Of a DNA stretch of 64,000 bases, positions 1-64,000 are shown in pieces (the first letter of the stretch is position 1; every line of letters begins with the position of its first letter). Below the pieces are notes generated by a model that saw only the letters and a program-made list of their open reading frames with translations, did not search any database and was not told the origin of the DNA. The position numbers and the translations under genes are program-made. The stretch is from Halanaeroarchaeum sp. HSR-CO (GTDB taxonomy: Archaea > Halobacteriota > Halobacteria > Halobacteriales > Halobacteriaceae). The stretch is from the NCBI RefSeq assembly GCF_024972755.1, contig NZ_CP087724.1, positions 1,054,001 through 1,118,000 of the forward strand. Reading direction: 5' to 3'.

Positions 1-1150
1 TCCGGAACAGGGCCAGACCGAGCAGGCCGTAGACCACCGACGGGACACCGGCGAGGTTCGAGATGTTGACTTCGAGGATGGTGGTGAGCCAGCCGCCGAG
101 ACCGGACGACGGCGCGTACTCCTCTAAGTAGATGGCGGCACCGGTCCCGACGGGAAACGCCATGAGGCCCATGAATCCGACGATGATGATCGACCCGACG
201 ATCTGTGGGTAGACGCCGGCGTTCGAGGCAGTCAGCCCGTCCCACGAGTTCAACAGGAGCGTGGGCGTGAGATATCCCTCCAGGCCCTGGATGGCGAATT
301 CGCGTTCGAGAGACGCGCCGGCCAGGATACCGCCGAGGACGACGAACGGACCGGCGATACCGATCCGTCCCTCTCGACGAACCGTCAGTTGGTCCAGGAC
401 GACGTACGCGACGGGGACACCGGTCAGGGAGTACAGCACGATCCAGAACGACGGAGGCGTATTGGTGAAGATACCGCCGATGGCGATGAACAGTGCACCA
501 CTCAGTACCACTGTTCCACCGAGCAGCCCCCGGCGACGCGAGAACCGTCGTGCGACGAGGACGCCCAGGATAGCCGAAACGGGTACCGAGATGACGATAA
601 CGTACGCGATCCACGTCGCGAGGATCCCAACCATCGGCCGGATCACACCGTATGTCACCGCCGCGACGACGAGTCCGACAACGATGGATACCGGAATCGC
701 TGGCCCGATGTACGTCGAACGCTCGACCCGTCGTCCGGCCGTCCAGACCGCGATCGGTGGAACCGCGGCGAACAATGCGTAAATGAGGACGTCGTAGGGG
801 CTCAGGGCGTCGATGACCACGAACGCCGTGAGGGCGAGCACCAGGCCACCGACGGCCGCGGCGAACGCCCGCCCGTTCGCGTCCCTGGCCGCCGGCTGTT
901 CGCGGATGTACAGTGTGTACGCTGCGGTCGGGGCGAGCAGCGTTCCGAGGTAGATGAGATACCACTGTGGAGAGGCGGCGAATGGGCCGATAGCGTCGAT
1001 GGAAATCTGGACGAATAGGATCAGAAGCGAGAGGATTCCGATAAGTGTCGCCGCGACGAGTCCGACTTCGAACAGTCGTCCTTTGAGCTTGGCGAGACGG
1101 AGGGCGGCATCGCCAGTGAAATCCGCGGTTTCTTCGGCAGGTGCCGCCAT
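1..1150 (-). CDS. pstA: Phosphate ABC transporter permease PstA (partial, C-terminus off the left edge)
   Basis: Inner-membrane permease subunit of the high-affinity phosphate importer, pairing with PstC. The translation starts MAAPAEETADFTGD at 1150 and stays open to the left edge (383 codons). The first 270 or so residues hold several hydrophobic segments before the recognisable permease domain, so this is the long haloarchaeal form, not the roughly 290-residue bacterial one. Near the edge the conserved permease stretch GVPSVVYGLLGLAL is visible and PstC has the equivalent GVPTVIYGYMAL. The start codon shares a base with the pstC stop (TGATG), so the two are translationally coupled. The end of the protein and any pstB lie outside the window. 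Confidence 0.93.
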   Translation of the reverse strand, partial: MAAPAEETADFTGDAALRLAKLKGRLFEVGLVAATLIGILSLLILFVQISIDAIGPFAASPQWYLIYLGTLLAPTAAYTLYIREQPAARDANGRAFAAAVGGLVLALTAFVVIDALSPYDVLIYALFAAVPPIAVWTAGRRVERSTYIGPAIPVSIVVGLVVAAVTYGVIRPMVGILATWIAYVIVISVPVSAILGVLVARRFSRRRGLLGGTVVLSGALFIAIGGIFTNTPPSFWIVLYSLTGVPVAYVVLDQLTVRREGRIGIAGPFVVLGGILAGASLEREFAIQGLEGYLTPTLLLNSWDGLTASNAGVYPQIVGSIIIVGFMGLMAFPVGTGAAIYLEEYAPSSGLGGWLTTILEVNISNLAGVPSVVYGLLGLALFR

Positions 1151-2151
1151 CACTCGTACGCCTCCCTGAAGTGCTGTCGGACGACTTCTGCGAGGACGTT
1201 CATGAGGAGCGTGATGGCGAACAGCGTCATGCCGAGGGCGAACATCGCCTCGTAAGTGACGCCGCCCAGCGAGTCGGCCTGGGCGATCTGGACCATCGCG
1301 GCGGTGATGGTCTGGCCGGACTCGGCGAGGTTCCGGAGGACGTTCGGGAAGTACGGCATCTTCGGGCTCATCCCCATCGCCATGGTCACGGCCATCGTCT
1401 CACCGATGGCCCGGGAAATCGCGAGGACGTACGAGGAGACGATACCGGAGGTCGCGGCGGGGACGACGACCTTCGTTGAGACGTCGAACTTCGTCGACCC
1501 GAGACCGTAGCCGGCCTGTCGGAGACTGTCCGGCACGGCGTTCAGGGCGTCCTCGCTGATCGAGGAGACCATCGGGATGATCATGATGCCGACGACGATA
1601 CTCGCCGACAGCACGTTGAACGTCCGGAGCTCGGGCATATAGAGGGTGAATTCGGGGAGGAACCCGATGCCGGGCGGGATGATGGGGATGGATATCGGGA
1701 GGACCTCCCTGATGGCCGGGGTGATGTAGACGAGGGCCATGTACCCGTAGATGACGGTCGGAACGCCGGCGAGGATCTCGAGGGCGGGTTTGAGGTACGA
1801 GCGGGCCCGGTCGCTCGCGTACTCGCTGAGGTAGATGGCGGCTGCGAGTCCGACGGGCAGGGCGATGAGGGCGGAGAAGATGGTCACGAGGAGCGTCCCA
1901 CTCACGAGTGGGAGCACTCCGTATGAGCCCTCGATGATTGGACTCCACGTCGTTCCCGTGAAAAAGGCGACCGGGGATACTTCGAGGAAGAACGTGATGG
2001 CGCGACCCGACAGCGACAGGACGATGCCGACGGTCACCAGTATCGTAAGGAGCGCGCTCGTGGCAAATAACCGCCGATAGAGCCGCTCTTTACGTATCAC
2101 GAAATCCTCGCGCGAGAGCGATATCGTGTCTGTCTGTGGGGTCCCACTCAT
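1150..2151 (-). CDS. pstC: Phosphate ABC transporter permease PstC
   Basis: 333-residue inner-membrane permease of the phosphate importer. A cytoplasmic N-terminus of about 30 residues is followed by a transmembrane segment (LFATSALLTILVTVGIVLSL) and a permease core with five or more further segments. Conserved family pieces are visible: the periplasmic region with TTWSPI, the loop AGVPTVIYGYMAL, and SRAIGETMAVTMAMG near the C-terminus, typical of PstC. It lies 54 bases after pstS and overlaps the pstA start by one base, so pstS-pstC-pstA form an operon read leftwards. Confidence 0.96.
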   Translation of the reverse strand: MSGTPQTDTISLSREDFVIRKERLYRRLFATSALLTILVTVGIVLSLSGRAITFFLEVSPVAFFTGTTWSPIIEGSYGVLPLVSGTLLVTIFSALIALPVGLAAAIYLSEYASDRARSYLKPALEILAGVPTVIYGYMALVYITPAIREVLPISIPIIPPGIGFLPEFTLYMPELRTFNVLSASIVVGIMIIPMVSSISEDALNAVPDSLRQAGYGLGSTKFDVSTKVVVPAATSGIVSSYVLAISRAIGETMAVTMAMGMSPKMPYFPNVLRNLAESGQTITAAMVQIAQADSLGGVTYEAMFALGMTLFAITLLMNVLAEVVRQHFREAYE

Positions 2152-2205
2152 CTGTTATTTGGTGAAAGCGAGTTCATACCAATATAGACAGCGAAATCCG
2201 ACCGG

Positions 2206-3180
2206 TCAGTCCACGTACTCGTTTAGCGTCGCGAGGTTCTCGTCGACCATCTCCTGGGAACTCGGCACGTAGCCGATCTCGTCGGCGACGAAGTCTTCGG
2301 CTGCCGAATTGACGTAGAATCGGACGAACGCCTCGAGGTGTGCTTTCTCCTGGAGTTTCTCGCTGTTCGCGTAGAAGTACAGGGGACGCGCGAGCGGGTA
2401 GTTGCCGCTCTGTGCACCCTCCAGGCTTGGTTCGACGGGGTCGGAACCGTCTTCGATCAACGAGAGCGCTTTGACGTCGTCGGGGTTGTTGGTGTAGTAG
2501 GCGAATGGGAGATAGCCCATCGCGTACTCGCTGCCCTCGACACCCTGGGCGATCAGGTCGTCCTCTTCGGTCCCCTCGAAGTCGGATCGAATCTTGCCCG
2601 CTTCACCGGTCACGGCCTCCGTGAAGTAATCGAAGGTGCCGGAGGTCGTCGCAGGTCCATAGAGGTCGAACGGTTCGTCGGGCCAGTCGTCGTTGACGTC
2701 CGACCACAGCTCCGGTTTGGTATCCGGCGACCAGACCTCGCCCAGTTCCTCGAGGCTAATCGAGTCGATCCAGTCGTTCTCGTTGTTGACGACGATGGTG
2801 AGCGCGTCCTGCGCGACGAAGAACTCGGCGGGGTCGAATCCGTTGTCCTTGCACGCCTGGATCTCCGATTCGGTGATGGAGCGACTCGCGTTGTTGATGT
2901 CGCTGTCGCCCGGGATGAAGACGTTCTCGAATCCACCGCTGCTGCCATCGCGGGTGATGTCGAAGTTGACATTCTCGTTCTGTTGAGCGAACCGCCGGGA
3001 CATCTCCTGGGCGACCGGGTAGACCGTACTACTCCCCGAGATACGGATGTCTCCCGAGAGGCCGTCGTCCGAACCCGGCTCCTCACTGGAGGTACACCCC
3101 GCCAGTGCGACCGCTCCCGCGAGACCCGTGGTTGTTACGAACTGTCGTCGGGACATGCGCCGAGTACCGGTTCCTGTCAT
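2206..3180 (-). CDS. pstS: Phosphate-binding lipoprotein PstS
   Basis: Extracellular phosphate-binding protein that feeds the PstCA permease. The N-terminus has a twin-arginine signal (SRRQFV, residues 10-15), a short hydrophobic segment and a lipobox ending LAGC at Cys29, so the folded protein is exported by Tat and lipid-anchored, as is usual in haloarchaea. The mature part has the phosphate-loop hallmarks ISGSSTVYP and RDGSSGG and later ATTSGT. An ATG at 3180 gives the full signal; a second ATG at 3156 would begin right at the twin-arginine motif. The gene lies first in the pst operon, downstream of the palindrome at 3221-3238. Confidence 0.96.
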   Translation of the reverse strand: MTGTGTRRMSRRQFVTTTGLAGAVALAGCTSSEEPGSDDGLSGDIRISGSSTVYPVAQEMSRRFAQQNENVNFDITRDGSSGGFENVFIPGDSDINNASRSITESEIQACKDNGFDPAEFFVAQDALTIVVNNENDWIDSISLEELGEVWSPDTKPELWSDVNDDWPDEPFDLYGPATTSGTFDYFTEAVTGEAGKIRSDFEGTEEDDLIAQGVEGSEYAMGYLPFAYYTNNPDDVKALSLIEDGSDPVEPSLEGAQSGNYPLARPLYFYANSEKLQEKAHLEAFVRFYVNSAAEDFVADEIGYVPSSQEMVDENLATLNEYVD

Positions 3181-3220
3181 CAACTGATTCGAATACAGGT
3201 TCGGATAAATACCCTGCTAT

Positions 3221-3238
3221 GATATCTATATAGATATC
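3221..3238. promoter_or_regulatory. 18-bp perfect palindrome in front of pstS
   Basis: GATATCTATATAGATATC reads identically on both strands and lies 41 bases before the pstS start. Its centre, ATCTATATAGAT, recurs exactly in front of the divergent phoU gene at 3378-3389. The AT-rich core could double as a TATA element. I infer an operator for a phosphate-responsive dimeric regulator, possibly the neighbouring AbrB-PhoU protein. Confidence 0.6.
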
Positions 3239-3377
3239 AATATTGACCGTCGATCGCCGTTCGATCGGTCGGCACCGTTCACCTGTAGGCTGATAGATAC
3301 GACTTCAGCGCGGCCGCTTCAGCGTGCCCGATAGAACGATTTTCTGTGGCGACCTCTCATCCAGGAGGTCATAGGAA

Positions 3378-3389
3378 ATCTATATAGAT
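3378..3389. promoter_or_regulatory. 12-bp palindrome in front of phoU
   Basis: ATCTATATAGAT is identical to the central 12 bases of the palindrome before pstS. It ends 39 bases before the phoU start, where a promoter or operator would sit. Confidence 0.55.
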
Positions 3390-3428
3390 GATGCATAAAA
3401 CTATATTCGCTGCGCTTCTTCACCGGGT

Positions 3429-4433
3429 ATGGACCGTCGAAAGGTGCAGGTTACGGGTGGTTCGACGTTCACCGTCTCGATCCCGAAGGGGTGGGCGCGA
3501 GAGCAAGACCTCTCCGCAGGCGACGAGATCGGATTCCTCGCGGACAGTGGATCGTTGCTACTCACACCATCCCCCGGCGGCGAGGTGGACGAGGGATCGC
3601 TCGATATCACCGGTCTGGAAGAGGACGAACTCATGCGCGCGCTGATGACGATGTACGTGAGTGGCTTCGACGTCATCACGCTCTCTGCTGACCGGATCGA
3701 ATCCGGGCAGCGACGGGTAATCCGTCACGCGACCCAGCGGTTGGTAGGCATCGAGATCCTGGAGGAGACGGCCGAGCGGGTCGTCGTCCAGGACCTCCTC
3801 GATTCGTCGGAACTCTCCGTTCACAACGCCGTCAGACGGATGCGCTTGATCTCGCTGTCGATGCTCCAGGACGCCATCGACGGGCTCAGGACGGCCGATA
3901 CTCATCTCGCCGAGGACGTCATCGAGCGCGACGACGACGTCGATCGTCTCTGGTACGTCGTCTCCCGCATCTTCCGGAGCGCCCTCCGGTCGCCGAAGGT
4001 CGCCCAGGAAGTCGGCCTCTCCAGGGAGGAAGCGTTCGACTATCACTCGAGCGCTCGTCAGCTCGAACGTATCGCCGACCACGCGGCGAAGATCAGCCAC
4101 GTCACCCTCGAGATGGACGAGGCGGTGTCCGAAGCGGTGGGTGCCGACCTCGACGCTCTGCTCGCCGAAGCATCGGACATCGTCGATACGGCCATGGACG
4201 CGCTGTTCACGGACGATCCGGATCGCGCAACGGAGCTGGCCAACGAGACTCGTCGTCGAGTCGCGGACATCGACGCGACCGCGCGCTCGATCGACGAACA
4301 GCTTCGCGATCTCGACCCGCGGCAAGCACAGCGGATCGGTCTGGTGGTCGACTCCCTCTCGCGGAGCGCGGACTACGGCGGCAACATCGCGGAGACGGCC
4401 TTACAGAAGGCGGCGCCGACGCCCAATCCGTGA
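3429..4433 (+). CDS. phoU: PhoU-family phosphate regulator with N-terminal AbrB domain
   Basis: 334 residues. Residues 1-45 form a SpoVT/AbrB-type DNA-binding fold (RRKVQVTGGSTFTVSIPKGW), as seen in archaeal AbrB proteins, and residues from about 90 onward form the all-helical PhoU region with two three-helix repeats (repeated ERIADHAAKI-like and DRLWYVVSRIF-like helices). PhoU proteins control the Pst transporter; the fused AbrB domain suggests that this one also binds DNA. It is transcribed away from pstS, and the shared palindromes between them are candidate binding sites. Confidence 0.9.
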   Translation: MDRRKVQVTGGSTFTVSIPKGWAREQDLSAGDEIGFLADSGSLLLTPSPGGEVDEGSLDITGLEEDELMRALMTMYVSGFDVITLSADRIESGQRRVIRHATQRLVGIEILEETAERVVVQDLLDSSELSVHNAVRRMRLISLSMLQDAIDGLRTADTHLAEDVIERDDDVDRLWYVVSRIFRSALRSPKVAQEVGLSREEAFDYHSSARQLERIADHAAKISHVTLEMDEAVSEAVGADLDALLAEASDIVDTAMDALFTDDPDRATELANETRRRVADIDATARSIDEQLRDLDPRQAQRIGLVVDSLSRSADYGGNIAETALQKAAPTPNP

Positions 4434-4477
4434 CCGATACCGTCGTCTTTATCCGACGAAACCCCGTTCGGCTATCC

Positions 4478-5449
4478 ATGCGAGAGGGCTTTCCCGAGTA
4501 CGTCGACGTCGACTATACCGACGGTGAAGGGCAGGAACCGGACGATTTCCCGGATCTCGAAGCAAAGATCGAGAAGGCCATCGACGTGACCCACCGCGGT
4601 CTCGAGGAGTACGAACGACCCGCCGTGATGTGGACCGGAGGGAAGGACTCCACCCTGACGTTGTACTTCGTCAACGAGGTCGCCCGCAAGTTCGACCTCG
4701 AGAAACCGCCCGCGGTCTTCATCGACCACTTCCAACACTTCGACGAGTTGATGGGGTTCGTCGAGCGCTGGGCAGACGAGTGGGCGCTCGAGGTCATCTA
4801 CGCCCGTAACGAGGATGTGGGCAATTACGTGGACGAAAAGGACCTCGAACCGGGTGACGACATCCCCATCGACGCGCTGTCGGAGCACAACCAGCACCAC
4901 GTGCGGAACATTCTCGAGTACGAGGAGGAGACGTTCCCCTTCCTCCTGGACACGTACGTCGGCAACCACCTCCTGAAGACCGTCGCGCTGAACGACGCCC
5001 TCGAGGAGTACGACATCGACGGCGTCATCTCCGGGGTTCGCTGGGACGAACAGGAAGCCAGGGCGGACGAGACGTTCTTCAGCCCGCGTCACGACCCGGA
5101 CATCTATCCGCCGCACGACCGCATCCAGCCCATCCTTCAGTTCACCGAGCGCGACGTTTGGGACGTCTTCTGGCACTACGTCGTCCCGGAGACGGTCCCC
5201 GAGTTCCCCGACGAGGGCTACGTCCCCCAGAGCTACGACGACCTGCCGAACGGCCTCACGCACGAGGCCATCCCCATCTCGCCGAAGTACTTCGAGGGCT
5301 TCCGCTCGCTCGGCAGCGAGATCAGCACGGAGAAGGCCGACGAAGAACCGGCCTGGCTCCAGGACCTCGAGGACACCGTCGAGCGGGCTGGCCGTGCACA
5401 GGACAAAGAGGATCTGATGGAACGGCTCCGCGACCTGGGCTACATGTAA
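4478..5449 (+). CDS. Phosphoadenosine phosphosulfate reductase family protein (PP-loop)
   Basis: 323 residues from the ATG at 4478. An upstream in-frame extension exists, but it overlaps phoU and has no family similarity. The PP-loop nucleotide-binding motif is TGGKDS (residues 53-58), followed by a long acidic adenylyl-binding fold with GVRWDEQEAR (the region that in PAPS reductases is a GxRxxEx motif), FFSPRH and IQPILQFTERDVW. This resembles CysH/CysD. I see no cysteine near the C-terminus of the kind used by classical PAPS reductases, so sulfate-adenylation or another PP-loop reaction is possible. Confidence 0.85.
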   Translation: MREGFPEYVDVDYTDGEGQEPDDFPDLEAKIEKAIDVTHRGLEEYERPAVMWTGGKDSTLTLYFVNEVARKFDLEKPPAVFIDHFQHFDELMGFVERWADEWALEVIYARNEDVGNYVDEKDLEPGDDIPIDALSEHNQHHVRNILEYEEETFPFLLDTYVGNHLLKTVALNDALEEYDIDGVISGVRWDEQEARADETFFSPRHDPDIYPPHDRIQPILQFTERDVWDVFWHYVVPETVPEFPDEGYVPQSYDDLPNGLTHEAIPISPKYFEGFRSLGSEISTEKADEEPAWLQDLEDTVERAGRAQDKEDLMERLRDLGYM

Positions 5450-5467
5450 GGCCGGGACTGGGCCGAC

Positions 5468-5578
5468 TCAGGCCCAGAGCTCGGTCGCGACCGCGTCGAG
5501 TCCGACGGACGCGAGCGTCTGGCGATACGGCCGACCGTTCTTCTCGTCCCAGCCATTGAGCCGATAGACCTCCCGATC
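5468..5578 (-). pseudogene. Remnant of an aldehyde ferredoxin oxidoreductase C-terminus
   Basis: Reading the minus strand gives 36 codons that look like the very end of an AOR-family enzyme (EVYRLNGWDEKNGRPYR, then LASVGLDAVATELWA and a stop). Just upstream in the same frame there is a TGA, and no more of the roughly 600-residue protein is present before the next gene. Haloarchaeal AOR C-termini commonly carry an LNGWD-like sequence. I read this as the leftover 3' end of a deleted gene. The family match is from memory and needs a search. Confidence 0.5.
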
Positions 5579-5618
5579 TATTCAATCGAAAGATTGCAGT
5601 GACTCGGTCCCGGTTCGG

Positions 5619-6443
5619 TCAGTTCCAGGGGCCGAAGTCCGGGTCGACCTGTCGCTCCTGGCGGTCGATACCGTCGATGGTCTCGATATCGGCCTCGGTC
5701 AGTTCGAGGTCTCGACTCTCCCAGTTATCGCGGATATGGTCCTCGCCGGTCGCCTTCGGAATGGAGACGGCCCCCTTCTCGTGAAGCCACGCCAGACTGA
5801 CCTGCGCCTCGCTCACGTCGTGTCTCCCGGCCACCCGCTGGATCGCCGGGACGTCGAAGACGGCACCCCGTGCGAGTGGTGAATAGGCGACCAGTTCGAT
5901 GTCGTGTGCGGCGGCATACTCGCGGAGGGTCGATTGCTGGAGCAGGGGGTGCATCTCGACCTGATTCGCCGCGATGGGGGCATCGAGAATCGACCGGGCA
6001 CGGTCCAGATGGCGCGGTTCGAAGTTGCTCACCCCGATGCGGTCGATCAGCCCCTCGTCGTGGAGGGCCTGGAACGCGGGGAGCGTCTCCGCGGGGTCGT
6101 AGGCTCCCGCCGGCCAGTGGACGTAGAGCAGATCGAGGTACTCGACGTCCAACTTCTCGAGGCTCTCGTGGGTCGATTCGATGACGTCGTCGTACGCGAG
6201 GTTGTCGATCCAGACCTTGGTGGCGAGGAAGACGTCGTCGCGGTCGACGTCAGCGGCAGCGATACCGCGCCCGACGTCGGCCTCGTTGCCGTAGGCCTGT
6301 GCGGTGTCGACGTGGCGATACCCCATTTCGACGGCCGTCTCGATCGCAGTCGCACAGGCCTGTGGGTCGGTGTTCTGCCAGGTGCCGATTCCGGGGGTGG
6401 GGACGGAACCACCCATCGCTGTCCGGGCTGCATCGCGAGTCAT
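5619..6443 (-). CDS. Aldo/keto reductase
   Basis: 274-residue NAD(P)H-dependent carbonyl reductase with a (beta/alpha)8 barrel. The catalytic tetrad is complete: Asp46 (HVDTAQAYGNE), Tyr51, Lys76 (FLATKVW) and His109 (YVHWP). The cofactor-binding end carries SIPKATGEDHIRDN, and the family signature IGVSNFEPRHLDRA is present. It resembles 2,5-diketo-gluconate reductases, but the substrate cannot be read from the sequence. Its start is ATG at 6443; it is transcribed leftwards behind the flavoprotein gene with a 46-base gap. Confidence 0.93.
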   Translation of the reverse strand: MTRDAARTAMGGSVPTPGIGTWQNTDPQACATAIETAVEMGYRHVDTAQAYGNEADVGRGIAAADVDRDDVFLATKVWIDNLAYDDVIESTHESLEKLDVEYLDLLYVHWPAGAYDPAETLPAFQALHDEGLIDRIGVSNFEPRHLDRARSILDAPIAANQVEMHPLLQQSTLREYAAAHDIELVAYSPLARGAVFDVPAIQRVAGRHDVSEAQVSLAWLHEKGAVSIPKATGEDHIRDNWESRDLELTEADIETIDGIDRQERQVDPDFGPWN

Positions 6444-6489
6444 CGATATCGAAGTGTACCTCCGTGCGGAAAAGCGATTAGGGTCCCGG

Positions 6490-7860
6490 TCAGTACTTGG
6501 GGTCGGCGCCGCTGATCTCGTAGACGTCCTCGAGGACGGCGTCGCGTCGGTCTCGCCAGGCCTCGAATCCGGACGTATCGCTCGGGTAGTCGTCGTACAC
6601 GGACTTCAGTTCGGTGGCTTTCTGGTGGACCCGGTAGAGACTGGCGAGTGTCCCCCAGTGACCGAAGGTGCCGACGAGCGTCTTGAGTCTCATCGACAGT
6701 CCCATCGACGACGTGCCTCCCTGTGCGAGAGCGTCGATGAGGGCCTGTCCGGGCATCGCCGTGATGATACTGGTCAGTTCGTCGACCTCCTGGCCCGTCG
6801 CCCAGATGTTGTAGGCGTCGATAGCCGCGAAGCGCTTGCCGAAGTCCTCCATGACTTTCTGGTTGTATCCCCAGAGGGCGTCCTCGCTCGCGTCGCCGGT
6901 CTCGACGGCGTCGATGGCCTCGAGAGCGGCCCAGTGGCCGGCCTTCGCCGCGCCCGGGATGCCGCCGCCCGTCGCCGGATTGACGTGGGCCGCCGCGTCG
7001 CCGACGGCCATGAAGCCGGGGGCGACCGCCGAATCGTACACCCGCCGGGTCGGGAGTGCCGCCCCACGTTTGTCGACGACCCGTGCGTTCTCGAACTCGG
7101 GCCGCTGCTCAAGGTCGTCTTTGAGCACGTCAACCAGGGCCATCGGTTCCTGGTCCATCTGGAAACCGAGCCCCGCGTTGATGGTGGTGGCGTCCCGGGG
7201 GAAGTACCAGAGGTAGCCCAGTTCTTCGGTCGGCATGAAGACGATGGCGTCCTCGTAGTCGACCGGTTCCTCGACTGCGATGATCTCCCTGTAGGCCGAG
7301 CAGTACTGCTCGAAATGAACGTTGGTGTCGAAGGTTGCCTCGTCGAGGTCGGCCTTGTCCTGCAGGATGGACAGGGCTCCGGCAGCGTCGATGACGACGT
7401 CGGCTTCGTAGGTCACGGGGTCACCGTTTCGCATCCCCGTCACTCCGGTCACCCGCCCGTCTCTTTGCAGGACGTCCTGGACGACCGTCTCGAAGTGGAT
7501 GTCGGTACCGACGCGGTCGGCCTCCTCGATGAGGACCTCGCCGTACCGTTTCCGGTCGACGACGGCGCCCGGTTCCTCGAAGGGGATGTCGAGGACCTCG
7601 CCGTTCTGCGGGTTCTCGAAGCGGGCTTTGCGGACGTTCTCGTTCGTGAACGCTTCGTCGCGGAGGTACTCCCGGTCGATCACGTCGGGGAAGGTGCTCT
7701 TGCCCTTGATCGCATCGCCGCAGGCGATGTCGCCGGCGTCCTCCTCGGGTTTGCGTTCCAGCAGCACGACGTCGAGGCCGGCGTCGGCCACGGTCGCCGC
7801 GGCGAAGGCACCAGCCGTTCCCCCGCCGACGACGACCACGTCGTGGGATTCCGTGGTCAT
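6490..7860 (-). CDS. Geranylgeranyl reductase family flavoprotein
   Basis: FAD-dependent protein of about 456 residues. The N-terminal dinucleotide motif is VVVVGGGTAGAFAA, followed by an acidic LLERKPE, and the second FAD motif is GFMAVGDAAAHVNPATGGGI, both typical of the geranylgeranyl reductase group that saturates archaeal isoprenoid lipid chains or quinone tails. I chose the ATG at 7860 (MTTESHDVVVV); a GTG-free alternative ATG at 7872 adds four residues. It is downstream of korB by 123 bases on the same strand. Ferredoxin reduced by the neighbouring oxidoreductase could supply electrons, which is inference. Confidence 0.88.
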   Translation of the reverse strand: MTTESHDVVVVGGGTAGAFAAATVADAGLDVVLLERKPEEDAGDIACGDAIKGKSTFPDVIDREYLRDEAFTNENVRKARFENPQNGEVLDIPFEEPGAVVDRKRYGEVLIEEADRVGTDIHFETVVQDVLQRDGRVTGVTGMRNGDPVTYEADVVIDAAGALSILQDKADLDEATFDTNVHFEQYCSAYREIIAVEEPVDYEDAIVFMPTEELGYLWYFPRDATTINAGLGFQMDQEPMALVDVLKDDLEQRPEFENARVVDKRGAALPTRRVYDSAVAPGFMAVGDAAAHVNPATGGGIPGAAKAGHWAALEAIDAVETGDASEDALWGYNQKVMEDFGKRFAAIDAYNIWATGQEVDELTSIITAMPGQALIDALAQGGTSSMGLSMRLKTLVGTFGHWGTLASLYRVHQKATELKSVYDDYPSDTSGFEAWRDRRDAVLEDVYEISGADPKY

Positions 7861-7983
7861 CTTGTACACCATATCGGGTACGCCACCAAAAAGGTCGCGG
7901 GACGATGTGCCCTCGTCCACGGAACACAATCCGGCAGGTCGAATTCCCCAGTTGACACGACGAAAAAATCAGCGGGACGCGAC

Positions 7984-8850
7984 TCAGTAGAACTCGTCGA
8001 CGAGGTCCTTGACGCCATCTGGCGGCGTCTCGTCGAGTCGGGACATATCACCGCTGACGTCGTGTGCCTGCGCGTAGGAGGGACGGTCCTCGTCCTCGTA
8101 GAGGACACCGATGTACTCCGCGTCCCGGTCCAGAATCTTCTCTTTGGCCTGGTCGTAGTCGGTTCGATCGAAGTCCTCGTCGTCCGCGAGGTCGACGATG
8201 GCGTCCTTGTAGTAGTCGTACGTGTCGACGTCGTTGAACGTCACACACGGGCTGAAGGTGTTGACCAGTGAGAACCCGTCGTGTTCCATGGCTTGTTCCA
8301 GGATCTCGACGTGGCGCCGGGCGTCCGAGGAAAAGGACTGGGCGATGAAGGTCCCGCCGGCCGCCAGGGCGAGAGCGAGCGGGTTGACCGGGGGTTGTTT
8401 CGGTCCCTCGGGTGTCGTCCCCGTCTCGAAGTCCTCGTGAGAGGTCGGCGACGCCTGGCCCTTGGTGAGCCCGTAGATGCGGTTGTCCATCACCACGTAG
8501 GTGACGTTGACGTTCCGACGGACCGCGTGGATGAAGTGGTTCGTCCCGATGGAGTACCCGTCCCCGTCACCGCCAGCGGCGATGACCTCGAGGTCCGGGT
8601 TCGCCAGTTTGACGCCGGTGGCGACCGGGAGGGCGCGACCGTGCACGCCGTGGAGTGCATACGCTCGCATGTACGTGCCGATCTTACCGGAACAGCCGAT
8701 ACCTGCGGCGACGAACGTATCCTTCGGCGGGGTGCCCTTGTTCGCGAGCGCCCGCATGATGCCGTTCATGGTGCCGAAGTCACCACAGCCCGGACACCAG
8801 GTCGGCTGTTCGTCTGATTTGAATTCGGTGAAGTTGACGTCGGTGCTCAT
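7984..8850 (-). CDS. korB: 2-oxoacid:ferredoxin oxidoreductase, beta subunit
   Basis: 288 residues. This is the thiamine-pyrophosphate and Fe-S subunit that, with KorA, oxidatively decarboxylates a 2-oxoacid (probably 2-oxoglutarate) to the acyl-CoA while reducing ferredoxin. The N-terminus has WCPGCGDFG (cluster cysteines), then GIGCSGK, the TPP motif GDGDGYSIG with NRIYGLTKGQ, and a later cysteine in FSPCVTFN. The start overlaps the korA stop by four bases (ATGA), showing translational coupling. The length fits KorB better than the longer haloarchaeal PorB, but substrate choice is inference. Confidence 0.92.
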   Translation of the reverse strand: MSTDVNFTEFKSDEQPTWCPGCGDFGTMNGIMRALANKGTPPKDTFVAAGIGCSGKIGTYMRAYALHGVHGRALPVATGVKLANPDLEVIAAGGDGDGYSIGTNHFIHAVRRNVNVTYVVMDNRIYGLTKGQASPTSHEDFETGTTPEGPKQPPVNPLALALAAGGTFIAQSFSSDARRHVEILEQAMEHDGFSLVNTFSPCVTFNDVDTYDYYKDAIVDLADDEDFDRTDYDQAKEKILDRDAEYIGVLYEDEDRPSYAQAHDVSGDMSRLDETPPDGVKDLVDEFY

Positions 8851-10610
8851 GCTATCACTTCAGAGGGCTCCGAGAGGATATCTTTGATCTCCTCGGCGAG
8901 TTCGTCCGCCTTGAAGCGGACGCCGGTGTACTTGTTGATGCGGTCGACCCGCTCGAGAACGTCGTGTTCGACGATATCGGCGAACTGGCCGGTCGCGTTG
9001 GCCTCGGCGACGATGACCGTCTCCGCCTCCTGGACGGCCTCGGTGAGATCGGGACGGGGGTAGATGTACGGCACCGAGAGGTACCGGACCGAGATGTCGT
9101 CTTCGGCGAGGAAATCGAGGGCTTCGATCATGGCGCCCTCGGTCGACCCCCAGCCGATGACCAGTGTGTCGGCGTCCGGGTCACCGAACTCGCGGGGGCT
9201 GAAGTCCTCTCGCTCGCGGGCGGTCTCGACTTTGCGTTCGCGTTTGTCGACCTGTTCGACGCGGTCGTCGACGTCCTCTGTCCGCCGTCCGAGTTCGTTG
9301 TGTTCCAGGCCCGTGCTCATGTGGATGCCGCCTTCCGTCCCCGGAACGGTCCGCGGACTGATGCCGTCCTCGGTCGGAAGGTGGGGCTGGAAGCGGCCCT
9401 GGTCGTCCTGCCACTGTTCGACCTCGTCCTCGCGGACGAAGTTGCCGCGATCGATCTCGATGGCGTCGATGTCGAACTCGTCTGGGTCGACCGTCTGTTC
9501 GGTGACGGCCATCGCCAGATCGATGGACAGGTAGACCGGGATCTGATACTTCTCGGCGAGGTTGAACGCCTCGACGGTCTTGTGGAACGTGTCGGCGATG
9601 GTGGTCGGCGTGATGACGAAACGTGGAATCTCGCCGTGGCCACCGTAGAGCATCATGTTGAGGTCGCCCTGCTCCTGTTTGGTCGGCATCCCGGTGGAGG
9701 GGCCAGAGCGCATGACGTTGGCGATGACCAGTGGCGTCTCGCTCTGTGCGACGAGGCCGAACGCCTCCGACATCAGGTCGATACCGGGGCCGGACGTCGC
9801 GGTCATCGAGCGCGCACCGGCGCGGGCCCCACCGAGAGCCATGTTGACCGCCGCCAGTTCGTCCTCCGCCTGGACGACGTGGCCGCCGAATTTCTCGATG
9901 CGGCCCACCAGGTACTCCATGACGTTCGTCGCCGGCGTGATGGGGTAGCCGGCGTAGAAGCGACAGCCCCCGGCGATGGCGCCGAGACCGATCGCCTCGT
10001 CGCCGTTGAGCAGGAGGTAATCGTTGTCAGTCGTCTCGAGGTCGTACGGGAAGGTCTCCTCGAACTCCTCGGCGACGAACTCGGCGCCGAGACGGGCGGC
10101 TTTCTTGTTGTTCTCGACGATACTCGAGCCTTTGTCGCCGAATCGCTTCTCGAGTGCCTCGTCCAGGAACTCGACGTCGAAGCCGGCGACCTCACAGACG
10201 GCACCGAGGGCGACGACGTTTCGCATGATGGCGCCGCCGGCCTCTTCGGCGAGGTCGGAGAGGGGAACTGACAGCCCCGTCATCCCCTCGGGTGCCTCGA
10301 AGTTCGACATCCCGGCCTGCTCGCCATCGTAGATGATGACACTGTCGTCGTGTAGTTCGTCGAGGTTCTCCTCGACGGTTCGTTCGGTCAACGCGATGAG
10401 GATGTCCAGACGGTCGACGACCGACTGAACTTCGTCGACGCTCGTCCGGAGTTTGTATGCCGTATACCCACCGCGAATTCGCGATGCGAAGTCCTTCGAC
10501 GTGAAGACGTGTCGCCCGGATCGTGCGAGTGCGCGGGCGAAGATCTTCCCCGTCGAATCGATTCCATCGCCGGCTTCGCCGCCGATGGCCCAGTTCAGGT
10601 CCTCGTGCAT
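8847..10610 (-). CDS. korA: 2-oxoacid:ferredoxin oxidoreductase, fused gamma-alpha subunit
   Basis: 587 residues from ATG 10610 (MHEDLNWAIGGEAGDG). Residues 1-190 are the gamma domain (GGEAGDGIDSTG, then GGYTAYKLR), and the rest is the alpha/pyrimidine-binding domain (YPITPATNVME, AEDELAAVNMALGGARAG, TATSGPGIDLMSE). This fused arrangement is the normal haloarchaeal form of the enzyme that replaces NAD-linked 2-oxoacid dehydrogenases in the citric acid cycle. The reading frame continues upstream, but without family similarity. A TATA-like TTTAGAAG lies about 35-40 bases before the start. Confidence 0.93.
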   Translation of the reverse strand: MHEDLNWAIGGEAGDGIDSTGKIFARALARSGRHVFTSKDFASRIRGGYTAYKLRTSVDEVQSVVDRLDILIALTERTVEENLDELHDDSVIIYDGEQAGMSNFEAPEGMTGLSVPLSDLAEEAGGAIMRNVVALGAVCEVAGFDVEFLDEALEKRFGDKGSSIVENNKKAARLGAEFVAEEFEETFPYDLETTDNDYLLLNGDEAIGLGAIAGGCRFYAGYPITPATNVMEYLVGRIEKFGGHVVQAEDELAAVNMALGGARAGARSMTATSGPGIDLMSEAFGLVAQSETPLVIANVMRSGPSTGMPTKQEQGDLNMMLYGGHGEIPRFVITPTTIADTFHKTVEAFNLAEKYQIPVYLSIDLAMAVTEQTVDPDEFDIDAIEIDRGNFVREDEVEQWQDDQGRFQPHLPTEDGISPRTVPGTEGGIHMSTGLEHNELGRRTEDVDDRVEQVDKRERKVETAREREDFSPREFGDPDADTLVIGWGSTEGAMIEALDFLAEDDISVRYLSVPYIYPRPDLTEAVQEAETVIVAEANATGQFADIVEHDVLERVDRINKYTGVRFKADELAEEIKDILSEPSEVIA

Positions 10611-10878
10611 GTGTCTCGGCCTTACACGGGAACGCGCAAAAAGCCTTCTAAACACACGACACGCCGGATTCTCGGGGTTTGGCGATTGTTGCCGCTAGTT
10701 CCAAGAGCTGGACGTGTGTCCACTGAGGGCTCCCATCGACGGGTACACTGCTACTGTATGCGTCCGACGTCGATGATTTGTGCGATTGTCGGTCTGGATT
10801 AGCGCGGGCTGGGTACGTGTCCCGGCCGTGCTCGCCGGCGGGGAACTGCCTTTGTGGGTCGGGACCGAAGCCGTCGCC

Positions 10879-11526
10879 ATGGAAGACGTTGCGGTTCCGG
10901 TTCGTTCCGTCGAGTCGGCGGGCGCCGACGCGGTGGCCATCACCTTCGAGACGCCCGCCCAGTTCGACGGGGCGCCCGGACAGTTCGTCCGCCTCTCTGC
11001 GACCATCGACGACGAAGTCGTTCAGCGCTTTTACACGCTCTCCTCGCCGGATGTCGAGGAGACGTTCGAGGTCACCGTGTCGGTCGATCCGGCAGGATCG
11101 CTCGCGCCGTGGCTGGCCGACCGGGAACCGGGAGATACGGTGACGGTGAGTGGTCCCTATGGCGATCACTACTACGAAGGCGAAGACGCCGTCGTGGTCA
11201 TCGCCGCGGGCCCGGGGATCGGTCCTGCGGTGGGCATCGGCGAACGCGCTCTCCGGGAGGGAACTGGCGTCGCTATCGTCTATCCGGAGGGGCATCCCAT
11301 ACATCGTGACCGAATGGCGGCATTGACCGATGGTGGCGCCACGATCGTCACCTTCGAGGACGACCTCGAAGGGGCTGTCGAGGAAGCGGTCACCGCCGTG
11401 GACGGTGCCCCGTTCGTCTACGGGTTCGAGGAATTCGTCTCCGCGGTTGCGAACGCGCTCGAAGCCGTCGGTATCGACGCCGACGAAGCGAAAATCGAGA
11501 GCTTCGGCCCGGGGCCCGAACGCTAG
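10879..11526 (+). CDS. Ferredoxin/flavodoxin-NADP reductase-like FAD oxidoreductase
   Basis: 215 residues from ATG 10879. An N-terminal FAD-binding barrel carries the family motif RFYTLSSP (RxYS/T for FAD), and a C-terminal nucleotide-binding half carries VVVIAAGPGIGPAVGIGERAL and ends with EAKIESFGPGP. It lacks an Fe-S ferredoxin domain, so it is a stand-alone reductase that probably passes electrons between NAD(P)H and a separate carrier. Its stop overlaps that of the convergent epimerase gene. Specificity is unknown. Confidence 0.85.
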   Translation: MEDVAVPVRSVESAGADAVAITFETPAQFDGAPGQFVRLSATIDDEVVQRFYTLSSPDVEETFEVTVSVDPAGSLAPWLADREPGDTVTVSGPYGDHYYEGEDAVVVIAAGPGIGPAVGIGERALREGTGVAIVYPEGHPIHRDRMAALTDGGATIVTFEDDLEGAVEEAVTAVDGAPFVYGFEEFVSAVANALEAVGIDADEAKIESFGPGPER

Positions 11527-11909
11527 TGCTCGACGAATTCGACGAGGACACCACCCATCGATTTCGGGTGTAGGAAGGCGACGGTGTGGCCCCACGCGCC
11601 AGGCCGTGGTACGTCGTCGATGAGCGCTGCGCCTGCAGCGCGAGCGTTCTCGAGTGCGTTCTCGATGTCCTCCACGGTGAACGCGACGTGGTGCATCCCC
11701 GGTCCGTTTCGGTCCAGGAAATCTCCGATGGCCGTCCCATCCTCGAGCGGTTCGAGTATTTCGAGGTAGACGCCATCGGCGTCGAGAAACGCGACGCTCA
11801 AGCCGTCGAACTCCTCCTCGTGAGCGACCTGGAGATCGAAGAGCGAGGCGTACAGTTCGGTGAATGCGTCCACGTCCTCGACGGCGATGCCGATGTGGTC
11901 GACGTGCAT
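11523..11909 (-). CDS. mce: Methylmalonyl-CoA epimerase
   Basis: 128 residues, vicinal-oxygen-chelate (glyoxalase) fold. It interconverts the two epimers of methylmalonyl-CoA so that the mutase can act. Metal-ligand residues typical of the family are visible: His5 (VDHIGIAV), His in GMHHVAFTVEDI, and Glu in GGVLVEFVEH. It starts at ATG 11909, just downstream of the mutase gene on the same strand (155-base gap), which supports the assignment. Confidence 0.95.
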   Translation of the reverse strand: MHVDHIGIAVEDVDAFTELYASLFDLQVAHEEEFDGLSVAFLDADGVYLEILEPLEDGTAIGDFLDRNGPGMHHVAFTVEDIENALENARAAGAALIDDVPRPGAWGHTVAFLHPKSMGGVLVEFVEH

Positions 11910-12063
11910 AGTCGAGGGTCCGCCGGCACTCACATAAGGGTACGTCCCACGGTTTATCACGGATGCCCGGACCACCCCGTGGCATGCGGTGATCTCGGCC
12001 GGATCACGTCCCGCGGGTGTGCGACACGCCGTGATTCGGTAGCGACGTGTCGCCTGTTAGCCC

Positions 12064-13749
<1,686 letters not shown>

Positions 13750-13807
13750 TGTCAGTACCTGCGGCCAGCGAACCTATAATGGTTGACCTCCCACGCCGGT
13801 ATCGAAG

Positions 13808-14014
13808 CTACGAGTCCTCGCCCGGGGCGTGGTCGCTCCGGTCGAAGGAGACCCGCGAGCGGATTTGCCGACCGATCCGCGATAGGGACGTCGAGCAGGC
13901 GTCACACTCGCTACAGCCGACCGACGAACAGCTGATCTGATCGCCACACCGCGGACAGCCGAGTCCCGAGGCGGTCTCGAACTCGTAGCCACACGTCGGA
14001 CAGTCGACTTTCAT
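13808..14014 (-). CDS. Small zinc-ribbon protein coupled to feoB
   Basis: 68 residues from ATG 14014. The N-terminus has two CxxC pairs (CPTCGYEFE and CPRCGDQIS) and then CSSVGCSECDAC, giving seven or eight cysteines for two zinc or iron sites. The C-terminus is basic and disordered. Its start overlaps the feoB stop (ATGA), so it is the third gene of a feoA-feoB operon. Bacterial feo operons often have a small third protein, FeoC; this one is unlike FeoC in sequence, and a role in assembling or regulating the FeoB channel is inference. Confidence 0.75.
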   Translation of the reverse strand: MKVDCPTCGYEFETASGLGCPRCGDQISCSSVGCSECDACSTSLSRIGRQIRSRVSFDRSDHAPGEDS

Positions 14015-15903
14015 AGTAACACCAGGGCGAGCAGGCCCCCGACGGTGAACGCGACGACCCACGACCCGATCCACATGAGTACTCCACTCTTCAGGTCGCG
14101 CTCCTTGACGATCATCATCATCGAGAGGATGCAGGGGACGAACAGCGTGACGACCACGAGGCCGACGAAGACCTGTGGCGCCGACAGTGCCATGTCCGTC
14201 ATCCCCGCAGCGGCGAAGTCCCGCCGGATGAGCCCCAGGATGAGCACCTGTCCGAACGAGGCTGGCAGGCCGACGATACCGACCAGCGGTTCGAGCCAGC
14301 GCTCGATGGTTGCGAGCGACCCCGTGTAATCGAGTGCGGAAACGGCGATCGCCGTTGCCGCGAACAGTGGGCCGGCCTCCCGGAGGAACATCTTCGTACG
14401 CGTCCAGGTCTTCGAGAGGACGCTATTCGTGCTCGGCCGGCGGAGTCGTGGTAGTTCCGTGAGCAGCCCCTGTCCAGTCCCCGGGAGGACGCTATCGAGG
14501 ACTTTCCCGGCGAGACCGAAGACGAGGAGGATGACGCCGAGGTAGGCAAGCCACCAGCCCATTCCGAGCCCCGCGAGGAGGCCGAGGATGACGCCGAGCT
14601 GCGCGGAACAGGGAATCGAGAGGCCAAGGAGTGCCGTGGCGATGGTTCGCTGCCGTTTCGTCCCCATCATCCGCGTCGAGATGACCGCCATGGTCACACA
14701 GCCGACACCGACGATCATGGGGATGATCGCCCGACCGTTCAACCCGATGCGCGACATGCCCCGATCCGTGAGGACGGCGAGGCGGGGAAGGATCCCGGAA
14801 TCCTCGAGGACGGCCAACGCCAGGTAGAACGACACGACGAGCGGTAAGAGAACGCCGAGGATGTACTGGACCGTCACGGTGAGCAGGCCCAGGTTGTCGT
14901 TGATCAGGACGAATTGCACCGGTTCCCAGAGCCCCGTGCCGGGGACGATGTCCCCGACCACGGTCGTCACGAAGGGGACGTAATACTCCCCGAACAGTTC
15001 GACCTCGATGACGTCGACGAGACGCTGTGCCACCAGGTCGCCGATGAGGAAGTAGATCAGGCCCATGATGGCGATGGCGATGGGCGTCCCGGTCAGGGGA
15101 TTCAACAGGAGGTCGTCGAATCTGTCACCCAGTGATTTCTCCCCGGGCCGTTCGTAGAGTGATTCGTCGACGATGTCGCCGATTCGGGAACGGCGATGGG
15201 AGTATATCGTATCGCGAAGGTCGTTGGGCACCAGGGCCGTCGTACCACCGTCGGCGACGACCTCGTTCTCCCGGCCGAGTACCCGTTCAGCGGTGGCTTC
15301 GTCACCCTCGACGAGGAGGGTCTTCTCCAGGCGGGTCGCGGGGAGGTCCGCGGGGAGTTCCTCGAACCAGGCATCGATGGCCGTCTCGTCGGGGGCCGTC
15401 GCCTCGGGAATGCGTGACTCGACGTCTTCGATGCCGGTGCCCTCGGTCGCTACGGTGGGAACGACGGGGACGCCGAGTTGGGCTTCGAGGGTCTCTGGGT
15501 CGACCTCGATACCGTCCGCGCGCGCCTCGTCCATCATGTTCAGCGCCACGACGGTCGGGATACCCATGTCCAGTAACTGGAGGGTCAAGAAGAGGTCGCG
15601 GTCCAGATGGGTCGCGTCGACGACGTTGACGACCGCGTCGAGGTCGAAGAGGATGTCCCGAGTCACTCGTTCCTCCTCGTTGAACGAGGAGATGCCGTAG
15701 ACGCCGGGGGTGTCGGTCAGCGCGAACCCGTCGGCGTCGGCTAACGTCGTCTCGACCGTCGTTCCGGGGTAATTGGAGACATCGACGGTCTCGTTCCCGA
15801 GTGCGTTGAAGATCACACTCTTCCCCACGTTGGGGGCGCCCACGAGACCGACGAGGGGCCCGTCTTCGGGTACCTGTTCGGTAGTCTCGTGGTCCATAGT
15901 CAT
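14011..15903 (-). CDS. feoB: Ferrous iron transporter FeoB
   Basis: 630 residues. An N-terminal GTPase domain has G1 GAPNVGKS (residues 22-29), G3 DTPGVY and G4 NMMD, followed by the Gate and core membrane regions with about ten transmembrane segments. It moves Fe(II) into the cell. The start at ATG 15903 overlaps the feoA stop by four bases (ATGA); reading further upstream would run through feoA. The protein is shorter than the roughly 770-residue E. coli form. Confidence 0.96.
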   Translation of the reverse strand: MTMDHETTEQVPEDGPLVGLVGAPNVGKSVIFNALGNETVDVSNYPGTTVETTLADADGFALTDTPGVYGISSFNEEERVTRDILFDLDAVVNVVDATHLDRDLFLTLQLLDMGIPTVVALNMMDEARADGIEVDPETLEAQLGVPVVPTVATEGTGIEDVESRIPEATAPDETAIDAWFEELPADLPATRLEKTLLVEGDEATAERVLGRENEVVADGGTTALVPNDLRDTIYSHRRSRIGDIVDESLYERPGEKSLGDRFDDLLLNPLTGTPIAIAIMGLIYFLIGDLVAQRLVDVIEVELFGEYYVPFVTTVVGDIVPGTGLWEPVQFVLINDNLGLLTVTVQYILGVLLPLVVSFYLALAVLEDSGILPRLAVLTDRGMSRIGLNGRAIIPMIVGVGCVTMAVISTRMMGTKRQRTIATALLGLSIPCSAQLGVILGLLAGLGMGWWLAYLGVILLVFGLAGKVLDSVLPGTGQGLLTELPRLRRPSTNSVLSKTWTRTKMFLREAGPLFAATAIAVSALDYTGSLATIERWLEPLVGIVGLPASFGQVLILGLIRRDFAAAGMTDMALSAPQVFVGLVVVTLFVPCILSMMMIVKERDLKSGVLMWIGSWVVAFTVGGLLALVLL

Positions 15904-16127
15904 CGATCCGGTACCGTTATCGCGACGTCCCTGGCGATGGGTGCGCCGACGGCGAGGTCGGTTCCGCGACGCGAGATGATCACGGGGCCGGCGTCGAGAT
16001 GCTGTCGACATTCGACCTCACCATCCAGGAACCCCATCCGATGCAACTGTGCGCGCACCTCCGTGTCCTCGACGGCGTCGATGCGAAACGCCTCGCCCTG
16101 CTCGACATCGTGTAATGTCGTTTTCAT
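15900..16127 (-). CDS. feoA: FeoA domain protein
   Basis: 75 residues with the SH3-like FeoA fold: LHDVEQGEAFRI, then RAQLHRMGFLDGEV (the conserved R-L-x-x-MG pattern) and VIISRRGTDLAVGAPIA. FeoA binds the cytosolic part of FeoB and supports Fe(II) uptake. It opens the feoA-feoB-zinc-ribbon operon, directly downstream of the putative iron box. Confidence 0.94.
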   Translation of the reverse strand: MKTTLHDVEQGEAFRIDAVEDTEVRAQLHRMGFLDGEVECRQHLDAGPVIISRRGTDLAVGAPIARDVAITVPDR

Positions 16128-16135
16128 TTTGGCGC

Positions 16136-16165
16136 ACCTAATTTAGTCCTACCTAACAATAGGAC
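16136..16165. promoter_or_regulatory. Putative DtxR-type iron operator of feo
   Basis: ACCTAA occurs twice (16136-16141 and 16151-16156). TTAGTCCTACCTAA (16143-16156) is an inverted repeat with TTAG/CTAA arms and shares ten of fourteen positions with the repeat before sufC. A second inverted repeat, GTCCTA with TAGGAC, spans 16146-16165. The cluster lies between a TATA-like CTTATAAG (16174-16181) and the feoA start, a position that would block transcription when a repressor is bound. Confidence 0.6.
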
Positions 16166-16290
16166 GAGGGCTGCTTATAAGAGAAACGCCAGTTCCACGA
16201 ACCTGAAAACGCGGGCGTCGGGCACAACTATCTTGGTGCGGGACTCGTAGGTACGGCCGTTCGGATCCGCGATGCGGACCGAGTGACGCC

Positions 16291-16734
16291 ATGAGCCACG
16301 AGCGCGAAAAACAGTACACGGAGAGCGTGGAGATGTATCTCAAGGAGATCTACCTGCTCGCACGGGACGGCGAGCCGGCGACGACGGGCGACATCGCCGA
16401 CGCCCTCGGTGTCTCCCCGCCGAGCGTGACCGACCGTCTCGGCCACCTCGAGGACCGGAACCTCGTCGAGCACGAGAAGCGACGGGGCACCACGCTCACC
16501 CCCGAAGGGGAGGAGGCCGCACGACGTATCCTTCGCAAACACTGTCGAATCGAACGGTTCCTCGTCGAACAACTGGACGTGACCGAGGGGTTCCACGACG
16601 AGGCCTGTCGACTGGAACACGCGATGAGCGACGACATCGCTCGTCGGCTGGACTCGTTCGTCGATCTCCCGCCGGAGTGTCCCGACTGCTACGATCACGA
16701 GGCCCAGCACTGCTCGCGTCTCTTCGAGGACTAG
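16291..16734 (+). CDS. DtxR/IdeR-family metal-dependent transcription regulator
   Basis: 147 residues. A winged helix-turn-helix covers residues 1-70 (YLKEIYLLARDG, then TGDIADALGVSPPSVTDRLGHLEDRNLVEHE), followed by the metal-sensing dimerisation helices (CRIERFLVEQL, DEACRLEHAMSD) and a short tail with CPDCYDHEAQHC. It lacks the SH3-like third domain. Divergent orientation from feoAB and the iron box between them suggest that it is the iron-dependent repressor of ferrous iron uptake. Confidence 0.92.
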   Translation: MSHEREKQYTESVEMYLKEIYLLARDGEPATTGDIADALGVSPPSVTDRLGHLEDRNLVEHEKRRGTTLTPEGEEAARRILRKHCRIERFLVEQLDVTEGFHDEACRLEHAMSDDIARRLDSFVDLPPECPDCYDHEAQHCSRLFED

Positions 16735-17288
16735 CGACCGGTATCGTACTTGTACGTCGCCGACTCCGGGTCGATACCGAAGTCCTCCGGTGACTCCTCG
16801 GAGTCGTCGTCCTCGAACCGATGTCGAAGGCGCCGCGGAACCGAGAATTCTTCGGCCGTTACCCTGAGGGGAACGGCATCGGGGTCGGCCACTTTGCGGA
16901 CCGCGTCGAGTCGATCGCGCTGTGGACCCGGCAACGAGTCCTCGCTCACGGTCTCGAAGCCGAACTTTTCCAGGTACCCGACCAGCGAGGTGAACGCGTA
17001 AACCGTATCGAAGCCCCGCTCGTTAGCGATCTCGACCAGTCGTTGGAGGATATGCGCGCCCACGCCCCGATCCTGCCACGCATCCAGGACGCCGATGGCC
17101 GTCACCTCGCAGAACTCGGGATCGGTCGAGTGGACGCGGAAACGCCCGAAACCGACCTTCCGGCCCGCATCCTCGTCCAGCGCGATGACGTAGTCTCGGG
17201 AGCGAAACGCGGGGTCGTCGATACCGAACTCCTCGAGTCGGTCGAGTAACCACACCTCCTCTCGTTTTTTCGCTTCCCGGACGTACAT
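16731..17288 (-). CDS. GNAT-family N-acetyltransferase
   Basis: 185 residues. The acetyl-CoA-binding motif is visible as VTAIGVLDAWQDRGVGAHILQRLVEIANERG (V-x-x-x-x-R-G-x-G region, residues about 64-94), followed by VYAFTSLVGYLEKFGFE, the usual GNAT ending. The acceptor substrate cannot be predicted. The stop overlaps the stop of the convergent DtxR gene. A C-terminal extension of about 50 residues is charged and probably disordered. Confidence 0.85.
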   Translation of the reverse strand: MYVREAKKREEVWLLDRLEEFGIDDPAFRSRDYVIALDEDAGRKVGFGRFRVHSTDPEFCEVTAIGVLDAWQDRGVGAHILQRLVEIANERGFDTVYAFTSLVGYLEKFGFETVSEDSLPGPQRDRLDAVRKVADPDAVPLRVTAEEFSVPRRLRHRFEDDDSEESPEDFGIDPESATYKYDTGR

Positions 17289-17375
17289 ACGAGACCGAAG
17301 GATGGGGGGACTGAAAAGCGTTCCCGCGTCAGATCGCCGAAATATCTTTGGCGGTTCGTGTCAAGTGTTACCATT

Positions 17376-19358
17376 ATGGATTCGTTCGCCGACGTGGACG
17401 AGGTGGTCCACGAACCCGATCGGTCGTTCGTGGAGTCGACGAACGTCTGGTCGTTCATGCAGGCCCAGGGCATCGAGGACTACGACGACCTCGTCTCGAA
17501 AGCCAGCGAGGATATCGAGTGGTTCTGGGACGAGGTCGTCCAGTACCTCGGGCTGGAGTTCTACGACGACTACGACGCCGTCCGTGTGGACGCGGAGGGT
17601 CCCCAGTTCACCGACTGGTACGTGGGCGGGACCCTGAACGTCGCGCACAACGTGGTGGATCGCCACGCTCACGTCGACGCGGGAACGCGAAATCACGTCG
17701 CGACCATCTGGGAGGGGGAACCCGGGGAGGTTCGCGAGATGACCTATCACGACCTCCACGAGGCGGCGAACCGCGTCGCGAACGCCCTGGAGCATCGGGG
17801 CGTGGGTCGCGGCGACACCGTCGCGCTCTACATGCCGATGGTTCCCGAGGTCGTCTCCATCCTGTACGGCATCTTCTCGGTGGGCGCTATCGCCGTCCCC
17901 ATCTTCTCCGGGTTCGGCACCGACGCGGTGGCGACCCGACTCGACGAGTCGGGTGCCGACGTCCTGTTCACCGCCGACGGGTTCTACCGCCGGGGCTCGG
18001 AGGTCCCCCTCAAACGTACCGCCGACGCCGCGGTCGAAGGGGTGGGCGGTCTGGAACACGTGATCGTCTACGATCGCCTGGGGAGCAACGACGCGACCGG
18101 GAAATACGCCATCCCGTGGGACTGGGACCGGGACGAGTGGTGGGAGAACGCTATCGGTGGCGCCGACGGCGACCACGAGACGGCGGTCATGGACGCGAGC
18201 GACCCGGCAATGCTGCTCTACTCCTCGGGGACGACCGGCCGTCCGAAGGGGATCGTCCACACGCACGCGGGGTCGCTGGTCCAACCGGCCAAGGAGATAT
18301 ACTTCGGGTTCGATCACAAACCGTTCGATCGGTTCTTCTGGGTGTCGGACATCGGCTGGATGATGGGGCCGTGGTCGCTCATCGGCAATCACGCCTTCGG
18401 CGGCACGGTCCTCATGTACGAGGGGGCGCCGGATCATCCAGCGCCAGACCGCTTCTGGGAGCTCATCGACGATCACGGCGTGACCACCTTCGGCATCTCA
18501 CCTACGGCCATCCGGGCCCTTCGAAAGGAGGGCGACGAGTGGCTCGAGGGTCACGACCTCTCCTCGATTCGAATTCTGGGTTCGACTGGCGAACCGTGGG
18601 ATCCCGAATCCTGGCGCTGGTTCTACGACGAGGTGGGCGGTGGCTCGGCGCCCATCATCAACATCACCGGTGGGACGGAGATACTCGGCTGTTTTCTCAT
18701 GCCGTCGCCGGTCCAGTCGCTCAAGCCGACGACCGTCGGCAGCCCCGGCCTCGGGATGGACGTGGACATCGTCGACGAACACGGCGAGAGCATCGCGGGC
18801 GAACACGAACAGGGCTATCTGGTCGCCCGCGACTCGTGTCCATCGATGACTCGCTCGCTCTGGGAAGGGGACGAGCGGTATCTCGACGCGTACTGGTCCC
18901 GGTGGGACGACCTGTGGAATCACGGGGACTGGGCACAGATCGACGAGGACGGGTACTGGTTCTTGCTCGGCAGAGCGGACGACGCGATCACCGTCGCCGG
19001 GCGGAAGGTCGGTCCGGCGGAGGTCGAGGGCGCCCTCATCGACCACGAGGCTGTCAACCAGGCCGCAGTCGTCGGCGTGCCAGACGAGACGACCGGCGAA
19101 GCGGCCGTCGCGTACGTCATCCTCGAACCGGAGGTCGACCCGAGCGATCACCTCGAGTCGGCGCTGGCCGAGCACGTCGGTGCGAAACTCGGGAAGCCGT
19201 TCCGCCCCCGGGAGATCCACTTCGTCGAGGCGTTTCCAAAGACCCAGAGCGGGAAGATCGTTCGCCGGATCATCGCCAGCGCCTACACGGGCGAGGCGAT
19301 CGGCGACACCAGCAGCATCGAGAATCCGGAGGCGATCGACCGGCTCCGGGACGTGTGA
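17376..19358 (+). CDS. AMP-forming acyl-CoA synthetase (acetyl/propionyl-CoA synthetase type)
   Basis: 660 residues from ATG 17376. It activates a short-chain acid to its acyl-CoA through an acyl-adenylate. Motifs in order: P-loop YSSGTTGRPKG, WVSDIGWMMGPW (acetyl-CoA synthetase-like), ITGGTEILG, the hinge DGYWFLLGRADDAITVAGRKVGP, and the acetylatable lysine in FPKTQSGKIVRRI. The close ACS relatives use acetate or propionate; nearby methylmalonyl-CoA genes make propionate plausible, which is inference. Confidence 0.93.
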   Translation: MDSFADVDEVVHEPDRSFVESTNVWSFMQAQGIEDYDDLVSKASEDIEWFWDEVVQYLGLEFYDDYDAVRVDAEGPQFTDWYVGGTLNVAHNVVDRHAHVDAGTRNHVATIWEGEPGEVREMTYHDLHEAANRVANALEHRGVGRGDTVALYMPMVPEVVSILYGIFSVGAIAVPIFSGFGTDAVATRLDESGADVLFTADGFYRRGSEVPLKRTADAAVEGVGGLEHVIVYDRLGSNDATGKYAIPWDWDRDEWWENAIGGADGDHETAVMDASDPAMLLYSSGTTGRPKGIVHTHAGSLVQPAKEIYFGFDHKPFDRFFWVSDIGWMMGPWSLIGNHAFGGTVLMYEGAPDHPAPDRFWELIDDHGVTTFGISPTAIRALRKEGDEWLEGHDLSSIRILGSTGEPWDPESWRWFYDEVGGGSAPIINITGGTEILGCFLMPSPVQSLKPTTVGSPGLGMDVDIVDEHGESIAGEHEQGYLVARDSCPSMTRSLWEGDERYLDAYWSRWDDLWNHGDWAQIDEDGYWFLLGRADDAITVAGRKVGPAEVEGALIDHEAVNQAAVVGVPDETTGEAAVAYVILEPEVDPSDHLESALAEHVGAKLGKPFRPREIHFVEAFPKTQSGKIVRRIIASAYTGEAIGDTSSIENPEAIDRLRDV

Positions 19359-19364
19359 CCGCTG

Positions 19365-20636
19365 TCAGGCCTCGGCGACTGCTGTTTTTCTATGCGCTGC
19401 GGTTTTTCCCGCGACCCAGATAAGTCCGGCCCCGATCATCCCGACGGCACCGGCGACCCAGAAGACTGGCGTGTACGTGCCGACGGCGTCGAATGCGAGG
19501 CCGGCCGCGGCGGGGGCTGTGAGACCGCCGATGGCGAACGAAACCGACGCAAGGCCGAAAACTGTGCCCAGATTCTCGCCGCCGAACAGTTCGGCGACCA
19601 GTGGGGACAACAGGGCACCGGCGCCGCCGTACCCGATGCCGAAGATGACCGTCAGCGCGAAGAAGGGGAGACGACCGGTGACCAGGGTCATCGCCGGAAC
19701 TGCCACGGCCACCAGGGCGCCCGAGGCGACGAACGTGTGCACCCGTCCCAACCGATCGGACGCCGACCCGACGCCGACCCGGGCCAGGCTGGTGGTGACG
19801 CCGACGAGACTGATGGCCGCGACGCCCGTGCCGGCCGGGAGGGCCGTCTCCGAGACGAACCGGACGACGTGGTTCATGTAGATGTACAGCGGCGTCCAGA
19901 CGAACAGCCAGCCGACCAGGACGGCAACGAACGGACGGGATGCGGCGACGTCGCCGACGGCGTGTAGCTGTTCGCGGAGGGGTGTCCGCGTCGGTTCTGG
20001 TGGGGGCCCGTAGGGGAACTCGGCCTCGGTGTCGGCCCCGACGGCTTGCGGACTGTCGGCGATGAGTGATGTCGCGACGAGCAATATCACCCCGGCCCCG
20101 AGTCCGAGCACCCGGTACGCGCCACGCCAGCCGACCAGTTCGACGAGCCAGGCGGCCAGGGGCGGGATGAGAAGCAGCCCGATACCGAGGCCCGAACTGG
20201 CGATACCAGTCGCGAGACCACGGTGACGACCGAACCAGCGCGGGACCGCCGTGTAGGCGACGACGTACAGCAGGCTCATCCCGAGTCCGGCCACGACCCC
20301 GTACCATGTCAGGAGGACGATAAAGGTTCCTGCGAGGCTCGCGCCGCCCAGCCCCGCGACGACGAGCCCGCTCGCGAGGAATGCGGATCGTCGGGCGCCG
20401 ATGGTGTCGACGACCGTCCCGCCCGGAACGGAACCGCCGTAGATCATGAACGTCTGGACGCCGAACATGAGCGAGACCATCCCGGTCCCCACCGGGAACG
20501 CCTCCAGGAGCGGGTCGAAGAAGACGGCGATGGAATAAGAGAGACCGAAGAGGACGGTCGCGGCCGCGAATCCCGCGACTGCCACGATCCAACCGTAGTA
20601 CACGTCCAGCGTCGAGAGCCGATGTCGCAACACCAT
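19365..20636 (-). CDS. MFS transporter, oxalate/formate antiporter-like
   Basis: 423 residues from ATG 20636 with twelve predicted transmembrane segments. The start YYGWIVAVAGFAAATVLFG and the pattern LSYSIAVFFDPLLEAFP are typical of the OFA/monocarboxylate branch, and RWFGRHRGLATGIASSGLG is the loop 4-5 motif. It ends six bases from the stop of the convergent acyl-CoA synthetase. A role in carboxylate import for that synthetase is possible but unproven. Confidence 0.88.
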   Translation of the reverse strand: MVLRHRLSTLDVYYGWIVAVAGFAAATVLFGLSYSIAVFFDPLLEAFPVGTGMVSLMFGVQTFMIYGGSVPGGTVVDTIGARRSAFLASGLVVAGLGGASLAGTFIVLLTWYGVVAGLGMSLLYVVAYTAVPRWFGRHRGLATGIASSGLGIGLLLIPPLAAWLVELVGWRGAYRVLGLGAGVILLVATSLIADSPQAVGADTEAEFPYGPPPEPTRTPLREQLHAVGDVAASRPFVAVLVGWLFVWTPLYIYMNHVVRFVSETALPAGTGVAAISLVGVTTSLARVGVGSASDRLGRVHTFVASGALVAVAVPAMTLVTGRLPFFALTVIFGIGYGGAGALLSPLVAELFGGENLGTVFGLASVSFAIGGLTAPAAAGLAFDAVGTYTPVFWVAGAVGMIGAGLIWVAGKTAAHRKTAVAEA

Positions 20637-20676
20637 CTGCAGTTTTCCGAGAGTGCTGAAAATCCCTTCGTACCGG

Positions 20677-21372
20677 TCACTCGCTCGCGGGCGGGGCGTC
20701 TGGCGTGTCGAGGACCCGCTCTTCTGGCCCCTTCTCAGCACCGACGACGACCGTTCCTTCCTGTCCGTCCTCGGGCAGCAGTATCGTCGCGCCGACCACC
20801 AGCGGGGCGAGCACACCGCCGATCAGCGTGGACGGGTCGGTCAACGAGCCGCGAATCGCGACGACGTCGTCGGGGGAGAGGTCCGCTGCCGCGTTCCGGG
20901 CCGCACGCAGGGCGACCGTCTGGGTCCACCCGTCGACGAGTGTGGCGTCGCCATCGACGTCCGTCGGCGGGAAGAAGGGATTCTCGCTCCAGATCTCGCG
21001 TTCGAAAAAGGCCCACGACGGGTCGGTCGGCTTCGCCCCGTAGCCGATCCGTTTGCAGCCACCGGCGACGTCGTAGCCGTCGAGTTCGTCGGTCGGCCCG
21101 AAGAGGACGGTGTCTTCGACGTCGGTCTCGGGGTCGAATCGAATACGGCCACCGAGGAGTGCCGTCCCGAGGACGCCGAATATCGCCTCGGGCGCAAGGT
21201 CGTCGAGGAGTGAGACGGTCGCCTGCTGGCCCACGCCGTTGTACCGAAGGTAGTTCCCGGTCTTGTACGCGGTGGCCCTGAACCGATGGTACTCGTACGT
21301 TCGTCTCCCGTTCCGTAACGCGGGTTCCTCGTCGGGGTGGGGGAGGTCGAGCAGGTCGCCGACGGTGTCCAT
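20677..21372 (-). CDS. Haloarchaeal protein resembling the N-terminal part of acyl-CoA synthetases
   Basis: 231 residues. The first 75 residues (RTYEYHRFRATAYKTGNYLRYNGVG, then VSLLDDLAPEAIFGVLGTALLGGRIRFDP) follow the pattern of the first subdomain of AMP-forming ligases, and VLFGPTDELD resembles their next strand. The P-loop, the A5 motif and the catalytic lysine domain are all missing, so the protein cannot catalyse adenylation by the usual route. It stands alone between the MFS gene and dnaJ. Function unknown. Confidence 0.7.
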   Translation of the reverse strand: MDTVGDLLDLPHPDEEPALRNGRRTYEYHRFRATAYKTGNYLRYNGVGQQATVSLLDDLAPEAIFGVLGTALLGGRIRFDPETDVEDTVLFGPTDELDGYDVAGGCKRIGYGAKPTDPSWAFFEREIWSENPFFPPTDVDGDATLVDGWTQTVALRAARNAAADLSPDDVVAIRGSLTDPSTLIGGVLAPLVVGATILLPEDGQEGTVVVGAEKGPEERVLDTPDAPPASE

Positions 21373-21430
21373 GCTCGTCCGTCCGTCGTCCAGCGAAAAA
21401 CCGCTTGCTATCTCGTCGTCGTTCGAGAGA

Positions 21431-22570
21431 CTACAGGCTGTTGCGGATCCGCTCGAAGAACCCGTCCTCGACCTCGACGGATTCCCCGCCGGCCTCCGCG
21501 AATTGTTCCAGCGCCGCTCGCTGTTCCTCGTTGAGTGACTCCGGGGTCACGACCTGGACGTCGACGTAGAGGTCGCCGTAGCCGTGGCCGCGGAGTCGCG
21601 GCATACCCTTGCCACGGAGGCGGAACGTCTCGCCACTCTGTGTGCCCTCGGGGACTTCGAACTGGGCCCCGCCATCGAGGGTGGGGACCTGGATGGTATC
21701 GCCGAAGACCGCCTGTGGGAACGAGATGGGCTGATCGAGGCGAAGGTCGTTGCCATCACGCTCGAAGTCCGGGTGATCGTCGACCTCGACCTCGATGAGG
21801 AGGTCACCGTTCGGCGCACGCGGGTCGCCCGGTGCGCCCTCGCCTTCCATCCGGAGGGTCTGGCCACTCCGGATGCCGGCAGGGACGTCGACCGAAAGCG
21901 TCGCCTCTCTGCGGACGGTACCCTGGCCGCGACACGTCGAGCAGGTCTCCTCGTAGAGTTCGCCCTCGCCGCCACAGCGCCGACAGGTTCCGGTCTGTTG
22001 CATCTTGCCGAACGGCGTCTGCTTGACCTGTCGGACCTGGCCACGACCGTTACATTCGGGACAGGTTCGGGGTTCCGCGCCGGGGGGATGGCCGCTGCCG
22101 TCACAGTCCTCACACCGCTCGGGACGTCGGATCGTGACCTGTTTGGTGACGCCCTCGTAGGCCTCCTCGAGGTCGATGGAGAGGCCGGTACGGAGATCCT
22201 GGCCCTTGGAGGGGCGTGAGCCGCCACGTCCGCCACCACCGAAGAACTGGTCGAAGATGTCGCCGAACCCGCCCATGCCGCCACCGGCGCTACCGCCGAA
22301 GGGATTGCCCCTGGCTCCGCCGCGGTCGGTGGCGCCCTGTTTGTCGGCCTCGACGAACCGTTCGTGCCCGAGCTGGTCGTACATCTGACGCTTCTCGTCG
22401 TCGGTGAGGACGTCCTTGGCCTTCTGGATCTTCTTGAACGTCTCCTCGGCGTCGGGGTCGTCGCTGACGTCCGGGTGGTGCTTGGCCGCTTTCTTCCGGA
22501 AGGCGCGTTTGATCTCGTCCTCGTCCGCGTCCCGGCTTACGCCGAGTACGTCGTAGAAGTCCTCGGGCAT
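21431..22570 (-). CDS. dnaJ: Chaperone DnaJ
   Basis: 379 residues with a full type I layout: J domain with HPD (residues 32-34), a glycine-rich linker (GGSAGGGMGGFGDIF), four CxxCxGxG zinc repeats (CEDCDGSG, CPECNGRG, CRRCGGEG, CSTCRGQG) and the C-terminal client-binding domains. It delivers unfolded protein to DnaK and stimulates its ATPase. It is the last gene of the grpE-dnaK-dnaJ cluster, 24 bases after dnaK. Confidence 0.98.
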   Translation of the reverse strand: MPEDFYDVLGVSRDADEDEIKRAFRKKAAKHHPDVSDDPDAEETFKKIQKAKDVLTDDEKRQMYDQLGHERFVEADKQGATDRGGARGNPFGGSAGGGMGGFGDIFDQFFGGGGRGGSRPSKGQDLRTGLSIDLEEAYEGVTKQVTIRRPERCEDCDGSGHPPGAEPRTCPECNGRGQVRQVKQTPFGKMQQTGTCRRCGGEGELYEETCSTCRGQGTVRREATLSVDVPAGIRSGQTLRMEGEGAPGDPRAPNGDLLIEVEVDDHPDFERDGNDLRLDQPISFPQAVFGDTIQVPTLDGGAQFEVPEGTQSGETFRLRGKGMPRLRGHGYGDLYVDVQVVTPESLNEEQRAALEQFAEAGGESVEVEDGFFERIRNSL

Positions 22571-22594
22571 CAGTGATGTGTGGTTTCGATTCGG

Positions 22595-24535
22595 TTACTC
22601 GTCTTCGTCGTCGGTTCCCGTCTGCCCGGCCGACGATGGCTCCTCGTCTACGTCCTCGAAGTCGGCGTCGACGTACTCCTCGCCTGCCTCGCCGCCGGCC
22701 GCACCGGGGCCGGCACCGGGACCTGCACCGGCGGCTCCTGGTCCAGCGCCCGCGGCACCCGGGCCGGCTCCGGCCGCGCCGGCCTGCTGGGCCGCCTGCT
22801 GCTGGTAGGCCTGTTTGCCGATCTCCTGGAGTTTCTCGGAGAGTTCGCTGGTCGCCTCCTGGATGGTCTCGAGGTCGGCGTCCTCGTCTTCGAGTACCTC
22901 GCGGACGGTCTCGATCTCGACTTCGATGTCCTCGCGCAGGTCGTCGTCGACCATTTCTTCGTTCTCCTCGAGGAGTCGTTCGGCGCGTTGGATGGCGCCC
23001 TCGGCCTCGTTGCGCGCCTCGATGCGCTCGCGGCGCTTCTCGTCTTCCTCGGCGTGTTCTTCGGCTTCGGCTTTCATCTCCTCGATCTCCTCGTCGTCGA
23101 GGCCGACGCCACCCTCGATGGTGATGTCCTCGCTGTTGCCGGAGCCCTGGTCCTCGGCTTCGACGTTCACGATACCGTCGGCGTCGATGTTGAACGAGAC
23201 CTCGATCTGTGGAGTGCCCGCCGGGGCAGGCGGGATGCCCGTGAGCATGAATGCCCCGAGCAGTTCGTTCTCCTCGGCGATTTCGCGCTCACCCTGGAAG
23301 ACGCGGATCTGTACGGAGGTCTGGTTGTCGGCGGCGGTGGTGAAGACTTTCGACTCCTCGGTCGGGATCGTCGTGTTCTTCTCGATGAGCCGTTCGAAGA
23401 GGCCGCCTTTGACCTCGAGGCCGAGCGAGAGCGGCGTGACGTCGAGGAGGACGATGTCGTCGACGTCGCCCGCCAGGACGCCGCCCTGGATGGCCGCGCC
23501 CAGCGCGACCGCCTCGTCGGGGTTGACGTTCTTCTTCGGTTCCTGGCCCGTCAGGTCCTCGACCTTCTCCTGGACCTGTGGCATCCGGGTGGACCCGCCG
23601 ACGAGGATGACCTCGTCGATATCGCTCTTCGAGAGGTCGGCGTCGGCCAGGGCCTGCTCGGTCGGGTCGACGGTGCGATCGATGAGGTCCGCCGTGAGCG
23701 ATTCGAATTTCGCGCGCGTGAGATCCGTCTCGAGGTGGACCGGGCCGTCGTCGGTTGCCGTGATGAACGGTAGGTTGATCGTCGTCTCCTTGCGACTCGA
23801 GAGTTCGATCTTCGCCTCCTCCGCGGCGTCCTTGAGCCGCTGGAGCGCCTGTCGATCCTCCCGGAGGTCGATACCGTGATCGTCCTCGAAGTCCTCGGCC
23901 AGCCAATCCACGATGGCGTCGTCCCAGTCGTCCCCACCGAGGTCGTTGTCCCCGTTGGTCGCGACGACTTCGTAGACGCCACCACCGAGGTCGAGGATGG
24001 AGACGTCGAAGGTTCCGCCTCCGAGGTCGTAGACGAGGACGGTCTGTTCGGTCTCGTCGTCGAGCCCGTAGGCCATACTGGCCGCCGTCGGCTCGTTGAC
24101 GATGCGTTCGACATCGAGGCCGGCGATCTCGCCCGCGTCCTTGGTCGCCTGGCGCTGCTTATCGTTGAAGTATGCAGGGACGGTGATCACCGCCTTCTCG
24201 ACGTCCTGGCCCAGGTACTCCTCGGCGTCCCGCTTAATCTTCTGGAGGATCATCGCGGAGACCTGTTCCGGCGTGTACTCCTCGCCGTTCATCGTCACGG
24301 AGTAGTCCTCGCCCATGTGTCGCTTGATCGACTGGACGGTCTCCTCCGGGTTCTGGACGGCCTGGTTTTTGGCCGCCTTCCCGACGAGTTGTTCACCTTC
24401 GTCGAACGCGACGACAGACGGGGTCGTCCGGTCGCCTTCACTGTTGACGATGATCTCCGGGTCTCCTCCCTCCATCACCGCGAACGCGCTATTCGTAGTC
24501 CCGAGGTCGATTCCGAGAATCTTCTCACTCGCCAT
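22595..24535 (-). CDS. dnaK: Chaperone DnaK (Hsp70)
   Basis: 646 residues. ATPase domain with [13 protein letters not shown] at the N-terminus, [14 protein letters not shown] and [10 protein letters not shown]; substrate-binding domain follows. The extreme C-terminus has a glycine-alanine-proline stretch made of AGAGPGA units (about 22690-22780) before an acidic tail. A TATA-like TTAAAG about 35 bases upstream and the 265-base gap after grpE suggest a separate promoter. Confidence 0.98.
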
Positions 24536-24800
24536 CTTGAGCGTTTGTTATCGGCTTGTAGCCTTTAAGCCTTGCTAGTGAGACCGGCACCCACGATTTA
24601 CCGACCCGACGCTTGCTTGCGATTCCATTCAACTCGGTCGTTCACCGCCACAGCATATATTACGACCGCAATTTCATCGGGGAACGATCACGGTGCGACG
24701 GCTTTTCGACCTGGTGCCCACGGTGACGGCGATGTGACTGTGCCGGTATCCGTCAGGACAACGGGCCGCCGGAGCTCCCGCCAGTGCGGCGTCGGGGCCG

Positions 24801-25484
24801 CTATTCGGCGTCTGTCGTCGCTTCGTCGTCGGTGCCGTCCGCCGTATCCGCGATCTCTTCTTTCTCGACGTCTTCTGAGTCCGCTTCCTGCTCGGCCGCG
24901 TCCGTGTCGTCTTCCGGCCCGTCGCTGACCGTCACCTGGGCGGTTCGCAGGACCGTCTCGCCCATCTCGTACCCCGTTCTGAAGACGCTCGCCACGGTAT
25001 CTTCGGGTTCGTCACTCTCGACGCGCATCATGACCTCGTGTCGTCTCGGATCGACTGCGGTACCGGGTTCCGGGTCGATCTGTACGACGTCCTCGGCGTC
25101 GAGGACTCTATCGAACTCGTTTCGCGTCACCCGGACCCCCTCTTTGAGGGATTCGAGGTCGTCGGACTCGTCTTCGATCGCACGGGTGAGGTTATCCCGT
25201 ACCTCGAGGAACCGTTCGATGACGTCCCCTTTGGCCTGTTGCTCGAGGTCCGCCTGGCGCTCTTTGGTCCGTTTCTTGTAGTTCTGGAAGTCCGCTTGCG
25301 TCCGCTGGAGTCGCTCGGTGAGCGTCGCTATCTCCGAATCTTTCTCCTCGACGGTCGTTTCGAGTTCCTCGATGCGATCCTGGAGGTCTGCGACGGCCGC
25401 TCCGAGTTCCTCGTCGTGTGCCGTGACCGCCCCCACCAGGTCGAGCGATTGCTCGGTTTCGGCGTGCTCGTCGGCCGCTGTCAT
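24801..25484 (-). CDS. grpE: Nucleotide exchange factor GrpE
   Basis: 227 residues. An N-terminal coiled coil (about residues 25-75) leads into the GrpE core (LQRTQADFQNYKKRTKER, FLEVRDNLTRAIE) and the beta domain (PGTAVDPRRHEVMMRVES, TVASVFRTGYEMGETVLRTAQVTV). A long acidic tail follows. It exchanges ADP for ATP on DnaK. A TATA-like CTTATACC lies about 25-30 bases before the start. Confidence 0.96.
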   Translation of the reverse strand: MTAADEHAETEQSLDLVGAVTAHDEELGAAVADLQDRIEELETTVEEKDSEIATLTERLQRTQADFQNYKKRTKERQADLEQQAKGDVIERFLEVRDNLTRAIEDESDDLESLKEGVRVTRNEFDRVLDAEDVVQIDPEPGTAVDPRRHEVMMRVESDEPEDTVASVFRTGYEMGETVLRTAQVTVSDGPEDDTDAAEQEADSEDVEKEEIADTADGTDDEATTDAE

Positions 25485-25599
25485 GGGTCCAGAAAACCGA
25501 CGAAGCGGTATAAGCGTATAGAACTCGCTCCGACTGTGGTGGCAGGACCGTGGTCCAACGTCGGTGGGGCAAGTCCGTCGTCAGTGAATCGGTGGCAGC

Positions 25600-25899
25600 T
25601 CAGACTGCTGGCCCGACGGTGACAGAATCGGTACGGACGGCGATGGTGTGGCCCTGGTAGTCGAAGATGACCCTCGCGTCGTTGTCTGTCTGGAGCAATG
25701 AATTCAGTGCGTCGGTATCGATAAACTCGTGCAGCGGTGGAAGTTCGTCGTACGCTTCGTCTCGGGCGACACAGAGCGCTTCGACGATAGCGTGAACCGG
25801 TGTCGTCTGGGAAATATCATACTGTACTGTCATGTCCTCCGTTCCCACCGAGACGTCCGTGTGGTGTGGGCCCGTCGCGATGCAATCTGACTCTGCCAT
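25600..25899 (-). CDS. HalOD1 output-domain protein
   Basis: 99 residues from the ATG at 25899. The sequence QTTPVHAIVEALCVARD, then LPPLHEFIDTDALNSLL and ARVIFDYQGHTIAVRTDS follows the HalOD1 output domain found in haloarchaeal signalling proteins. I chose the ATG because a TATA-like CTATAAAAATA (25921-25931) lies about 25-30 bases upstream, fitting a leaderless message; a GTG at 25914 would add five residues. Likely a stand-alone signalling or regulatory module. Confidence 0.8.
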   Translation of the reverse strand: MAESDCIATGPHHTDVSVGTEDMTVQYDISQTTPVHAIVEALCVARDEAYDELPPLHEFIDTDALNSLLQTDNDARVIFDYQGHTIAVRTDSVTVGPAV

Positions 25900-26202
25900 T
25901 ATCTCGTACTCCACGTTACTATTTTTATAGCTAACGTTTCACTCCGGGGATACGGCGACGAAGTTGCCGATTTTGGCATCCAGATGGCCCGAGGAAGGCG
26001 TTTAGCTATCCACGGGATTCGTACCAGTCCGGGTCCTATTGAATGACTGCGCGGCATCGAAGCGACCTTCTCTGCCGGATATCTCCTCGGTTCCTGGCAG
26101 AGGGGGGAGACACAGGCGACCGCTCGTCGATCAGCCCTCGAAATGGGGCTGTTCGAGCATCGTCCAGCGATGGCAACGAATCGGTATCGACGGCGTATCG
26201 GA
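25900..26202. other. Gap with the HalOD1 gene promoter
   Basis: Only the TATA-like box at 25921-25931 for the HalOD1 gene is recognisable here. No open frame looks like a gene, and I see no RNA gene or repeat. Confidence 0.5.
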
Positions 26203-26397
26203 TCAGATAGTGAGTGGCTGTCCGCGCTCGTATCGCGCGGTGATCGTCGTTCCGCAGATGGGGCAGTCGTACATCTGTCGTTCGTGTTCGGTGTGAACGA
26301 TCCAATCGCCGTCGACGTCGCTCTCGTGGCTGCAGTCGCGGCAGATCAGTGTCGCTTTCTCGGGCGGGTCGGTCTCGGCGGGCTGGGCGTCTATCAT
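26203..26397 (-). CDS. Small zinc-finger protein (DUF8106-like)
   Basis: 64 residues from ATG 26397. Two cysteine pairs (CRDCSHESD and CPICGTTI) about 28 residues apart form a zinc ribbon; between them lies DGDWIVHTEHERQMYD. Such small zinc-finger proteins are very common in haloarchaea and several are linked to stress or biofilm traits, but this one has no known role. GGGTTATCCC lies 24 bases upstream, identical to the element before cspA. Confidence 0.8.
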   Translation of the reverse strand: MIDAQPAETDPPEKATLICRDCSHESDVDGDWIVHTEHERQMYDCPICGTTITARYERGQPLTI

Positions 26398-26420
26398 TTC
26401 AACGGTATACGACGTTCGCG

Positions 26421-26430
26421 GGGATAACCC
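26421..26430 (-). promoter_or_regulatory. GGGTTATCCC element before the zinc-finger gene
   Basis: Read on the minus strand, GGGTTATCCC begins 24 bases before the start codon, the usual place of a TATA box in a leaderless gene. The same ten bases occur before cspA at nearly the same distance. Confidence 0.5.
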
Positions 26431-26588
26431 TGTTCGTCGCGGTAGATACGGGGTTTTCAGACGCTGTGAGTCTGTGTATTGCTGGTTCAGGGTCGCGACG
26501 AGCGAACCGACGGCGATGTATCTATGCGACAGTGTGGTTCGAAAGAAATGCACCGGCCCTTCACCGAATGGTGATGGGCGACGTCGAC

Positions 26589-26783
26589 TTAGTTGCGAAC
26601 GATGTTCGTCGCGCGCGGGCCCTTGGGGGCGTCTTCGATGTCGAAATCGATGTTCTGTCCTTCTTCGAGGTCCGCTCCGCCAACGTCCTCCATGTGGAAG
26701 AATACGTCTTCGTCCGCGTCCTCAGTCGTGATGAAACCGTAACCGCCAGTGTCGTGGAAGAAATCCACAGTACCGTTTGCCAT
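26589..26783 (-). CDS. cspA: Cold shock protein (CspA family)
   Basis: 64-residue cold-shock domain: RNP1-like GGYGFITTED and RNP2-like DVFFHMEDV are present, with the usual GTVDFFHDTGG start and KGPRATNIV end. It binds single-stranded nucleic acid. The acidic surface (EDADEDVFF, DIEDAP) is typical for a salt-in organism. Confidence 0.96.
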   Translation of the reverse strand: MANGTVDFFHDTGGYGFITTEDADEDVFFHMEDVGGADLEEGQNIDFDIEDAPKGPRATNIVRN

Positions 26784-26808
26784 TACAATATATCACAGGG
26801 CCGATACA

Positions 26809-26818
26809 GGGATAACCC
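26809..26818 (-). promoter_or_regulatory. GGGTTATCCC element before cspA
   Basis: Identical ten bases to 26421-26430, here 26 bases before the cspA start. Likely a promoter element shared by the two small genes. Confidence 0.5.
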
Positions 26819-26883
26819 TTCCGAGGGTCGTGGTACCACGACGGCCTGCCGGGAAACTGATACTGCCACACAGCCTGACCGGC

Positions 26884-27234
26884 TCAGGAGTCCGGCGGTT
26901 CGATCTCCACGTCGAGGGAGAAATTCCTGACGTCGTCCCACAGGACGTCGTAAGTGACGGTGTACTCTCGAGTCCTGTGCGCCTCGAGTGCGACGTCACG
27001 AACCCGGACGATCGTGTCGTCCTCGAGTTTGCCGGTGAAATAGAGTGTCCCCTCTTGCGGATCGTTTCCGACGTTGGAGACCATCGCCCACGCTTCCAGG
27101 TAACGTTCGTCGTTCTCGCCGAAGTTGTAGTCCGCCACGCGGAGCGTGAATCTGTCTTCCTCGCGCCCGAGACACCCGGCGACAGCAGTGGTCCCGAGCC
27201 CCGCCGCCCCGATCAGGAACGTCCGACGGTTCAT
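26884..27234 (-). CDS. Tat-exported lipoprotein, unknown function
   Basis: 116 residues from ATG 27234. The signal has NRRTFLIGAAG (twin arginine) and a lipobox ending VAGC with Cys21. The mature domain is beta-rich (LRVADYNFGENDERYLEAWAMVSNVG, TLYFTGKL, TREYTVTYDVLW), like small immunoglobulin-type secreted haloarchaeal proteins with a FxxLL-like architecture. It probably sits on the outer face of the membrane. No partner is apparent. Confidence 0.85.
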   Translation of the reverse strand: MNRRTFLIGAAGLGTTAVAGCLGREEDRFTLRVADYNFGENDERYLEAWAMVSNVGNDPQEGTLYFTGKLEDDTIVRVRDVALEAHRTREYTVTYDVLWDDVRNFSLDVEIEPPDS

Positions 27235-27276
27235 GTGTACCTCCACCGAGTACCTCCGCAAGAACCTTCCGAGTCG

Positions 27277-27831
27277 CTAAAATTCCCGTCGTCTTCCCTT
27301 GGGGACCATCGACTGGAAGGTACCGTACGTAAAGAGGCCGACTCCGATGGGTTCCAGACCACCGGCAATCTCGTGGGCGGCGATGAGGTATCCCCAGTCG
27401 CCGTCCCACTCAAGGTCCTGATCCTCGCCGGCGACGAACCGGTCCGCTTGCCGTTCGTCGAGTTCGATCACGTTCTTCGTCGCCGTTCGACCGAACCGCT
27501 GGACGGCGTCGGTCGTCGGCTTCCAGAACTCTTGGCGGGTGCGGAGGATGGGTAATCCGAGTGCTTCTATCTGGACCGGCCCGACCAGGTCGTGGTGGAG
27601 GGCCCACACCCTGCCGGCCCCTTTCTCCCAGAACGTAAAGTCAGCGAAGGTCTCCCTGTCGATGTCGAATCGTTCCCTCCACCACTCGAGAACGGCGGTT
27701 CTGGTCGGTCTGCCCGGGACGGATCGGACCTCCTCGGTCGCGGGGAGTCGTTCGAATCGGTCGCTTCGGTTCTGGGACCCCTGGTTTCTGCCACTGCCGT
27801 CCGCGACGAGTCGCCGGCGTGGTCCGTTCAT
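27277..27831 (-). CDS. PUA-like RNA-binding protein paired with the m5C methyltransferase
   Basis: 184 residues. The central part (WWRERFDIDRETFADFTFWEKGAGRVWALH, then IEALGLPILRTRQEFWKPTTDAVQRFG) and DRFVAGEDQDLEW resemble the N-terminal and PUA regions attached to archaeal NOL1/NOP2/Sun methyltransferases, here encoded separately. Its start overlaps the methyltransferase stop (ATGA), so they are translationally coupled and probably act on the same RNA. The first 35 residues are low-complexity. Confidence 0.7.
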   Translation of the reverse strand: MNGPRRRLVADGSGRNQGSQNRSDRFERLPATEEVRSVPGRPTRTAVLEWWRERFDIDRETFADFTFWEKGAGRVWALHHDLVGPVQIEALGLPILRTRQEFWKPTTDAVQRFGRTATKNVIELDERQADRFVAGEDQDLEWDGDWGYLIAAHEIAGGLEPIGVGLFTYGTFQSMVPKGRRREF

Positions 27832-28736
27832 CTCGTCACCTCCAGTTTCGCGACGTAGAACCCGCCGGTGTCGTTCTGGTGGGGGTAAAACCGCTTGGTC
27901 GCCGCGAGGGCATCTGCGTAGGTGTCACTTTGCCATTCGGTGAGCCCGGGGGTGTGCTCGAGTGGCACCTCGAACGGGACGACCGTCGCGTCGCCCCCCG
28001 CCAGGACGGCGTCGACCACGGCTTCGTTCTCCTCGGGGGCGAAGGTGCACGTCGAGTAGACGACCGTCCCGCCCGACTTCGTCTTCGCGACCGCGTGGGC
28101 GAGGATATCGCGCTGGACGTTCGCGATGTTCGTGCTACTCGCCGGTCCGGCGCCATCGAGTGCGTCCGGGCTCTTTCTGACGGTCCCTTCGCAGGTGCAG
28201 GGTGCGTCGACGAGGGCGCGGTCGACGCGGTCGATGCCGAACGGGTCGAACGTCTGGAACCTGGCGTCCTCGTTGGTGACGGCCATCGAGGTGACGCCGA
28301 GTCGGTCCGCGTTCCCACGCAGCGCAGAGAGGCGATCGAGGTTGTCGTCGTTCGCGATGACGAGTCCGGTGTCGTCCATCAACGCCGCAAGCTGGGTTGC
28401 CTTGCTCCCGGGGGCAGCGGCAGCGGCCCAGACGACCTCGCCGGGTCGTGGGTCGAGAACCATCGGTGGGATGGCCGACACCTCCTCCTGGCCGTGGATC
28501 CAGCCGTGGACGTACGGCCACGTGTTGCCTGGTTTGGCGGTATCGACTGCCAGAACCGTTGGCTCCCACGAGCGCTGTGTGGCTGTGACGCCCGCTGCTT
28601 CGAGGGCCGCGATGACTCGCTCCGGGGTGGCCTTGATCGTGTTCACCCGGACCGTGGCGGGAAGCGGTCGGAGACACGCCTCGCGAAACGCATCGTAGTC
28701 GTCGACGATCGATTCGTACCGGTCCAGCGCGTCCAT
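27828..28736 (-). CDS. RsmB/NOP-family RNA 5-methylcytosine methyltransferase
   Basis: 302 residues from ATG 28736. SAM-dependent RNA m5C methyltransferase: RVNTIKATPERV near the N-terminus, the SAM site AAAAPGSKATQLAALM, the motif IV cysteine in DAPCTCEGTVRK and the second catalytic cysteine in YSTCTFAPEENE. The target may be rRNA or tRNA. Fused PUA-type domains are absent, and the coupled downstream gene may supply that function. Confidence 0.92.
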   Translation of the reverse strand: MDALDRYESIVDDYDAFREACLRPLPATVRVNTIKATPERVIAALEAAGVTATQRSWEPTVLAVDTAKPGNTWPYVHGWIHGQEEVSAIPPMVLDPRPGEVVWAAAAAPGSKATQLAALMDDTGLVIANDDNLDRLSALRGNADRLGVTSMAVTNEDARFQTFDPFGIDRVDRALVDAPCTCEGTVRKSPDALDGAGPASSTNIANVQRDILAHAVAKTKSGGTVVYSTCTFAPEENEAVVDAVLAGGDATVVPFEVPLEHTPGLTEWQSDTYADALAATKRFYPHQNDTGGFYVAKLEVTR

Positions 28737-28836
28737 CGGATGTACAGTGCCGGGGTACGTGTTTGTCCGTTTCGACTGTGGCCGCCGGAACAGCACAATC
28801 CCTACACTTATCCTGCACTGCGACGCGGGATAGCAC

Positions 28837-29958
28837 ATGACGGCATTCTCCGAACGGGTGGAAGCGATATCGATCAGCGGTATCCGGGAGGTCTTCGAGG
28901 CCGCCGGCGAGGACGCCATCAATCTCGGCATTGGCCAGCCGGATTTCCCCACGCCGGAACACGCGCGCCAGGCGGCCATCGACGCCATCGAGGCAGGCGA
29001 TGCCGACGGCTACACGTCGAATTTCGGAACCCAGTCGCTCCGCGAAGCGATCGCGGACAAACACGCTCGGGACGACGACCTGGACCTGGCCCCGAACCAG
29101 ATCATCGCTACCGCTGGGGGGAGCGAAGCACTTCATCTGGCGCTCGAAGCACACGTCGATCAGGGCGAAGAAGTCCTCATCCCAGACCCCGGGTTCGTCT
29201 CCTACGATGCGCTGACCAAACTCGCCGGTGGGACCCCGGTCCCGCTCCCGCTTCGTGACGACCTCACACTCGACCCGGCGACCGTGGAGGCAGCCATCAC
29301 CGAGGACACGGCTGCATTCGTGGTCAACAGCCCGGCGAACCCCACCGGCGCCGTTCAATCGGTCGCCGACATGCGCGAGTTCGCCCGCATCGCCGACGAA
29401 CACGACGTCCTCCTGATCTCGGATGAGGTCTACGAGCGGATCGTCTTCGAAGGCGAACATCGCTCACCGATGGAGTTCGCGGAGTCGGACAACGTCGTGA
29501 TCGTCAACGCCGCATCGAAGGCGTACTCGATGACAGGCTGGCGCCTGGGCTGGGTCGCTGGGAGCGAGCGACGTATCGAGCGCATGTTGCGGGTCCATCA
29601 GTACGTGCAGGCCTGTGCGAGCGCGCCCGCCCAGTACGCAGCGGAAGCGGCACTTTCGGGCCCGCAGGACCGTGTCGAGGAGATGGTGGCTGCCTTCGAG
29701 GAGCGGCGGGACGTCCTGCTCGATGGTCTCACCGACATGGGGCTGGACGTCCCGACGCCCAGGGGCGCATTCTACGCGATGCCCGCAGTCCCGGAGGGAT
29801 GGGTCGATGCCGTCATCGAACGGGACGTCGTGGTCGTCCCGGGTCGCGCCTTCGGTGAACACGGGGAAGGGTACGCTCGAATCTCCTACGCGGCGAGTCT
29901 CGACGAGATAGAGACGGCGCTCGAGGCGATGCGGTCGGCGACCCGCGCAGTGCAGTGA
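28837..29958 (+). CDS. PLP-dependent class I/II aminotransferase
   Basis: 373 residues with the fold-type I pattern: NLGIGQPDFPTP, GYTSNFGTQSLREAI, ATAGGSEALHLAL, NSPANPTGAV, ISDEVYERIVFEG, the PLP lysine (about Lys228) in NAASKAYSMTGWRLGW, and ARISYAAS at the end. Aspartate or alanine aminotransferase activity is typical for this haloarchaeal group; the substrate is not certain. Confidence 0.93.
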   Translation: MTAFSERVEAISISGIREVFEAAGEDAINLGIGQPDFPTPEHARQAAIDAIEAGDADGYTSNFGTQSLREAIADKHARDDDLDLAPNQIIATAGGSEALHLALEAHVDQGEEVLIPDPGFVSYDALTKLAGGTPVPLPLRDDLTLDPATVEAAITEDTAAFVVNSPANPTGAVQSVADMREFARIADEHDVLLISDEVYERIVFEGEHRSPMEFAESDNVVIVNAASKAYSMTGWRLGWVAGSERRIERMLRVHQYVQACASAPAQYAAEAALSGPQDRVEEMVAAFEERRDVLLDGLTDMGLDVPTPRGAFYAMPAVPEGWVDAVIERDVVVVPGRAFGEHGEGYARISYAASLDEIETALEAMRSATRAVQ

Positions 29959-30001
29959 CTCAGGAATAGTTGTCGACGAAACCCACGAAACACGGTATAG
30001 A

Positions 30002-30389
30002 CCTGGACGGGAGACGTTTTCCCCATCCCGCGCGGCCGTCGATGGCTTTACCCGGAATCGCACCGGGACTTCGACGACGACTCGGACGACACCCAGCGAA
30101 TGATTCGTCGAGTGTCGCGGACGTCGACGGTGTGTCGACGTTCCTTCGCCGTCCTCGCTGTACCGGTCTTTCACCGGCCTTGCCATCGGTGGTTCCCGAA
30201 ATTCGCTTACGCGTATTCCGGTACTTTGCCTTGATCCCGAACCACCATGGTGGTCCGGCAGTGGGATGGCGCGGTTCTCCTTCGGAGCTGTTTCCTTGGA
30301 ACCGTGTTACCGGTGCTTCGGTTATCGCCCCTACCTCGGAACGTCTCGTCCGGCGATAGCCAGACGATCTGGACCGTTGGCGTCCAGTG
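30002..30389 (-). ncRNA. Structured non-coding RNA, candidate RNase P RNA
   Basis: A stretch of about 390 bases with no credible protein frame and many stems. Reading the minus strand, a TATA-like ATCATATACTT (about 30410-30419) lies about 25 bases before CTGGACG, which pairs with CGTCCAG at the other end, closing the molecule. Inside are CGTCTGGC-TATC-GCCGGACG, AGACGTT with AACGTCT, CCATCCC with GGGATGG, and the hairpin ACCACCATGGTGGT. The piece CCGATGGC followed by GGTGAAA resembles the P8-P10 region of RNase P RNA, and the size fits. However, I could not find the universal CR-I and CR-V sequences, nor SRP helix 8, so the identity is unresolved. Confidence 0.5.
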
Positions 30390-30508
30390 TGTCTCCGCGC
30401 CTCGCGGCAAGTATATGATATGCCGCCACAGGATGTAAGCCTATCTAAATGTAGCTGACACAACAAGTCTGGAAAAATCGCCCGCGTCGACTGGGCCAAT
30501 CGCCGCCG

Positions 30509-31690
30509 TTATCTCGCGGTACTGACGATCTTGATCACGTCGCCCTCTTCGAGTTCGTAGCTGTCTCCTACCTCGCGGTTGGCTCGTGCGTCGACCGCGT
30601 GGAGATATCCCTCTCCGATATCGGTATGGACGGCGTAGGCCAGGTCGCGCGGGGTGGCGCCACTGGGGAGCAAGAACGCGTCGGGGAGGACGTTCTCCTG
30701 GCCGTCGGTCCAGTGGGTCGCGTCCTGGACCGGGTAGACGGTGACCCTGTCGAGCAGGTCGTAGACGGCATAATCGAGGGCGGCCTGGACGCCGGTCCCA
30801 CCCCACCGATCCATGGTCTCTCCCAACGCGGCCAGGACGGTCCGCTGCTGCTCGGAGACGGCGTCCGTCATCTCGAACGTCTCGTCGCCGGGGTCGTAGG
30901 AGACCGCGTCGTGTTCGGCCCCGCGCCTGAGGGCGAGTTCACCCTGGGCAGTGGCCGGGATGACCGGTTTGTCCAGTTCCAGCAGCCGATCGACGTTCTC
31001 CGCCGGCGCGACGTCTATCTTGTTCGCGACCACCACGATCGGTTTCGTGCGGGCGCGTATCTCCGTCGCCAGCGCCTCCCGGTGCTCGTCGTCCCACGCC
31101 ATCGGGGTCTCCGGGTACTCGAGGTCCCGAAGACTCGCGGCGACGTCGTACTCAGTCGCCCCGAATCCGGTCAGCAGGTCGGTCAGTGCGTCGTCGATGT
31201 CGAAGCCCGGGGAGCGCGACTGTCGTTCGATCTTCTCCCAGTTCCGGTCGACGATGCCGGCGAGCCACATGTCCATCTCGGACTCGATGAAGTCGATGTC
31301 CTCGACCGGGTCGTGCGAGCCGATCTCGACGGGTTCGCCCTCCGCGTCGGTCCCTCCGGAGGCGTCGACGACGTTCAATATCGCGTCAGCGTTGGTCAAC
31401 TCGTCGAGGAACTGATTCCCGAGACCGCGGCCCTCGTGGGCACCTGGAACCAGGCCTGCGACGTCGAGCAGTTCGATCGGTACGTAGCGTTTTCCCCCGT
31501 GACAGTTCTCGTTCCCGCATCGCTGGTCGAGATCCAGACAGGGACACCTGGTACGGACGTGACTGATCCCACGGTTGGCGTCGATGGTGGTAAACGGGTA
31601 GTTCGCCACGTCTACCTCTGCCATCGTCGCTGCGGTATAGAACGTCGACTTGCCGGCGTTCGGCTTCCCGGCAAGTGCGAGCGAAATCAT
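30509..31690 (-). CDS. ychF: YchF-type Obg-family ATPase/GTPase
   Basis: 393 residues. G1 GKPNAGKST, Obg-type loop YPFTTIDANRG, a cysteine-rich patch (CPCLDLDQRCGNENC) typical of archaeal members, G3 DVAGLVPGAHEGRGLGNQFL, G4 VANKID, and a C-terminal TGS domain with VYPV, DAFLLPSGATPRDLAYAVH and EEGDVIKIV. These proteins associate with ribosomes. The RNA described at 30002-30389 lies downstream on the same strand, with its own promoter. Confidence 0.94.
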   Translation of the reverse strand: MISLALAGKPNAGKSTFYTAATMAEVDVANYPFTTIDANRGISHVRTRCPCLDLDQRCGNENCHGGKRYVPIELLDVAGLVPGAHEGRGLGNQFLDELTNADAILNVVDASGGTDAEGEPVEIGSHDPVEDIDFIESEMDMWLAGIVDRNWEKIERQSRSPGFDIDDALTDLLTGFGATEYDVAASLRDLEYPETPMAWDDEHREALATEIRARTKPIVVVANKIDVAPAENVDRLLELDKPVIPATAQGELALRRGAEHDAVSYDPGDETFEMTDAVSEQQRTVLAALGETMDRWGGTGVQAALDYAVYDLLDRVTVYPVQDATHWTDGQENVLPDAFLLPSGATPRDLAYAVHTDIGEGYLHAVDARANREVGDSYELEEGDVIKIVSTAR

Positions 31691-31930
31691 GTACCGAGGT
31701 ACCGGGGACCGGGGAAACTACCTTTCGGTTCCGCGCCGGTCACCGGGGGATGTCATCCGAAAGAGAGGGATAGATCGGAAGGCCCCACAACTGATGGCCG
31801 GCGGTACGAGGGGTCGCGCCCGCCCAGGCATCGATCCCTCGCGTTCGTCCGCCGGCGCAGTTGGGTCAATGCTCGGCCATACCAAGAACGTTCCACCGAT
31901 TCCCAGCACCTTGGAAGCGGTGATGGGGCG

Positions 31931-32776
31931 TCACTCCGGTCGTCGCTGGGCTTGCCGGCCGAGTCGCATTGCCCCGCGCGCCCGAATCGTCCCGTCGACG
32001 TTCGCGTCCTGGTGGATCGTGATGTCCTCGCCGACCACGTCGCCCAGGATCAGGGCCTCGTCTTCGACGGTGACGTCCCCGCCACGCGAGGTGACGTCGC
32101 CGTGGACCTTGGTGCCCGATCCCACGACGATGTCGTCGCGAGCCCGGAGACTGCCGAACAGATTGGTCCCCTCGCCCACCTCGATGTCGTGTGCACGGAT
32201 GTTCCCGTGCAGCCGACAGTCGTCACCGATGGTCGCGGGTGCGGACACCTGCCACGTCTCGTCGCTGACTCGCGACCCGCGGGGGATCTGCAGCGGTACC
32301 GCATCGGGTTCGTGGGCCAACTCCTCGACGAGCTCCTCGGCTTCCTCTTCCTCGCCGATGCGCAGGAGGTGTGTGAGATAGACCACGAAGAAGGTGATCG
32401 TCGGCATCGGATTGCGAATGACGATCCAGCCACTCGCCTCGAAGCCCTCATCTATCTGGACGTCGTCGCCGATGTCCAGGTCGCCGCCGACGACGAGACG
32501 GCCGTCCACGTGGACGCGCTCGCCGAGATACGCGTCGGCACCGACCAGCGCGTTGCCGTCGACCGAACACCACATGTCCAGCCGGCAATCACCTTCTATC
32601 TCGATGTCGCCGCCGAAGTGGACGCGCTCACCGGCGATGAGGTCCTGTCCGCGAACCCCGAACTCGACGGTACTCTGCCCACCGACGAGGACGTCCCCAT
32701 CGGTGACGAGGTCGTGTTCCTCCACCGTCGTCCCGTCCGGGATGGCGAGTCGGTCGATCGGATCGCGTCCAAACAC
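31931..32776 (-). CDS. Bactofilin-like polymer-forming protein
   Basis: 281 residues when started at the GTG at 32776. The body is a series of short beta turns (GDVLVGGQSTVEFGVRGQDLIAGERVHFGGDIEIEGD, then VHVDGRLVVGGDLDIGDDV and GNIRAHDIEVGEG), the pattern of a polymer-forming beta-helix. A central hydrophobic segment TITFFVVYLTHLL (a membrane anchor) interrupts it. I chose this GTG because TTTATA lies about 27 bases upstream, a normal leaderless distance; a GTG at 32791 is too close to that box. Probable cytoskeletal or envelope scaffold. Confidence 0.75.
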   Translation of the reverse strand: MFGRDPIDRLAIPDGTTVEEHDLVTDGDVLVGGQSTVEFGVRGQDLIAGERVHFGGDIEIEGDCRLDMWCSVDGNALVGADAYLGERVHVDGRLVVGGDLDIGDDVQIDEGFEASGWIVIRNPMPTITFFVVYLTHLLRIGEEEEAEELVEELAHEPDAVPLQIPRGSRVSDETWQVSAPATIGDDCRLHGNIRAHDIEVGEGTNLFGSLRARDDIVVGSGTKVHGDVTSRGGDVTVEDEALILGDVVGEDITIHQDANVDGTIRARGAMRLGRQAQRRPE

Positions 32777-32873
32777 ATCTCCTGCGAACACCCACAACAG
32801 TATAAACTCCCCGAGACCGGCAGACGGGCGTCCGACGCGGGGCTTATATCGACTGACCGAATAGCCGGAGACG

Positions 32874-33071
32874 ATGACCGCACTCTCATTCGACGAGCAC
32901 GGCGTCGACGTCGTGTACGAGGGGACGGAGTTCCGCATGGAGCGCGCCCTCATCGAGGAGGCGACCGAGAAGGAGTACACCGACGTGACCGATCACGAAG
33001 TGCTCAAACTCGTCGAACCGAACCCCTCGCTCGCCGGGGAACCGCGGCGTATCGCGGACATCCTCGCGTGA
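32874..33071 (+). CDS. Conserved haloarchaeal protein (DUF5800-like)
   Basis: 65 residues: LSFDEHGVDVVYEGTEFRME, TDVTDHEVLKLVE and EPRRIADILA. This small acidic protein is widely conserved in haloarchaea; no function is known. It is transcribed away from the bactofilin-like gene with a 97-base gap. Confidence 0.82.
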   Translation: MTALSFDEHGVDVVYEGTEFRMERALIEEATEKEYTDVTDHEVLKLVEPNPSLAGEPRRIADILA

Positions 33072-33167
33072 GGTCTGGACGGCAGCTTCGTCGGGACCGC
33101 TCCGGGTAGGGCGGCACCCGAATACCGCTGGCATACAGTTTTACCACTCGAACGGTATGGTCGACGT

Positions 33168-33299
33168 ATGAGCGAACTCACCGTAACGTTCGACCATCCG
33201 ATCTGGCAGACCATCGTCGGCCTCGTCGTGGGATACGGGATCCTCCTCGCCATCGTCTTCCTCGCGTTCTTCATCGTCCCCTACCTGTTGTTCCTCTGA
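33168..33299 (+). CDS. Small membrane protein, 43 residues
   Basis: ATG at 33168 followed by 42 codons and TGA. The translation begins MSELTVTFDHPIWQ and continues with one long hydrophobic helix (VGLVVGYGILLAIVFLAFF) and PYLLFL. It sits 96 bases after the DUF5800-like gene on the same strand. Too short for a domain call; its acidic start and single span are typical of small haloarchaeal membrane proteins. Confidence 0.65.
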   Translation: MSELTVTFDHPIWQTIVGLVVGYGILLAIVFLAFFIVPYLLFL

Positions 33300-33378
33300 C
33301 CGCGGTTCGGGACGGACGTTCTATCGGTTCGAGAATCCACAGATCCACGGTGTGGTGGGGGTATAGTTTGCCGACGGG

Positions 33379-34590
33379 TCAGGCGAAGGTCCGCGAGACT
33401 TCCTCGTCGGCGTCGTCCGTCTCCAGTTTCTCACGGGCCAGTCGGAAGTCCTCGCCGGTGACGGTCGTCCGGTCGTCGCGGATGGCGAACATCCCTGCTT
33501 CGGTACAGATGGCCTTGATATCGGCCCCGCTCATTCCCGCCGTGTCCCGAGCGAGGACCTCGAAGTTCACCTCGTCGGAGACGTTCATCGCGCGAGTGTG
33601 GATCTCGAAGATCTTCTCGCGACCCTCCTCGTCGGGGTTCGGCACCTCGATGAGGCGGTCGAACCGACCGGGGCGGAGGATGGCGCGGTCGAGCATGTCG
33701 AAGCGGTTGGTCGCGGCGATGATGCGGACTTCGCCGCGCTCGTCGAAGCCGTCCATCTCGGAGAGCAGCTGCATCATCGTCCGCTGAACCTCGGCGTCGC
33801 CAGAGGTCTTCGAGTCGGTCCGCTTCGAGGCGATGGCGTCGATCTCGTCGATGAAGACGACGGCGGGTTCGTGGTCGCGAGCGACCTGGAAGAGGTCGCG
33901 GACCAGTTTCGCCCCCTCGCCGATGAACTTGTGGACCAGTTCCGATCCGGCCATCTTGATGAAGGTCGCGTCGGTCTGCTGGGCGACGGCCTTGGCCATG
34001 AGCGTCTTGCCGGTCCCCGGTGGGCCGTAGAGGAGCACGCCGCTCGGCGGGTTGATGCCCACGTCTTCGAAGAGGTCGGGTTTCTTGAGTGGCATCTCGA
34101 CCGTCTCGCGCACCTCGTTGAGTTGTTCTTCGAGGCCGCCGATGTCCTCGTAGCCCACGTCCGGGCTCTCCTCGACTTGCATGACGCGGGCCCGAACGTC
34201 GGCTTCGTCGTCGAGGCGTTTGACGATGGAAAGCGAGTTGTTGACCGCCACGCGGGAGCCCGGTTCGATCTGCTCGCGCATCTCGTCGGTGACCTCGGTG
34301 AGCGCCTCCTGGTTGTTTCCGTGCTGTTTGATGATGACGCCCCGATCCCCGATCTCCTGGACCGTCGCGACGAACAGGGGCGACTGCTTGAGCTTCTTGT
34401 TCTCGTGGGAGAGCCGCTCGAGTTTCTGCTGGTACTTGTTGTTCTCCGCGTTCGCGTCCAGCAGTCTGTCCCGCATCTCCTCGTTCTGTTGTTCGACAAC
34501 CTCCAGCCGCTCCTGGAGGGCTTCGACCTTCTCCTGGTGGGAGGCTTCCTCCGTGTAGGGAAGATCGATGTCGTCGACGGTATCGGTCAT
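33379..34590 (-). CDS. pan: Proteasome-activating nucleotidase (PAN)
   Basis: 403 residues. N-terminal coiled coil (about residues 15-70), OB domain, AAA+ ATPase with Walker A GPPGTGKT, Walker B VFIDEIDAI and the sensor region RFDMLDRAILRPGRFDR. It unfolds proteins and feeds the 20S proteasome. The C-terminus is SRTFA: it keeps a hydrophobic-aromatic-x ending but with Phe rather than the Tyr of the classical HbYX motif. Confidence 0.97.
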   Translation of the reverse strand: MTDTVDDIDLPYTEEASHQEKVEALQERLEVVEQQNEEMRDRLLDANAENNKYQQKLERLSHENKKLKQSPLFVATVQEIGDRGVIIKQHGNNQEALTEVTDEMREQIEPGSRVAVNNSLSIVKRLDDEADVRARVMQVEESPDVGYEDIGGLEEQLNEVRETVEMPLKKPDLFEDVGINPPSGVLLYGPPGTGKTLMAKAVAQQTDATFIKMAGSELVHKFIGEGAKLVRDLFQVARDHEPAVVFIDEIDAIASKRTDSKTSGDAEVQRTMMQLLSEMDGFDERGEVRIIAATNRFDMLDRAILRPGRFDRLIEVPNPDEEGREKIFEIHTRAMNVSDEVNFEVLARDTAGMSGADIKAICTEAGMFAIRDDRTTVTGEDFRLAREKLETDDADEEVSRTFA

Positions 34591-34713
34591 TGCTCCTCGG
34601 TACGTCGCTAATTCTTAAGAGATTTCGGGTGGACACATTCTCCATCACATATGCCTAATAGTAATCAAACAATACCGCAAATATTATTACCCAACATCGA
34701 ATACGGGGTGATA

Positions 34714-34965
34714 ATGAGTGCAACGACGTCGTCACGATCGGCGAACCACCACGAGGAACTGCGCGAACTGCCCCCCAGTGCGAAACTCGTCGCCAAGGTA
34801 CTGGAGTACAACGGGACCCTCACGCAGTCGGCCATCGCGGAGCGCACGCTCCTCCCGGCTCGCACGGTGCGGTACGCCATCGGCCGTCTGGAAGACCACG
34901 GTGTCGTGACCTCGAGACACTCCTTCTCCGATGCGCGGAAACGACTGTATCAACTCGCCGAGTGA
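34714..34965 (+). CDS. Winged helix-turn-helix regulator (MarR-like)
   Basis: 83 residues from ATG 34714. The core LPPSAKLVAKVLEYNGTLTQSAIAERTLLPARTVRYAIGRLEDHGVVTS is a classic winged-helix, with the recognition helix around ARTVRYAIGRL. An upstream ATG at 34651 would add 21 residues of non-family sequence; an AT-rich promoter (AATATTATTAC) about 30 bases before 34714 supports the shorter form. Target genes unknown. Confidence 0.83.
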   Translation: MSATTSSRSANHHEELRELPPSAKLVAKVLEYNGTLTQSAIAERTLLPARTVRYAIGRLEDHGVVTSRHSFSDARKRLYQLAE

Positions 34966-35062
34966 CTGATACTGGTGATCGAGGGACAGTATACCGCTGG
35001 TCGAGTGGCGGCCCACCAGGACCGCGCGTTTTTTGCGAATGGCAGCCAATCCGGTGTATAGC

Positions 35063-36529
35063 ATGAGCAGGGTCATCCACACGGGAGACACCCACATCGG
35101 CTACCGGCAGTATCACTCTCCCGTGCGTCGGCAGGACTATCTCGACGCGTTTCGGCAGGTCGTCGAGGACGCCGTCGCGGAGGAGGTCGATGCGGTCGTC
35201 CACGCCGGGGACCTGTTCGACGACCGCCGCCCCGACCTCCCTGATCTCCTCGAGACCATCTCGATTCTCCGCGACCTCGACCGCGCCGACATCCCGTTTC
35301 TCGCCATCGTCGGCAATCACGAAGACGCCCGCCGCGGTCAGTGGCTCGACCTCTTCGAGACCCTGGATCTGGCCATCCACCTGGACGAGGACGGGACGGT
35401 CGTCGGTGATACCACCTTCTACGGACTGGATTACGTCCCCGAATCGCGACGCGACAGACTCGAGTACGATTTTGCGCCGGCCGAGACGGAGCACGCGGCA
35501 CTCGTGGGCCACGGACTGTTCGCCCCGTTTCCACACGGCGACTGGGACCTCGAGACCGTTCTCGAATCCGCGACCGTCGAGTTCGACGCCGTTTTGCTGG
35601 GTGACGATCACACGCCCGAGACGAAGACCCTCGATGGCGTCTGGGCCACCTACTGTGGCTCGACCGAGCGGACGAGCGCCTCGGAGCGGGCGGACCGAGG
35701 ATACAATCTCGTGACCTTCGACGGGGGCGTAAACATCACCCGCCGGGGCCTCGAAACGCGAGAATTCGTCTTTCTGGATCTGACACTGGCCGAATCCGAG
35801 GGTGGGGCGCTCGTTCGCGAGCGCATCCGCGAAGCGAACGTCGAGGACGCCGTGGTCGTCGTGACCATCGAGGGCGACGGCGGGGACGTGACCCCGGCCG
35901 ACATCGAGCAGTTCGGACAGGATCGGGGGGCGCTCGTGACCCGGGTCAACGACCGCCGTGAGTTCGACGACGAGGCCGACATCGAGGTGTCCTTCGCCGA
36001 CCCGGACGACGCGGTCCGGGAAAGGATCCGGGAGATGGGTCTCAGCGATGCCGCGAGAACCATCGACGACACCGTCCGCGATGCCGACGTGGCGGACGCG
36101 AACGTGAGAGATCGGGTCAAATCCAGGGTCGAATCGCTGCTCGACGAACCAGACGCCTTCGAGACGGCGTCCGCGGACCCGTCACCGGCTGACCACGAGG
36201 AAGACTCGTCGGAGGACGGGCACGATGTGCCCCTCGAAGAGGCTGGGAACGGAGATGTCGACACGGCACGAGGTGATCTGTCGGAAGCGAACGATGGATC
36301 TGTCGCCGAGGATTCCGCCGTGGCGGTCGACAGTTCCGAATCGACGGGGGAATCCGGTCAGACTGACGGGGAATCCGCCGATGAGGAACCCGCCGAGGAA
36401 GGCCCCGCTGATGCGGAATCCGCCGAGGAAAGCTCTGCTGATCAGAAATCCGCCGATCACGGTCTCGGCGAAGATGACTCCGCCGACGAGAGCGACCACC
36501 AGCCCACGACGATGGAGGACTTCCTATGA
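35063..36529 (+). CDS. mre11: Mre11 DNA double-strand break repair nuclease
   Basis: 488 residues from ATG 35063. Metallophosphoesterase motifs are present: HTGDTHIG (I), VHAGDLFDDRRPD (II), VGNHED (III), ALVGHG (IV) and LGDDHTPE (V, here an Asp-Asp-His variant). After the capping domain comes a long Ser/Glu/Asp-rich tail of about 110 residues made of degenerate ESADEEPAE-type repeats and ending TTMEDFL. With Rad50 it processes broken DNA ends. The stop overlaps the rad50 start by four bases. Confidence 0.96.
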   Translation: MSRVIHTGDTHIGYRQYHSPVRRQDYLDAFRQVVEDAVAEEVDAVVHAGDLFDDRRPDLPDLLETISILRDLDRADIPFLAIVGNHEDARRGQWLDLFETLDLAIHLDEDGTVVGDTTFYGLDYVPESRRDRLEYDFAPAETEHAALVGHGLFAPFPHGDWDLETVLESATVEFDAVLLGDDHTPETKTLDGVWATYCGSTERTSASERADRGYNLVTFDGGVNITRRGLETREFVFLDLTLAESEGGALVRERIREANVEDAVVVVTIEGDGGDVTPADIEQFGQDRGALVTRVNDRREFDDEADIEVSFADPDDAVRERIREMGLSDAARTIDDTVRDADVADANVRDRVKSRVESLLDEPDAFETASADPSPADHEEDSSEDGHDVPLEEAGNGDVDTARGDLSEANDGSVAEDSAVAVDSSESTGESGQTDGESADEEPAEEGPADAESAEESSADQKSADHGLGEDDSADESDHQPTTMEDFL

Positions 36530-39192
36530 GATTCCAGCGTCTCCGCCTGCGGAACTTCAAGTGCTATCACGACGCGGACGTCACCCTCGACCGGGGAGTG
36601 ACCGTCATCCACGGGTTGAACGGCAGCGGCAAATCTTCCCTGCTCGAGGGGACCTTTTTCGCCCTCTACGGGACGGGTGGTATCGATCGGACGCTCGACG
36701 ATATCGTCACCATCGGCGAGGAGGAAGCGGAGATCGAACTCTGGTTCGCTCACGACGGTGCCGAGTATCATCTCCGCCGGCGGATCCGCGCGACGGGTGA
36801 GCAGGCGACCCAACCCGACTGCGTGCTGGAGGGCCCTGATGAGACCTTCGACGGAGTGAACGACGTCGAGGCGGCAGTGACCCGGATGCTCCGGATGGAC
36901 GCCGACGCCTTCGTCAACTCGGCGTTCGTCCGGCAGGGTGAAATCAACAAACTGATCAACGCGACCCCCTCCTCGCGGCAGGCGATGATCGACCGTCTCC
37001 TGCAACTCGGGACGCTGGAGACCTACCGAGAGCGGGCGGCGGAGGCGCGACTCGGTGTCGGGACCCTCCTGGACCACTGGGAGGGCCGACTCGAATCGCT
37101 CGACGCCCAGATCTCCGAGAAAGAAGACCGAGAGCTGTTCTCGGTCAAGTCCCGACTCGAGAGCGAACTGTCCGACGTCGACGCGGAGATCGAGCGTTTC
37201 GAGGAGAACAAGGCGGAAGCCGAGTCCACCCTCGACGAGGCGACGTCCGTCCTGGAATCCGCCGAGGAGGCAAAGGCGGACCTCGAGGAGGTGCGCGAAC
37301 GGATCGAAACCATCCGCGAGGCAATCGCCGAGACGGAAGCGGAACGGTCGGATCTCGAAGACGAAGTGATCGAGCATCGGGAGGCCATCGACGACCTGGA
37401 CGGACGCATCGAGGCACTCGTCGCAGAAACGGATCTCGAAACAGTCTCGGAATCGGCCATCGCAGCGCAACGAGAGACGCTGGTCGAGGAACGGGAGACG
37501 CTTCAGGAGGACATCATGGACGTCCGCGACGCGGTCACCGAGAACGTCCAGCGTGCCGAGCGACTCCGCGAGACGGCCGACGAACGCGAATCGCGGGCGG
37601 AGCAGAAACGCGAGGAAGCCGCCGAACTGGCCGACACAGCGGAGACGGCCGCGTCCCGCATCGAGCAACTCGAGTCGCGACTGGACGACGTCACCGAGTC
37701 GATCGAAGACCGACGAGCGCAGTTCGACGACGCCCCGGTCGAGGTCGGTGCGGCGGACGACCTGGTACAATCGGTCGCGGACGAACTCGAGGCACTCGAG
37801 GCGGAGCGCGGCGAACTCAGGGAGTCACTCGCGACGGCCCGTTCCCGCGTCGAGGACGCACGGGAACTCCTCGCAGAGGGGAACTGTCCCGAGTGTGGCC
37901 AACCGGTCGAGGGATCGCCTCACGTCGAATCGCTGGAGGACTACGAAGACCGTGTCGACGAACTCGAAGCGGACATCTCGGAGGTGGAGGACGCGATAGA
38001 AGCCACCGAAGATCGACTCGACCGGGCGGAAGCGTTGGCAACGGCCGAGCGCGATATCGACCGACTCGAGGACGAAAAAGCGGACGTCGAGTCGATGCTC
38101 GAGGACCGTCGCGCGACCGTCGAGGAGAAGCGCGACCGCGCGACGGAACTGCGAGCGGCGGCCGACGAACTCGAATCGGCAGCCGAGGAGGCCCGAACGG
38201 AGGCCGAGGCGGCCCAGCAGGACGCCGACGAAGCACGCGAACGCATCGGCGAACTGAACGAGGCCCGGGCGAGCCGCAAAGAACGGATCGACGTCCTCGA
38301 CGACATCGCCGAGGCGCTCGACAGTCGTACCGACCACGAGGACGCCATCGAACGACTGCGAGACGAACGGCAATCGCTCGCTGACCGAAACGAGGAGCGG
38401 CGTGACCATCTCGCCACGGCACGGGAACGCAAACTGGAACTTGAGGAGACCTTCGACGAGGCCAGAATCGAGACGGCGCGCGAAGAGCGGAACCGAGCGA
38501 AGGAGTACCTGGCGGACGTCGAATCGGAACTGGCGACGCTCAGGGAGCGACGAGACAGCCTCCAGGGACAGATCGGTGCCGTCGAGAACGCTATCGAGGA
38601 ACTCGAGACGCTCCGGGAGGAACGCGAGTCGGTGGCCGAACGGGTCGATGCCCTCGAATCGCTCTACGAGGAGAACAGCGACCTCGAATCGATGTACGGC
38701 GACCTCAGGGCGGAACTCCGCCAGCAGAACGTCGCCCGCCTCGAGAGCCTCCTCAACGAGACCTTCGACCTCATTTATCAGAACGACTCGTACGCGCGCA
38801 TCGAGTTGAACGGCAGATACGAACTCACGGTCTACCAGAAGGACGGCGAACCCCTCGAACCCGAGCAACTCTCCGGCGGCGAGCGAGCGTTGTTCAACCT
38901 CAGTCTCCGCACCGCCATCTATCGGTTGCTGGCCGAGGGGATCGACGGTGCCGCCCCGATGCCGCCGCTTATCCTCGACGAACCGACGGTCTTTCTCGAC
39001 TCGGGACACGTCTCGCAACTCGTCTCACTCGTCGAGTCGATGCGACGACTCGGGGTCGAGCAGATCATCGTGGTGAGCCACGACGACGAACTCGTGGGCG
39101 CGGCCGACGACGTCATCCGGGTGGAGAAGGACGCGACGACCAACCGTTCACACGTCGACCGCGTCACGACCGCTACCCTGGACGCCGCCTGA
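36526..39192 (+). CDS. rad50: Rad50 ATPase
   Basis: 888 residues. Walker A GLNGSGKSS at the N-terminus, a long coiled coil with the zinc hook CPECGQPV near residue 453, ABC signature LSGGERALFNLSL and Walker B LILDEPTVFLD near the C-terminus. It partners with Mre11 in tethering and processing double-strand breaks. ATGA overlap with mre11 shows translational coupling. Confidence 0.98.
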   Translation: MRFQRLRLRNFKCYHDADVTLDRGVTVIHGLNGSGKSSLLEGTFFALYGTGGIDRTLDDIVTIGEEEAEIELWFAHDGAEYHLRRRIRATGEQATQPDCVLEGPDETFDGVNDVEAAVTRMLRMDADAFVNSAFVRQGEINKLINATPSSRQAMIDRLLQLGTLETYRERAAEARLGVGTLLDHWEGRLESLDAQISEKEDRELFSVKSRLESELSDVDAEIERFEENKAEAESTLDEATSVLESAEEAKADLEEVRERIETIREAIAETEAERSDLEDEVIEHREAIDDLDGRIEALVAETDLETVSESAIAAQRETLVEERETLQEDIMDVRDAVTENVQRAERLRETADERESRAEQKREEAAELADTAETAASRIEQLESRLDDVTESIEDRRAQFDDAPVEVGAADDLVQSVADELEALEAERGELRESLATARSRVEDARELLAEGNCPECGQPVEGSPHVESLEDYEDRVDELEADISEVEDAIEATEDRLDRAEALATAERDIDRLEDEKADVESMLEDRRATVEEKRDRATELRAAADELESAAEEARTEAEAAQQDADEARERIGELNEARASRKERIDVLDDIAEALDSRTDHEDAIERLRDERQSLADRNEERRDHLATARERKLELEETFDEARIETAREERNRAKEYLADVESELATLRERRDSLQGQIGAVENAIEELETLREERESVAERVDALESLYEENSDLESMYGDLRAELRQQNVARLESLLNETFDLIYQNDSYARIELNGRYELTVYQKDGEPLEPEQLSGGERALFNLSLRTAIYRLLAEGIDGAAPMPPLILDEPTVFLDSGHVSQLVSLVESMRRLGVEQIIVVSHDDELVGAADDVIRVEKDATTNRSHVDRVTTATLDAA

Positions 39193-39194
39193 TA

Positions 39195-39482
39195 TCAGGC
39201 ACTCGACTCGAATACCTCGTGGCGGGTCCGGTAGCGTCGATAGGCGCTCGCCAGGACGATCCCCCCGCCAGCGACGAGGAGCGCTGCGTCTCGGTACCGA
39301 CCACGGAATCCCGCGAGCATGAGACCGAGGCTGACGGTGAGGATGCCGACGTTGAGCAGGATGACGATCGCCAGGAAACGACGTCGGACGTCCTCGGAGA
39401 GTGCTTCGGGTCCTGGTGACTCCTCGACGCTCGCCGTCGACGTGTCCACGTCCGACTCTGGCGTCCCTGACCCAGGTTGCAC
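39195..39482 (-). CDS. Haloarchaeal two-span membrane protein (DUF7322-like)
   Basis: 95 residues. An acidic N-terminal 30 residues is followed by two hydrophobic spans (FLAIVILLNVGILTVSLGLML and AALLVAGGGIVLASAY) and a short basic tail. Conserved and uncharacterised in haloarchaea as far as I recall. Its stop lies two bases from the rad50 stop, convergent. Confidence 0.7.
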   Translation of the reverse strand: MQPGSGTPESDVDTSTASVEESPGPEALSEDVRRRFLAIVILLNVGILTVSLGLMLAGFRGRYRDAALLVAGGGIVLASAYRRYRTRHEVFESSA

Positions 39483-39528
39483 GACCGTCGGTCGGCACTC
39501 CGTCGCGAAAAGGATTGTGGCTCTGCAC

Positions 39529-39711
39529 TTAGTTCATCTCGCCGACAGACGTCGAGACTGTTGATTTGATCCACGCGAGCGGATTCCGCGAGTCGTAGAG
39601 TACCACTCCGTCCTCGGTCCGGTAGCCTTCGACCCGGTCGACCGGGTCGTTCGGTTCTGGCAACTGGGGCACGTCGCTCGGGCGTTCGCCGCCCGTTGCG
39701 GAATCACTCAC
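39529..39711 (-). CDS. Small haloarchaeal protein (DUF7331-like)
   Basis: 60 residues: disordered N-terminus, then VDRVEGYRTEDGVVLYDSRNPLAWIKS. The pattern D-G-V-x-L-Y-D-x-x-N-P-x-A-W-I is typical of a small conserved haloarchaeal family without known function. 46 bases upstream of the membrane-protein gene on the same strand, probably co-transcribed. Confidence 0.7.
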   Translation of the reverse strand: MSDSATGGERPSDVPQLPEPNDPVDRVEGYRTEDGVVLYDSRNPLAWIKSTVSTSVGEMN

Positions 39712-39822
39712 AGTAGGTCACCTCTGGCCGTGGTAAGTAATGACATGGTATAGGTCTTTCCGTCGGTCGTCCCCAATGGCGTGACGGCCACCTTTTAGGT
39801 GCCCAACGACAATGCGGTGGTA

Positions 39823-42501
39823 ATGAGCAACGCGGACCTCTCGGCGTTCACCGAGACGGACGAGGGGAACTCGACGACGGACGAACGGGAAGCGGAGGCG
39901 GTCGCCGTCGCTGGAGACGCCGACCCGGTCGTCAACGAGATCCTGACGGCCGAAGCCGATGCACTGCCCCCGGTCTCGGAGACCGTCGACCTCGCGGTGA
40001 CGCAGGTCAACTACACCGTCGAGGGGGAGGGCGAACGGGAACGCCCCGTCATCCACGTCTTCGGTCGCACTGGTGAGAACGAAGCGGAACACGTTCGCGT
40101 CCACGGGTTCCGGCCGTACTTCTACGCGCCGTCTGACTCCGTCACGGACGACGACCTCGCACGAGAGGGCCTGACGGGAAGCGAAGACGGGTACGAGAGC
40201 ATCCGCGGCGAACCCCTCACGAAGATATTCGGTAAAACGCCTCGCGACGTGGGCAGCGTCCGGGATTACTTCGACCATTACGAGGCGGACATTCTCTTTC
40301 CGAATCGGTTCCTTATCGACAAGGACATCACGACCGGGATCCGCGTCCCGGACCGTCGGGCGGACGACGGGTCCATCTACGTCCACCACGAGGAAGTGGA
40401 ACCGACCGAGGCGGACGCGGCCCTTCGGATCAACACCTTCGACATCGAGGTCGACGACAGGTCCGGGTTCCCCGAAGACGGCGAGGAGCCCATCGTGTGT
40501 CTGACGAGCCACGACAGTTTCCGCGACGAATACGTCGCCTGGTTGTTCGAGGCGCCCGAGGGAGGGACGGCCGCACCGGATACCATCACCGACCTGGATC
40601 TGCTCGATGGGGACCGGGAGATCGACGTCCGGGCGTTCGAGGCGGAGACCGACATGATCGATGCCTTCCTCGAGTACCTCGACGAGACCGACCCGGACGT
40701 CATGACGGGGTGGAACTTCGCGGACTTCGACGCCCCGTACCTTCTCGACCGGATGGACGTCCTCGGGATGGATCCCGACCGGCTCTCCCGGGTCGACGAG
40801 GTGTGGCGCAGCGATTGGCAGGGCCCCAACGTCAAGGGGCGAGTCGTCTTCGACCTGCTGTACGGGTACCAGCGGACGCAGTTCTCCGAACTCGACTCCT
40901 ACCGGCTGGACGCGGTTGCCGAGGAGGAACTGGGCGTCGGGAAAGAACGGTACGCCGGGGATATCGGCACCCTCTGGGAAGACGACCCCGAACGACTGCT
41001 CGAGTACAACGTCCGGGACGTGGAACTGTGCGTCGAAATCGACCGAAAACAGGACATCGTGGAGTTCTGGCGGGAAGTCGCCGGGTTCGTCGGGTGTAAA
41101 CTCGAGGACGCGACCACTCCTGGTGACGCGGTGGACATGTACGTCCTCCACAACGTCCACGGCGAGTTCGTCCTTCCATCGAAGGGCCAACAGGAGAGCG
41201 AGGCCTACGAGGGCGGAGCCGTCTTCGATCCCATCACGGGCGTCCGAGAGATGGTGACCGTCCTCGACCTGAAATCGCTGTACCCGATGTGTATGGTGAC
41301 CATCAACGCCTCGCCGGAGACCAAGGTGGACCCCGACGCCTACGACGGTGCGACGTACCGGGCACCCAATGGAACCCACTTCCGGAAGGAGCCAGACGGA
41401 GTTATTCGAGCGATGGTCGACGAGTTACTGGCCGAACGGGACGAGAAGAAGGCCCTCCGGAACGAATACGATCCGGACAGCGACGAATACGACGTCTACG
41501 ACCGCCAGCAGGCCGCCGTCAAAGTGATTATGAACAGCCTCTACGGGGTCCTGGGCTGGGAACGGTTCCGCCTCTACGACAAGGAGATGGGCGCGGCAGT
41601 GACCGCCACTGGCCGCGACGTGATCGAGTACACCGAGACCGCGGCGAACGAACGCGACAAGGAGGTCATCTACGGTGACACCGATTCGGTCATGCTGGAA
41701 CTCGGGAACGACGTCACGCCCGAGGCGGCCATCGAGCAGTCCTTCGACCTCGAGGAGTACATCAACGATTCCTACGACGACTTCGCGAGCGACCGATTGA
41801 ACGCCGAGGACCACCGCTTTCAGATCGAGTTCGAGAAGCTTTACCGCCGGTTCTTCCAGGCGGGCAAGAAAAAGCGGTACGCGGGCCACATCATCTGGAA
41901 GGAGGGAAAGGAGGTCGACGACATCGACATCACCGGGTTCGAGTACAAGCGCTCGGACATCGCTCCCATCACGAAGGAAGTCCAGAAGACGGTCATCGAA
42001 CGCATCGTCAGAGAGGGCGACATCGAAGGGGTGAAAGAGTACGTCCACGAGATCATCGAACGGTTCCGGTCCGGGGACGTGGACCTGGAGGAAATCGGCA
42101 TCCCCGGCGGTATCGGAAAGCGCCTGAACAATTACGATACGGATACTGCACACGTGCGCGGCGCGAAGTACGCGAACCTGCTACTCGGGACGAACTTTCA
42201 GCGTGGCAGCAAGCCAAAACGCCTCTATCTCGAAAAGGTCCATCCCGAGTACTTCCGACGTCTCGAATCGGAGCGGCCGGACCTCGAGGAGGACCCACTC
42301 TATCTCGATTTCAAGCGGGATCCGGACGTCATTTGTTACGAATTCGCCGACCAGATCCCCGAGGAGTTCGAGATCGACTGGGACAAGATGCTGGACAAGA
42401 CGCTCAAAGGCCCCATCGCCCGTGTCCTCGAAGCGCTGGATATCTCGTGGCAGGAGGTCAAGAACGGGCAGACCCAGACCGGCCTCGGTAGTTACATGTA
42501 G
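39823..42501 (+). CDS. polB: DNA polymerase family B
   Basis: 892 residues from ATG 39823. Exonuclease motifs FDIEVDDRSG and the NFADFDAPYLLDRM region; polymerase motif A LKSLYPMCM, motif B KVIMNSLYGVLG and motif C YGDTDSV. No intein interrupts these sites. It is the main replicative or repair family B enzyme of the archaeal type. A GTG at 39799 is in frame, but a TATA-like TTTTAGG lies about 27 bases before the ATG, supporting a leaderless start. Confidence 0.97.
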   Translation: MSNADLSAFTETDEGNSTTDEREAEAVAVAGDADPVVNEILTAEADALPPVSETVDLAVTQVNYTVEGEGERERPVIHVFGRTGENEAEHVRVHGFRPYFYAPSDSVTDDDLAREGLTGSEDGYESIRGEPLTKIFGKTPRDVGSVRDYFDHYEADILFPNRFLIDKDITTGIRVPDRRADDGSIYVHHEEVEPTEADAALRINTFDIEVDDRSGFPEDGEEPIVCLTSHDSFRDEYVAWLFEAPEGGTAAPDTITDLDLLDGDREIDVRAFEAETDMIDAFLEYLDETDPDVMTGWNFADFDAPYLLDRMDVLGMDPDRLSRVDEVWRSDWQGPNVKGRVVFDLLYGYQRTQFSELDSYRLDAVAEEELGVGKERYAGDIGTLWEDDPERLLEYNVRDVELCVEIDRKQDIVEFWREVAGFVGCKLEDATTPGDAVDMYVLHNVHGEFVLPSKGQQESEAYEGGAVFDPITGVREMVTVLDLKSLYPMCMVTINASPETKVDPDAYDGATYRAPNGTHFRKEPDGVIRAMVDELLAERDEKKALRNEYDPDSDEYDVYDRQQAAVKVIMNSLYGVLGWERFRLYDKEMGAAVTATGRDVIEYTETAANERDKEVIYGDTDSVMLELGNDVTPEAAIEQSFDLEEYINDSYDDFASDRLNAEDHRFQIEFEKLYRRFFQAGKKKRYAGHIIWKEGKEVDDIDITGFEYKRSDIAPITKEVQKTVIERIVREGDIEGVKEYVHEIIERFRSGDVDLEEIGIPGGIGKRLNNYDTDTAHVRGAKYANLLLGTNFQRGSKPKRLYLEKVHPEYFRRLESERPDLEEDPLYLDFKRDPDVICYEFADQIPEEFEIDWDKMLDKTLKGPIARVLEALDISWQEVKNGQTQTGLGSYM

Positions 42502-42586
42502 CAGTCGCTGTCGGCCAGGGCCCAGCCCGTCTCCTCGCCAGCAGAATTATGTTGGCTGAGATACAAGATATCGCCGTGTTCCACCA

Positions 42587-43183
42587 ATGACTGGCAAGAA
42601 GATACTCATGCTCGTCGGCGATTTCGGCGAGGACTACGAGACGATGGTACCGTTCCAGGCACTCGAGATGGTCGGCCACGAGGTCGACGCGGTCTGTCCG
42701 GAGAAGGAGGCCGGTGACACGGTGAAGACCGCGATCCACGACTTCCGGGGCGACCAGACGTATCTCGAGGAGCGCGGTCACGACTTCGCGGTTACCGCGA
42801 CGTTCGACGAGATCGATCCGGCCAACTACGACGCACTCGTCGTCCCGGGCGGACGGGCGCCGGAGTACCTCAGGACGTACGACGCGGTCCTCGAGGTGGT
42901 CCGGCACTTCTTCGAGACGGAGAAACCGGTGGCGACGCTCTGTCACGGGCCCCAGATCCTGGCCGCGGCCGGGGTCCTCGACGGCTACGAGATGACGTCC
43001 TATCCGGCGGTTCGACCCGAAGTCGAGGCTGCCGGCTGTAGCTGGGTCGACGAGGTCACTCGCGACCGGAACCTGGTGACCGCACAAGCCTGGCCGGACC
43101 ACCCCGAGTGGCTGGCGGAGTTTTTGGACATGCTCGGCACAGACATCGAACAGGGGCCGCTGGGCGTGGCCGCTGACGACTGA
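42587..43183 (+). CDS. DJ-1/PfpI family protein
   Basis: 198 residues with a flavodoxin-like fold. The nucleophile elbow is [13 protein letters not shown] with Cys119 next to His120, and the acidic partner lies in [11 protein letters not shown] (Glu). [14 protein letters not shown] is the family loop. Members act as protease, chaperone or deglycase, so activity is not assigned. Starts at the ATG 42587. Confidence 0.9.
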
Positions 43184-43927
43184 TCAGAAGAACGAGAACT
43201 TGTCGCGGCGGTACAGGTCCAGTTCTGATACCATCGAATGGTCCTGTTCGGCGGCGAAGACCACGGCCGCGGCGATTTCCTCCGGTTCGGAGACCTCGCC
43301 CTCGTCGAACTGTTCTTCGAAGGGGTCGCCGTCCTCCGAGTAGAACTCGGTCCGTACCTCCGACGGATTGATGACGGTCACGGCGACCTCGTCCTCGCCC
43401 GCATCCGCCGAGACGCTCTTCGCGAAGCCGCGAGTCCACCACTTGGTGGCCGCATAGATGGGATTGAACGGCCGGGGGAACTTGCCCGCGAAACTCCCGA
43501 TGAAGATGAGGTGGCCGGCCGAGTCACGCAGATGGGGAAGCGCTTCGCGCGTCGTGAAGAACAGCCCGTCCGTGTTGACGGCCATCATGTGCCGGTAGCG
43601 TTCCGTCGAGAGACGTTCGACGTCGCTTCCCCGTGCGAGTCCCGCATTGTTGACGAGGACGTCGAGTCCACCGAAGTGGTCGACCGTCTCCGAGACGAGC
43701 GACGCGACGGCGTCCTCGTCCGTGACGTCGGTCGGTACGACCAGCGTTTCGACGTCGTGGTCCGTCGCTACCGTCTCGGCGATTTCCTCGAGTCGATCCT
43801 CGCTACGGGCGGCGAGAACGACGTCGGCTCCCGCTTCGGCGAGGGCGTCCACGGTCTCCGCACCGATTCCCGCTGAGGCTCCGGTGACGATAGCCGTCTT
43901 CTCGTCGAGGGGATTCTCGCGTGTCAT
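43184..43927 (-). CDS. Short-chain dehydrogenase/reductase
   Basis: 247 residues from ATG 43927. NAD(P)-binding TGASAGIG (residues 15-22), NNAG, catalytic Ser in IFIGSFAG, and YAATK with catalytic Tyr and Lys. The substrate is unknown. An in-frame ATG at 43939 would add four residues. Convergent with the DJ-1 gene with no gap. Confidence 0.92.
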   Translation of the reverse strand: MTRENPLDEKTAIVTGASAGIGAETVDALAEAGADVVLAARSEDRLEEIAETVATDHDVETLVVPTDVTDEDAVASLVSETVDHFGGLDVLVNNAGLARGSDVERLSTERYRHMMAVNTDGLFFTTREALPHLRDSAGHLIFIGSFAGKFPRPFNPIYAATKWWTRGFAKSVSADAGEDEVAVTVINPSEVRTEFYSEDGDPFEEQFDEGEVSEPEEIAAAVVFAAEQDHSMVSELDLYRRDKFSFF

Positions 43928-44076
43928 GCTCCAACTCATACACGGGGGAGGCTTGTGTTTTGTGATGAATTCACTTCCCTCGTTGCGTGCAGGCTTTTCA
44001 CCTATCCAAAATATATTCACAAATTCCAAAATGGTATCGCCGCATGCGCAAGCATTAAACGTCACTCTCCCCTGGT

Positions 44077-44090
44077 TTAGGATGACCTAA
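44077..44090. promoter_or_regulatory. Putative DtxR-type iron box of the suf operon
   Basis: TTAGGATGACCTAA is an inverted repeat with five-base arms and four-base spacer, three bases before the sufC start. TATTAAAC-like sequence (about 44053-44059) lies upstream as TATA box, so a bound repressor would cover the transcription start. It shares TTAG and ACCTAA with the repeat in the feo promoter. Confidence 0.65.
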
Positions 44091-44093
44091 TCA

Positions 44094-44999
44094 ATGGCTA
44101 CCTTAGAACTCAAGAACGTCCACGCAACGGTCGAAGACGCGGACGAACAGATCCTCAACGGCGTCGATCTGACCGTCTCGAGCGGCGAGATCCACGCGTT
44201 GATGGGTCCCAACGGGAGTGGCAAGTCGACGACGGCGAAGGTTATCGCCGGACACCCGGCCTACGAGGTTACCGAGGGCGAGATCCTCCTGCACCTCGAG
44301 GACGGCGACTTCGACGAGATCGAGATTCCCGAGGATGCGCGAACCTGGAACCTCCTCGACCTCGAACCGCACGAGCGCGCGGCACTGGGTGTGTTCCTCG
44401 GCTTCCAGTATCCGGCCGAAATCGAAGGCGTCACACTCACGAACTTCCTTCGCACAGCGCTCAACGCGAAGATCGAAGAGCGCGAGGAGCTCCTCTACGG
44501 CGAGGACGAGGCCGAAGACGAAGCGGAAGGAGAAGGGTACGATACCGACCCCCGACAGGGCATCCAGGACGATGGCGCCATCGACGTGGCCTCGTTCCAG
44601 AAGATACTCCAGGAGAAGATGGAGCTTCTCGACATGGACGCGAAGTTCGCGCAACGATACCTCAACGCCGGGTTCTCCGGCGGCGAGAAGAAGCAAAACG
44701 AGGTCCTCCAGGCCGCCCTCCTCGAACCGGTGGTGGCCGTCCTCGACGAGATCGACTCCGGTCTCGATATCGACCGACTCCAGGACGTCTCGCACGGCAT
44801 CAATGCCCTCCGCGACGAACAGGACACGGGAATCCTCCAGATCACCCACTACCAGCGGATCCTGGACTACGTCGAACCCGACACCGTTCACATCATGCTC
44901 GACGGACGCATCGTCAAGGAGGGCGACGCCAGCCTCGCCGAGCAACTCGAAGACAAGGGCTACGACTGGGTCCGTGACGAAGTCTACAGCACCGCATAA
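44094..44999 (+). CDS. sufC: Fe-S cluster assembly ATPase SufC
   Basis: 301 residues. ABC ATPase: Walker [10 protein letters not shown] (residues 38-46), signature [13 protein letters not shown], Walker [13 protein letters not shown]. It powers the SufBCD scaffold that builds iron-sulfur clusters. An insertion of about 35 mostly acidic residues ([14 protein letters not shown] onward, about 138-170) is not found in bacterial SufC of about 250 residues. First gene of the sufCBD operon, controlled by the iron box just before it. Confidence 0.97.
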
Positions 45000-45017
45000 T
45001 CAAGGAGAGACACAATC

Positions 45018-46445
45018 ATGAGTTCCGAGGACGACCTACAAGAGACCGATACCGAAGCGCGATTCGCCTTCAAGAAGGAGGAAGCTTCGGCATTCCAGTC
45101 AGAGAAGGGGCTGACCGAGGAGACCATCCGTGCGATCTCCGAGGACAAAGACGAGCCACAGTGGATGCTCGACCGCCGTCTGCGTGCCCTCGAACAGTAC
45201 CACAAGATGCCCATGCCGACGGACTGGCCGGGCCAACCCGACCTGTCCGAACTCGACGTCGAGGAGATCGTTCCCTACATCCGCCCCGATATCGAGACCC
45301 GCGGTGGGGCCGATTCCTGGGACGACCTTCCCGACGACATCAAGGACACCTTCGACAAACTCGGCATCCCCGAAGCCGAAAAAGAGGCGCTCTCCGGCGT
45401 CGGCGCGCAGTACGAGTCGGAGATCGTCTACCAGAACATGCAAGAGCAGTGGGAGAAGAAGGGCGTCATCTTCATGGACATGGACAAGGCGGTCCGGGAG
45501 CACCCCGAGATCGTCAAGGAGTACTTCATGACGAAGGCGGTGCCCCCGAGTGACAACAAATTCGCCGCCCTCCACGGCGCCGTCTGGTCCGGCGGCTCGT
45601 TCGTCTACATTCCCGAAGACGTTACGGTAGGGATGCCGATCCAGGCGTACTTCCGGATGAACTCAGAGGGAATGGGGCAGTTCGAGCACACCCTCATCAT
45701 CGCTGAGCCCGGCTCGGAAGTCCACTACATCGAGGGTTGTTCGGCCCCGCAGTACGGCATCCACAACCTGCACTCTGGGGCCGTCGAGGTCTTCGTCAAG
45801 GAGGACGCACACGTCCAGTACTCGACCGTGCAGAACTGGTCGAAGAACACGTTCAACCTGAACACCAAGCGCGCCATCGCCGAGAAGGGTGGCCGCATGG
45901 AGTGGGTCTCCGGCAGCATGGGCTCGAAAGCGACCATGCTCTACCCCTGTACCATTCTCAAGGGCCGGGGCGCCTCCGACAACCACATCACCATCGCCTT
46001 CGCGGGCGAGGGACAGGACATCGACACTGGGGCAAAAGTCTACCACAACGCGCCGGAAACGAAGTCCACCATCGAATCCAAGTCCATCAGCAAGGACGGT
46101 GGTCGCACCAACTACCGCGGCCTCGTCCACATCAGCGACGGAGCCGAGAACTCCTCGACGAGCGTCGAGTGTGACGCCCTGATGTTCGACAACGAATCCA
46201 CCTCGGACACCATGCCGTACATGGAGATCAACGAGTCGAAGGTGGACGTCGCCCACGAAGCGACGGTCGGCAAGATCGGCGACGAGGACGTCTTCTACCT
46301 CCAGAGTCGCGGCCTCGACGACGACGACGCCAAACAGATGATCGTCGCTGGCTTCATCGAGCCCATCACCGAAGAACTGCCAATCGAATACGCCGTCGAG
46401 CTCAACCGTCTCATCGAGCTCGAGATGGAGGGAAGCCTCGGGTAA
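45018..46445 (+). CDS. sufB: Fe-S cluster assembly scaffold SufB
   Basis: 475 residues with the SufB/SufD beta-helix core: YFRMNSEGMGQFEHTLIIAEPGSEVHYIEGCSAPQY, KGGRMEWVSGSMGSKATMLYP, then DGAENSSTSVECDALMFD and VAHEATVGKIGDEDVFYLQSRG. The GCSAP cysteine and the VECD cysteine are candidates for cluster assembly. Lies 18 bases after sufC and two bases before sufD. Confidence 0.98.
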   Translation: MSSEDDLQETDTEARFAFKKEEASAFQSEKGLTEETIRAISEDKDEPQWMLDRRLRALEQYHKMPMPTDWPGQPDLSELDVEEIVPYIRPDIETRGGADSWDDLPDDIKDTFDKLGIPEAEKEALSGVGAQYESEIVYQNMQEQWEKKGVIFMDMDKAVREHPEIVKEYFMTKAVPPSDNKFAALHGAVWSGGSFVYIPEDVTVGMPIQAYFRMNSEGMGQFEHTLIIAEPGSEVHYIEGCSAPQYGIHNLHSGAVEVFVKEDAHVQYSTVQNWSKNTFNLNTKRAIAEKGGRMEWVSGSMGSKATMLYPCTILKGRGASDNHITIAFAGEGQDIDTGAKVYHNAPETKSTIESKSISKDGGRTNYRGLVHISDGAENSSTSVECDALMFDNESTSDTMPYMEINESKVDVAHEATVGKIGDEDVFYLQSRGLDDDDAKQMIVAGFIEPITEELPIEYAVELNRLIELEMEGSLG

Positions 46446-46447
46446 GA

Positions 46448-47680
46448 ATGAGTACGCAGCTACACGCAGACATCTCGGAAGATACGGTCAGACAGATCTC
46501 TGAAACACTCGACGAGCCGGAGTGGCTTCTCGAAACGCGTCTCGAGGCACTCGCGGCCCTCGACGACCTCGAGTACCCACCGGTCATCCAGACGCCCGGT
46601 CGTCGCTGGACGAATCTGGAGGACCTCGATTACGAAGCCCTTGTCGAACCACTCTCCCAGACCGAGGAGAAAGACCAGGTCGGCCCCGACGACGTTACGG
46701 TTCTTCCCTTCGAGGACGCACTCGAGGCCGTCCCCGAACTACTGGAGAACTACTTCGGCGCCACCGTCGACCCCCAGGAGAACCGTCTCACCGCCCTCTC
46801 CACGGCGCTGTTCACCACCGGGACGGTCGTGTACGTCCCGGCCGGTGTGGACGCAGAGGACGTAACGATTCGGACGACGATGAACGGCCATTCGCTGTTC
46901 AACTACACGCTCGTGGTCACCGAGGACAACGCCTCGGTCACTATCCTGGAGCGCCAGGAGAGCGGGACGGTGGAACGAGCGAGCGACGAATCGGTCGACG
47001 ACGAACGCTACTACAGCGGCATCGTCGAGGTCGTCGCTGGTGAGAACAGCTACGTCCAGTATGGCTCGCTACAGGAGTTCGACGAGCGGACGTACAACTA
47101 CACCCTCAAGCGCGGTGAGACCGAGCAGTACGCGACGCTCGAATGGTTCGAGGGCAACCTCGGATCGCGGCTCACCAAGACCGAGGTCAGCACGTTGCTC
47201 GGTGCGGACAATGCGGAGACGAAGATCGTCGGCGCGTTCTTCGGCCACAACGACCAGCACTTCGACCTCGACTCGAAGGTGTGGCACCGCGGCGAACACA
47301 CCACAGCAGACCTCGTCACCCGGGGCGTCATCGACGACGAGGCTCGCTCGGTCTACGAGGGAACCCAGGACGTCGGTCGTGACGCCTGGGACACCAGCTC
47401 CTACCAGCGCGAGAACACGCTGATGCTCTCCGATCAGAGCGAGGCCGACGCGTCGCCGAAGCTCATCATCAACAATCACGATACCGAGGCCTCCCACTCG
47501 GCCACAGTCGGTCAGATCGACCGCGAAGACCTCTTCTACATGGTCACGCGCGGCGTCCCCGAGCAGACCGCGAAGAACATGCTGGTGGAGGGCTTTTTCG
47601 TCCCCGTCCTCGAAGAGGTCGACGTCGAGGAACTCCGCGACGACCTCCAGACCGGCATCGCTGCCCGTCTGAAGGACTGA
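46448..47680 (+). CDS. sufD: Fe-S cluster assembly protein SufD
   Basis: 410 residues, sharing the beta-helix core with SufB (EWFEGNLGSRLTKTEVSTLLG, KVWHRGEHTTADLVTRGVIDDEARSVYEG, ASHSATVGQIDREDLFYMVTRGV). It completes the SufBCD complex. The first 90 residues are divergent, as usual for SufD. Confidence 0.97.
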   Translation: MSTQLHADISEDTVRQISETLDEPEWLLETRLEALAALDDLEYPPVIQTPGRRWTNLEDLDYEALVEPLSQTEEKDQVGPDDVTVLPFEDALEAVPELLENYFGATVDPQENRLTALSTALFTTGTVVYVPAGVDAEDVTIRTTMNGHSLFNYTLVVTEDNASVTILERQESGTVERASDESVDDERYYSGIVEVVAGENSYVQYGSLQEFDERTYNYTLKRGETEQYATLEWFEGNLGSRLTKTEVSTLLGADNAETKIVGAFFGHNDQHFDLDSKVWHRGEHTTADLVTRGVIDDEARSVYEGTQDVGRDAWDTSSYQRENTLMLSDQSEADASPKLIINNHDTEASHSATVGQIDREDLFYMVTRGVPEQTAKNMLVEGFFVPVLEEVDVEELRDDLQTGIAARLKD

Positions 47681-47745
47681 GCGTCGACCATACCGCTTCC
47701 ACCGATCGTCTCCGCGAGAGAACTGCTTAAGGGTACCCAGACCAG

Positions 47746-48291
47746 ATGATGGTGCATGTCGAGACGCACGGGACCACGGCTGCCGGGAGGGTGCTCGACG
47801 TGAGTACCACGCCAGTCGTGGAATCGGACGATCATCTCGCTCGATTGCTCCAGATCGCCGTCGTCCTCGAGGAAGTCGTCGAGGCGCGCGCCTACGAACA
47901 GTACCGGCGACTCCCCGAAGCGGAACGGGACGCGGCCATCGAAAGCCTGCTCGAATCGGTGAGTGCCGAGTCCGCCCAGCATCGCGAACGCATCGAGGGC
48001 CTCATCGAGGAACTCGATGCGAGCAGCGTCGCCTTCGACGAGATAGAGGCCCTGGTCGGCGAACAGTACGCGAAGACGAGCGCCGCGGATTTCGACGGCG
48101 TCCTCTACGACCAGTTGCACGGCGAGGAGTCCGCCTACAAGTTCTACGACGACCTCATCAGCGCCATCGAAGAGTCGGAGAAGCAATTTTCCATCGAGCG
48201 TGATCGGCTCCTCGCGGTCCTTCGGGATATCCGCAAAGACGAGGCAGAGGGCGTCGCAGCCATCGCCAATCTCATGGGTGAGCGAACGTGA
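47746..48291 (+). CDS. Ferritin-like domain protein
   Basis: 181 residues, almost all helical. Repeated glutamate and histidine patterns (LEEVVEARAYEQY, SAESAQHRERIEGLIEEL, HGEESAYKFYDDLISAIEES) suggest a four-helix ferritin-like or rubrerythrin-like bundle that binds a di-iron site. It could store or handle iron. ATG 47746 or 47749 (MMV) starts it, and it follows the suf operon by 65 bases. Confidence 0.75.
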   Translation: MMVHVETHGTTAAGRVLDVSTTPVVESDDHLARLLQIAVVLEEVVEARAYEQYRRLPEAERDAAIESLLESVSAESAQHRERIEGLIEELDASSVAFDEIEALVGEQYAKTSAADFDGVLYDQLHGEESAYKFYDDLISAIEESEKQFSIERDRLLAVLRDIRKDEAEGVAAIANLMGERT

Positions 48292-48346
48292 GACGCGATC
48301 TAGCGCAGTCCCGCGGTACTGGGACCATCACGAGGCGGTGTTCGAG

Positions 48347-48781
48347 ATGAACACGGCGGACCAGTATCTCAAGGCGATCTACGTCGTCCAGCAGGTCGAG
48401 GGCGGTCGGGCGTCGACCGGTGCCCTCGCCGAGCACCTCGAGGTGAGTCCGGCGAGTGTCAACGAGATGATCGGCAAACTCCAGGACCAGGGGCTCGTCG
48501 AACACGAGAAGTACAAGGGCGTCCAGTTGACCTCCGATGGCGAGCACCGCGGTCGGGACGCGCTGCAGACGTACTGCATCCTGGAACGGTTCCTCAAGAA
48601 CGTTTTGGGCGTCGAGGACTACCGGACTGAAGCACGGCAACTCGAACCGGTCATCGACGAGACGGTGGCCGATCGCCTCGATATGATCATCGACCGCGAG
48701 CCGGAATGCCCCGACTGCTTCGACCTCGAGCGTGACTCGTGTACGCACCTCGAAGTCGAAACCGTCGCGACCGAGGACTGA
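48347..48781 (+). CDS. DtxR-family metal-dependent regulator (SirR-like)
   Basis: 144 residues from ATG 48347. Winged helix (YLKAIYVVQQVEGG, TGALAEHLEVSPASVNEMIGKLQDQGLVEHEK) plus a metal-sensing dimerisation helix (YCILERFLKNVL, ARQLEPVID) and a C-terminal CPDCFDLERDSC pair. Same layout as the regulator near feo. Following sufCBD and the ferritin-like gene, it is a candidate regulator of the suf iron box. Confidence 0.9.
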   Translation: MNTADQYLKAIYVVQQVEGGRASTGALAEHLEVSPASVNEMIGKLQDQGLVEHEKYKGVQLTSDGEHRGRDALQTYCILERFLKNVLGVEDYRTEARQLEPVIDETVADRLDMIIDREPECPDCFDLERDSCTHLEVETVATED

Positions 48782-48936
48782 GGGCGCGTCTTCTCGCTCT
48801 CCTCCCAGGGGCGCGTCTGCGAGAACCGTCGAAATCGGCGACCACTGACCGTCACCCCGGACGGTCAGGATGTCGCCTCCATCTGGCACTCGCAAAAAGC
48901 AATGTCTTTGTATTTCCGACCGGAACCGTTAGACGG

Positions 48937-49038
48937 AGTCCCGTGGTGTAGTGGCCAATCATATGGGCCTTTGGACCAGTGCGGAATTCCGTACCGGGAA
49001 GACAGCCTATGACGGCGGTTCGAATCCGCCCGGGACTA
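48937..49038 (+). tRNA. tRNA-Gln(TTG) with a 29-base intron
   Basis: Acceptor arms AGTCCCG (48937-48943) and CGGGACT (49031-49037) pair perfectly, discriminator A at 49038. The D arm is GTGT/TCAT, the T arm GGCGG-TTCGAAT-CCGCC. Anticodon loop C-T-T-T-G-G then A, anticodon TTG at 48971-48973. The intron is about 48975-49003, after the position 37 base, and removing it leaves a normal 73-base tRNA whose anticodon stem TGGGC/GCCTA pairs. A known haloarchaeal feature is an intron in this tRNA, removed by the bulge-helix-bulge endonuclease. Confidence 0.93.
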
Positions 49039-49240
49039 TAGACCTGAGGTATCGAATCCCATTTTGACCGTTCCAAGCTTCATAGCTAGGTGAAAGGAGG
49101 GCGAACTTCGTACGACCCCTTCTATTGAATGTGAGCGCGTCAGCGGGTACAGCCGCTCTTAAAATCTTTTCAGAACGACGCACAGGCGTTGTGAGTTCGT
49201 CGATTCTCTACGGTCAACTCTTTTGAGGGGACTATTCGTA

Positions 49241-49585
49241 ATGCAAGCCATGCAGGACGACGACATTGACTCTGAAAAGGTGAAACAACTTCTCACGAGA
49301 CTCCGACCTGGCGATGACATCTCCTACAAAACGACACAACGGGACGAAGCGACAGTCCGAGTAAAGAGTACATCAATTGAGGATGGCTATTATCGGATAT
49401 ATCTTGAAGGGCCCGAGGGAGGCGAATACCTCATTATGCGAGAAAAGCCAGAGGGAATGGGAAACAGTCCTGCTCCTGAAGCTTTCTGGGTAAATCCTGA
49501 GCCGAACGAAGGTAATAATCCGTATGAATTGGTCACGAGGGGTTCGGTTTTATCACTCTCAATTTTTGCTGAGCGAGAAGTATAA
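49241..49585 (+). CDS. Hypothetical protein, first gene of the island
   Basis: 114 residues from ATG 49241 (alternative ATG 49250). SEKVKQLLTRLRPGDDISYKT, then TVRVKSTSIEDGYYRIYLEGPEGGEYLIMRE resembles a small beta-barrel, possibly a nucleic-acid or ligand-binding fold. No family is recognised. Located about 200 bases downstream of the tRNA. Confidence 0.65.
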   Translation: MQAMQDDDIDSEKVKQLLTRLRPGDDISYKTTQRDEATVRVKSTSIEDGYYRIYLEGPEGGEYLIMREKPEGMGNSPAPEAFWVNPEPNEGNNPYELVTRGSVLSLSIFAEREV

Positions 49586-49747
49586 CGCCTTGTTGTCGTT
49601 CCGTCACCCTCGCTACCGAACGAGGTTTTGAAACTGTGATTTAGTAGCATATATCAACAAACTATAGACAGCAAATCTCCTCCATTTATTAGTTCACTGA
49701 AACATCTCTGAATACACTTTTTAGGGAGGTCTGTCAATTTTCTTCCT

Positions 49748-50845
49748 ATGTACGATAACGTCTCCGAATACGTTGACTCAACTGAGGAGATTTTACGTGC
49801 CGCTAATTCAGGGGGGCAACGAGGATTAACCGAACAAGCGACGTGTGAGAGTATCATAACCAGGTTCATCTCGACGCTTGGATGGGACGAAGTAGACAAA
49901 CAACGTCCATTTAAGGTCCAGATGGGAAGCCAGACGAAGGAAGTCGATTACGCTCTCTTTCTTGGAGATGAAGATGAACCCCAAGCGTTCGTTGAAGCCA
50001 AACCCGAAAAACGCCAACTTCGGGGTGAGCATCTCGAACAGTTACGGAGCTACATGCGACAAGAATGGGTGGAATGGGGTTTGCTGACGAATGGACGCCA
50101 GTATCAACTTGTTCGGCTCACACCACAAACGGATGGTGCGCCAAATTTACAGGTGCTGATTGATGTCGGGCTTGAGGGTATCTCTGAATCTTATCTACCG
50201 GACATTATGAGCAAGGGGTCAATGGAATCTGGCGAAGCCAACCAACTCGGTGATGACCTCCAGAGTCGTATGGGTGTGATTGACGTACTAAAGGATGAAC
50301 CAACTTTGATTGGCGAAGCGATAAACAGTGTAGACCTTGATAACGAAGCATCTGAGGTTGGGGAGATGCTCATTAAGACGTTAAATCAACGGCTCGTGGT
50401 TGAAGCGAAGGCGACTCATACTAGCGGGCGTCCACAAAATACGTTTTTCTCCAAAAAACGGCAGGCTCTCAATGGCGCAGAGGACACACGAGTCGTATGG
50501 ATGTCTTCTCGTCCGAATGGCATCGAATTTCTCAGAGAAAATTCCGCTTGGGGATTCGTTAAACATCCACGTCGCGACCCAGTAATGCTTGCTCTCTACG
50601 TGAGTTCTCCCGTCCAAGAAGTAAAATATGTCGGTGAAATTGAAGACGTAGTTCCGGTGAGAGAGTTTTCCGGCATCGACGACACGTTGAGGCAACAAAA
50701 TGATGGGAAGTACGTCATCACTCTTTCCGAAGTAGTTGAATTGGAGGATGCAATACCGTTCGGTGAGGGAGAGGCAACTGTTCGTGGTATGACTTACACC
50801 ACACTAGGCAAATTCAAAGAGGCAACTACGATTGATGACCTCTGA
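49748..50845 (+). CDS. PD-(D/E)xK nuclease-domain protein
   Basis: 365 residues. Residues 1-120 look like the N-terminal nuclease domain of type I restriction R subunits: ATCESIITRFISTLGWDE, EVDYALFLGDEDEPQAFVEAKPEKRQL, giving Asp67 and Glu83-x-Lys85 as the active site, then LEQLRSYMRQEWVEWGLLTNGRQYQL. The C-terminal half is unrecognised. Stand-alone proteins of this type occur as defence or anti-phage genes. Followed 12 bases later by the DUF6884-like gene, so probably co-transcribed. Confidence 0.75.
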   Translation: MYDNVSEYVDSTEEILRAANSGGQRGLTEQATCESIITRFISTLGWDEVDKQRPFKVQMGSQTKEVDYALFLGDEDEPQAFVEAKPEKRQLRGEHLEQLRSYMRQEWVEWGLLTNGRQYQLVRLTPQTDGAPNLQVLIDVGLEGISESYLPDIMSKGSMESGEANQLGDDLQSRMGVIDVLKDEPTLIGEAINSVDLDNEASEVGEMLIKTLNQRLVVEAKATHTSGRPQNTFFSKKRQALNGAEDTRVVWMSSRPNGIEFLRENSAWGFVKHPRRDPVMLALYVSSPVQEVKYVGEIEDVVPVREFSGIDDTLRQQNDGKYVITLSEVVELEDAIPFGEGEATVRGMTYTTLGKFKEATTIDDL

Positions 50846-50856
50846 GGAGTTGAAGT

Positions 50857-51285
50857 ATGACTGAAATTGGATTGGTGAGTTGCACGAAGAGGAAGCAAGA
50901 CAGGGCCACGAAGCCAGCAGACCTCTACACTGCATCGGCGTTTTTCAGGAAGGCCCGAGAATATGCCGAAGCGAATCACGAATCTTGGTACATTCTCTCT
51001 GCTAGACACCATCTCCTGGACCCTAACGGCCCACGCATTGAACCGTATGACGATACTCTGAGTGGAGCATCAGTAGACAAAAAGCGAAACTGGGCACAGA
51101 CCGTATATGACCAGCTACAAGAGAATAACTTGCTTGCCGATGGGAATCGGTTAGTGTTCCACGCCGGTCGGGACTATTACGATGAGCTGCTACCGCTCTT
51201 AGTGGATGCCCAAGTAAATGTCGAGACGCCGACAGACGGCCTGCGCTTTGGGGAAACACTCGCTTGGTATAACGAACGGATTTAG
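50857..51285 (+). CDS. DUF6884-like protein
   Basis: 142 residues starting EIGLVSCTKRKQDRA, with the early (L/V)xxC-x-x-K-x-K pattern of DUF6884, then DLYTASAFFRKAREYAE and ILSARHHLLDPNGPRIEPYDDTL, typical of this family. Related domains sit in tRNA or DNA base-modification gene groups, but the function is not established. Its stop overlaps the stop of the convergent gene. Confidence 0.7.
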   Translation: MTEIGLVSCTKRKQDRATKPADLYTASAFFRKAREYAEANHESWYILSARHHLLDPNGPRIEPYDDTLSGASVDKKRNWAQTVYDQLQENNLLADGNRLVFHAGRDYYDELLPLLVDAQVNVETPTDGLRFGETLAWYNERI

Positions 51286-51995
51286 TCGAGGTTCGGGGTA
51301 GTCTCAATGTATCTGGCGAGGGAGTCTAGGAACTCTGGCCGATACTCCTCTGAAACATGGTTGATATTCCATAGCCCGGACTCTCGGATGTCACGTACTG
51401 GACTGTAGTGACCAAGCCACTTCTCGTTCCTGGAATCGATTGATTTCCCACCGACGTTGCTCACCATCGCAATTGCGTTTCGCTCAATGTAGGCGCGGTC
51501 ACTCTCCGGGCTGGGTTCATCATCGACCCTAACCCACAGAAACGGAAGGTCACGAAGGTATTCGCTGACGCGTCGTTCCATTTCCAGTTCTTCCAATCGT
51601 AATTCACGTGCGGCGCTTGACCCGACGCCCCATTCAGGATACTCCCTCTGATGTCCGTCCCGTTCTATCAGAGCTTCCCCGATACGTTTCCTAAACACGG
51701 ACCCCCGATGATTACCTCCGTTTTCGTAGGTACCACGTTTCGCTCCTCTATGGGTTCGTAATCTGTCCCAGAGTGAGGTTCCACTACCTGCCGAAACAGC
51801 GTGGGTTCCGATTCGCGTTACCCGTAGCTGATGAGTTGACTCTCTGGTTTCACTTGGATGGAAAAAGAAGTAGACGCCTCGGTTGGGCCAGTCCATACGA
51901 CCATGGCAGTTTTTGAGCTTCCGCTTCCCACCGACTGTCTCCTCCAATTCGTCGAGCAAGGAGTAGAACTTATCGAGGTTCTCGTCTCGAATCAT
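51282..51995 (-). CDS. GIY-YIG nuclease-like protein
   Basis: 237 residues. NRGVYFFFHPSE (GVY, residues 40-42), then about 20 residues later TRIGTHAV (RIG), followed by SLWDRLRTHRGAKRG and HRGSVFRKRIGEAL match the order of a GIY-YIG fold with the catalytic Tyr and Arg regions. GIY reads GVY and YIG reads RIG, so the active site is not canonical. Could be a defence nuclease or a structural homologue. Confidence 0.55.
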   Translation of the reverse strand: MIRDENLDKFYSLLDELEETVGGKRKLKNCHGRMDWPNRGVYFFFHPSETRESTHQLRVTRIGTHAVSAGSGTSLWDRLRTHRGAKRGTYENGGNHRGSVFRKRIGEALIERDGHQREYPEWGVGSSAARELRLEELEMERRVSEYLRDLPFLWVRVDDEPSPESDRAYIERNAIAMVSNVGGKSIDSRNEKWLGHYSPVRDIRESGLWNINHVSEEYRPEFLDSLARYIETTPNLD

Positions 51996-52055
51996 TCTTG
52001 TGTTGGACTTTTTAGCCCTGGCAGGTAGTATTTTCTTTCCTGTTAGCGGGTGGCC

Positions 52056-52622
52056 TTAGAGGAGTCTTACAGCCAGTTGGATTACAAAGCCGAGAAACAG
52101 AAGGGACGCACCGATACGAAAGGTCAGGCGTTCTTTGTGCTCTTGAAGCAACCGAGGGAATTCACCTGGAGGTTTTGTCATTGCCAGATATGGACTTGAG
52201 TCTCGAATTAGGTCGATACCGGACTCATCGGCGGCTCGGGGACGGTACTTAAACCTAAATTCAGCAGTTGCGAGCGGTGCATCATCCGCTTTTTCAATGG
52301 CAATCAGATTGTATCCTTCTTTCTCAATGTGAATCTCTTCACCACCAATCTCGACGTGAATCGAGGTTTCCGGCCCTTCCTCCATTGTCTCTGCCGATTG
52401 GATAGGGGGTCCAGCAAGCTCGACTGCTGATGCCAAGTGACTAAATCCGACATCGGACCGCTCTATCTCGCCTTCCAGATACAACTGCTCCTTTGCCGTC
52501 TCTATCCGAGAAAAGGGCCTGATGTAGTCGAGGCGCGACATCAATGATGGGAGACTCGGCGCTAAAACGACGACGGCTCCGATAGCATCCAATGCCAACC
52601 CAAAAGCCATGAAGTCAATCAT
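52056..52622 (-). CDS. Membrane protein of unknown function
   Basis: 188 residues with an N-terminal hydrophobic span (ALDAIGAVVVLAPSLPSL) and a C-terminal one (ASLLFLGFVIQLAVRLL). Between them lies a beta-rich segment (TSIHVEIGGEEIHIEKEGYNLIAIEKAD, ATAEFRFKYRPRA). No family recognised. ATG 52622 or a later ATG at 52610 could start it. Confidence 0.65.
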   Translation of the reverse strand: MIDFMAFGLALDAIGAVVVLAPSLPSLMSRLDYIRPFSRIETAKEQLYLEGEIERSDVGFSHLASAVELAGPPIQSAETMEEGPETSIHVEIGGEEIHIEKEGYNLIAIEKADDAPLATAEFRFKYRPRAADESGIDLIRDSSPYLAMTKPPGEFPRLLQEHKERLTFRIGASLLFLGFVIQLAVRLL

Positions 52623-52949
52623 GAATGACTAGTTACAGTTGTTGAAGTCGGTCGTAGAACACCTCGTGGAAATGTTCTCCGGATATTACCACCTAATCGA
52701 GATAAATCTAACAGGGCGAACTCTGGCATGTGAGGACTCACAGGCGGACATTTGAAAAGCGTATCCCGCCAAAGGGTGGATTGGCTTTGGTTTGTGATAG
52801 TAACAGAAACTCGACGGGCATAAAATCGACACCGGGTAGGATTGCCTCATTCACCCCCTAAGTTGAATTTCAAAGAGGGATTTGTACCCCCTACCCGTAC
52901 GACCGCAAATTCCTTGTCATATCGGGCCTCTATTGGACATTCACTAACT
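52623..52949. other. Divergent intergenic region, nothing specific seen
   Basis: About 330 bases between divergently transcribed genes. It presumably holds both promoters. I see no credible gene, RNA or strong repeat. Confidence 0.5.
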
Positions 52950-53684
52950 ATGGACAAAGACATCAATGACGTAACTGAGGTTTTTCGCTCGGTACGTGAC
53001 CACGATTACAACGAACTCCGCAACGATATTGGTGGACTTCTCGCCCGGGTCCGAGCAATGAGTGACGCGGTTGATGACGTGAGGGAATTAGAAGATGAGA
53101 TTCAGGAGGTAGAATGGGCTCTTCTCCCACAAGGAGATGAAGAACATATGATGCGGGAGGACCTCCTCATCGATATTCTGAAGATAGTTGATGATGGGTA
53201 TCTCTCTTCAGCATGGGCTCTCCGTGAAACGCTCGAATCACTCATAATTGACCACGCACCTGAGTCGGATAGCTCCGAGTCGTTGTATGAACAATACAAA
53301 GACGATAGCCAGACAGTGATTGGTTTGAGAATATATTCCCATCACGGTAATCGGCTTCCAGTAAGAATTATCGACGATGGTTTTGGTGGCAATATCGGTA
53401 GTGGTGACGGAGTGCGGCGAAAAATTGGAGTACTCGTTGACGATGTTAGGGAAAAGAAGGGTGAAAAATATCGCCAATCTCCAGACCAATTCTATGAACA
53501 TTTAGAGCTGAACTTTATTCACCTCCCTGAGCTCATGAGGAATCATTTCGAGATGGCAGAGGTACTTGTTAATGAATTCGTTGAGGTGGTACTTCAGGAG
53601 AATTCGGAGACGGTCCAAGACTATCAGAGCGTTGGAGCAGAACTCAAGTCACTACTGGACTCCGGTGCCCACAACCGTTATTGA
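52950..53684 (+). CDS. Helical protein of unknown function
   Basis: 244 residues from ATG 52950. The N-terminal third is coiled-coil-like (ELRNDIGGLLARVRAMSDAVDDVRELEDEIQEVE), the rest helical (DLLIDILKIVDDGYLSSAWALRETLESLI). A reading frame extends upstream but without a good start context. No domain recognised. Confidence 0.65.
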   Translation: MDKDINDVTEVFRSVRDHDYNELRNDIGGLLARVRAMSDAVDDVRELEDEIQEVEWALLPQGDEEHMMREDLLIDILKIVDDGYLSSAWALRETLESLIIDHAPESDSSESLYEQYKDDSQTVIGLRIYSHHGNRLPVRIIDDGFGGNIGSGDGVRRKIGVLVDDVREKKGEKYRQSPDQFYEHLELNFIHLPELMRNHFEMAEVLVNEFVEVVLQENSETVQDYQSVGAELKSLLDSGAHNRY

Positions 53685-53895
53685 AACCTGTCGTATGTTC
53701 CCGGGTACGTCCGGAACGGCAGAATTTTGAAGTGGCACTGTGAACGGTGGCCAGTCTTAAATTCAAAATTGCTCAAATCAAATCACACCAATAACAACTT
53801 CTAGCTCCAGTGTGCTTCCCACATATACCAATTTACTGTCCCAAAATACATATCCGAAAGATATAATTTAATCCTGGGAGACGTGTGGAGCATCT

Positions 53896-54570
53896 ATGTT
53901 AGTTGTCACCACTGCATCTTCTGGAGGTAGTGGGTTTTGGGTCTCAATTTCCATATCTGTGCTTTCTGGGGTTTTCTCTTTGTTCGCGGTGGTATTGTCA
54001 TATCGGAAGTACAAAGAACAACAAAGGCAGGGGGATGAAATTGAGCGACAATCAAAAGAAATCGAACGCCAATCCAGTGCAATGGAACGAGAATTTGCGA
54101 CCGAAATAATCGCCCATGATTACGAGGCGGTTGGTAATACGATACAGGTCACACTATCAAACTATGGGAGAGGAATTGGGAAAAACCTGGAAATTGCGAC
54201 TGAGGTAATTGTAGATGGGGAAGATTGCTATACAACACCAAATTATCAACCGCTTCGTCAGATAGATGATGACACATCAATGGCTGGTCCGAATGTGATA
54301 AAAGCGGATACTTCGAAAATTGAGTATCAGGCAGACCCCGCTCTTCGCATTACTATTCCTGGAAATGAGCCAAGGAATAGTAGTTTCCCAGGTGGTTTAG
54401 AAGACCTGAAACCCCATTGCAGCGATTTCTTGGAGATTGATATGTATCTAAGAGCAGAAAACCAATTAGAAGTGAAAAATGAATATGAAGTATTTGATAG
54501 TTCTCGAACGGTTGCTATCAACGACATCGAAGAAGAATACCCCACTCTCGAATCGGTTTTACAGATGTAG
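53896..54570 (+). CDS. Membrane-anchored protein with coiled coil and beta domain (family A)
   Basis: 224 residues. One transmembrane segment near the N-terminus (FWVSISISVLSGVFSLFAVVL), then a short heptad region (DEIERQSKEIERQSSAMERE) and a cytosolic or extracytosolic beta-rich domain with QVTLSNYGRGIGKNLEIATEVIV. That motif matches VTIHCSNQGTGLAKQFEVEVEF in the membrane gene at the end of the hsdR operon. It ends 27 bases before the NERD helicase, so the two are likely co-transcribed. Function unknown. Confidence 0.75.
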   Translation: MLVVTTASSGGSGFWVSISISVLSGVFSLFAVVLSYRKYKEQQRQGDEIERQSKEIERQSSAMEREFATEIIAHDYEAVGNTIQVTLSNYGRGIGKNLEIATEVIVDGEDCYTTPNYQPLRQIDDDTSMAGPNVIKADTSKIEYQADPALRITIPGNEPRNSSFPGGLEDLKPHCSDFLEIDMYLRAENQLEVKNEYEVFDSSRTVAINDIEEEYPTLESVLQM

Positions 54571-54597
54571 GATATACAAGGCTAAAACAGAATAACC

Positions 54598-56925
54598 ATG
54601 GAATTCATCCCAACATCAATTGACAACACCTCTTCACAAGGGGCTATGGCAGAAAAATCGGTGATGGATAGACTCAAAAGAGCATTCGGCCCTGATGATA
54701 AGGGCGTAATCTATTATCGGTTCCCTGTCCGAGATAAAGCCGGAAAACGGTTCGACAAGGAACCTGATTTCACCATTTTACATCCGGATTTTGGTTTGGT
54801 TGTAGTCGAGTGTAAGGGCTATAAAATAGACCACATAGATTCAATTGAAGGTCAGCAATGGCAACTAAAGAACATTAATCAGAAACACGCTGCTCCGTAT
54901 TCACAGGCACGAGAACAGGCATTTTTCCTCAATCGCTATTTCATGGGTGAAGAGCGACTTAGAGATGACCGTGGAAATACGAAGGTGCCACTAAATTTCT
55001 TCATAGCACTTCCAAATATTTCATCTGATGAATGGGAAAACAGAGGATTTGACGGACTCCCCTCGGTACGCGCGATTTTATCTGACGAGATGGGGCAACA
55101 ATCATTGAGGGAGATATTTTTCGATACTCCCGGAAAGAGTCTATCACCCACAGAATACCAAGCGGCGAGAGCTGCTCTCAGTGGTGGGGAAGTAATTAGC
55201 GGGAAAAGGTTACCAACGAGCAATGGCGAAACAAAAGGAGAACTATACGAGGAAGTCGAATACGGGCTCAATCGTCTAGACCGTCGCCAAGAAGAAGTTG
55301 GTCTGCAAATACCAAATGGTGAGCAACAAATTCGGGGAATTGCAGGCTCTGGAAAAACGATTCTCTTAGGGATGAAAGCTGCTGCAATGCATGCCGCCCA
55401 CCCGGAATGGAAAATTGCCATTACTTTTAACACAAGAAGTTTGTATGATAATATTCGCTCTACAGTCGAGCGATTCACTCAGCACTTCACAGACCAAGAC
55501 CCAGATTGGGAACGGTTAGATGTCCTTCATGCATGGGGAGGAAAGTCAGAGCATGGCCTGTACTACAAAATCGCTCAGTCGGCAGGAATATCTCCAAACA
55601 CTGTAAATGATGCCAGGAGTAAGTTCGGTTTTGGAAGCCCAGCATATCTTTTGAATAAATCTTGCGAGGAGCTTCTCAACATAGGGGGTATCCAAGAGGA
55701 ATATGATGCAATACTCATTGATGAAGCCCAAGACCTTCGGCCTTCATTCTTTAACATGTGTCATGCTGCTTTGAAACCAGTGGGAAATGGCCAAGAACCT
55801 GACCGAAAGCGGCTGATTTGGGCATACGATGAAGCTCAAAATTTGAGTAGTTTGTCTGCACCGACTCCCAAGGAAATTTTCGGAACTGATGATGATGGAG
55901 ACCCAGTAGTTGACCTGAGGGGGTCGTACGGTGGGGGAATATTGAAAAGCCAAATCATGAGGAAAGCCTATCGCTCACCACGAGAGATATTGATGACTGC
56001 CCATGTTCTTGGAATGGGCCTTAAATCTCCAAGTGGTGCGGTTCAGGCGATTACTAGAAAGGAAAACTGGTCAGATATCGGGTACAATCTAGTCAGCGGT
56101 GACTTCCGAGAGACTGGAACTCCAATTAAAATCACTAGGCCTTTGGAGAATTCACCGCATCCGTTAGCAGAGTCGAGCAAAGCTCAGCCCTTCATGAAAT
56201 TCAAAAGTTTTGATGAAAAGTCTGAAGAAATTTCACATGTTACCGAAGCAGTCTACAATGATATTAATGACCAAGGGCTTAATCCGGAGCAAATTTTAAT
56301 CATCTGCCTTGGCTCTCCGACGAAGGCTAAAAAAATAGGCCAGAAGGTAGAAAAATCGTTGTCCAAAGAATCCATCCCCAGTAACCCTGCATGGGCGGGT
56401 AATGCTAGCGTTTTCAAAAAGGAAGGCGAGGTGACAATATCTCGAATAAACCGTGCCAAAGGGAATGAGGCAGCAATGGTTTATGTTGTGGGCCTGGAAG
56501 AAGTGGTGAATTCCGAGTGGTATGATAGCGATATTACTCCGCGAAATGAAGCATTCGTAGCCATTACTAGAACCAGAGCCTGGTGTGAGGTAACTGGAAC
56601 AGGAAATTCCCCAATATTTACTGAGATTAGGCAAATTATCGATTCAGTCAGCGAGGAAGAGCCTATTGTGGAGTTCCCCGCACCACCGAGAGATGTACAA
56701 GGTCCCTACGATGACGACACAATGGCAACTACAATTCAACAATTCACTACAGAACAGGATTCAGAGGGCAAGGAAATATCCTGCCCAGTAGATGAATGTG
56801 GGTTCAATGGAACCGTACCAACAGTCGTCCTCCATGTTAATGGAACAAGCGATTTAAATCATCAATGGCCTCAGCTGGGTTACGAAGGAGCTGCTGAATT
56901 CCGAAGAGAGCATGGGGACTTATAG
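54598..56925 (+). CDS. NERD-domain nuclease / UvrD-type helicase with C-terminal zinc finger
   Basis: 775 residues. NERD nuclease domain about 15-140, with EPDFTILHPDFGLVVVECKG (Asp57, Glu71-x-Lys73). Helicase core with Walker A IAGSGKT (about residue 245-252), Walker B LIDEAQDLRP (about 374), and UvrD-type motifs near the end (RINRAKGNEAAMVYVVG, NEAFVAITRTRAW, about 651-661). The last 50 residues contain CPVDECGFNGTVPTVVLHVNG with a following His, a C2H2-like zinc finger (about 728-760). Such nuclease-helicases are typical of phage defence or plasmid-exclusion genes. Preceded by a membrane-protein gene. Confidence 0.85.
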   Translation: MEFIPTSIDNTSSQGAMAEKSVMDRLKRAFGPDDKGVIYYRFPVRDKAGKRFDKEPDFTILHPDFGLVVVECKGYKIDHIDSIEGQQWQLKNINQKHAAPYSQAREQAFFLNRYFMGEERLRDDRGNTKVPLNFFIALPNISSDEWENRGFDGLPSVRAILSDEMGQQSLREIFFDTPGKSLSPTEYQAARAALSGGEVISGKRLPTSNGETKGELYEEVEYGLNRLDRRQEEVGLQIPNGEQQIRGIAGSGKTILLGMKAAAMHAAHPEWKIAITFNTRSLYDNIRSTVERFTQHFTDQDPDWERLDVLHAWGGKSEHGLYYKIAQSAGISPNTVNDARSKFGFGSPAYLLNKSCEELLNIGGIQEEYDAILIDEAQDLRPSFFNMCHAALKPVGNGQEPDRKRLIWAYDEAQNLSSLSAPTPKEIFGTDDDGDPVVDLRGSYGGGILKSQIMRKAYRSPREILMTAHVLGMGLKSPSGAVQAITRKENWSDIGYNLVSGDFRETGTPIKITRPLENSPHPLAESSKAQPFMKFKSFDEKSEEISHVTEAVYNDINDQGLNPEQILIICLGSPTKAKKIGQKVEKSLSKESIPSNPAWAGNASVFKKEGEVTISRINRAKGNEAAMVYVVGLEEVVNSEWYDSDITPRNEAFVAITRTRAWCEVTGTGNSPIFTEIRQIIDSVSEEEPIVEFPAPPRDVQGPYDDDTMATTIQQFTTEQDSEGKEISCPVDECGFNGTVPTVVLHVNGTSDLNHQWPQLGYEGAAEFRREHGDL

Positions 56926-57067
56926 GAGAGCTCAGTCGGGTAGTTAACACTATCCGATGTTCCACAATTGCACGTAGTATACTGGGGATTGACTGGTGAT
57001 TCTCCGTGCTTGAAGATGTATTTGTTAGAGGGAAACTATTACTATACTTCCATATACATTCTGAATT

Positions 57068-57688
57068 ATGTCTCGAAAATTGAGGGAGAACGACAGAAAG
57101 GGCTTACTTGAGATTGAACGCAAAAATGGAGATTTGGTAGCGAAAAATGTTCCCATTCAAGGGGAAACTGTCTGTATAATCAATTCGGGAGAAATTGCAG
57201 AGAGTGGGGACGTTTCAACGACGGTCCCGGTAAATGTCGGAAAATTCAGACAGGGAATAGGAGACAACACCAACTATCTTACAGTCGATTTGTTGGACGA
57301 CGATGGGCAACATTTGTCAGACATTTCGAGCCTCTTCACCCCTTCCAATGAGGACGATGATGTTAGAGAGTCTAGGGGAATGCCTGAAAGAGAAACGCGG
57401 AAGTTGACACAAATTCGGGGAACGGGAGACTACATTAATGTAAAGGCAAAAATATTCTATATAGAATATGTAGAAAAAGATAGGCTAGATATGCCGGACA
57501 TAAAAGGCGTGTTAGTTGAAGATAAATCAACCAAACAGGTACCCTTTGTGGTAAATAAAGATGTTTTACACCCCTACTTCGAACAGGGCGAATATTATTT
57601 CTTCAAAAACGTCAAAGACCATAGATACGAGAAAGGAAATGAGAATCAGATTCTAATTTCAGAGAAGTCAACGGTTGAGAAGTTATAA
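57068..57688 (+). CDS. Putative OB-fold protein
   Basis: 206 residues. The C-terminal half (KLTQIRGTGDYINVKAKIFYIEYVE, IKGVLVEDKSTKQVPFVVNKDVLHPYFEQGEYYFFKNVKDHRYEKGNENQILISE) has the strand pattern and length of an RPA-like OB fold; the N-terminal half is also strand-rich. It lies 142 bases after the NERD helicase, on the same strand. Single-stranded DNA binding is a reasonable inference. Confidence 0.6.
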   Translation: MSRKLRENDRKGLLEIERKNGDLVAKNVPIQGETVCIINSGEIAESGDVSTTVPVNVGKFRQGIGDNTNYLTVDLLDDDGQHLSDISSLFTPSNEDDDVRESRGMPERETRKLTQIRGTGDYINVKAKIFYIEYVEKDRLDMPDIKGVLVEDKSTKQVPFVVNKDVLHPYFEQGEYYFFKNVKDHRYEKGNENQILISEKSTVEKL

Positions 57689-57827
57689 CGAACTTCACGA
57701 CACCTGCGAAAGACCGAACCGGCAGAATTGGAATACAAGTCGCATGGGAGTCATGGCCAACACCACAGCATAAATTCCTTCTACAATATGATAAGTTATT
57801 TATATTACGTTTTTCGTGGGTTCGATT

Positions 57828-58082
57828 ATGGAAGAAAATAATTCCGACAGTAAGCAATCGTTCCCGAAAGCACATTCAGATGTCTGGACTACTGTTCTCG
57901 TAGCCCTAGCAAAACGAGATGAACAATTGGAGTTAGACGATATTTCTGTAGTAACTGGGATTTCCCAATCAAAGGTCCGGGAGGTCGTTGAAGCTATGGA
58001 AAAGAATGAATGGGTTCAGTGGAATGAGGAACATCAGGAGGCTATTGAGCCTGGACAGAAGATGGATGAGAATATTATCTAG
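57828..58082 (+). CDS. Small winged-helix-like protein
   Basis: 84 residues from ATG 57828. DVWTTVLVALAKRDEQLELDDISVVTGISQSKVREVVEAMEKNEWVQW is a winged helix with the recognition helix SQSKVREVVEAM. It could be a regulator of the neighbouring defence genes. Confidence 0.65.
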   Translation: MEENNSDSKQSFPKAHSDVWTTVLVALAKRDEQLELDDISVVTGISQSKVREVVEAMEKNEWVQWNEEHQEAIEPGQKMDENII

Positions 58083-58238
58083 TCTATAGCATGCAACATG
58101 CCAAGATTTAAATTAATAATTTCGTATATGTATTTGTGAGAACAAACAATCTCCGACTTGGCTTAAGACTATACTCAACTAAAGGTATCAGAAGCAGCGA
58201 ACAAACAACGGTCCCTGTATGCTGTGTGATTTTCGAAA

Positions 58239-59006
58239 ATGCTTCGTCAAAGCAAGTACAATCCAAAAGTCAGCATTCCAATTGTCGCGGAAGAATATAT
58301 GCGGGCTACCGGATTCATAGTCGATGTTGATGGTCACCGATATCTCGTAACAGCAAGACATAATGTATTTCCAACCCAAGTTAACATTCCAAATCCGCGA
58401 ACGGGAGGTTCATACCTTAGGTACAATGCGGACTTCCAAGCAAACATTCTAGACGTATATTTCCCACATGGGGGAGACTGGTCCCATCACCGAATCCAAC
58501 TGAGCAACCTCCCTCCCCATAAAATAATCACCACGCCTGAATCAGACCTACTAGCTGTACAATTGCCCCAAAACATAGAGATTCACGATGCTACCTCGTT
58601 TACTCCTGAAGATATCCAGACGGATGTTGAGCCGAATGAATCCCTTGTCGCATATGGATATGGGCAAAATTCACTTCCCGATGAGAGTATAGACTATACC
58701 GTGTCAGAGTACCCATATGAAATTAAGACTCCTCAAGAATTAACACTATCGGCGGTCCCCCTCCCAGCAGATGGCTTTGATTCGATTAGCAATGTCATAG
58801 GTACTGCTATCGATGAGGAGAGTAGTTCGGCCTATCTATACAATGGATTAAGTGGTTCTCCCGTCCTTGGGGATGGACTAGTCGGAATATATACAAGTTC
58901 ATCTGAATTCCCTGAGGAAGTCGGTAACGCGAATCCTAGTCTAGTGGGTACAACCCGTGTCGATTACGTTTCTTCAAATTTGATTTCAACCGCACTCCGT
59001 CTTTGA
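58239..59006 (+). CDS. Trypsin-like serine protease
   Basis: 255 residues. The catalytic triad is readable: His41 in YLVTARHNVF, Asp103 in ESDLLAVQL, and Ser205 in NGLSGSPVL. The fold matches trypsin-like (peptidase S1/HtrA-type) domains without PDZ. No signal peptide, so it acts in the cytoplasm, which fits proteases used as effectors in defence systems. Last of the helicase, OB-fold, winged-helix, protease series. Confidence 0.78.
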   Translation: MLRQSKYNPKVSIPIVAEEYMRATGFIVDVDGHRYLVTARHNVFPTQVNIPNPRTGGSYLRYNADFQANILDVYFPHGGDWSHHRIQLSNLPPHKIITTPESDLLAVQLPQNIEIHDATSFTPEDIQTDVEPNESLVAYGYGQNSLPDESIDYTVSEYPYEIKTPQELTLSAVPLPADGFDSISNVIGTAIDEESSSAYLYNGLSGSPVLGDGLVGIYTSSSEFPEEVGNANPSLVGTTRVDYVSSNLISTALRL

Positions 59007-59216
59007 CCTCTTGGGTCGTTCTGGAAAATTGCTTCTTACAACGTCTGAACAACCAATATTGTCAGCTGATGTCTTAGATTCACGAGTGCATACCTCTTCC
59101 CCCACTGGCGATTTAATCTCCACGGCAATGTGAATCGACATCACTTCCGGACATAATTCGGTCTTGTTTTCACAAGTGGTAATGGATACATCGATGACCA
59201 TCTCATCTCGGTTCAT
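58986..59216 (-). CDS. Possible small protein, antisense end of the protease gene
   Basis: 76 residues from ATG 59216, with an A/T-rich stretch just upstream. It overlaps the protease 3' end by 21 bases. Three or four cysteines are present (TTCENKTELCPEV, NIGCSD). No family is recognised and it may be spurious. Confidence 0.35.
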   Translation of the reverse strand: MNRDEMVIDVSITTCENKTELCPEVMSIHIAVEIKSPVGEEVCTRESKTSADNIGCSDVVRSNFPERPKRSKTECG

Positions 59217-59238
59217 GTATTTTTAATCTTATGTACCC

Positions 59239-59820
59239 CTATTGGTTTCCTGACCTTCTACTTTCAATGCGGTCTTTTGCCTCCTCTACAAAGGAGTCCA
59301 AGTCAACACCCGTCTCCAAAAGTGCAAGCTGGTTTCCGCCAATAATGAACTCAGTCTCTTTGAACCAATTCAAAGTATTTGTCTTGAGAGCATCTTGTCT
59401 ATCCTCAAGTTCCTTTAACCTGCCATTGAGCTCTGCAATCTCTGGATTGTGAGAAATAACGTCGACCCTCGATTCTAACCTGTCGATGCGATTTTTCAGA
59501 TTTTGAATTGCTTCAGAATCTACTTTGTTTTTAGCCTTCGAAAATTTGCTATCAACCAATCCCCATTCAATTTCTCTTTTTGCATCTCCCGTCAGACGTG
59601 CTACTTTTGGAGGGTCGCGGTCTCCGTAACCTTGCTCAGCGTACGATATTTCGATTAAACCGAGAGATTCTAACCGGTCGAATCGGTACTTGACTTCAGG
59701 TCTAGTCAGCCCAGTTTGCCTCCGAATTTCGGTCGTTGAGGCCGAACCGCCAAAATCCCTCACTGCCCGCAAGAACCTCATTGCTTTCTCATCAATTTGA
59801 TGGCGAAATTTTGTGCCCAT
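59239..59820 (-). CDS. Winged-helix protein with coiled coil
   Basis: 193 residues from ATG 59820. The N-terminus is a winged helix (KAMRFLRAVRDFGGSASTTEIRRQTGLTRPEVKYRFDRLESLGLIEI), followed by a coiled coil (AIQNLKNRIDRLESRVDVIS, ELNGRLKELEDRQD). Likely a dimeric DNA-binding regulator of the island. Upstream ATG options exist, but this one matches the domain start. Confidence 0.75.
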   Translation of the reverse strand: MGTKFRHQIDEKAMRFLRAVRDFGGSASTTEIRRQTGLTRPEVKYRFDRLESLGLIEISYAEQGYGDRDPPKVARLTGDAKREIEWGLVDSKFSKAKNKVDSEAIQNLKNRIDRLESRVDVISHNPEIAELNGRLKELEDRQDALKTNTLNWFKETEFIIGGNQLALLETGVDLDSFVEEAKDRIESRRSGNQ

Positions 59821-60604
59821 AGTCAAAATTATGATATTATAGTGCAAAAGTATTACCCCCACTGAACCCCGCATTAACCAGTAAAGAGGGCCGACCGATT
59901 ACAACGGGTATTCAATCCCTCCAATTTTTGATAACGACCCAATTGAGCCATCACCCCCTTCAATTAGTCATCCAGACGGCGAGCGACGATAATCAGAGCC
60001 AAGACCCCATTAGGCGGGACAATGATTTCACTAATTGATGGCCTCCCGGATATCACGATGTCGAAAATCGATGGTGACCCCAGGCTCAAATTTAACTCCG
60101 AGATTCATAAACTACTCTTATGGTCAGTTACAGAACCGCCGACATCCTTAGAATATCCACTATTTTCCCTTGTTAACCATGGCACCATCCTCAATGAGTT
60201 CGGGCCGACGACCGTGACGACGAAAGACCGAGGGACTGTGGGTGCGGTCCCTCGATGGAAGACGAACCTTGCTCGCCGAGCTGCAGAGACGGCTTCGAAT
60301 CACCGAACCCTAACACGTCGGGGACAACGATTGAGTCACTCAAACCCTCAGGTGACTCTCAACGGTTCTGGAACAGGGGACATCTGCGACCGGGCAATTG
60401 GGGTATCCGAACCGGGGACTTAGCCATCCAGCCCGCCAACTACTAAGGCACCGACGGTTGGGTCATTCGACGTGTGTGGGGTTTGGACTGAATGCACTAC
60501 AATCGGCTTCACGACCGACGTTGCAGGCGGGGTGGTTGCCAAGGCAGCCTACTGGTCGGGGTGACTCGTCTCTGTGAAGGTTATCGACCGGAAGTGAAAC
60601 TGTT
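59821..60604. other. Gene-poor region with inverted repeats
   Basis: No open frame here is convincing: short plus-strand frames (for example 60022-60423) have no family character. Two inverted repeats stand out. CGAGGGAC (60229-60236) pairs with GTCCCTCG (60247-60254), and TTGAGTCACTCAA (60331-60343) is nearly palindromic, with GAGTCA paired also by TGACTC at 60353-60358. The region could be regulatory, a small RNA or the remains of decayed genes. Confidence 0.45.
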
Positions 60605-61678
60605 CTAGAGGTAAGAGTAGTGCCCTGTTCGGTGAACTTTCTCACCATTTCGTAATGAGAGGTTCCCTTCATCATCGAATGAAGGCTGTTTGTGAGTGAG
60701 AATCGTTCTATTCTCTGCGTCCTCAAACAGTTCTTCCACACTTCCCCCGTCTCGAATATCAAACCATCCCGTGGCCAATGACCTGTCTGCTACTTGATTA
60801 TCGAATATGTCCTTATACGAGATGGTGATACTGAATCCAAGCGTTTTGACCCCTTTGTCGCCCAATTCTTCGATTCCTTTGCTAAAGGAAAACCGGCTCT
60901 GGCGTTCCCCTCCGGGGTCTACGTATCGCTCAAAATAGAGTGAGAATTTTAAGTCTTGGTCATCACCCTCCCAAAGAATCTCTTCTGTACGTGTTTGCGG
61001 TAGGTCTTCTTCAGCACCCACCCTCTTTGGGGTGGTAGCACCGCCTGCGTAGTTAGCGCGGAATGTCACTTCACCTCGCGGTGTATCCTGTTGGGTGCTT
61101 GTGAACACTTTGTCAGACAGCGGCTCCAACTTTACGCCCATATCATAATGAGCGGGGCCATCCATCGCCTCTTCACCTACGTAGAACTCCACCTCAACTT
61201 CAAACTGCTTGGCGAGGCCTGTTCCTTGGTTTGAACAGTGGATAGTGACTGAATCTTCAGAGACATCTGATACCGAAATATCGACAGCAGGAATATACTC
61301 TGCCTCCATTATCTCCTGTTGGCGTTCTTGAATCGAAGTCTGTTCTTTACTGATTGAGGTTTGCTCTTCTGCTATGGATGTTTGCTCCTCGCTAATGTCT
61401 CTCTGGTCTTCCAAGACTCTCGTCTGACGAAGATATATCCATATCAAACCGCCTGTCAGGATACTATTCAGGATAAGTGAGACAACGGAAAGTGAGATAT
61501 TCCCGGCTTCACTTGGGCTTGCATTCGGGAAAATGGAATTGACCGCAGAATCAGTAAGGACACCTATTGCGAGCAGTGTTAATCCCACTAGCACAAACCC
61601 AACGAGTGAAAAAATAACAGCTAGCAGTACTCCCTTCTCTATACTTTTTATACGTTCACGTATACTAAGCCGACTCAT
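60605..61678 (-). CDS. Membrane protein with heptad repeat and beta domain (family B)
   Basis: 357 residues. Two transmembrane segments (GVLLAVIFSLVGFVLVGLTLLAIG and SLSVVSLILNSILTGGLIWIY), then seven-residue repeats (SEEQTSI, AEEQTSI, SKEQTSI) forming a coiled coil, and a beta-rich domain with VTIHCSNQGTGLAKQFEVEVEF, similar to the motif of the membrane gene before the NERD helicase. The start overlaps the metallopeptidase stop by four bases (ATGA), so it is translationally coupled to the type I restriction operon. Confidence 0.78.
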   Translation of the reverse strand: MSRLSIRERIKSIEKGVLLAVIFSLVGFVLVGLTLLAIGVLTDSAVNSIFPNASPSEAGNISLSVVSLILNSILTGGLIWIYLRQTRVLEDQRDISEEQTSIAEEQTSISKEQTSIQERQQEIMEAEYIPAVDISVSDVSEDSVTIHCSNQGTGLAKQFEVEVEFYVGEEAMDGPAHYDMGVKLEPLSDKVFTSTQQDTPRGEVTFRANYAGGATTPKRVGAEEDLPQTRTEEILWEGDDQDLKFSLYFERYVDPGGERQSRFSFSKGIEELGDKGVKTLGFSITISYKDIFDNQVADRSLATGWFDIRDGGSVEELFEDAENRTILTHKQPSFDDEGNLSLRNGEKVHRTGHYSYL

Positions 61679-62397
61679 AGGTCAGATTCTGTGAAAATAA
61701 GTCGAGAGCTATGTTTCTCAAGCCACTCTGCCTTCTCCTTGTAGTCAGGAATGTGTTCCCCGACTAACTGCCAGAACTCTCGACCGTGGTGCTGTTCGGT
61801 CAGGTGGGCGAGTTCGTGAACAACGAGATAGTCAACAACCTCGGGCGGGGCCATAATGAGCCGCCAGTTCAGGCTAATCGTTCCACTGGTTGAGCAACTT
61901 CCCCACCGTGTACGCTGGTTTCGGAGTTCGAGTTTCTCGTACTCGACACCCATACGCTCGGCGTAGTGGTCGGTGCGGTCGGTAAGATAGTCTCGCGCCC
62001 GGCTTCGGTAGAAATTTTCGAGAGCTTGCTTGACCGTCGATTGCTCAACGGCGCTCTTCCGGAGCCGAATCGAATCCTCGTCTACCTCGTGCTTTCGGCG
62101 GGATTCTATGACGAGTTCTCGGTCTTGCCCGAGGAACGGGAAGCACGCACCCGCCTCGAAAGTTCGGTCGGGGACTTGCTCGCGGTAAGTGTCGTACTTT
62201 CGTTGCTGGTCTACTACCCACGCCGCGTTTTCTTTCAGCAACCTCATCGGACGAACATCCTCGGACTCAGGAACGACAACCGTCACGCCGTGAATATCTA
62301 CGTCAATTCGGGCTTCGGTGGCGTCGTAGCTGTGGCGTACCTCGTACTCGATTGGGTTCCCCAACAGGTCGATTTTCCGAGGTTGTGTTTTAGCCAT
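61675..62397 (-). CDS. YgjP-type (DUF45) zinc metallopeptidase
   Basis: 240 residues from ATG 62397. The SprT/YgjP-like metalloprotease motif is VVHELAHLTEQHHGREFW (HExxH plus a further His) around residue 193, after a beta domain with IDVDIHGVTVVVPES and RTRWGSCSTSGTISLNWRL. Such proteins are commonly encoded beside type I restriction subunits, here overlapping the end of hsdR by eight bases. Role unknown. Confidence 0.88.
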   Translation of the reverse strand: MAKTQPRKIDLLGNPIEYEVRHSYDATEARIDVDIHGVTVVVPESEDVRPMRLLKENAAWVVDQQRKYDTYREQVPDRTFEAGACFPFLGQDRELVIESRRKHEVDEDSIRLRKSAVEQSTVKQALENFYRSRARDYLTDRTDHYAERMGVEYEKLELRNQRTRWGSCSTSGTISLNWRLIMAPPEVVDYLVVHELAHLTEQHHGREFWQLVGEHIPDYKEKAEWLEKHSSRLIFTESDL

Positions 62398-64000
62398 TGT
62401 TCGCAATGAGGTAGTTCCGAATCGCGTCTACGAAGTCTTCGTCGTCCTTAATCAAGTGCCCGATGTCGTACTGTTTGACCAGCACGTCCAGCAGGATTCG
62501 CTCGATTTCTGCGATGGCCTCTTGGTTCGTCTTCCACCCGTGATATCCTCGGTCAACGCGGTCGCGGAACTGTGAGACGATTTCTTTGGCCACTTCTTCG
62601 GCCTGTTCTTTGGAGTTGATTGCCTCGGTCGTCTCTTCGGTCAGATGGGTGTAAATAGCGAACTCGGCGGCTTCCATCCCCTTCTCGTCGGCCTCGGCTT
62701 CCACCTCCAGAATCTCTTCCTCGACGGCTTTGAGGGCTTCAACTGCCTCGGGGTCGCCTATTCCGTCTCCCTGCCAGCGTTCCACTATGTCCGTCACGCG
62801 CTCGCTCAAACGCCTGTAGCGGGGGTTCTGGTTCTCCCGAGGGTGTAGGTGTTCACGGGTTGCGTGCGCAATCTGTGACGCCTTCACGCCGGGGTTGTCC
62901 AGCCCTTCCACGTCTTCGAGGTATTCTTCACCGAGTTTGTACGTCGGAAAGTCTCGCTTGATTTCCCCGATTTCGACGTTCTCGCTGATTATCTCACGGG
63001 TCTTTTCCTGCATGTTTTCTTCGGGGTCATCGTCCCCGGACGTGGTTCGTTTGAACGCGACGTGAACCCGACTCAACCACTTGTATTCGTCTTCGATACC
63101 ATCCTGAATGAGCCGTTTGTCGGGCGCGACAGCCTCGTACAGCGATTGGAGTCGCCGGAAGCCCTGTTTGAACTGGCGGCGTTCGGGGTGGGTACTGACG
63201 CGTTCCACAGCCTCGTAGGCGGCTTCTTGGGTGTCGTTCTTCGGTATTCCCTCGAAAATTCCCATGACCGTTCCCAACTGGTCTTTTAGGTCGTCGTAGA
63301 GTTCGCTCTTGTCGCGGGCGGCATAGGATTTCGTCTCGTCGTCATAGTCCAGTGCCTCGTCAATGTTTTCGAAAACGCCTTGGAAATCTACTATCTCGCC
63401 GTTCTTCTTGCCCTCGTCAGGCCGATTTGTCCGGGCGATAGCCTGCATGAGGGTGTGGTTCTTGAGGTTCCGGTCGAGGTAGATGGTCTTCAGAATCGGG
63501 GCGTCGAAGCCGGTCAACAGCATGTTGTGGACGACCAGTAGTTTCGGGTTCTCGTCCTCTTTGAACGACTTGATGATACTGTCGCGCTCGTCAGGGTCGG
63601 TATGGAACTGTTGAATCAGCTCGGGGTCGTCGTTGGTCGTGGTGTAGAGAACTTCCACCTCGTCTTCGCCGCGACGGTCGATTAGTCGCTCGCCGTACAT
63701 AGCCCCTGACCGACGACTCGGTGTGACGACCATTCCCTTCCAGCCGTTCGGGGAAACGTGGTCGGTATAGTGCTGGTCGATTTCCTCGACTGTCCTGTCC
63801 ACACGGGGTTCGATTTCTGCGAGGGTCGTCGTGTTGACGGCTTCGCGGATGAACTCGCGCTTCTCGTCTTTGGTGAAGCTCCGAAACTCTTGGTCGAACT
63901 CCTCGTCAAGTCCGGCCTCGTCTATACGCCATTCCATCTCGTGCCGGAGCGTGAAGTAGACGGGCAGAATCAGGCCGTCCTCGATACCTTCCTTGACCGT
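62390..64000 (-). CDS. hsdR: Type I restriction enzyme R subunit (HsdR), C-terminal part
   Basis: At least 536 residues; open through the right edge, where TVKEGIEDGLILPVYFTLRHE continues upstream in frame. Shows the second helicase domain (NGWKGMVVTPSRRSGAMYGERL, LVVHNMLLTGFDAPILKTIYLD, LMQAIARTNRPD) and the long helical C-terminal domain. It cleaves unmodified DNA with the HsdM/HsdS subunits. Neither HsdM nor HsdS is in the window. Confidence 0.93.
   Translation of the reverse strand, partial: TVKEGIEDGLILPVYFTLRHEMEWRIDEAGLDEEFDQEFRSFTKDEKREFIREAVNTTTLAEIEPRVDRTVEEIDQHYTDHVSPNGWKGMVVTPSRRSGAMYGERLIDRRGEDEVEVLYTTTNDDPELIQQFHTDPDERDSIIKSFKEDENPKLLVVHNMLLTGFDAPILKTIYLDRNLKNHTLMQAIARTNRPDEGKKNGEIVDFQGVFENIDEALDYDDETKSYAARDKSELYDDLKDQLGTVMGIFEGIPKNDTQEAAYEAVERVSTHPERRQFKQGFRRLQSLYEAVAPDKRLIQDGIEDEYKWLSRVHVAFKRTTSGDDDPEENMQEKTREIISENVEIGEIKRDFPTYKLGEEYLEDVEGLDNPGVKASQIAHATREHLHPRENQNPRYRRLSERVTDIVERWQGDGIGDPEAVEALKAVEEEILEVEAEADEKGMEAAEFAIYTHLTEETTEAINSKEQAEEVAKEIVSQFRDRVDRGYHGWKTNQEAIAEIERILLDVLVKQYDIGHLIKDDEDFVDAIRNYLIANNG

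Follow-up and report, generated by a model that had tools for sequence, protein, structure and literature searches.

We describe here a gene pair of Halanaeroarchaeum sp. HSR-CO, encoding a membrane protein and a NERD nuclease-helicase, that is probably a real and convergent, membrane-partnered variant of the Helicase-DUF2290 kind. By analogy with known systems we tentatively lean to the view that an integrative element carries the pair as an accessory module, most likely for DNA surveillance by a nuclease-helicase that is held at the membrane. Coordinates refer to the window, the whole stretch of 64,000 nucleotides that was analysed, unless another locus is named.

Results

The membrane protein gene (53896-54570, 224 aa) and the helicase gene (54598-56925, 775 aa) both lie on the + strand and are separated by 27 bases. 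A check of the open reading frames confirmed both genes and their spacing as given in a preliminary description of this DNA, and the helicase start is backed by homologues that open with M(E/K)FI/V... The gap between the two genes is too short to hold a promoter, so that one for the helicase would have to lie inside the membrane protein gene; both are hence likely carried on one transcript. A TATA-like TTTAAT (53867-53872, + strand) precedes the first start codon (ATG) by 23 bases, a position weakly compatible with a leaderless archaeal transcript; the pattern occurs three times in the window versus 1.4 expected, a weak and not significant over-representation.

The larger protein (54598-56925, + strand) combines a NERD nuclease, an SF1 UvrD-type helicase and a C-terminal zinc finger, as judged by Pfam, PADLOC and alignment. 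The PD-(D/E)XK-type NERD domain (54640-54951, + strand; residues 15-118) retains D57, E71 and K73, matches PF08378 with E 1e-9 (39.3 bits versus a cut-off of 22.1) and has the features of a family member. Pfam matches to the UvrD-type pieces stay below the cut-off, while the Walker A motif IRGIAGSGKTIL (55330-55365, + strand; residues 245-256, with K253), DEAQD (375-379) and the remaining SF1 motifs are intact, and the PADLOC 'Helicase' model PDLC03002 is matched at 3e-116 over residues 203-693. The zinc finger that the preliminary description had placed at the C-terminus was confirmed by alignment as a CCHH pattern, C729-x4-C734-x11-H746-x8-H755 (56782-56862, + strand), which among 44 aligned helicases is confined to that of the window; there is no Pfam match at its position. 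A module of the form CPxxxCxxxGxxxxVxxHVxGxxDxxHxWxxLGY is found, sometimes in tandem, in many unrelated haloarchaeal DNA-related proteins (L211-L228), and it appears common to proteins that we read from their sequences as Mre11-like phosphoesterases and primase-type proteins. The structure model of the helicase is mediocre (mean pLDDT 61.6). Its best Foldseek matches are human Schlafen-11/14 (E 3e-13), with TM-scores near 0.24, and a cross-check by sequence recovered only PcrA; we read the Schlafen likeness as the shared SF1 core and no further.

The smaller protein (53896-54570, + strand) consists of a transmembrane (TM) segment, a coiled coil and a beta-rich domain with an SNxGxGxxxNL motif. 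Its single hydrophobic segment (residues 16-34) is followed by RKYKEQQR, and the coiled coil extends to about residue 66, with a continuous helix over residues 20-66 in a single-sequence AF2 model that is unreliable and unusable beyond the helix (pLDDT < 50). By the positive-inside rule the C-terminal domain is predicted to be cytosolic, a topology in which it would be able to reach the cytosolic helicase. No Pfam family was matched above its cut-off and no PADLOC or PHROGs model was matched; the archaellum stator ArlF of NCBIfam gave E 0.002 (18.3 bits versus a cut-off of 110). The protein appears to belong to a broad haloarchaeal TM-coiled-coil-beta family for which we found no name. A 16-sequence profile of this family (A3) gives hits in 26 of 117 genomes searched within the order, a count that includes the genomes which supplied its members, and it matches the window protein, itself part of the profile, at 2.5e-63; a single-sequence search recovered matches of 2e-10 to 7e-4 in 18 other genomes. 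In family members, one or two TM segments are combined with a coiled coil and an SNxGxGxA-motif domain, and the C-terminal part is predicted cytosolic by charge in 32 of 42. Two such genes occur in the genome itself, 53896-54570 and 60605-61678. The latter (- strand) overlaps by 4 bases a YgjP metallopeptidase gene that lies downstream of HsdR; a 51% identical relative (L167) is likewise accompanied by a YgjP-like gene and HsdR, both no more than a few kb away, although the orientation differs.

The preliminary description had compared the pair to abortive-infection systems. A helicase that senses invader DNA and a membrane protein that depolarises or breaks the membrane would indeed resemble known layouts of sensor plus membrane effector. 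We find no sign of abortive infection or of a membrane effector beyond this analogy, and consider the proposal very improbable: one TM segment (two in the plasmid pairs described below) joined to a folded domain by a long coiled coil resembles a tether or adaptor more than a pore, the membrane family occurs alone in many genomes, and the window helicase has a nuclease domain of its own.

Both genes lie on a mobile island. At 49.0 kb of the window the GC content falls from about 61% to 41-56%, next to an intron-bearing tRNA gene (48937-49038, + strand; anticodon TTG, Gln, as read by eye) whose 3' end forms the left attachment site. The 20-bp repeat TCGAATCCGCCCGGGACTAT (49020-49039, + strand) marks the left end of the element, and a second copy is found at L206:11345 (window coordinate about 75244), beside a gene that we read as a tyrosine integrase. 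The element thus spans window positions 49020-64000 and L206:1-11364, about 26.2 kb. In a genome of the same genus (G101), a single other gene separates the tRNA gene from the right-flank transporter genes, and the island is missing; the tRNA gene there seems to have no intron. Repeats, integrase and absence from this relative together indicate that the element of about 26.2 kb is mobile and integrated in the tRNA gene. It carries a type I restriction-modification system, with HsdR identified by Pfam and PADLOC, and HsdM and HsdS genes assigned by eye. Also on the island are a resolvase-like gene, a trypsin-like protease (58239-59006, + strand) with a weak match to LmuA of Lamassu, and, near the left end, a stand-alone HsdR N-terminal-type nuclease (49748-50845, + strand). 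A DUF6884 protein is encoded on the island (50857-51285, + strand) and also just downstream of the Natribaculum plasmid pair introduced below (L083:7147-7575). The gene at 57068-57688 was considered as a third component and rejected, as it is not found beside the other pairs; the genome contains a single paralogue of it at another place, and among 99 genomes hardly any relatives turned up.

Homologues of the helicase, mostly 45-56% identical, occur in about 25 of 293 sampled genomes of the order, roughly a tenth; most other rows of this order-wide search match the zinc finger only. More distant homologues are found in cyanobacteria, Deinococcus and many bacterial plasmids. Searches for the pair covered samples of about 290-390 genomes, and viral contigs (IMG/VR) and phage genomes contained no relatives of either protein. 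A membrane gene lies directly upstream on the same strand in three of the 41 haloarchaeal helicase loci inspected: the window, the Natribaculum luteum plasmid NZ_CP095399 (spacing 57 bases) and the Haloferax gibbonsii plasmid pHG3, NZ_CP011950 (spacing 59 bases). Gene order, strand and short spacing are alike in all three, all three are on mobile DNA (two plasmids and one integrated element), and the plasmid pairs belong to haloarchaeal families other than that of the window. The plasmid pairs are 82.7% identical to each other in the helicase and 74.5% in the membrane protein; their helicase shares 35% identity with that of the window and matches PDLC03002 at 4e-96. Their partners have two TM segments versus one in the window, and the cytosolic domains of the two lineages are homologous (hhalign 98%, E 8e-14, with the window protein contained in profile A8). 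In both plasmid pairs (L083:8349-10583 and L086:7845-10076) the ExK of NERD is lost (MNIVD and MHIVD) and the helicase motifs are intact. Nuclease activity is therefore not a shared mechanism; should all the pairs have one mode of action, its common core would be the helicase plus the tether, and cutting would be optional.

These results leave the proposed two-gene unit with a mixed balance: the spacing and the same layout on two plasmids argue for it, but the genes are apart in the other 38 of the 41 loci, in which the helicase is mostly a solo gene. The window pair could be chance neighbors in a gene-rich island, a captured DNA-repair-type NERD helicase next to an independent membrane protein that serves another purpose. 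Most of the helicases stand alone, and several of these adjoin thrS/pyrE in related genera, or thrS in Natrialbaceae, a placement that looks vertical and housekeeping-like rather than defensive. That solo orthologues are common and kept beside thrS points to an ordinary function of the helicase in DNA maintenance and is the strongest counter-argument to our reading. Moreover, the membrane family occurs in mixed contexts with many unrelated neighbors, and the pairs do not form one clade. In the helicase tree the window protein sits with solo genes of chromosomes (99/99), and the plasmid pair forms a long branch of its own; a constraint that unites the three pair helicases comes at a cost of 9.9 log units (AU p 0.039). 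The membrane-protein tree, poorly resolved, does not join the pairs either. A single origin for all three pairs is therefore disfavoured, not firmly given the long branches, and two recruitments seem likelier than one, the alternative being repeated loss. What argues against chance is a second lineage in which the genes have the same order and strand and are again closely spaced, an arrangement kept on two plasmids from different families. A rough Poisson estimate, which treats loci as independent although they are not fully so, gives 0.002 for a second adjacency besides the window and 0.05 even if both families are concentrated 30-fold in the same DNA. Under this rough model the two families adjoin each other more often than chance would give, and we regard chance neighbors as a rather unlikely explanation, if the most serious of the rivals.

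Discussion

We favor, tentatively, a DNA-surveillance module anchored at the membrane. The SF1 motor would load on exposed or replicating foreign DNA of a virus or plasmid, the zinc finger would add DNA affinity, and the NERD domain would cut the strand exposed by the motor. With its predicted cytosolic part, the coiled coil and beta domain, the membrane protein may bind the helicase and thereby keep it near the envelope, hold it back until it has engaged DNA, or do both; it would replace DUF2290 as partner without kinship to it. Supporting this module are the operon-like spacing of 27 bases, the recurrence in a second lineage, the joint divergence of the plasmid partners, the type I restriction-modification genes and integrase on the island, the PDLC03002 homology, the predicted C-in topology, the homology of the partners' cytosolic domains, the T7 inhibition by a DUF2290-paired homologue and the part that PA1372 plays in the cost of a foreign plasmid (both below). 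Against it stand the 38 of 41 loci without the membrane gene, the loss of the NERD motif in the plasmid pairs, trees that do not unite the pairs, the lack of clear defense enrichment beside the membrane family and the poor model of the membrane domain. Helicases of the Helicase-DUF2290 type are little understood, and a DUF2290 partner swapped, probably twice, for a membrane protein suggests that the partner localizes or regulates the helicase rather than contributing catalysis. To our knowledge, membrane recruitment of DNA-processing enzymes in archaeal defense would be new.

Some members of the membrane family adjoin other helicases or nucleases, namely a PLD-SNF2 helicase (L194), a DpdJ-like helicase (L202) and an Mrr nuclease (L189). 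It is tempting to speculate that, together with the NERD-helicases of the window and the two plasmids, these neighbors point to TM-coiled-coil-beta proteins as interchangeable membrane adaptors that recruit varied DNA-attacking enzymes to the envelope in archaeal immunity. If true, the family would be a previously undescribed anchoring layer of archaeal immunity, although we hold this generalization to be doubtful. No clear enrichment of defense genes (PADLOC) was seen when direct neighbors of the family were compared with distant genes of the same loci, in a small survey that used its own gene caller and listed top families only.

A different role on the mobile element also has to be considered. 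The pair might serve the element's own DNA rather than host defense, in replication, partition, membrane transfer or inter-element competition. All three pairs reside on plasmids or an integrated element, the zinc-finger module is common to primase-type and Mre11-like proteins, and a cyanobacterial plasmid homologue adjoins parAB. In Pseudomonas PAO1, PA1372/PA1371 have been assigned to Helicase-DUF2290, PA1372 being the helicase gene (PMC11637435), and mutations that inactivate PA1372 abolish the cost of plasmid pNUK73 via lowered expression of rep (PMC4410645). However, the element also bears restriction genes, no recognizable replication or transfer gene adjoins the pair, and a homologue paired with DUF2290 inhibits phage T7 (Rousset et al., 2022; PMC9122126). 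We therefore judge a role in the element's own DNA to be unlikely, less so than an abortive-infection effector.

Comparison with known systems places the pair, read as a membrane-held surveillance module, close to one of them. NERD and/or UvrD-type parts are common to Nhi, Gabija GajB, PADLOC C3a187 'NERD+UvrD' and the DRT NERD-helicase, but these matches are far weaker than that to PDLC03002 (C3a187 1.9e-22, RTasNERD-Hel 8e-12, GajB 4e-9, Nhi 1.6e-5, the last over a short motif-region stretch). Neither GajA (OLD ATPase-TOPRIM) nor a reverse transcriptase was found among the neighboring proteins scanned, and on these matches the pair fits neither Gabija nor Nhi. On the membrane side, the TM-coiled-coil-beta family bears a weak likeness to the stator ArlF/FlaF, whose beta domain lies outside the cell, whereas the window family is predicted to be C-in. 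The solo haloarchaeal NERD-helicases ('nuclease-related domain-containing DEAD/DEAH box helicase') share 45-56% identity, the same NERD plus SF1 architecture and, in those compared, intact catalytic residues with the window protein, but they have neither membrane gene nor zinc-finger tail, and several occupy conserved chromosomal neighborhoods. The closest likeness is to Helicase-DUF2290 (Rst_HelicaseDUF2290; PADLOC PDLC03002 + PDLC02998), with a homologous helicase, two genes and a location on mobile elements. The claim of an undescribed system thus has to be withdrawn for the helicase, whose family is already known: three plasmid homologues examined, from E. coli, Exiguobacterium and Lactococcus, have DUF2290 directly downstream (Rousset et al., 2022), and these DUF2290-linked helicases match the same PDLC03002 model. 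The partner there is DUF2290 and downstream, whereas the partner in the window is upstream and an unrelated membrane protein; a DUF2290 domain hidden in it was ruled out (hhalign probability 0.0). A search for DUF2290 (PF10053) found none in the genome itself, in 286 genomes from the order or in 14 control genomes, but it did detect the three plasmids with known DUF2290. The window pair further differs by its intact NERD, its zinc finger and its archaeal host. By its sequence the pair is thus not a member of Helicase-DUF2290, as the partner is a different protein. The role of the helicase domain in helicases of that type has been left unexplored (PMC10952713). By analogy, the pair may well function like Helicase-DUF2290, with a membrane protein in the place of its partner.
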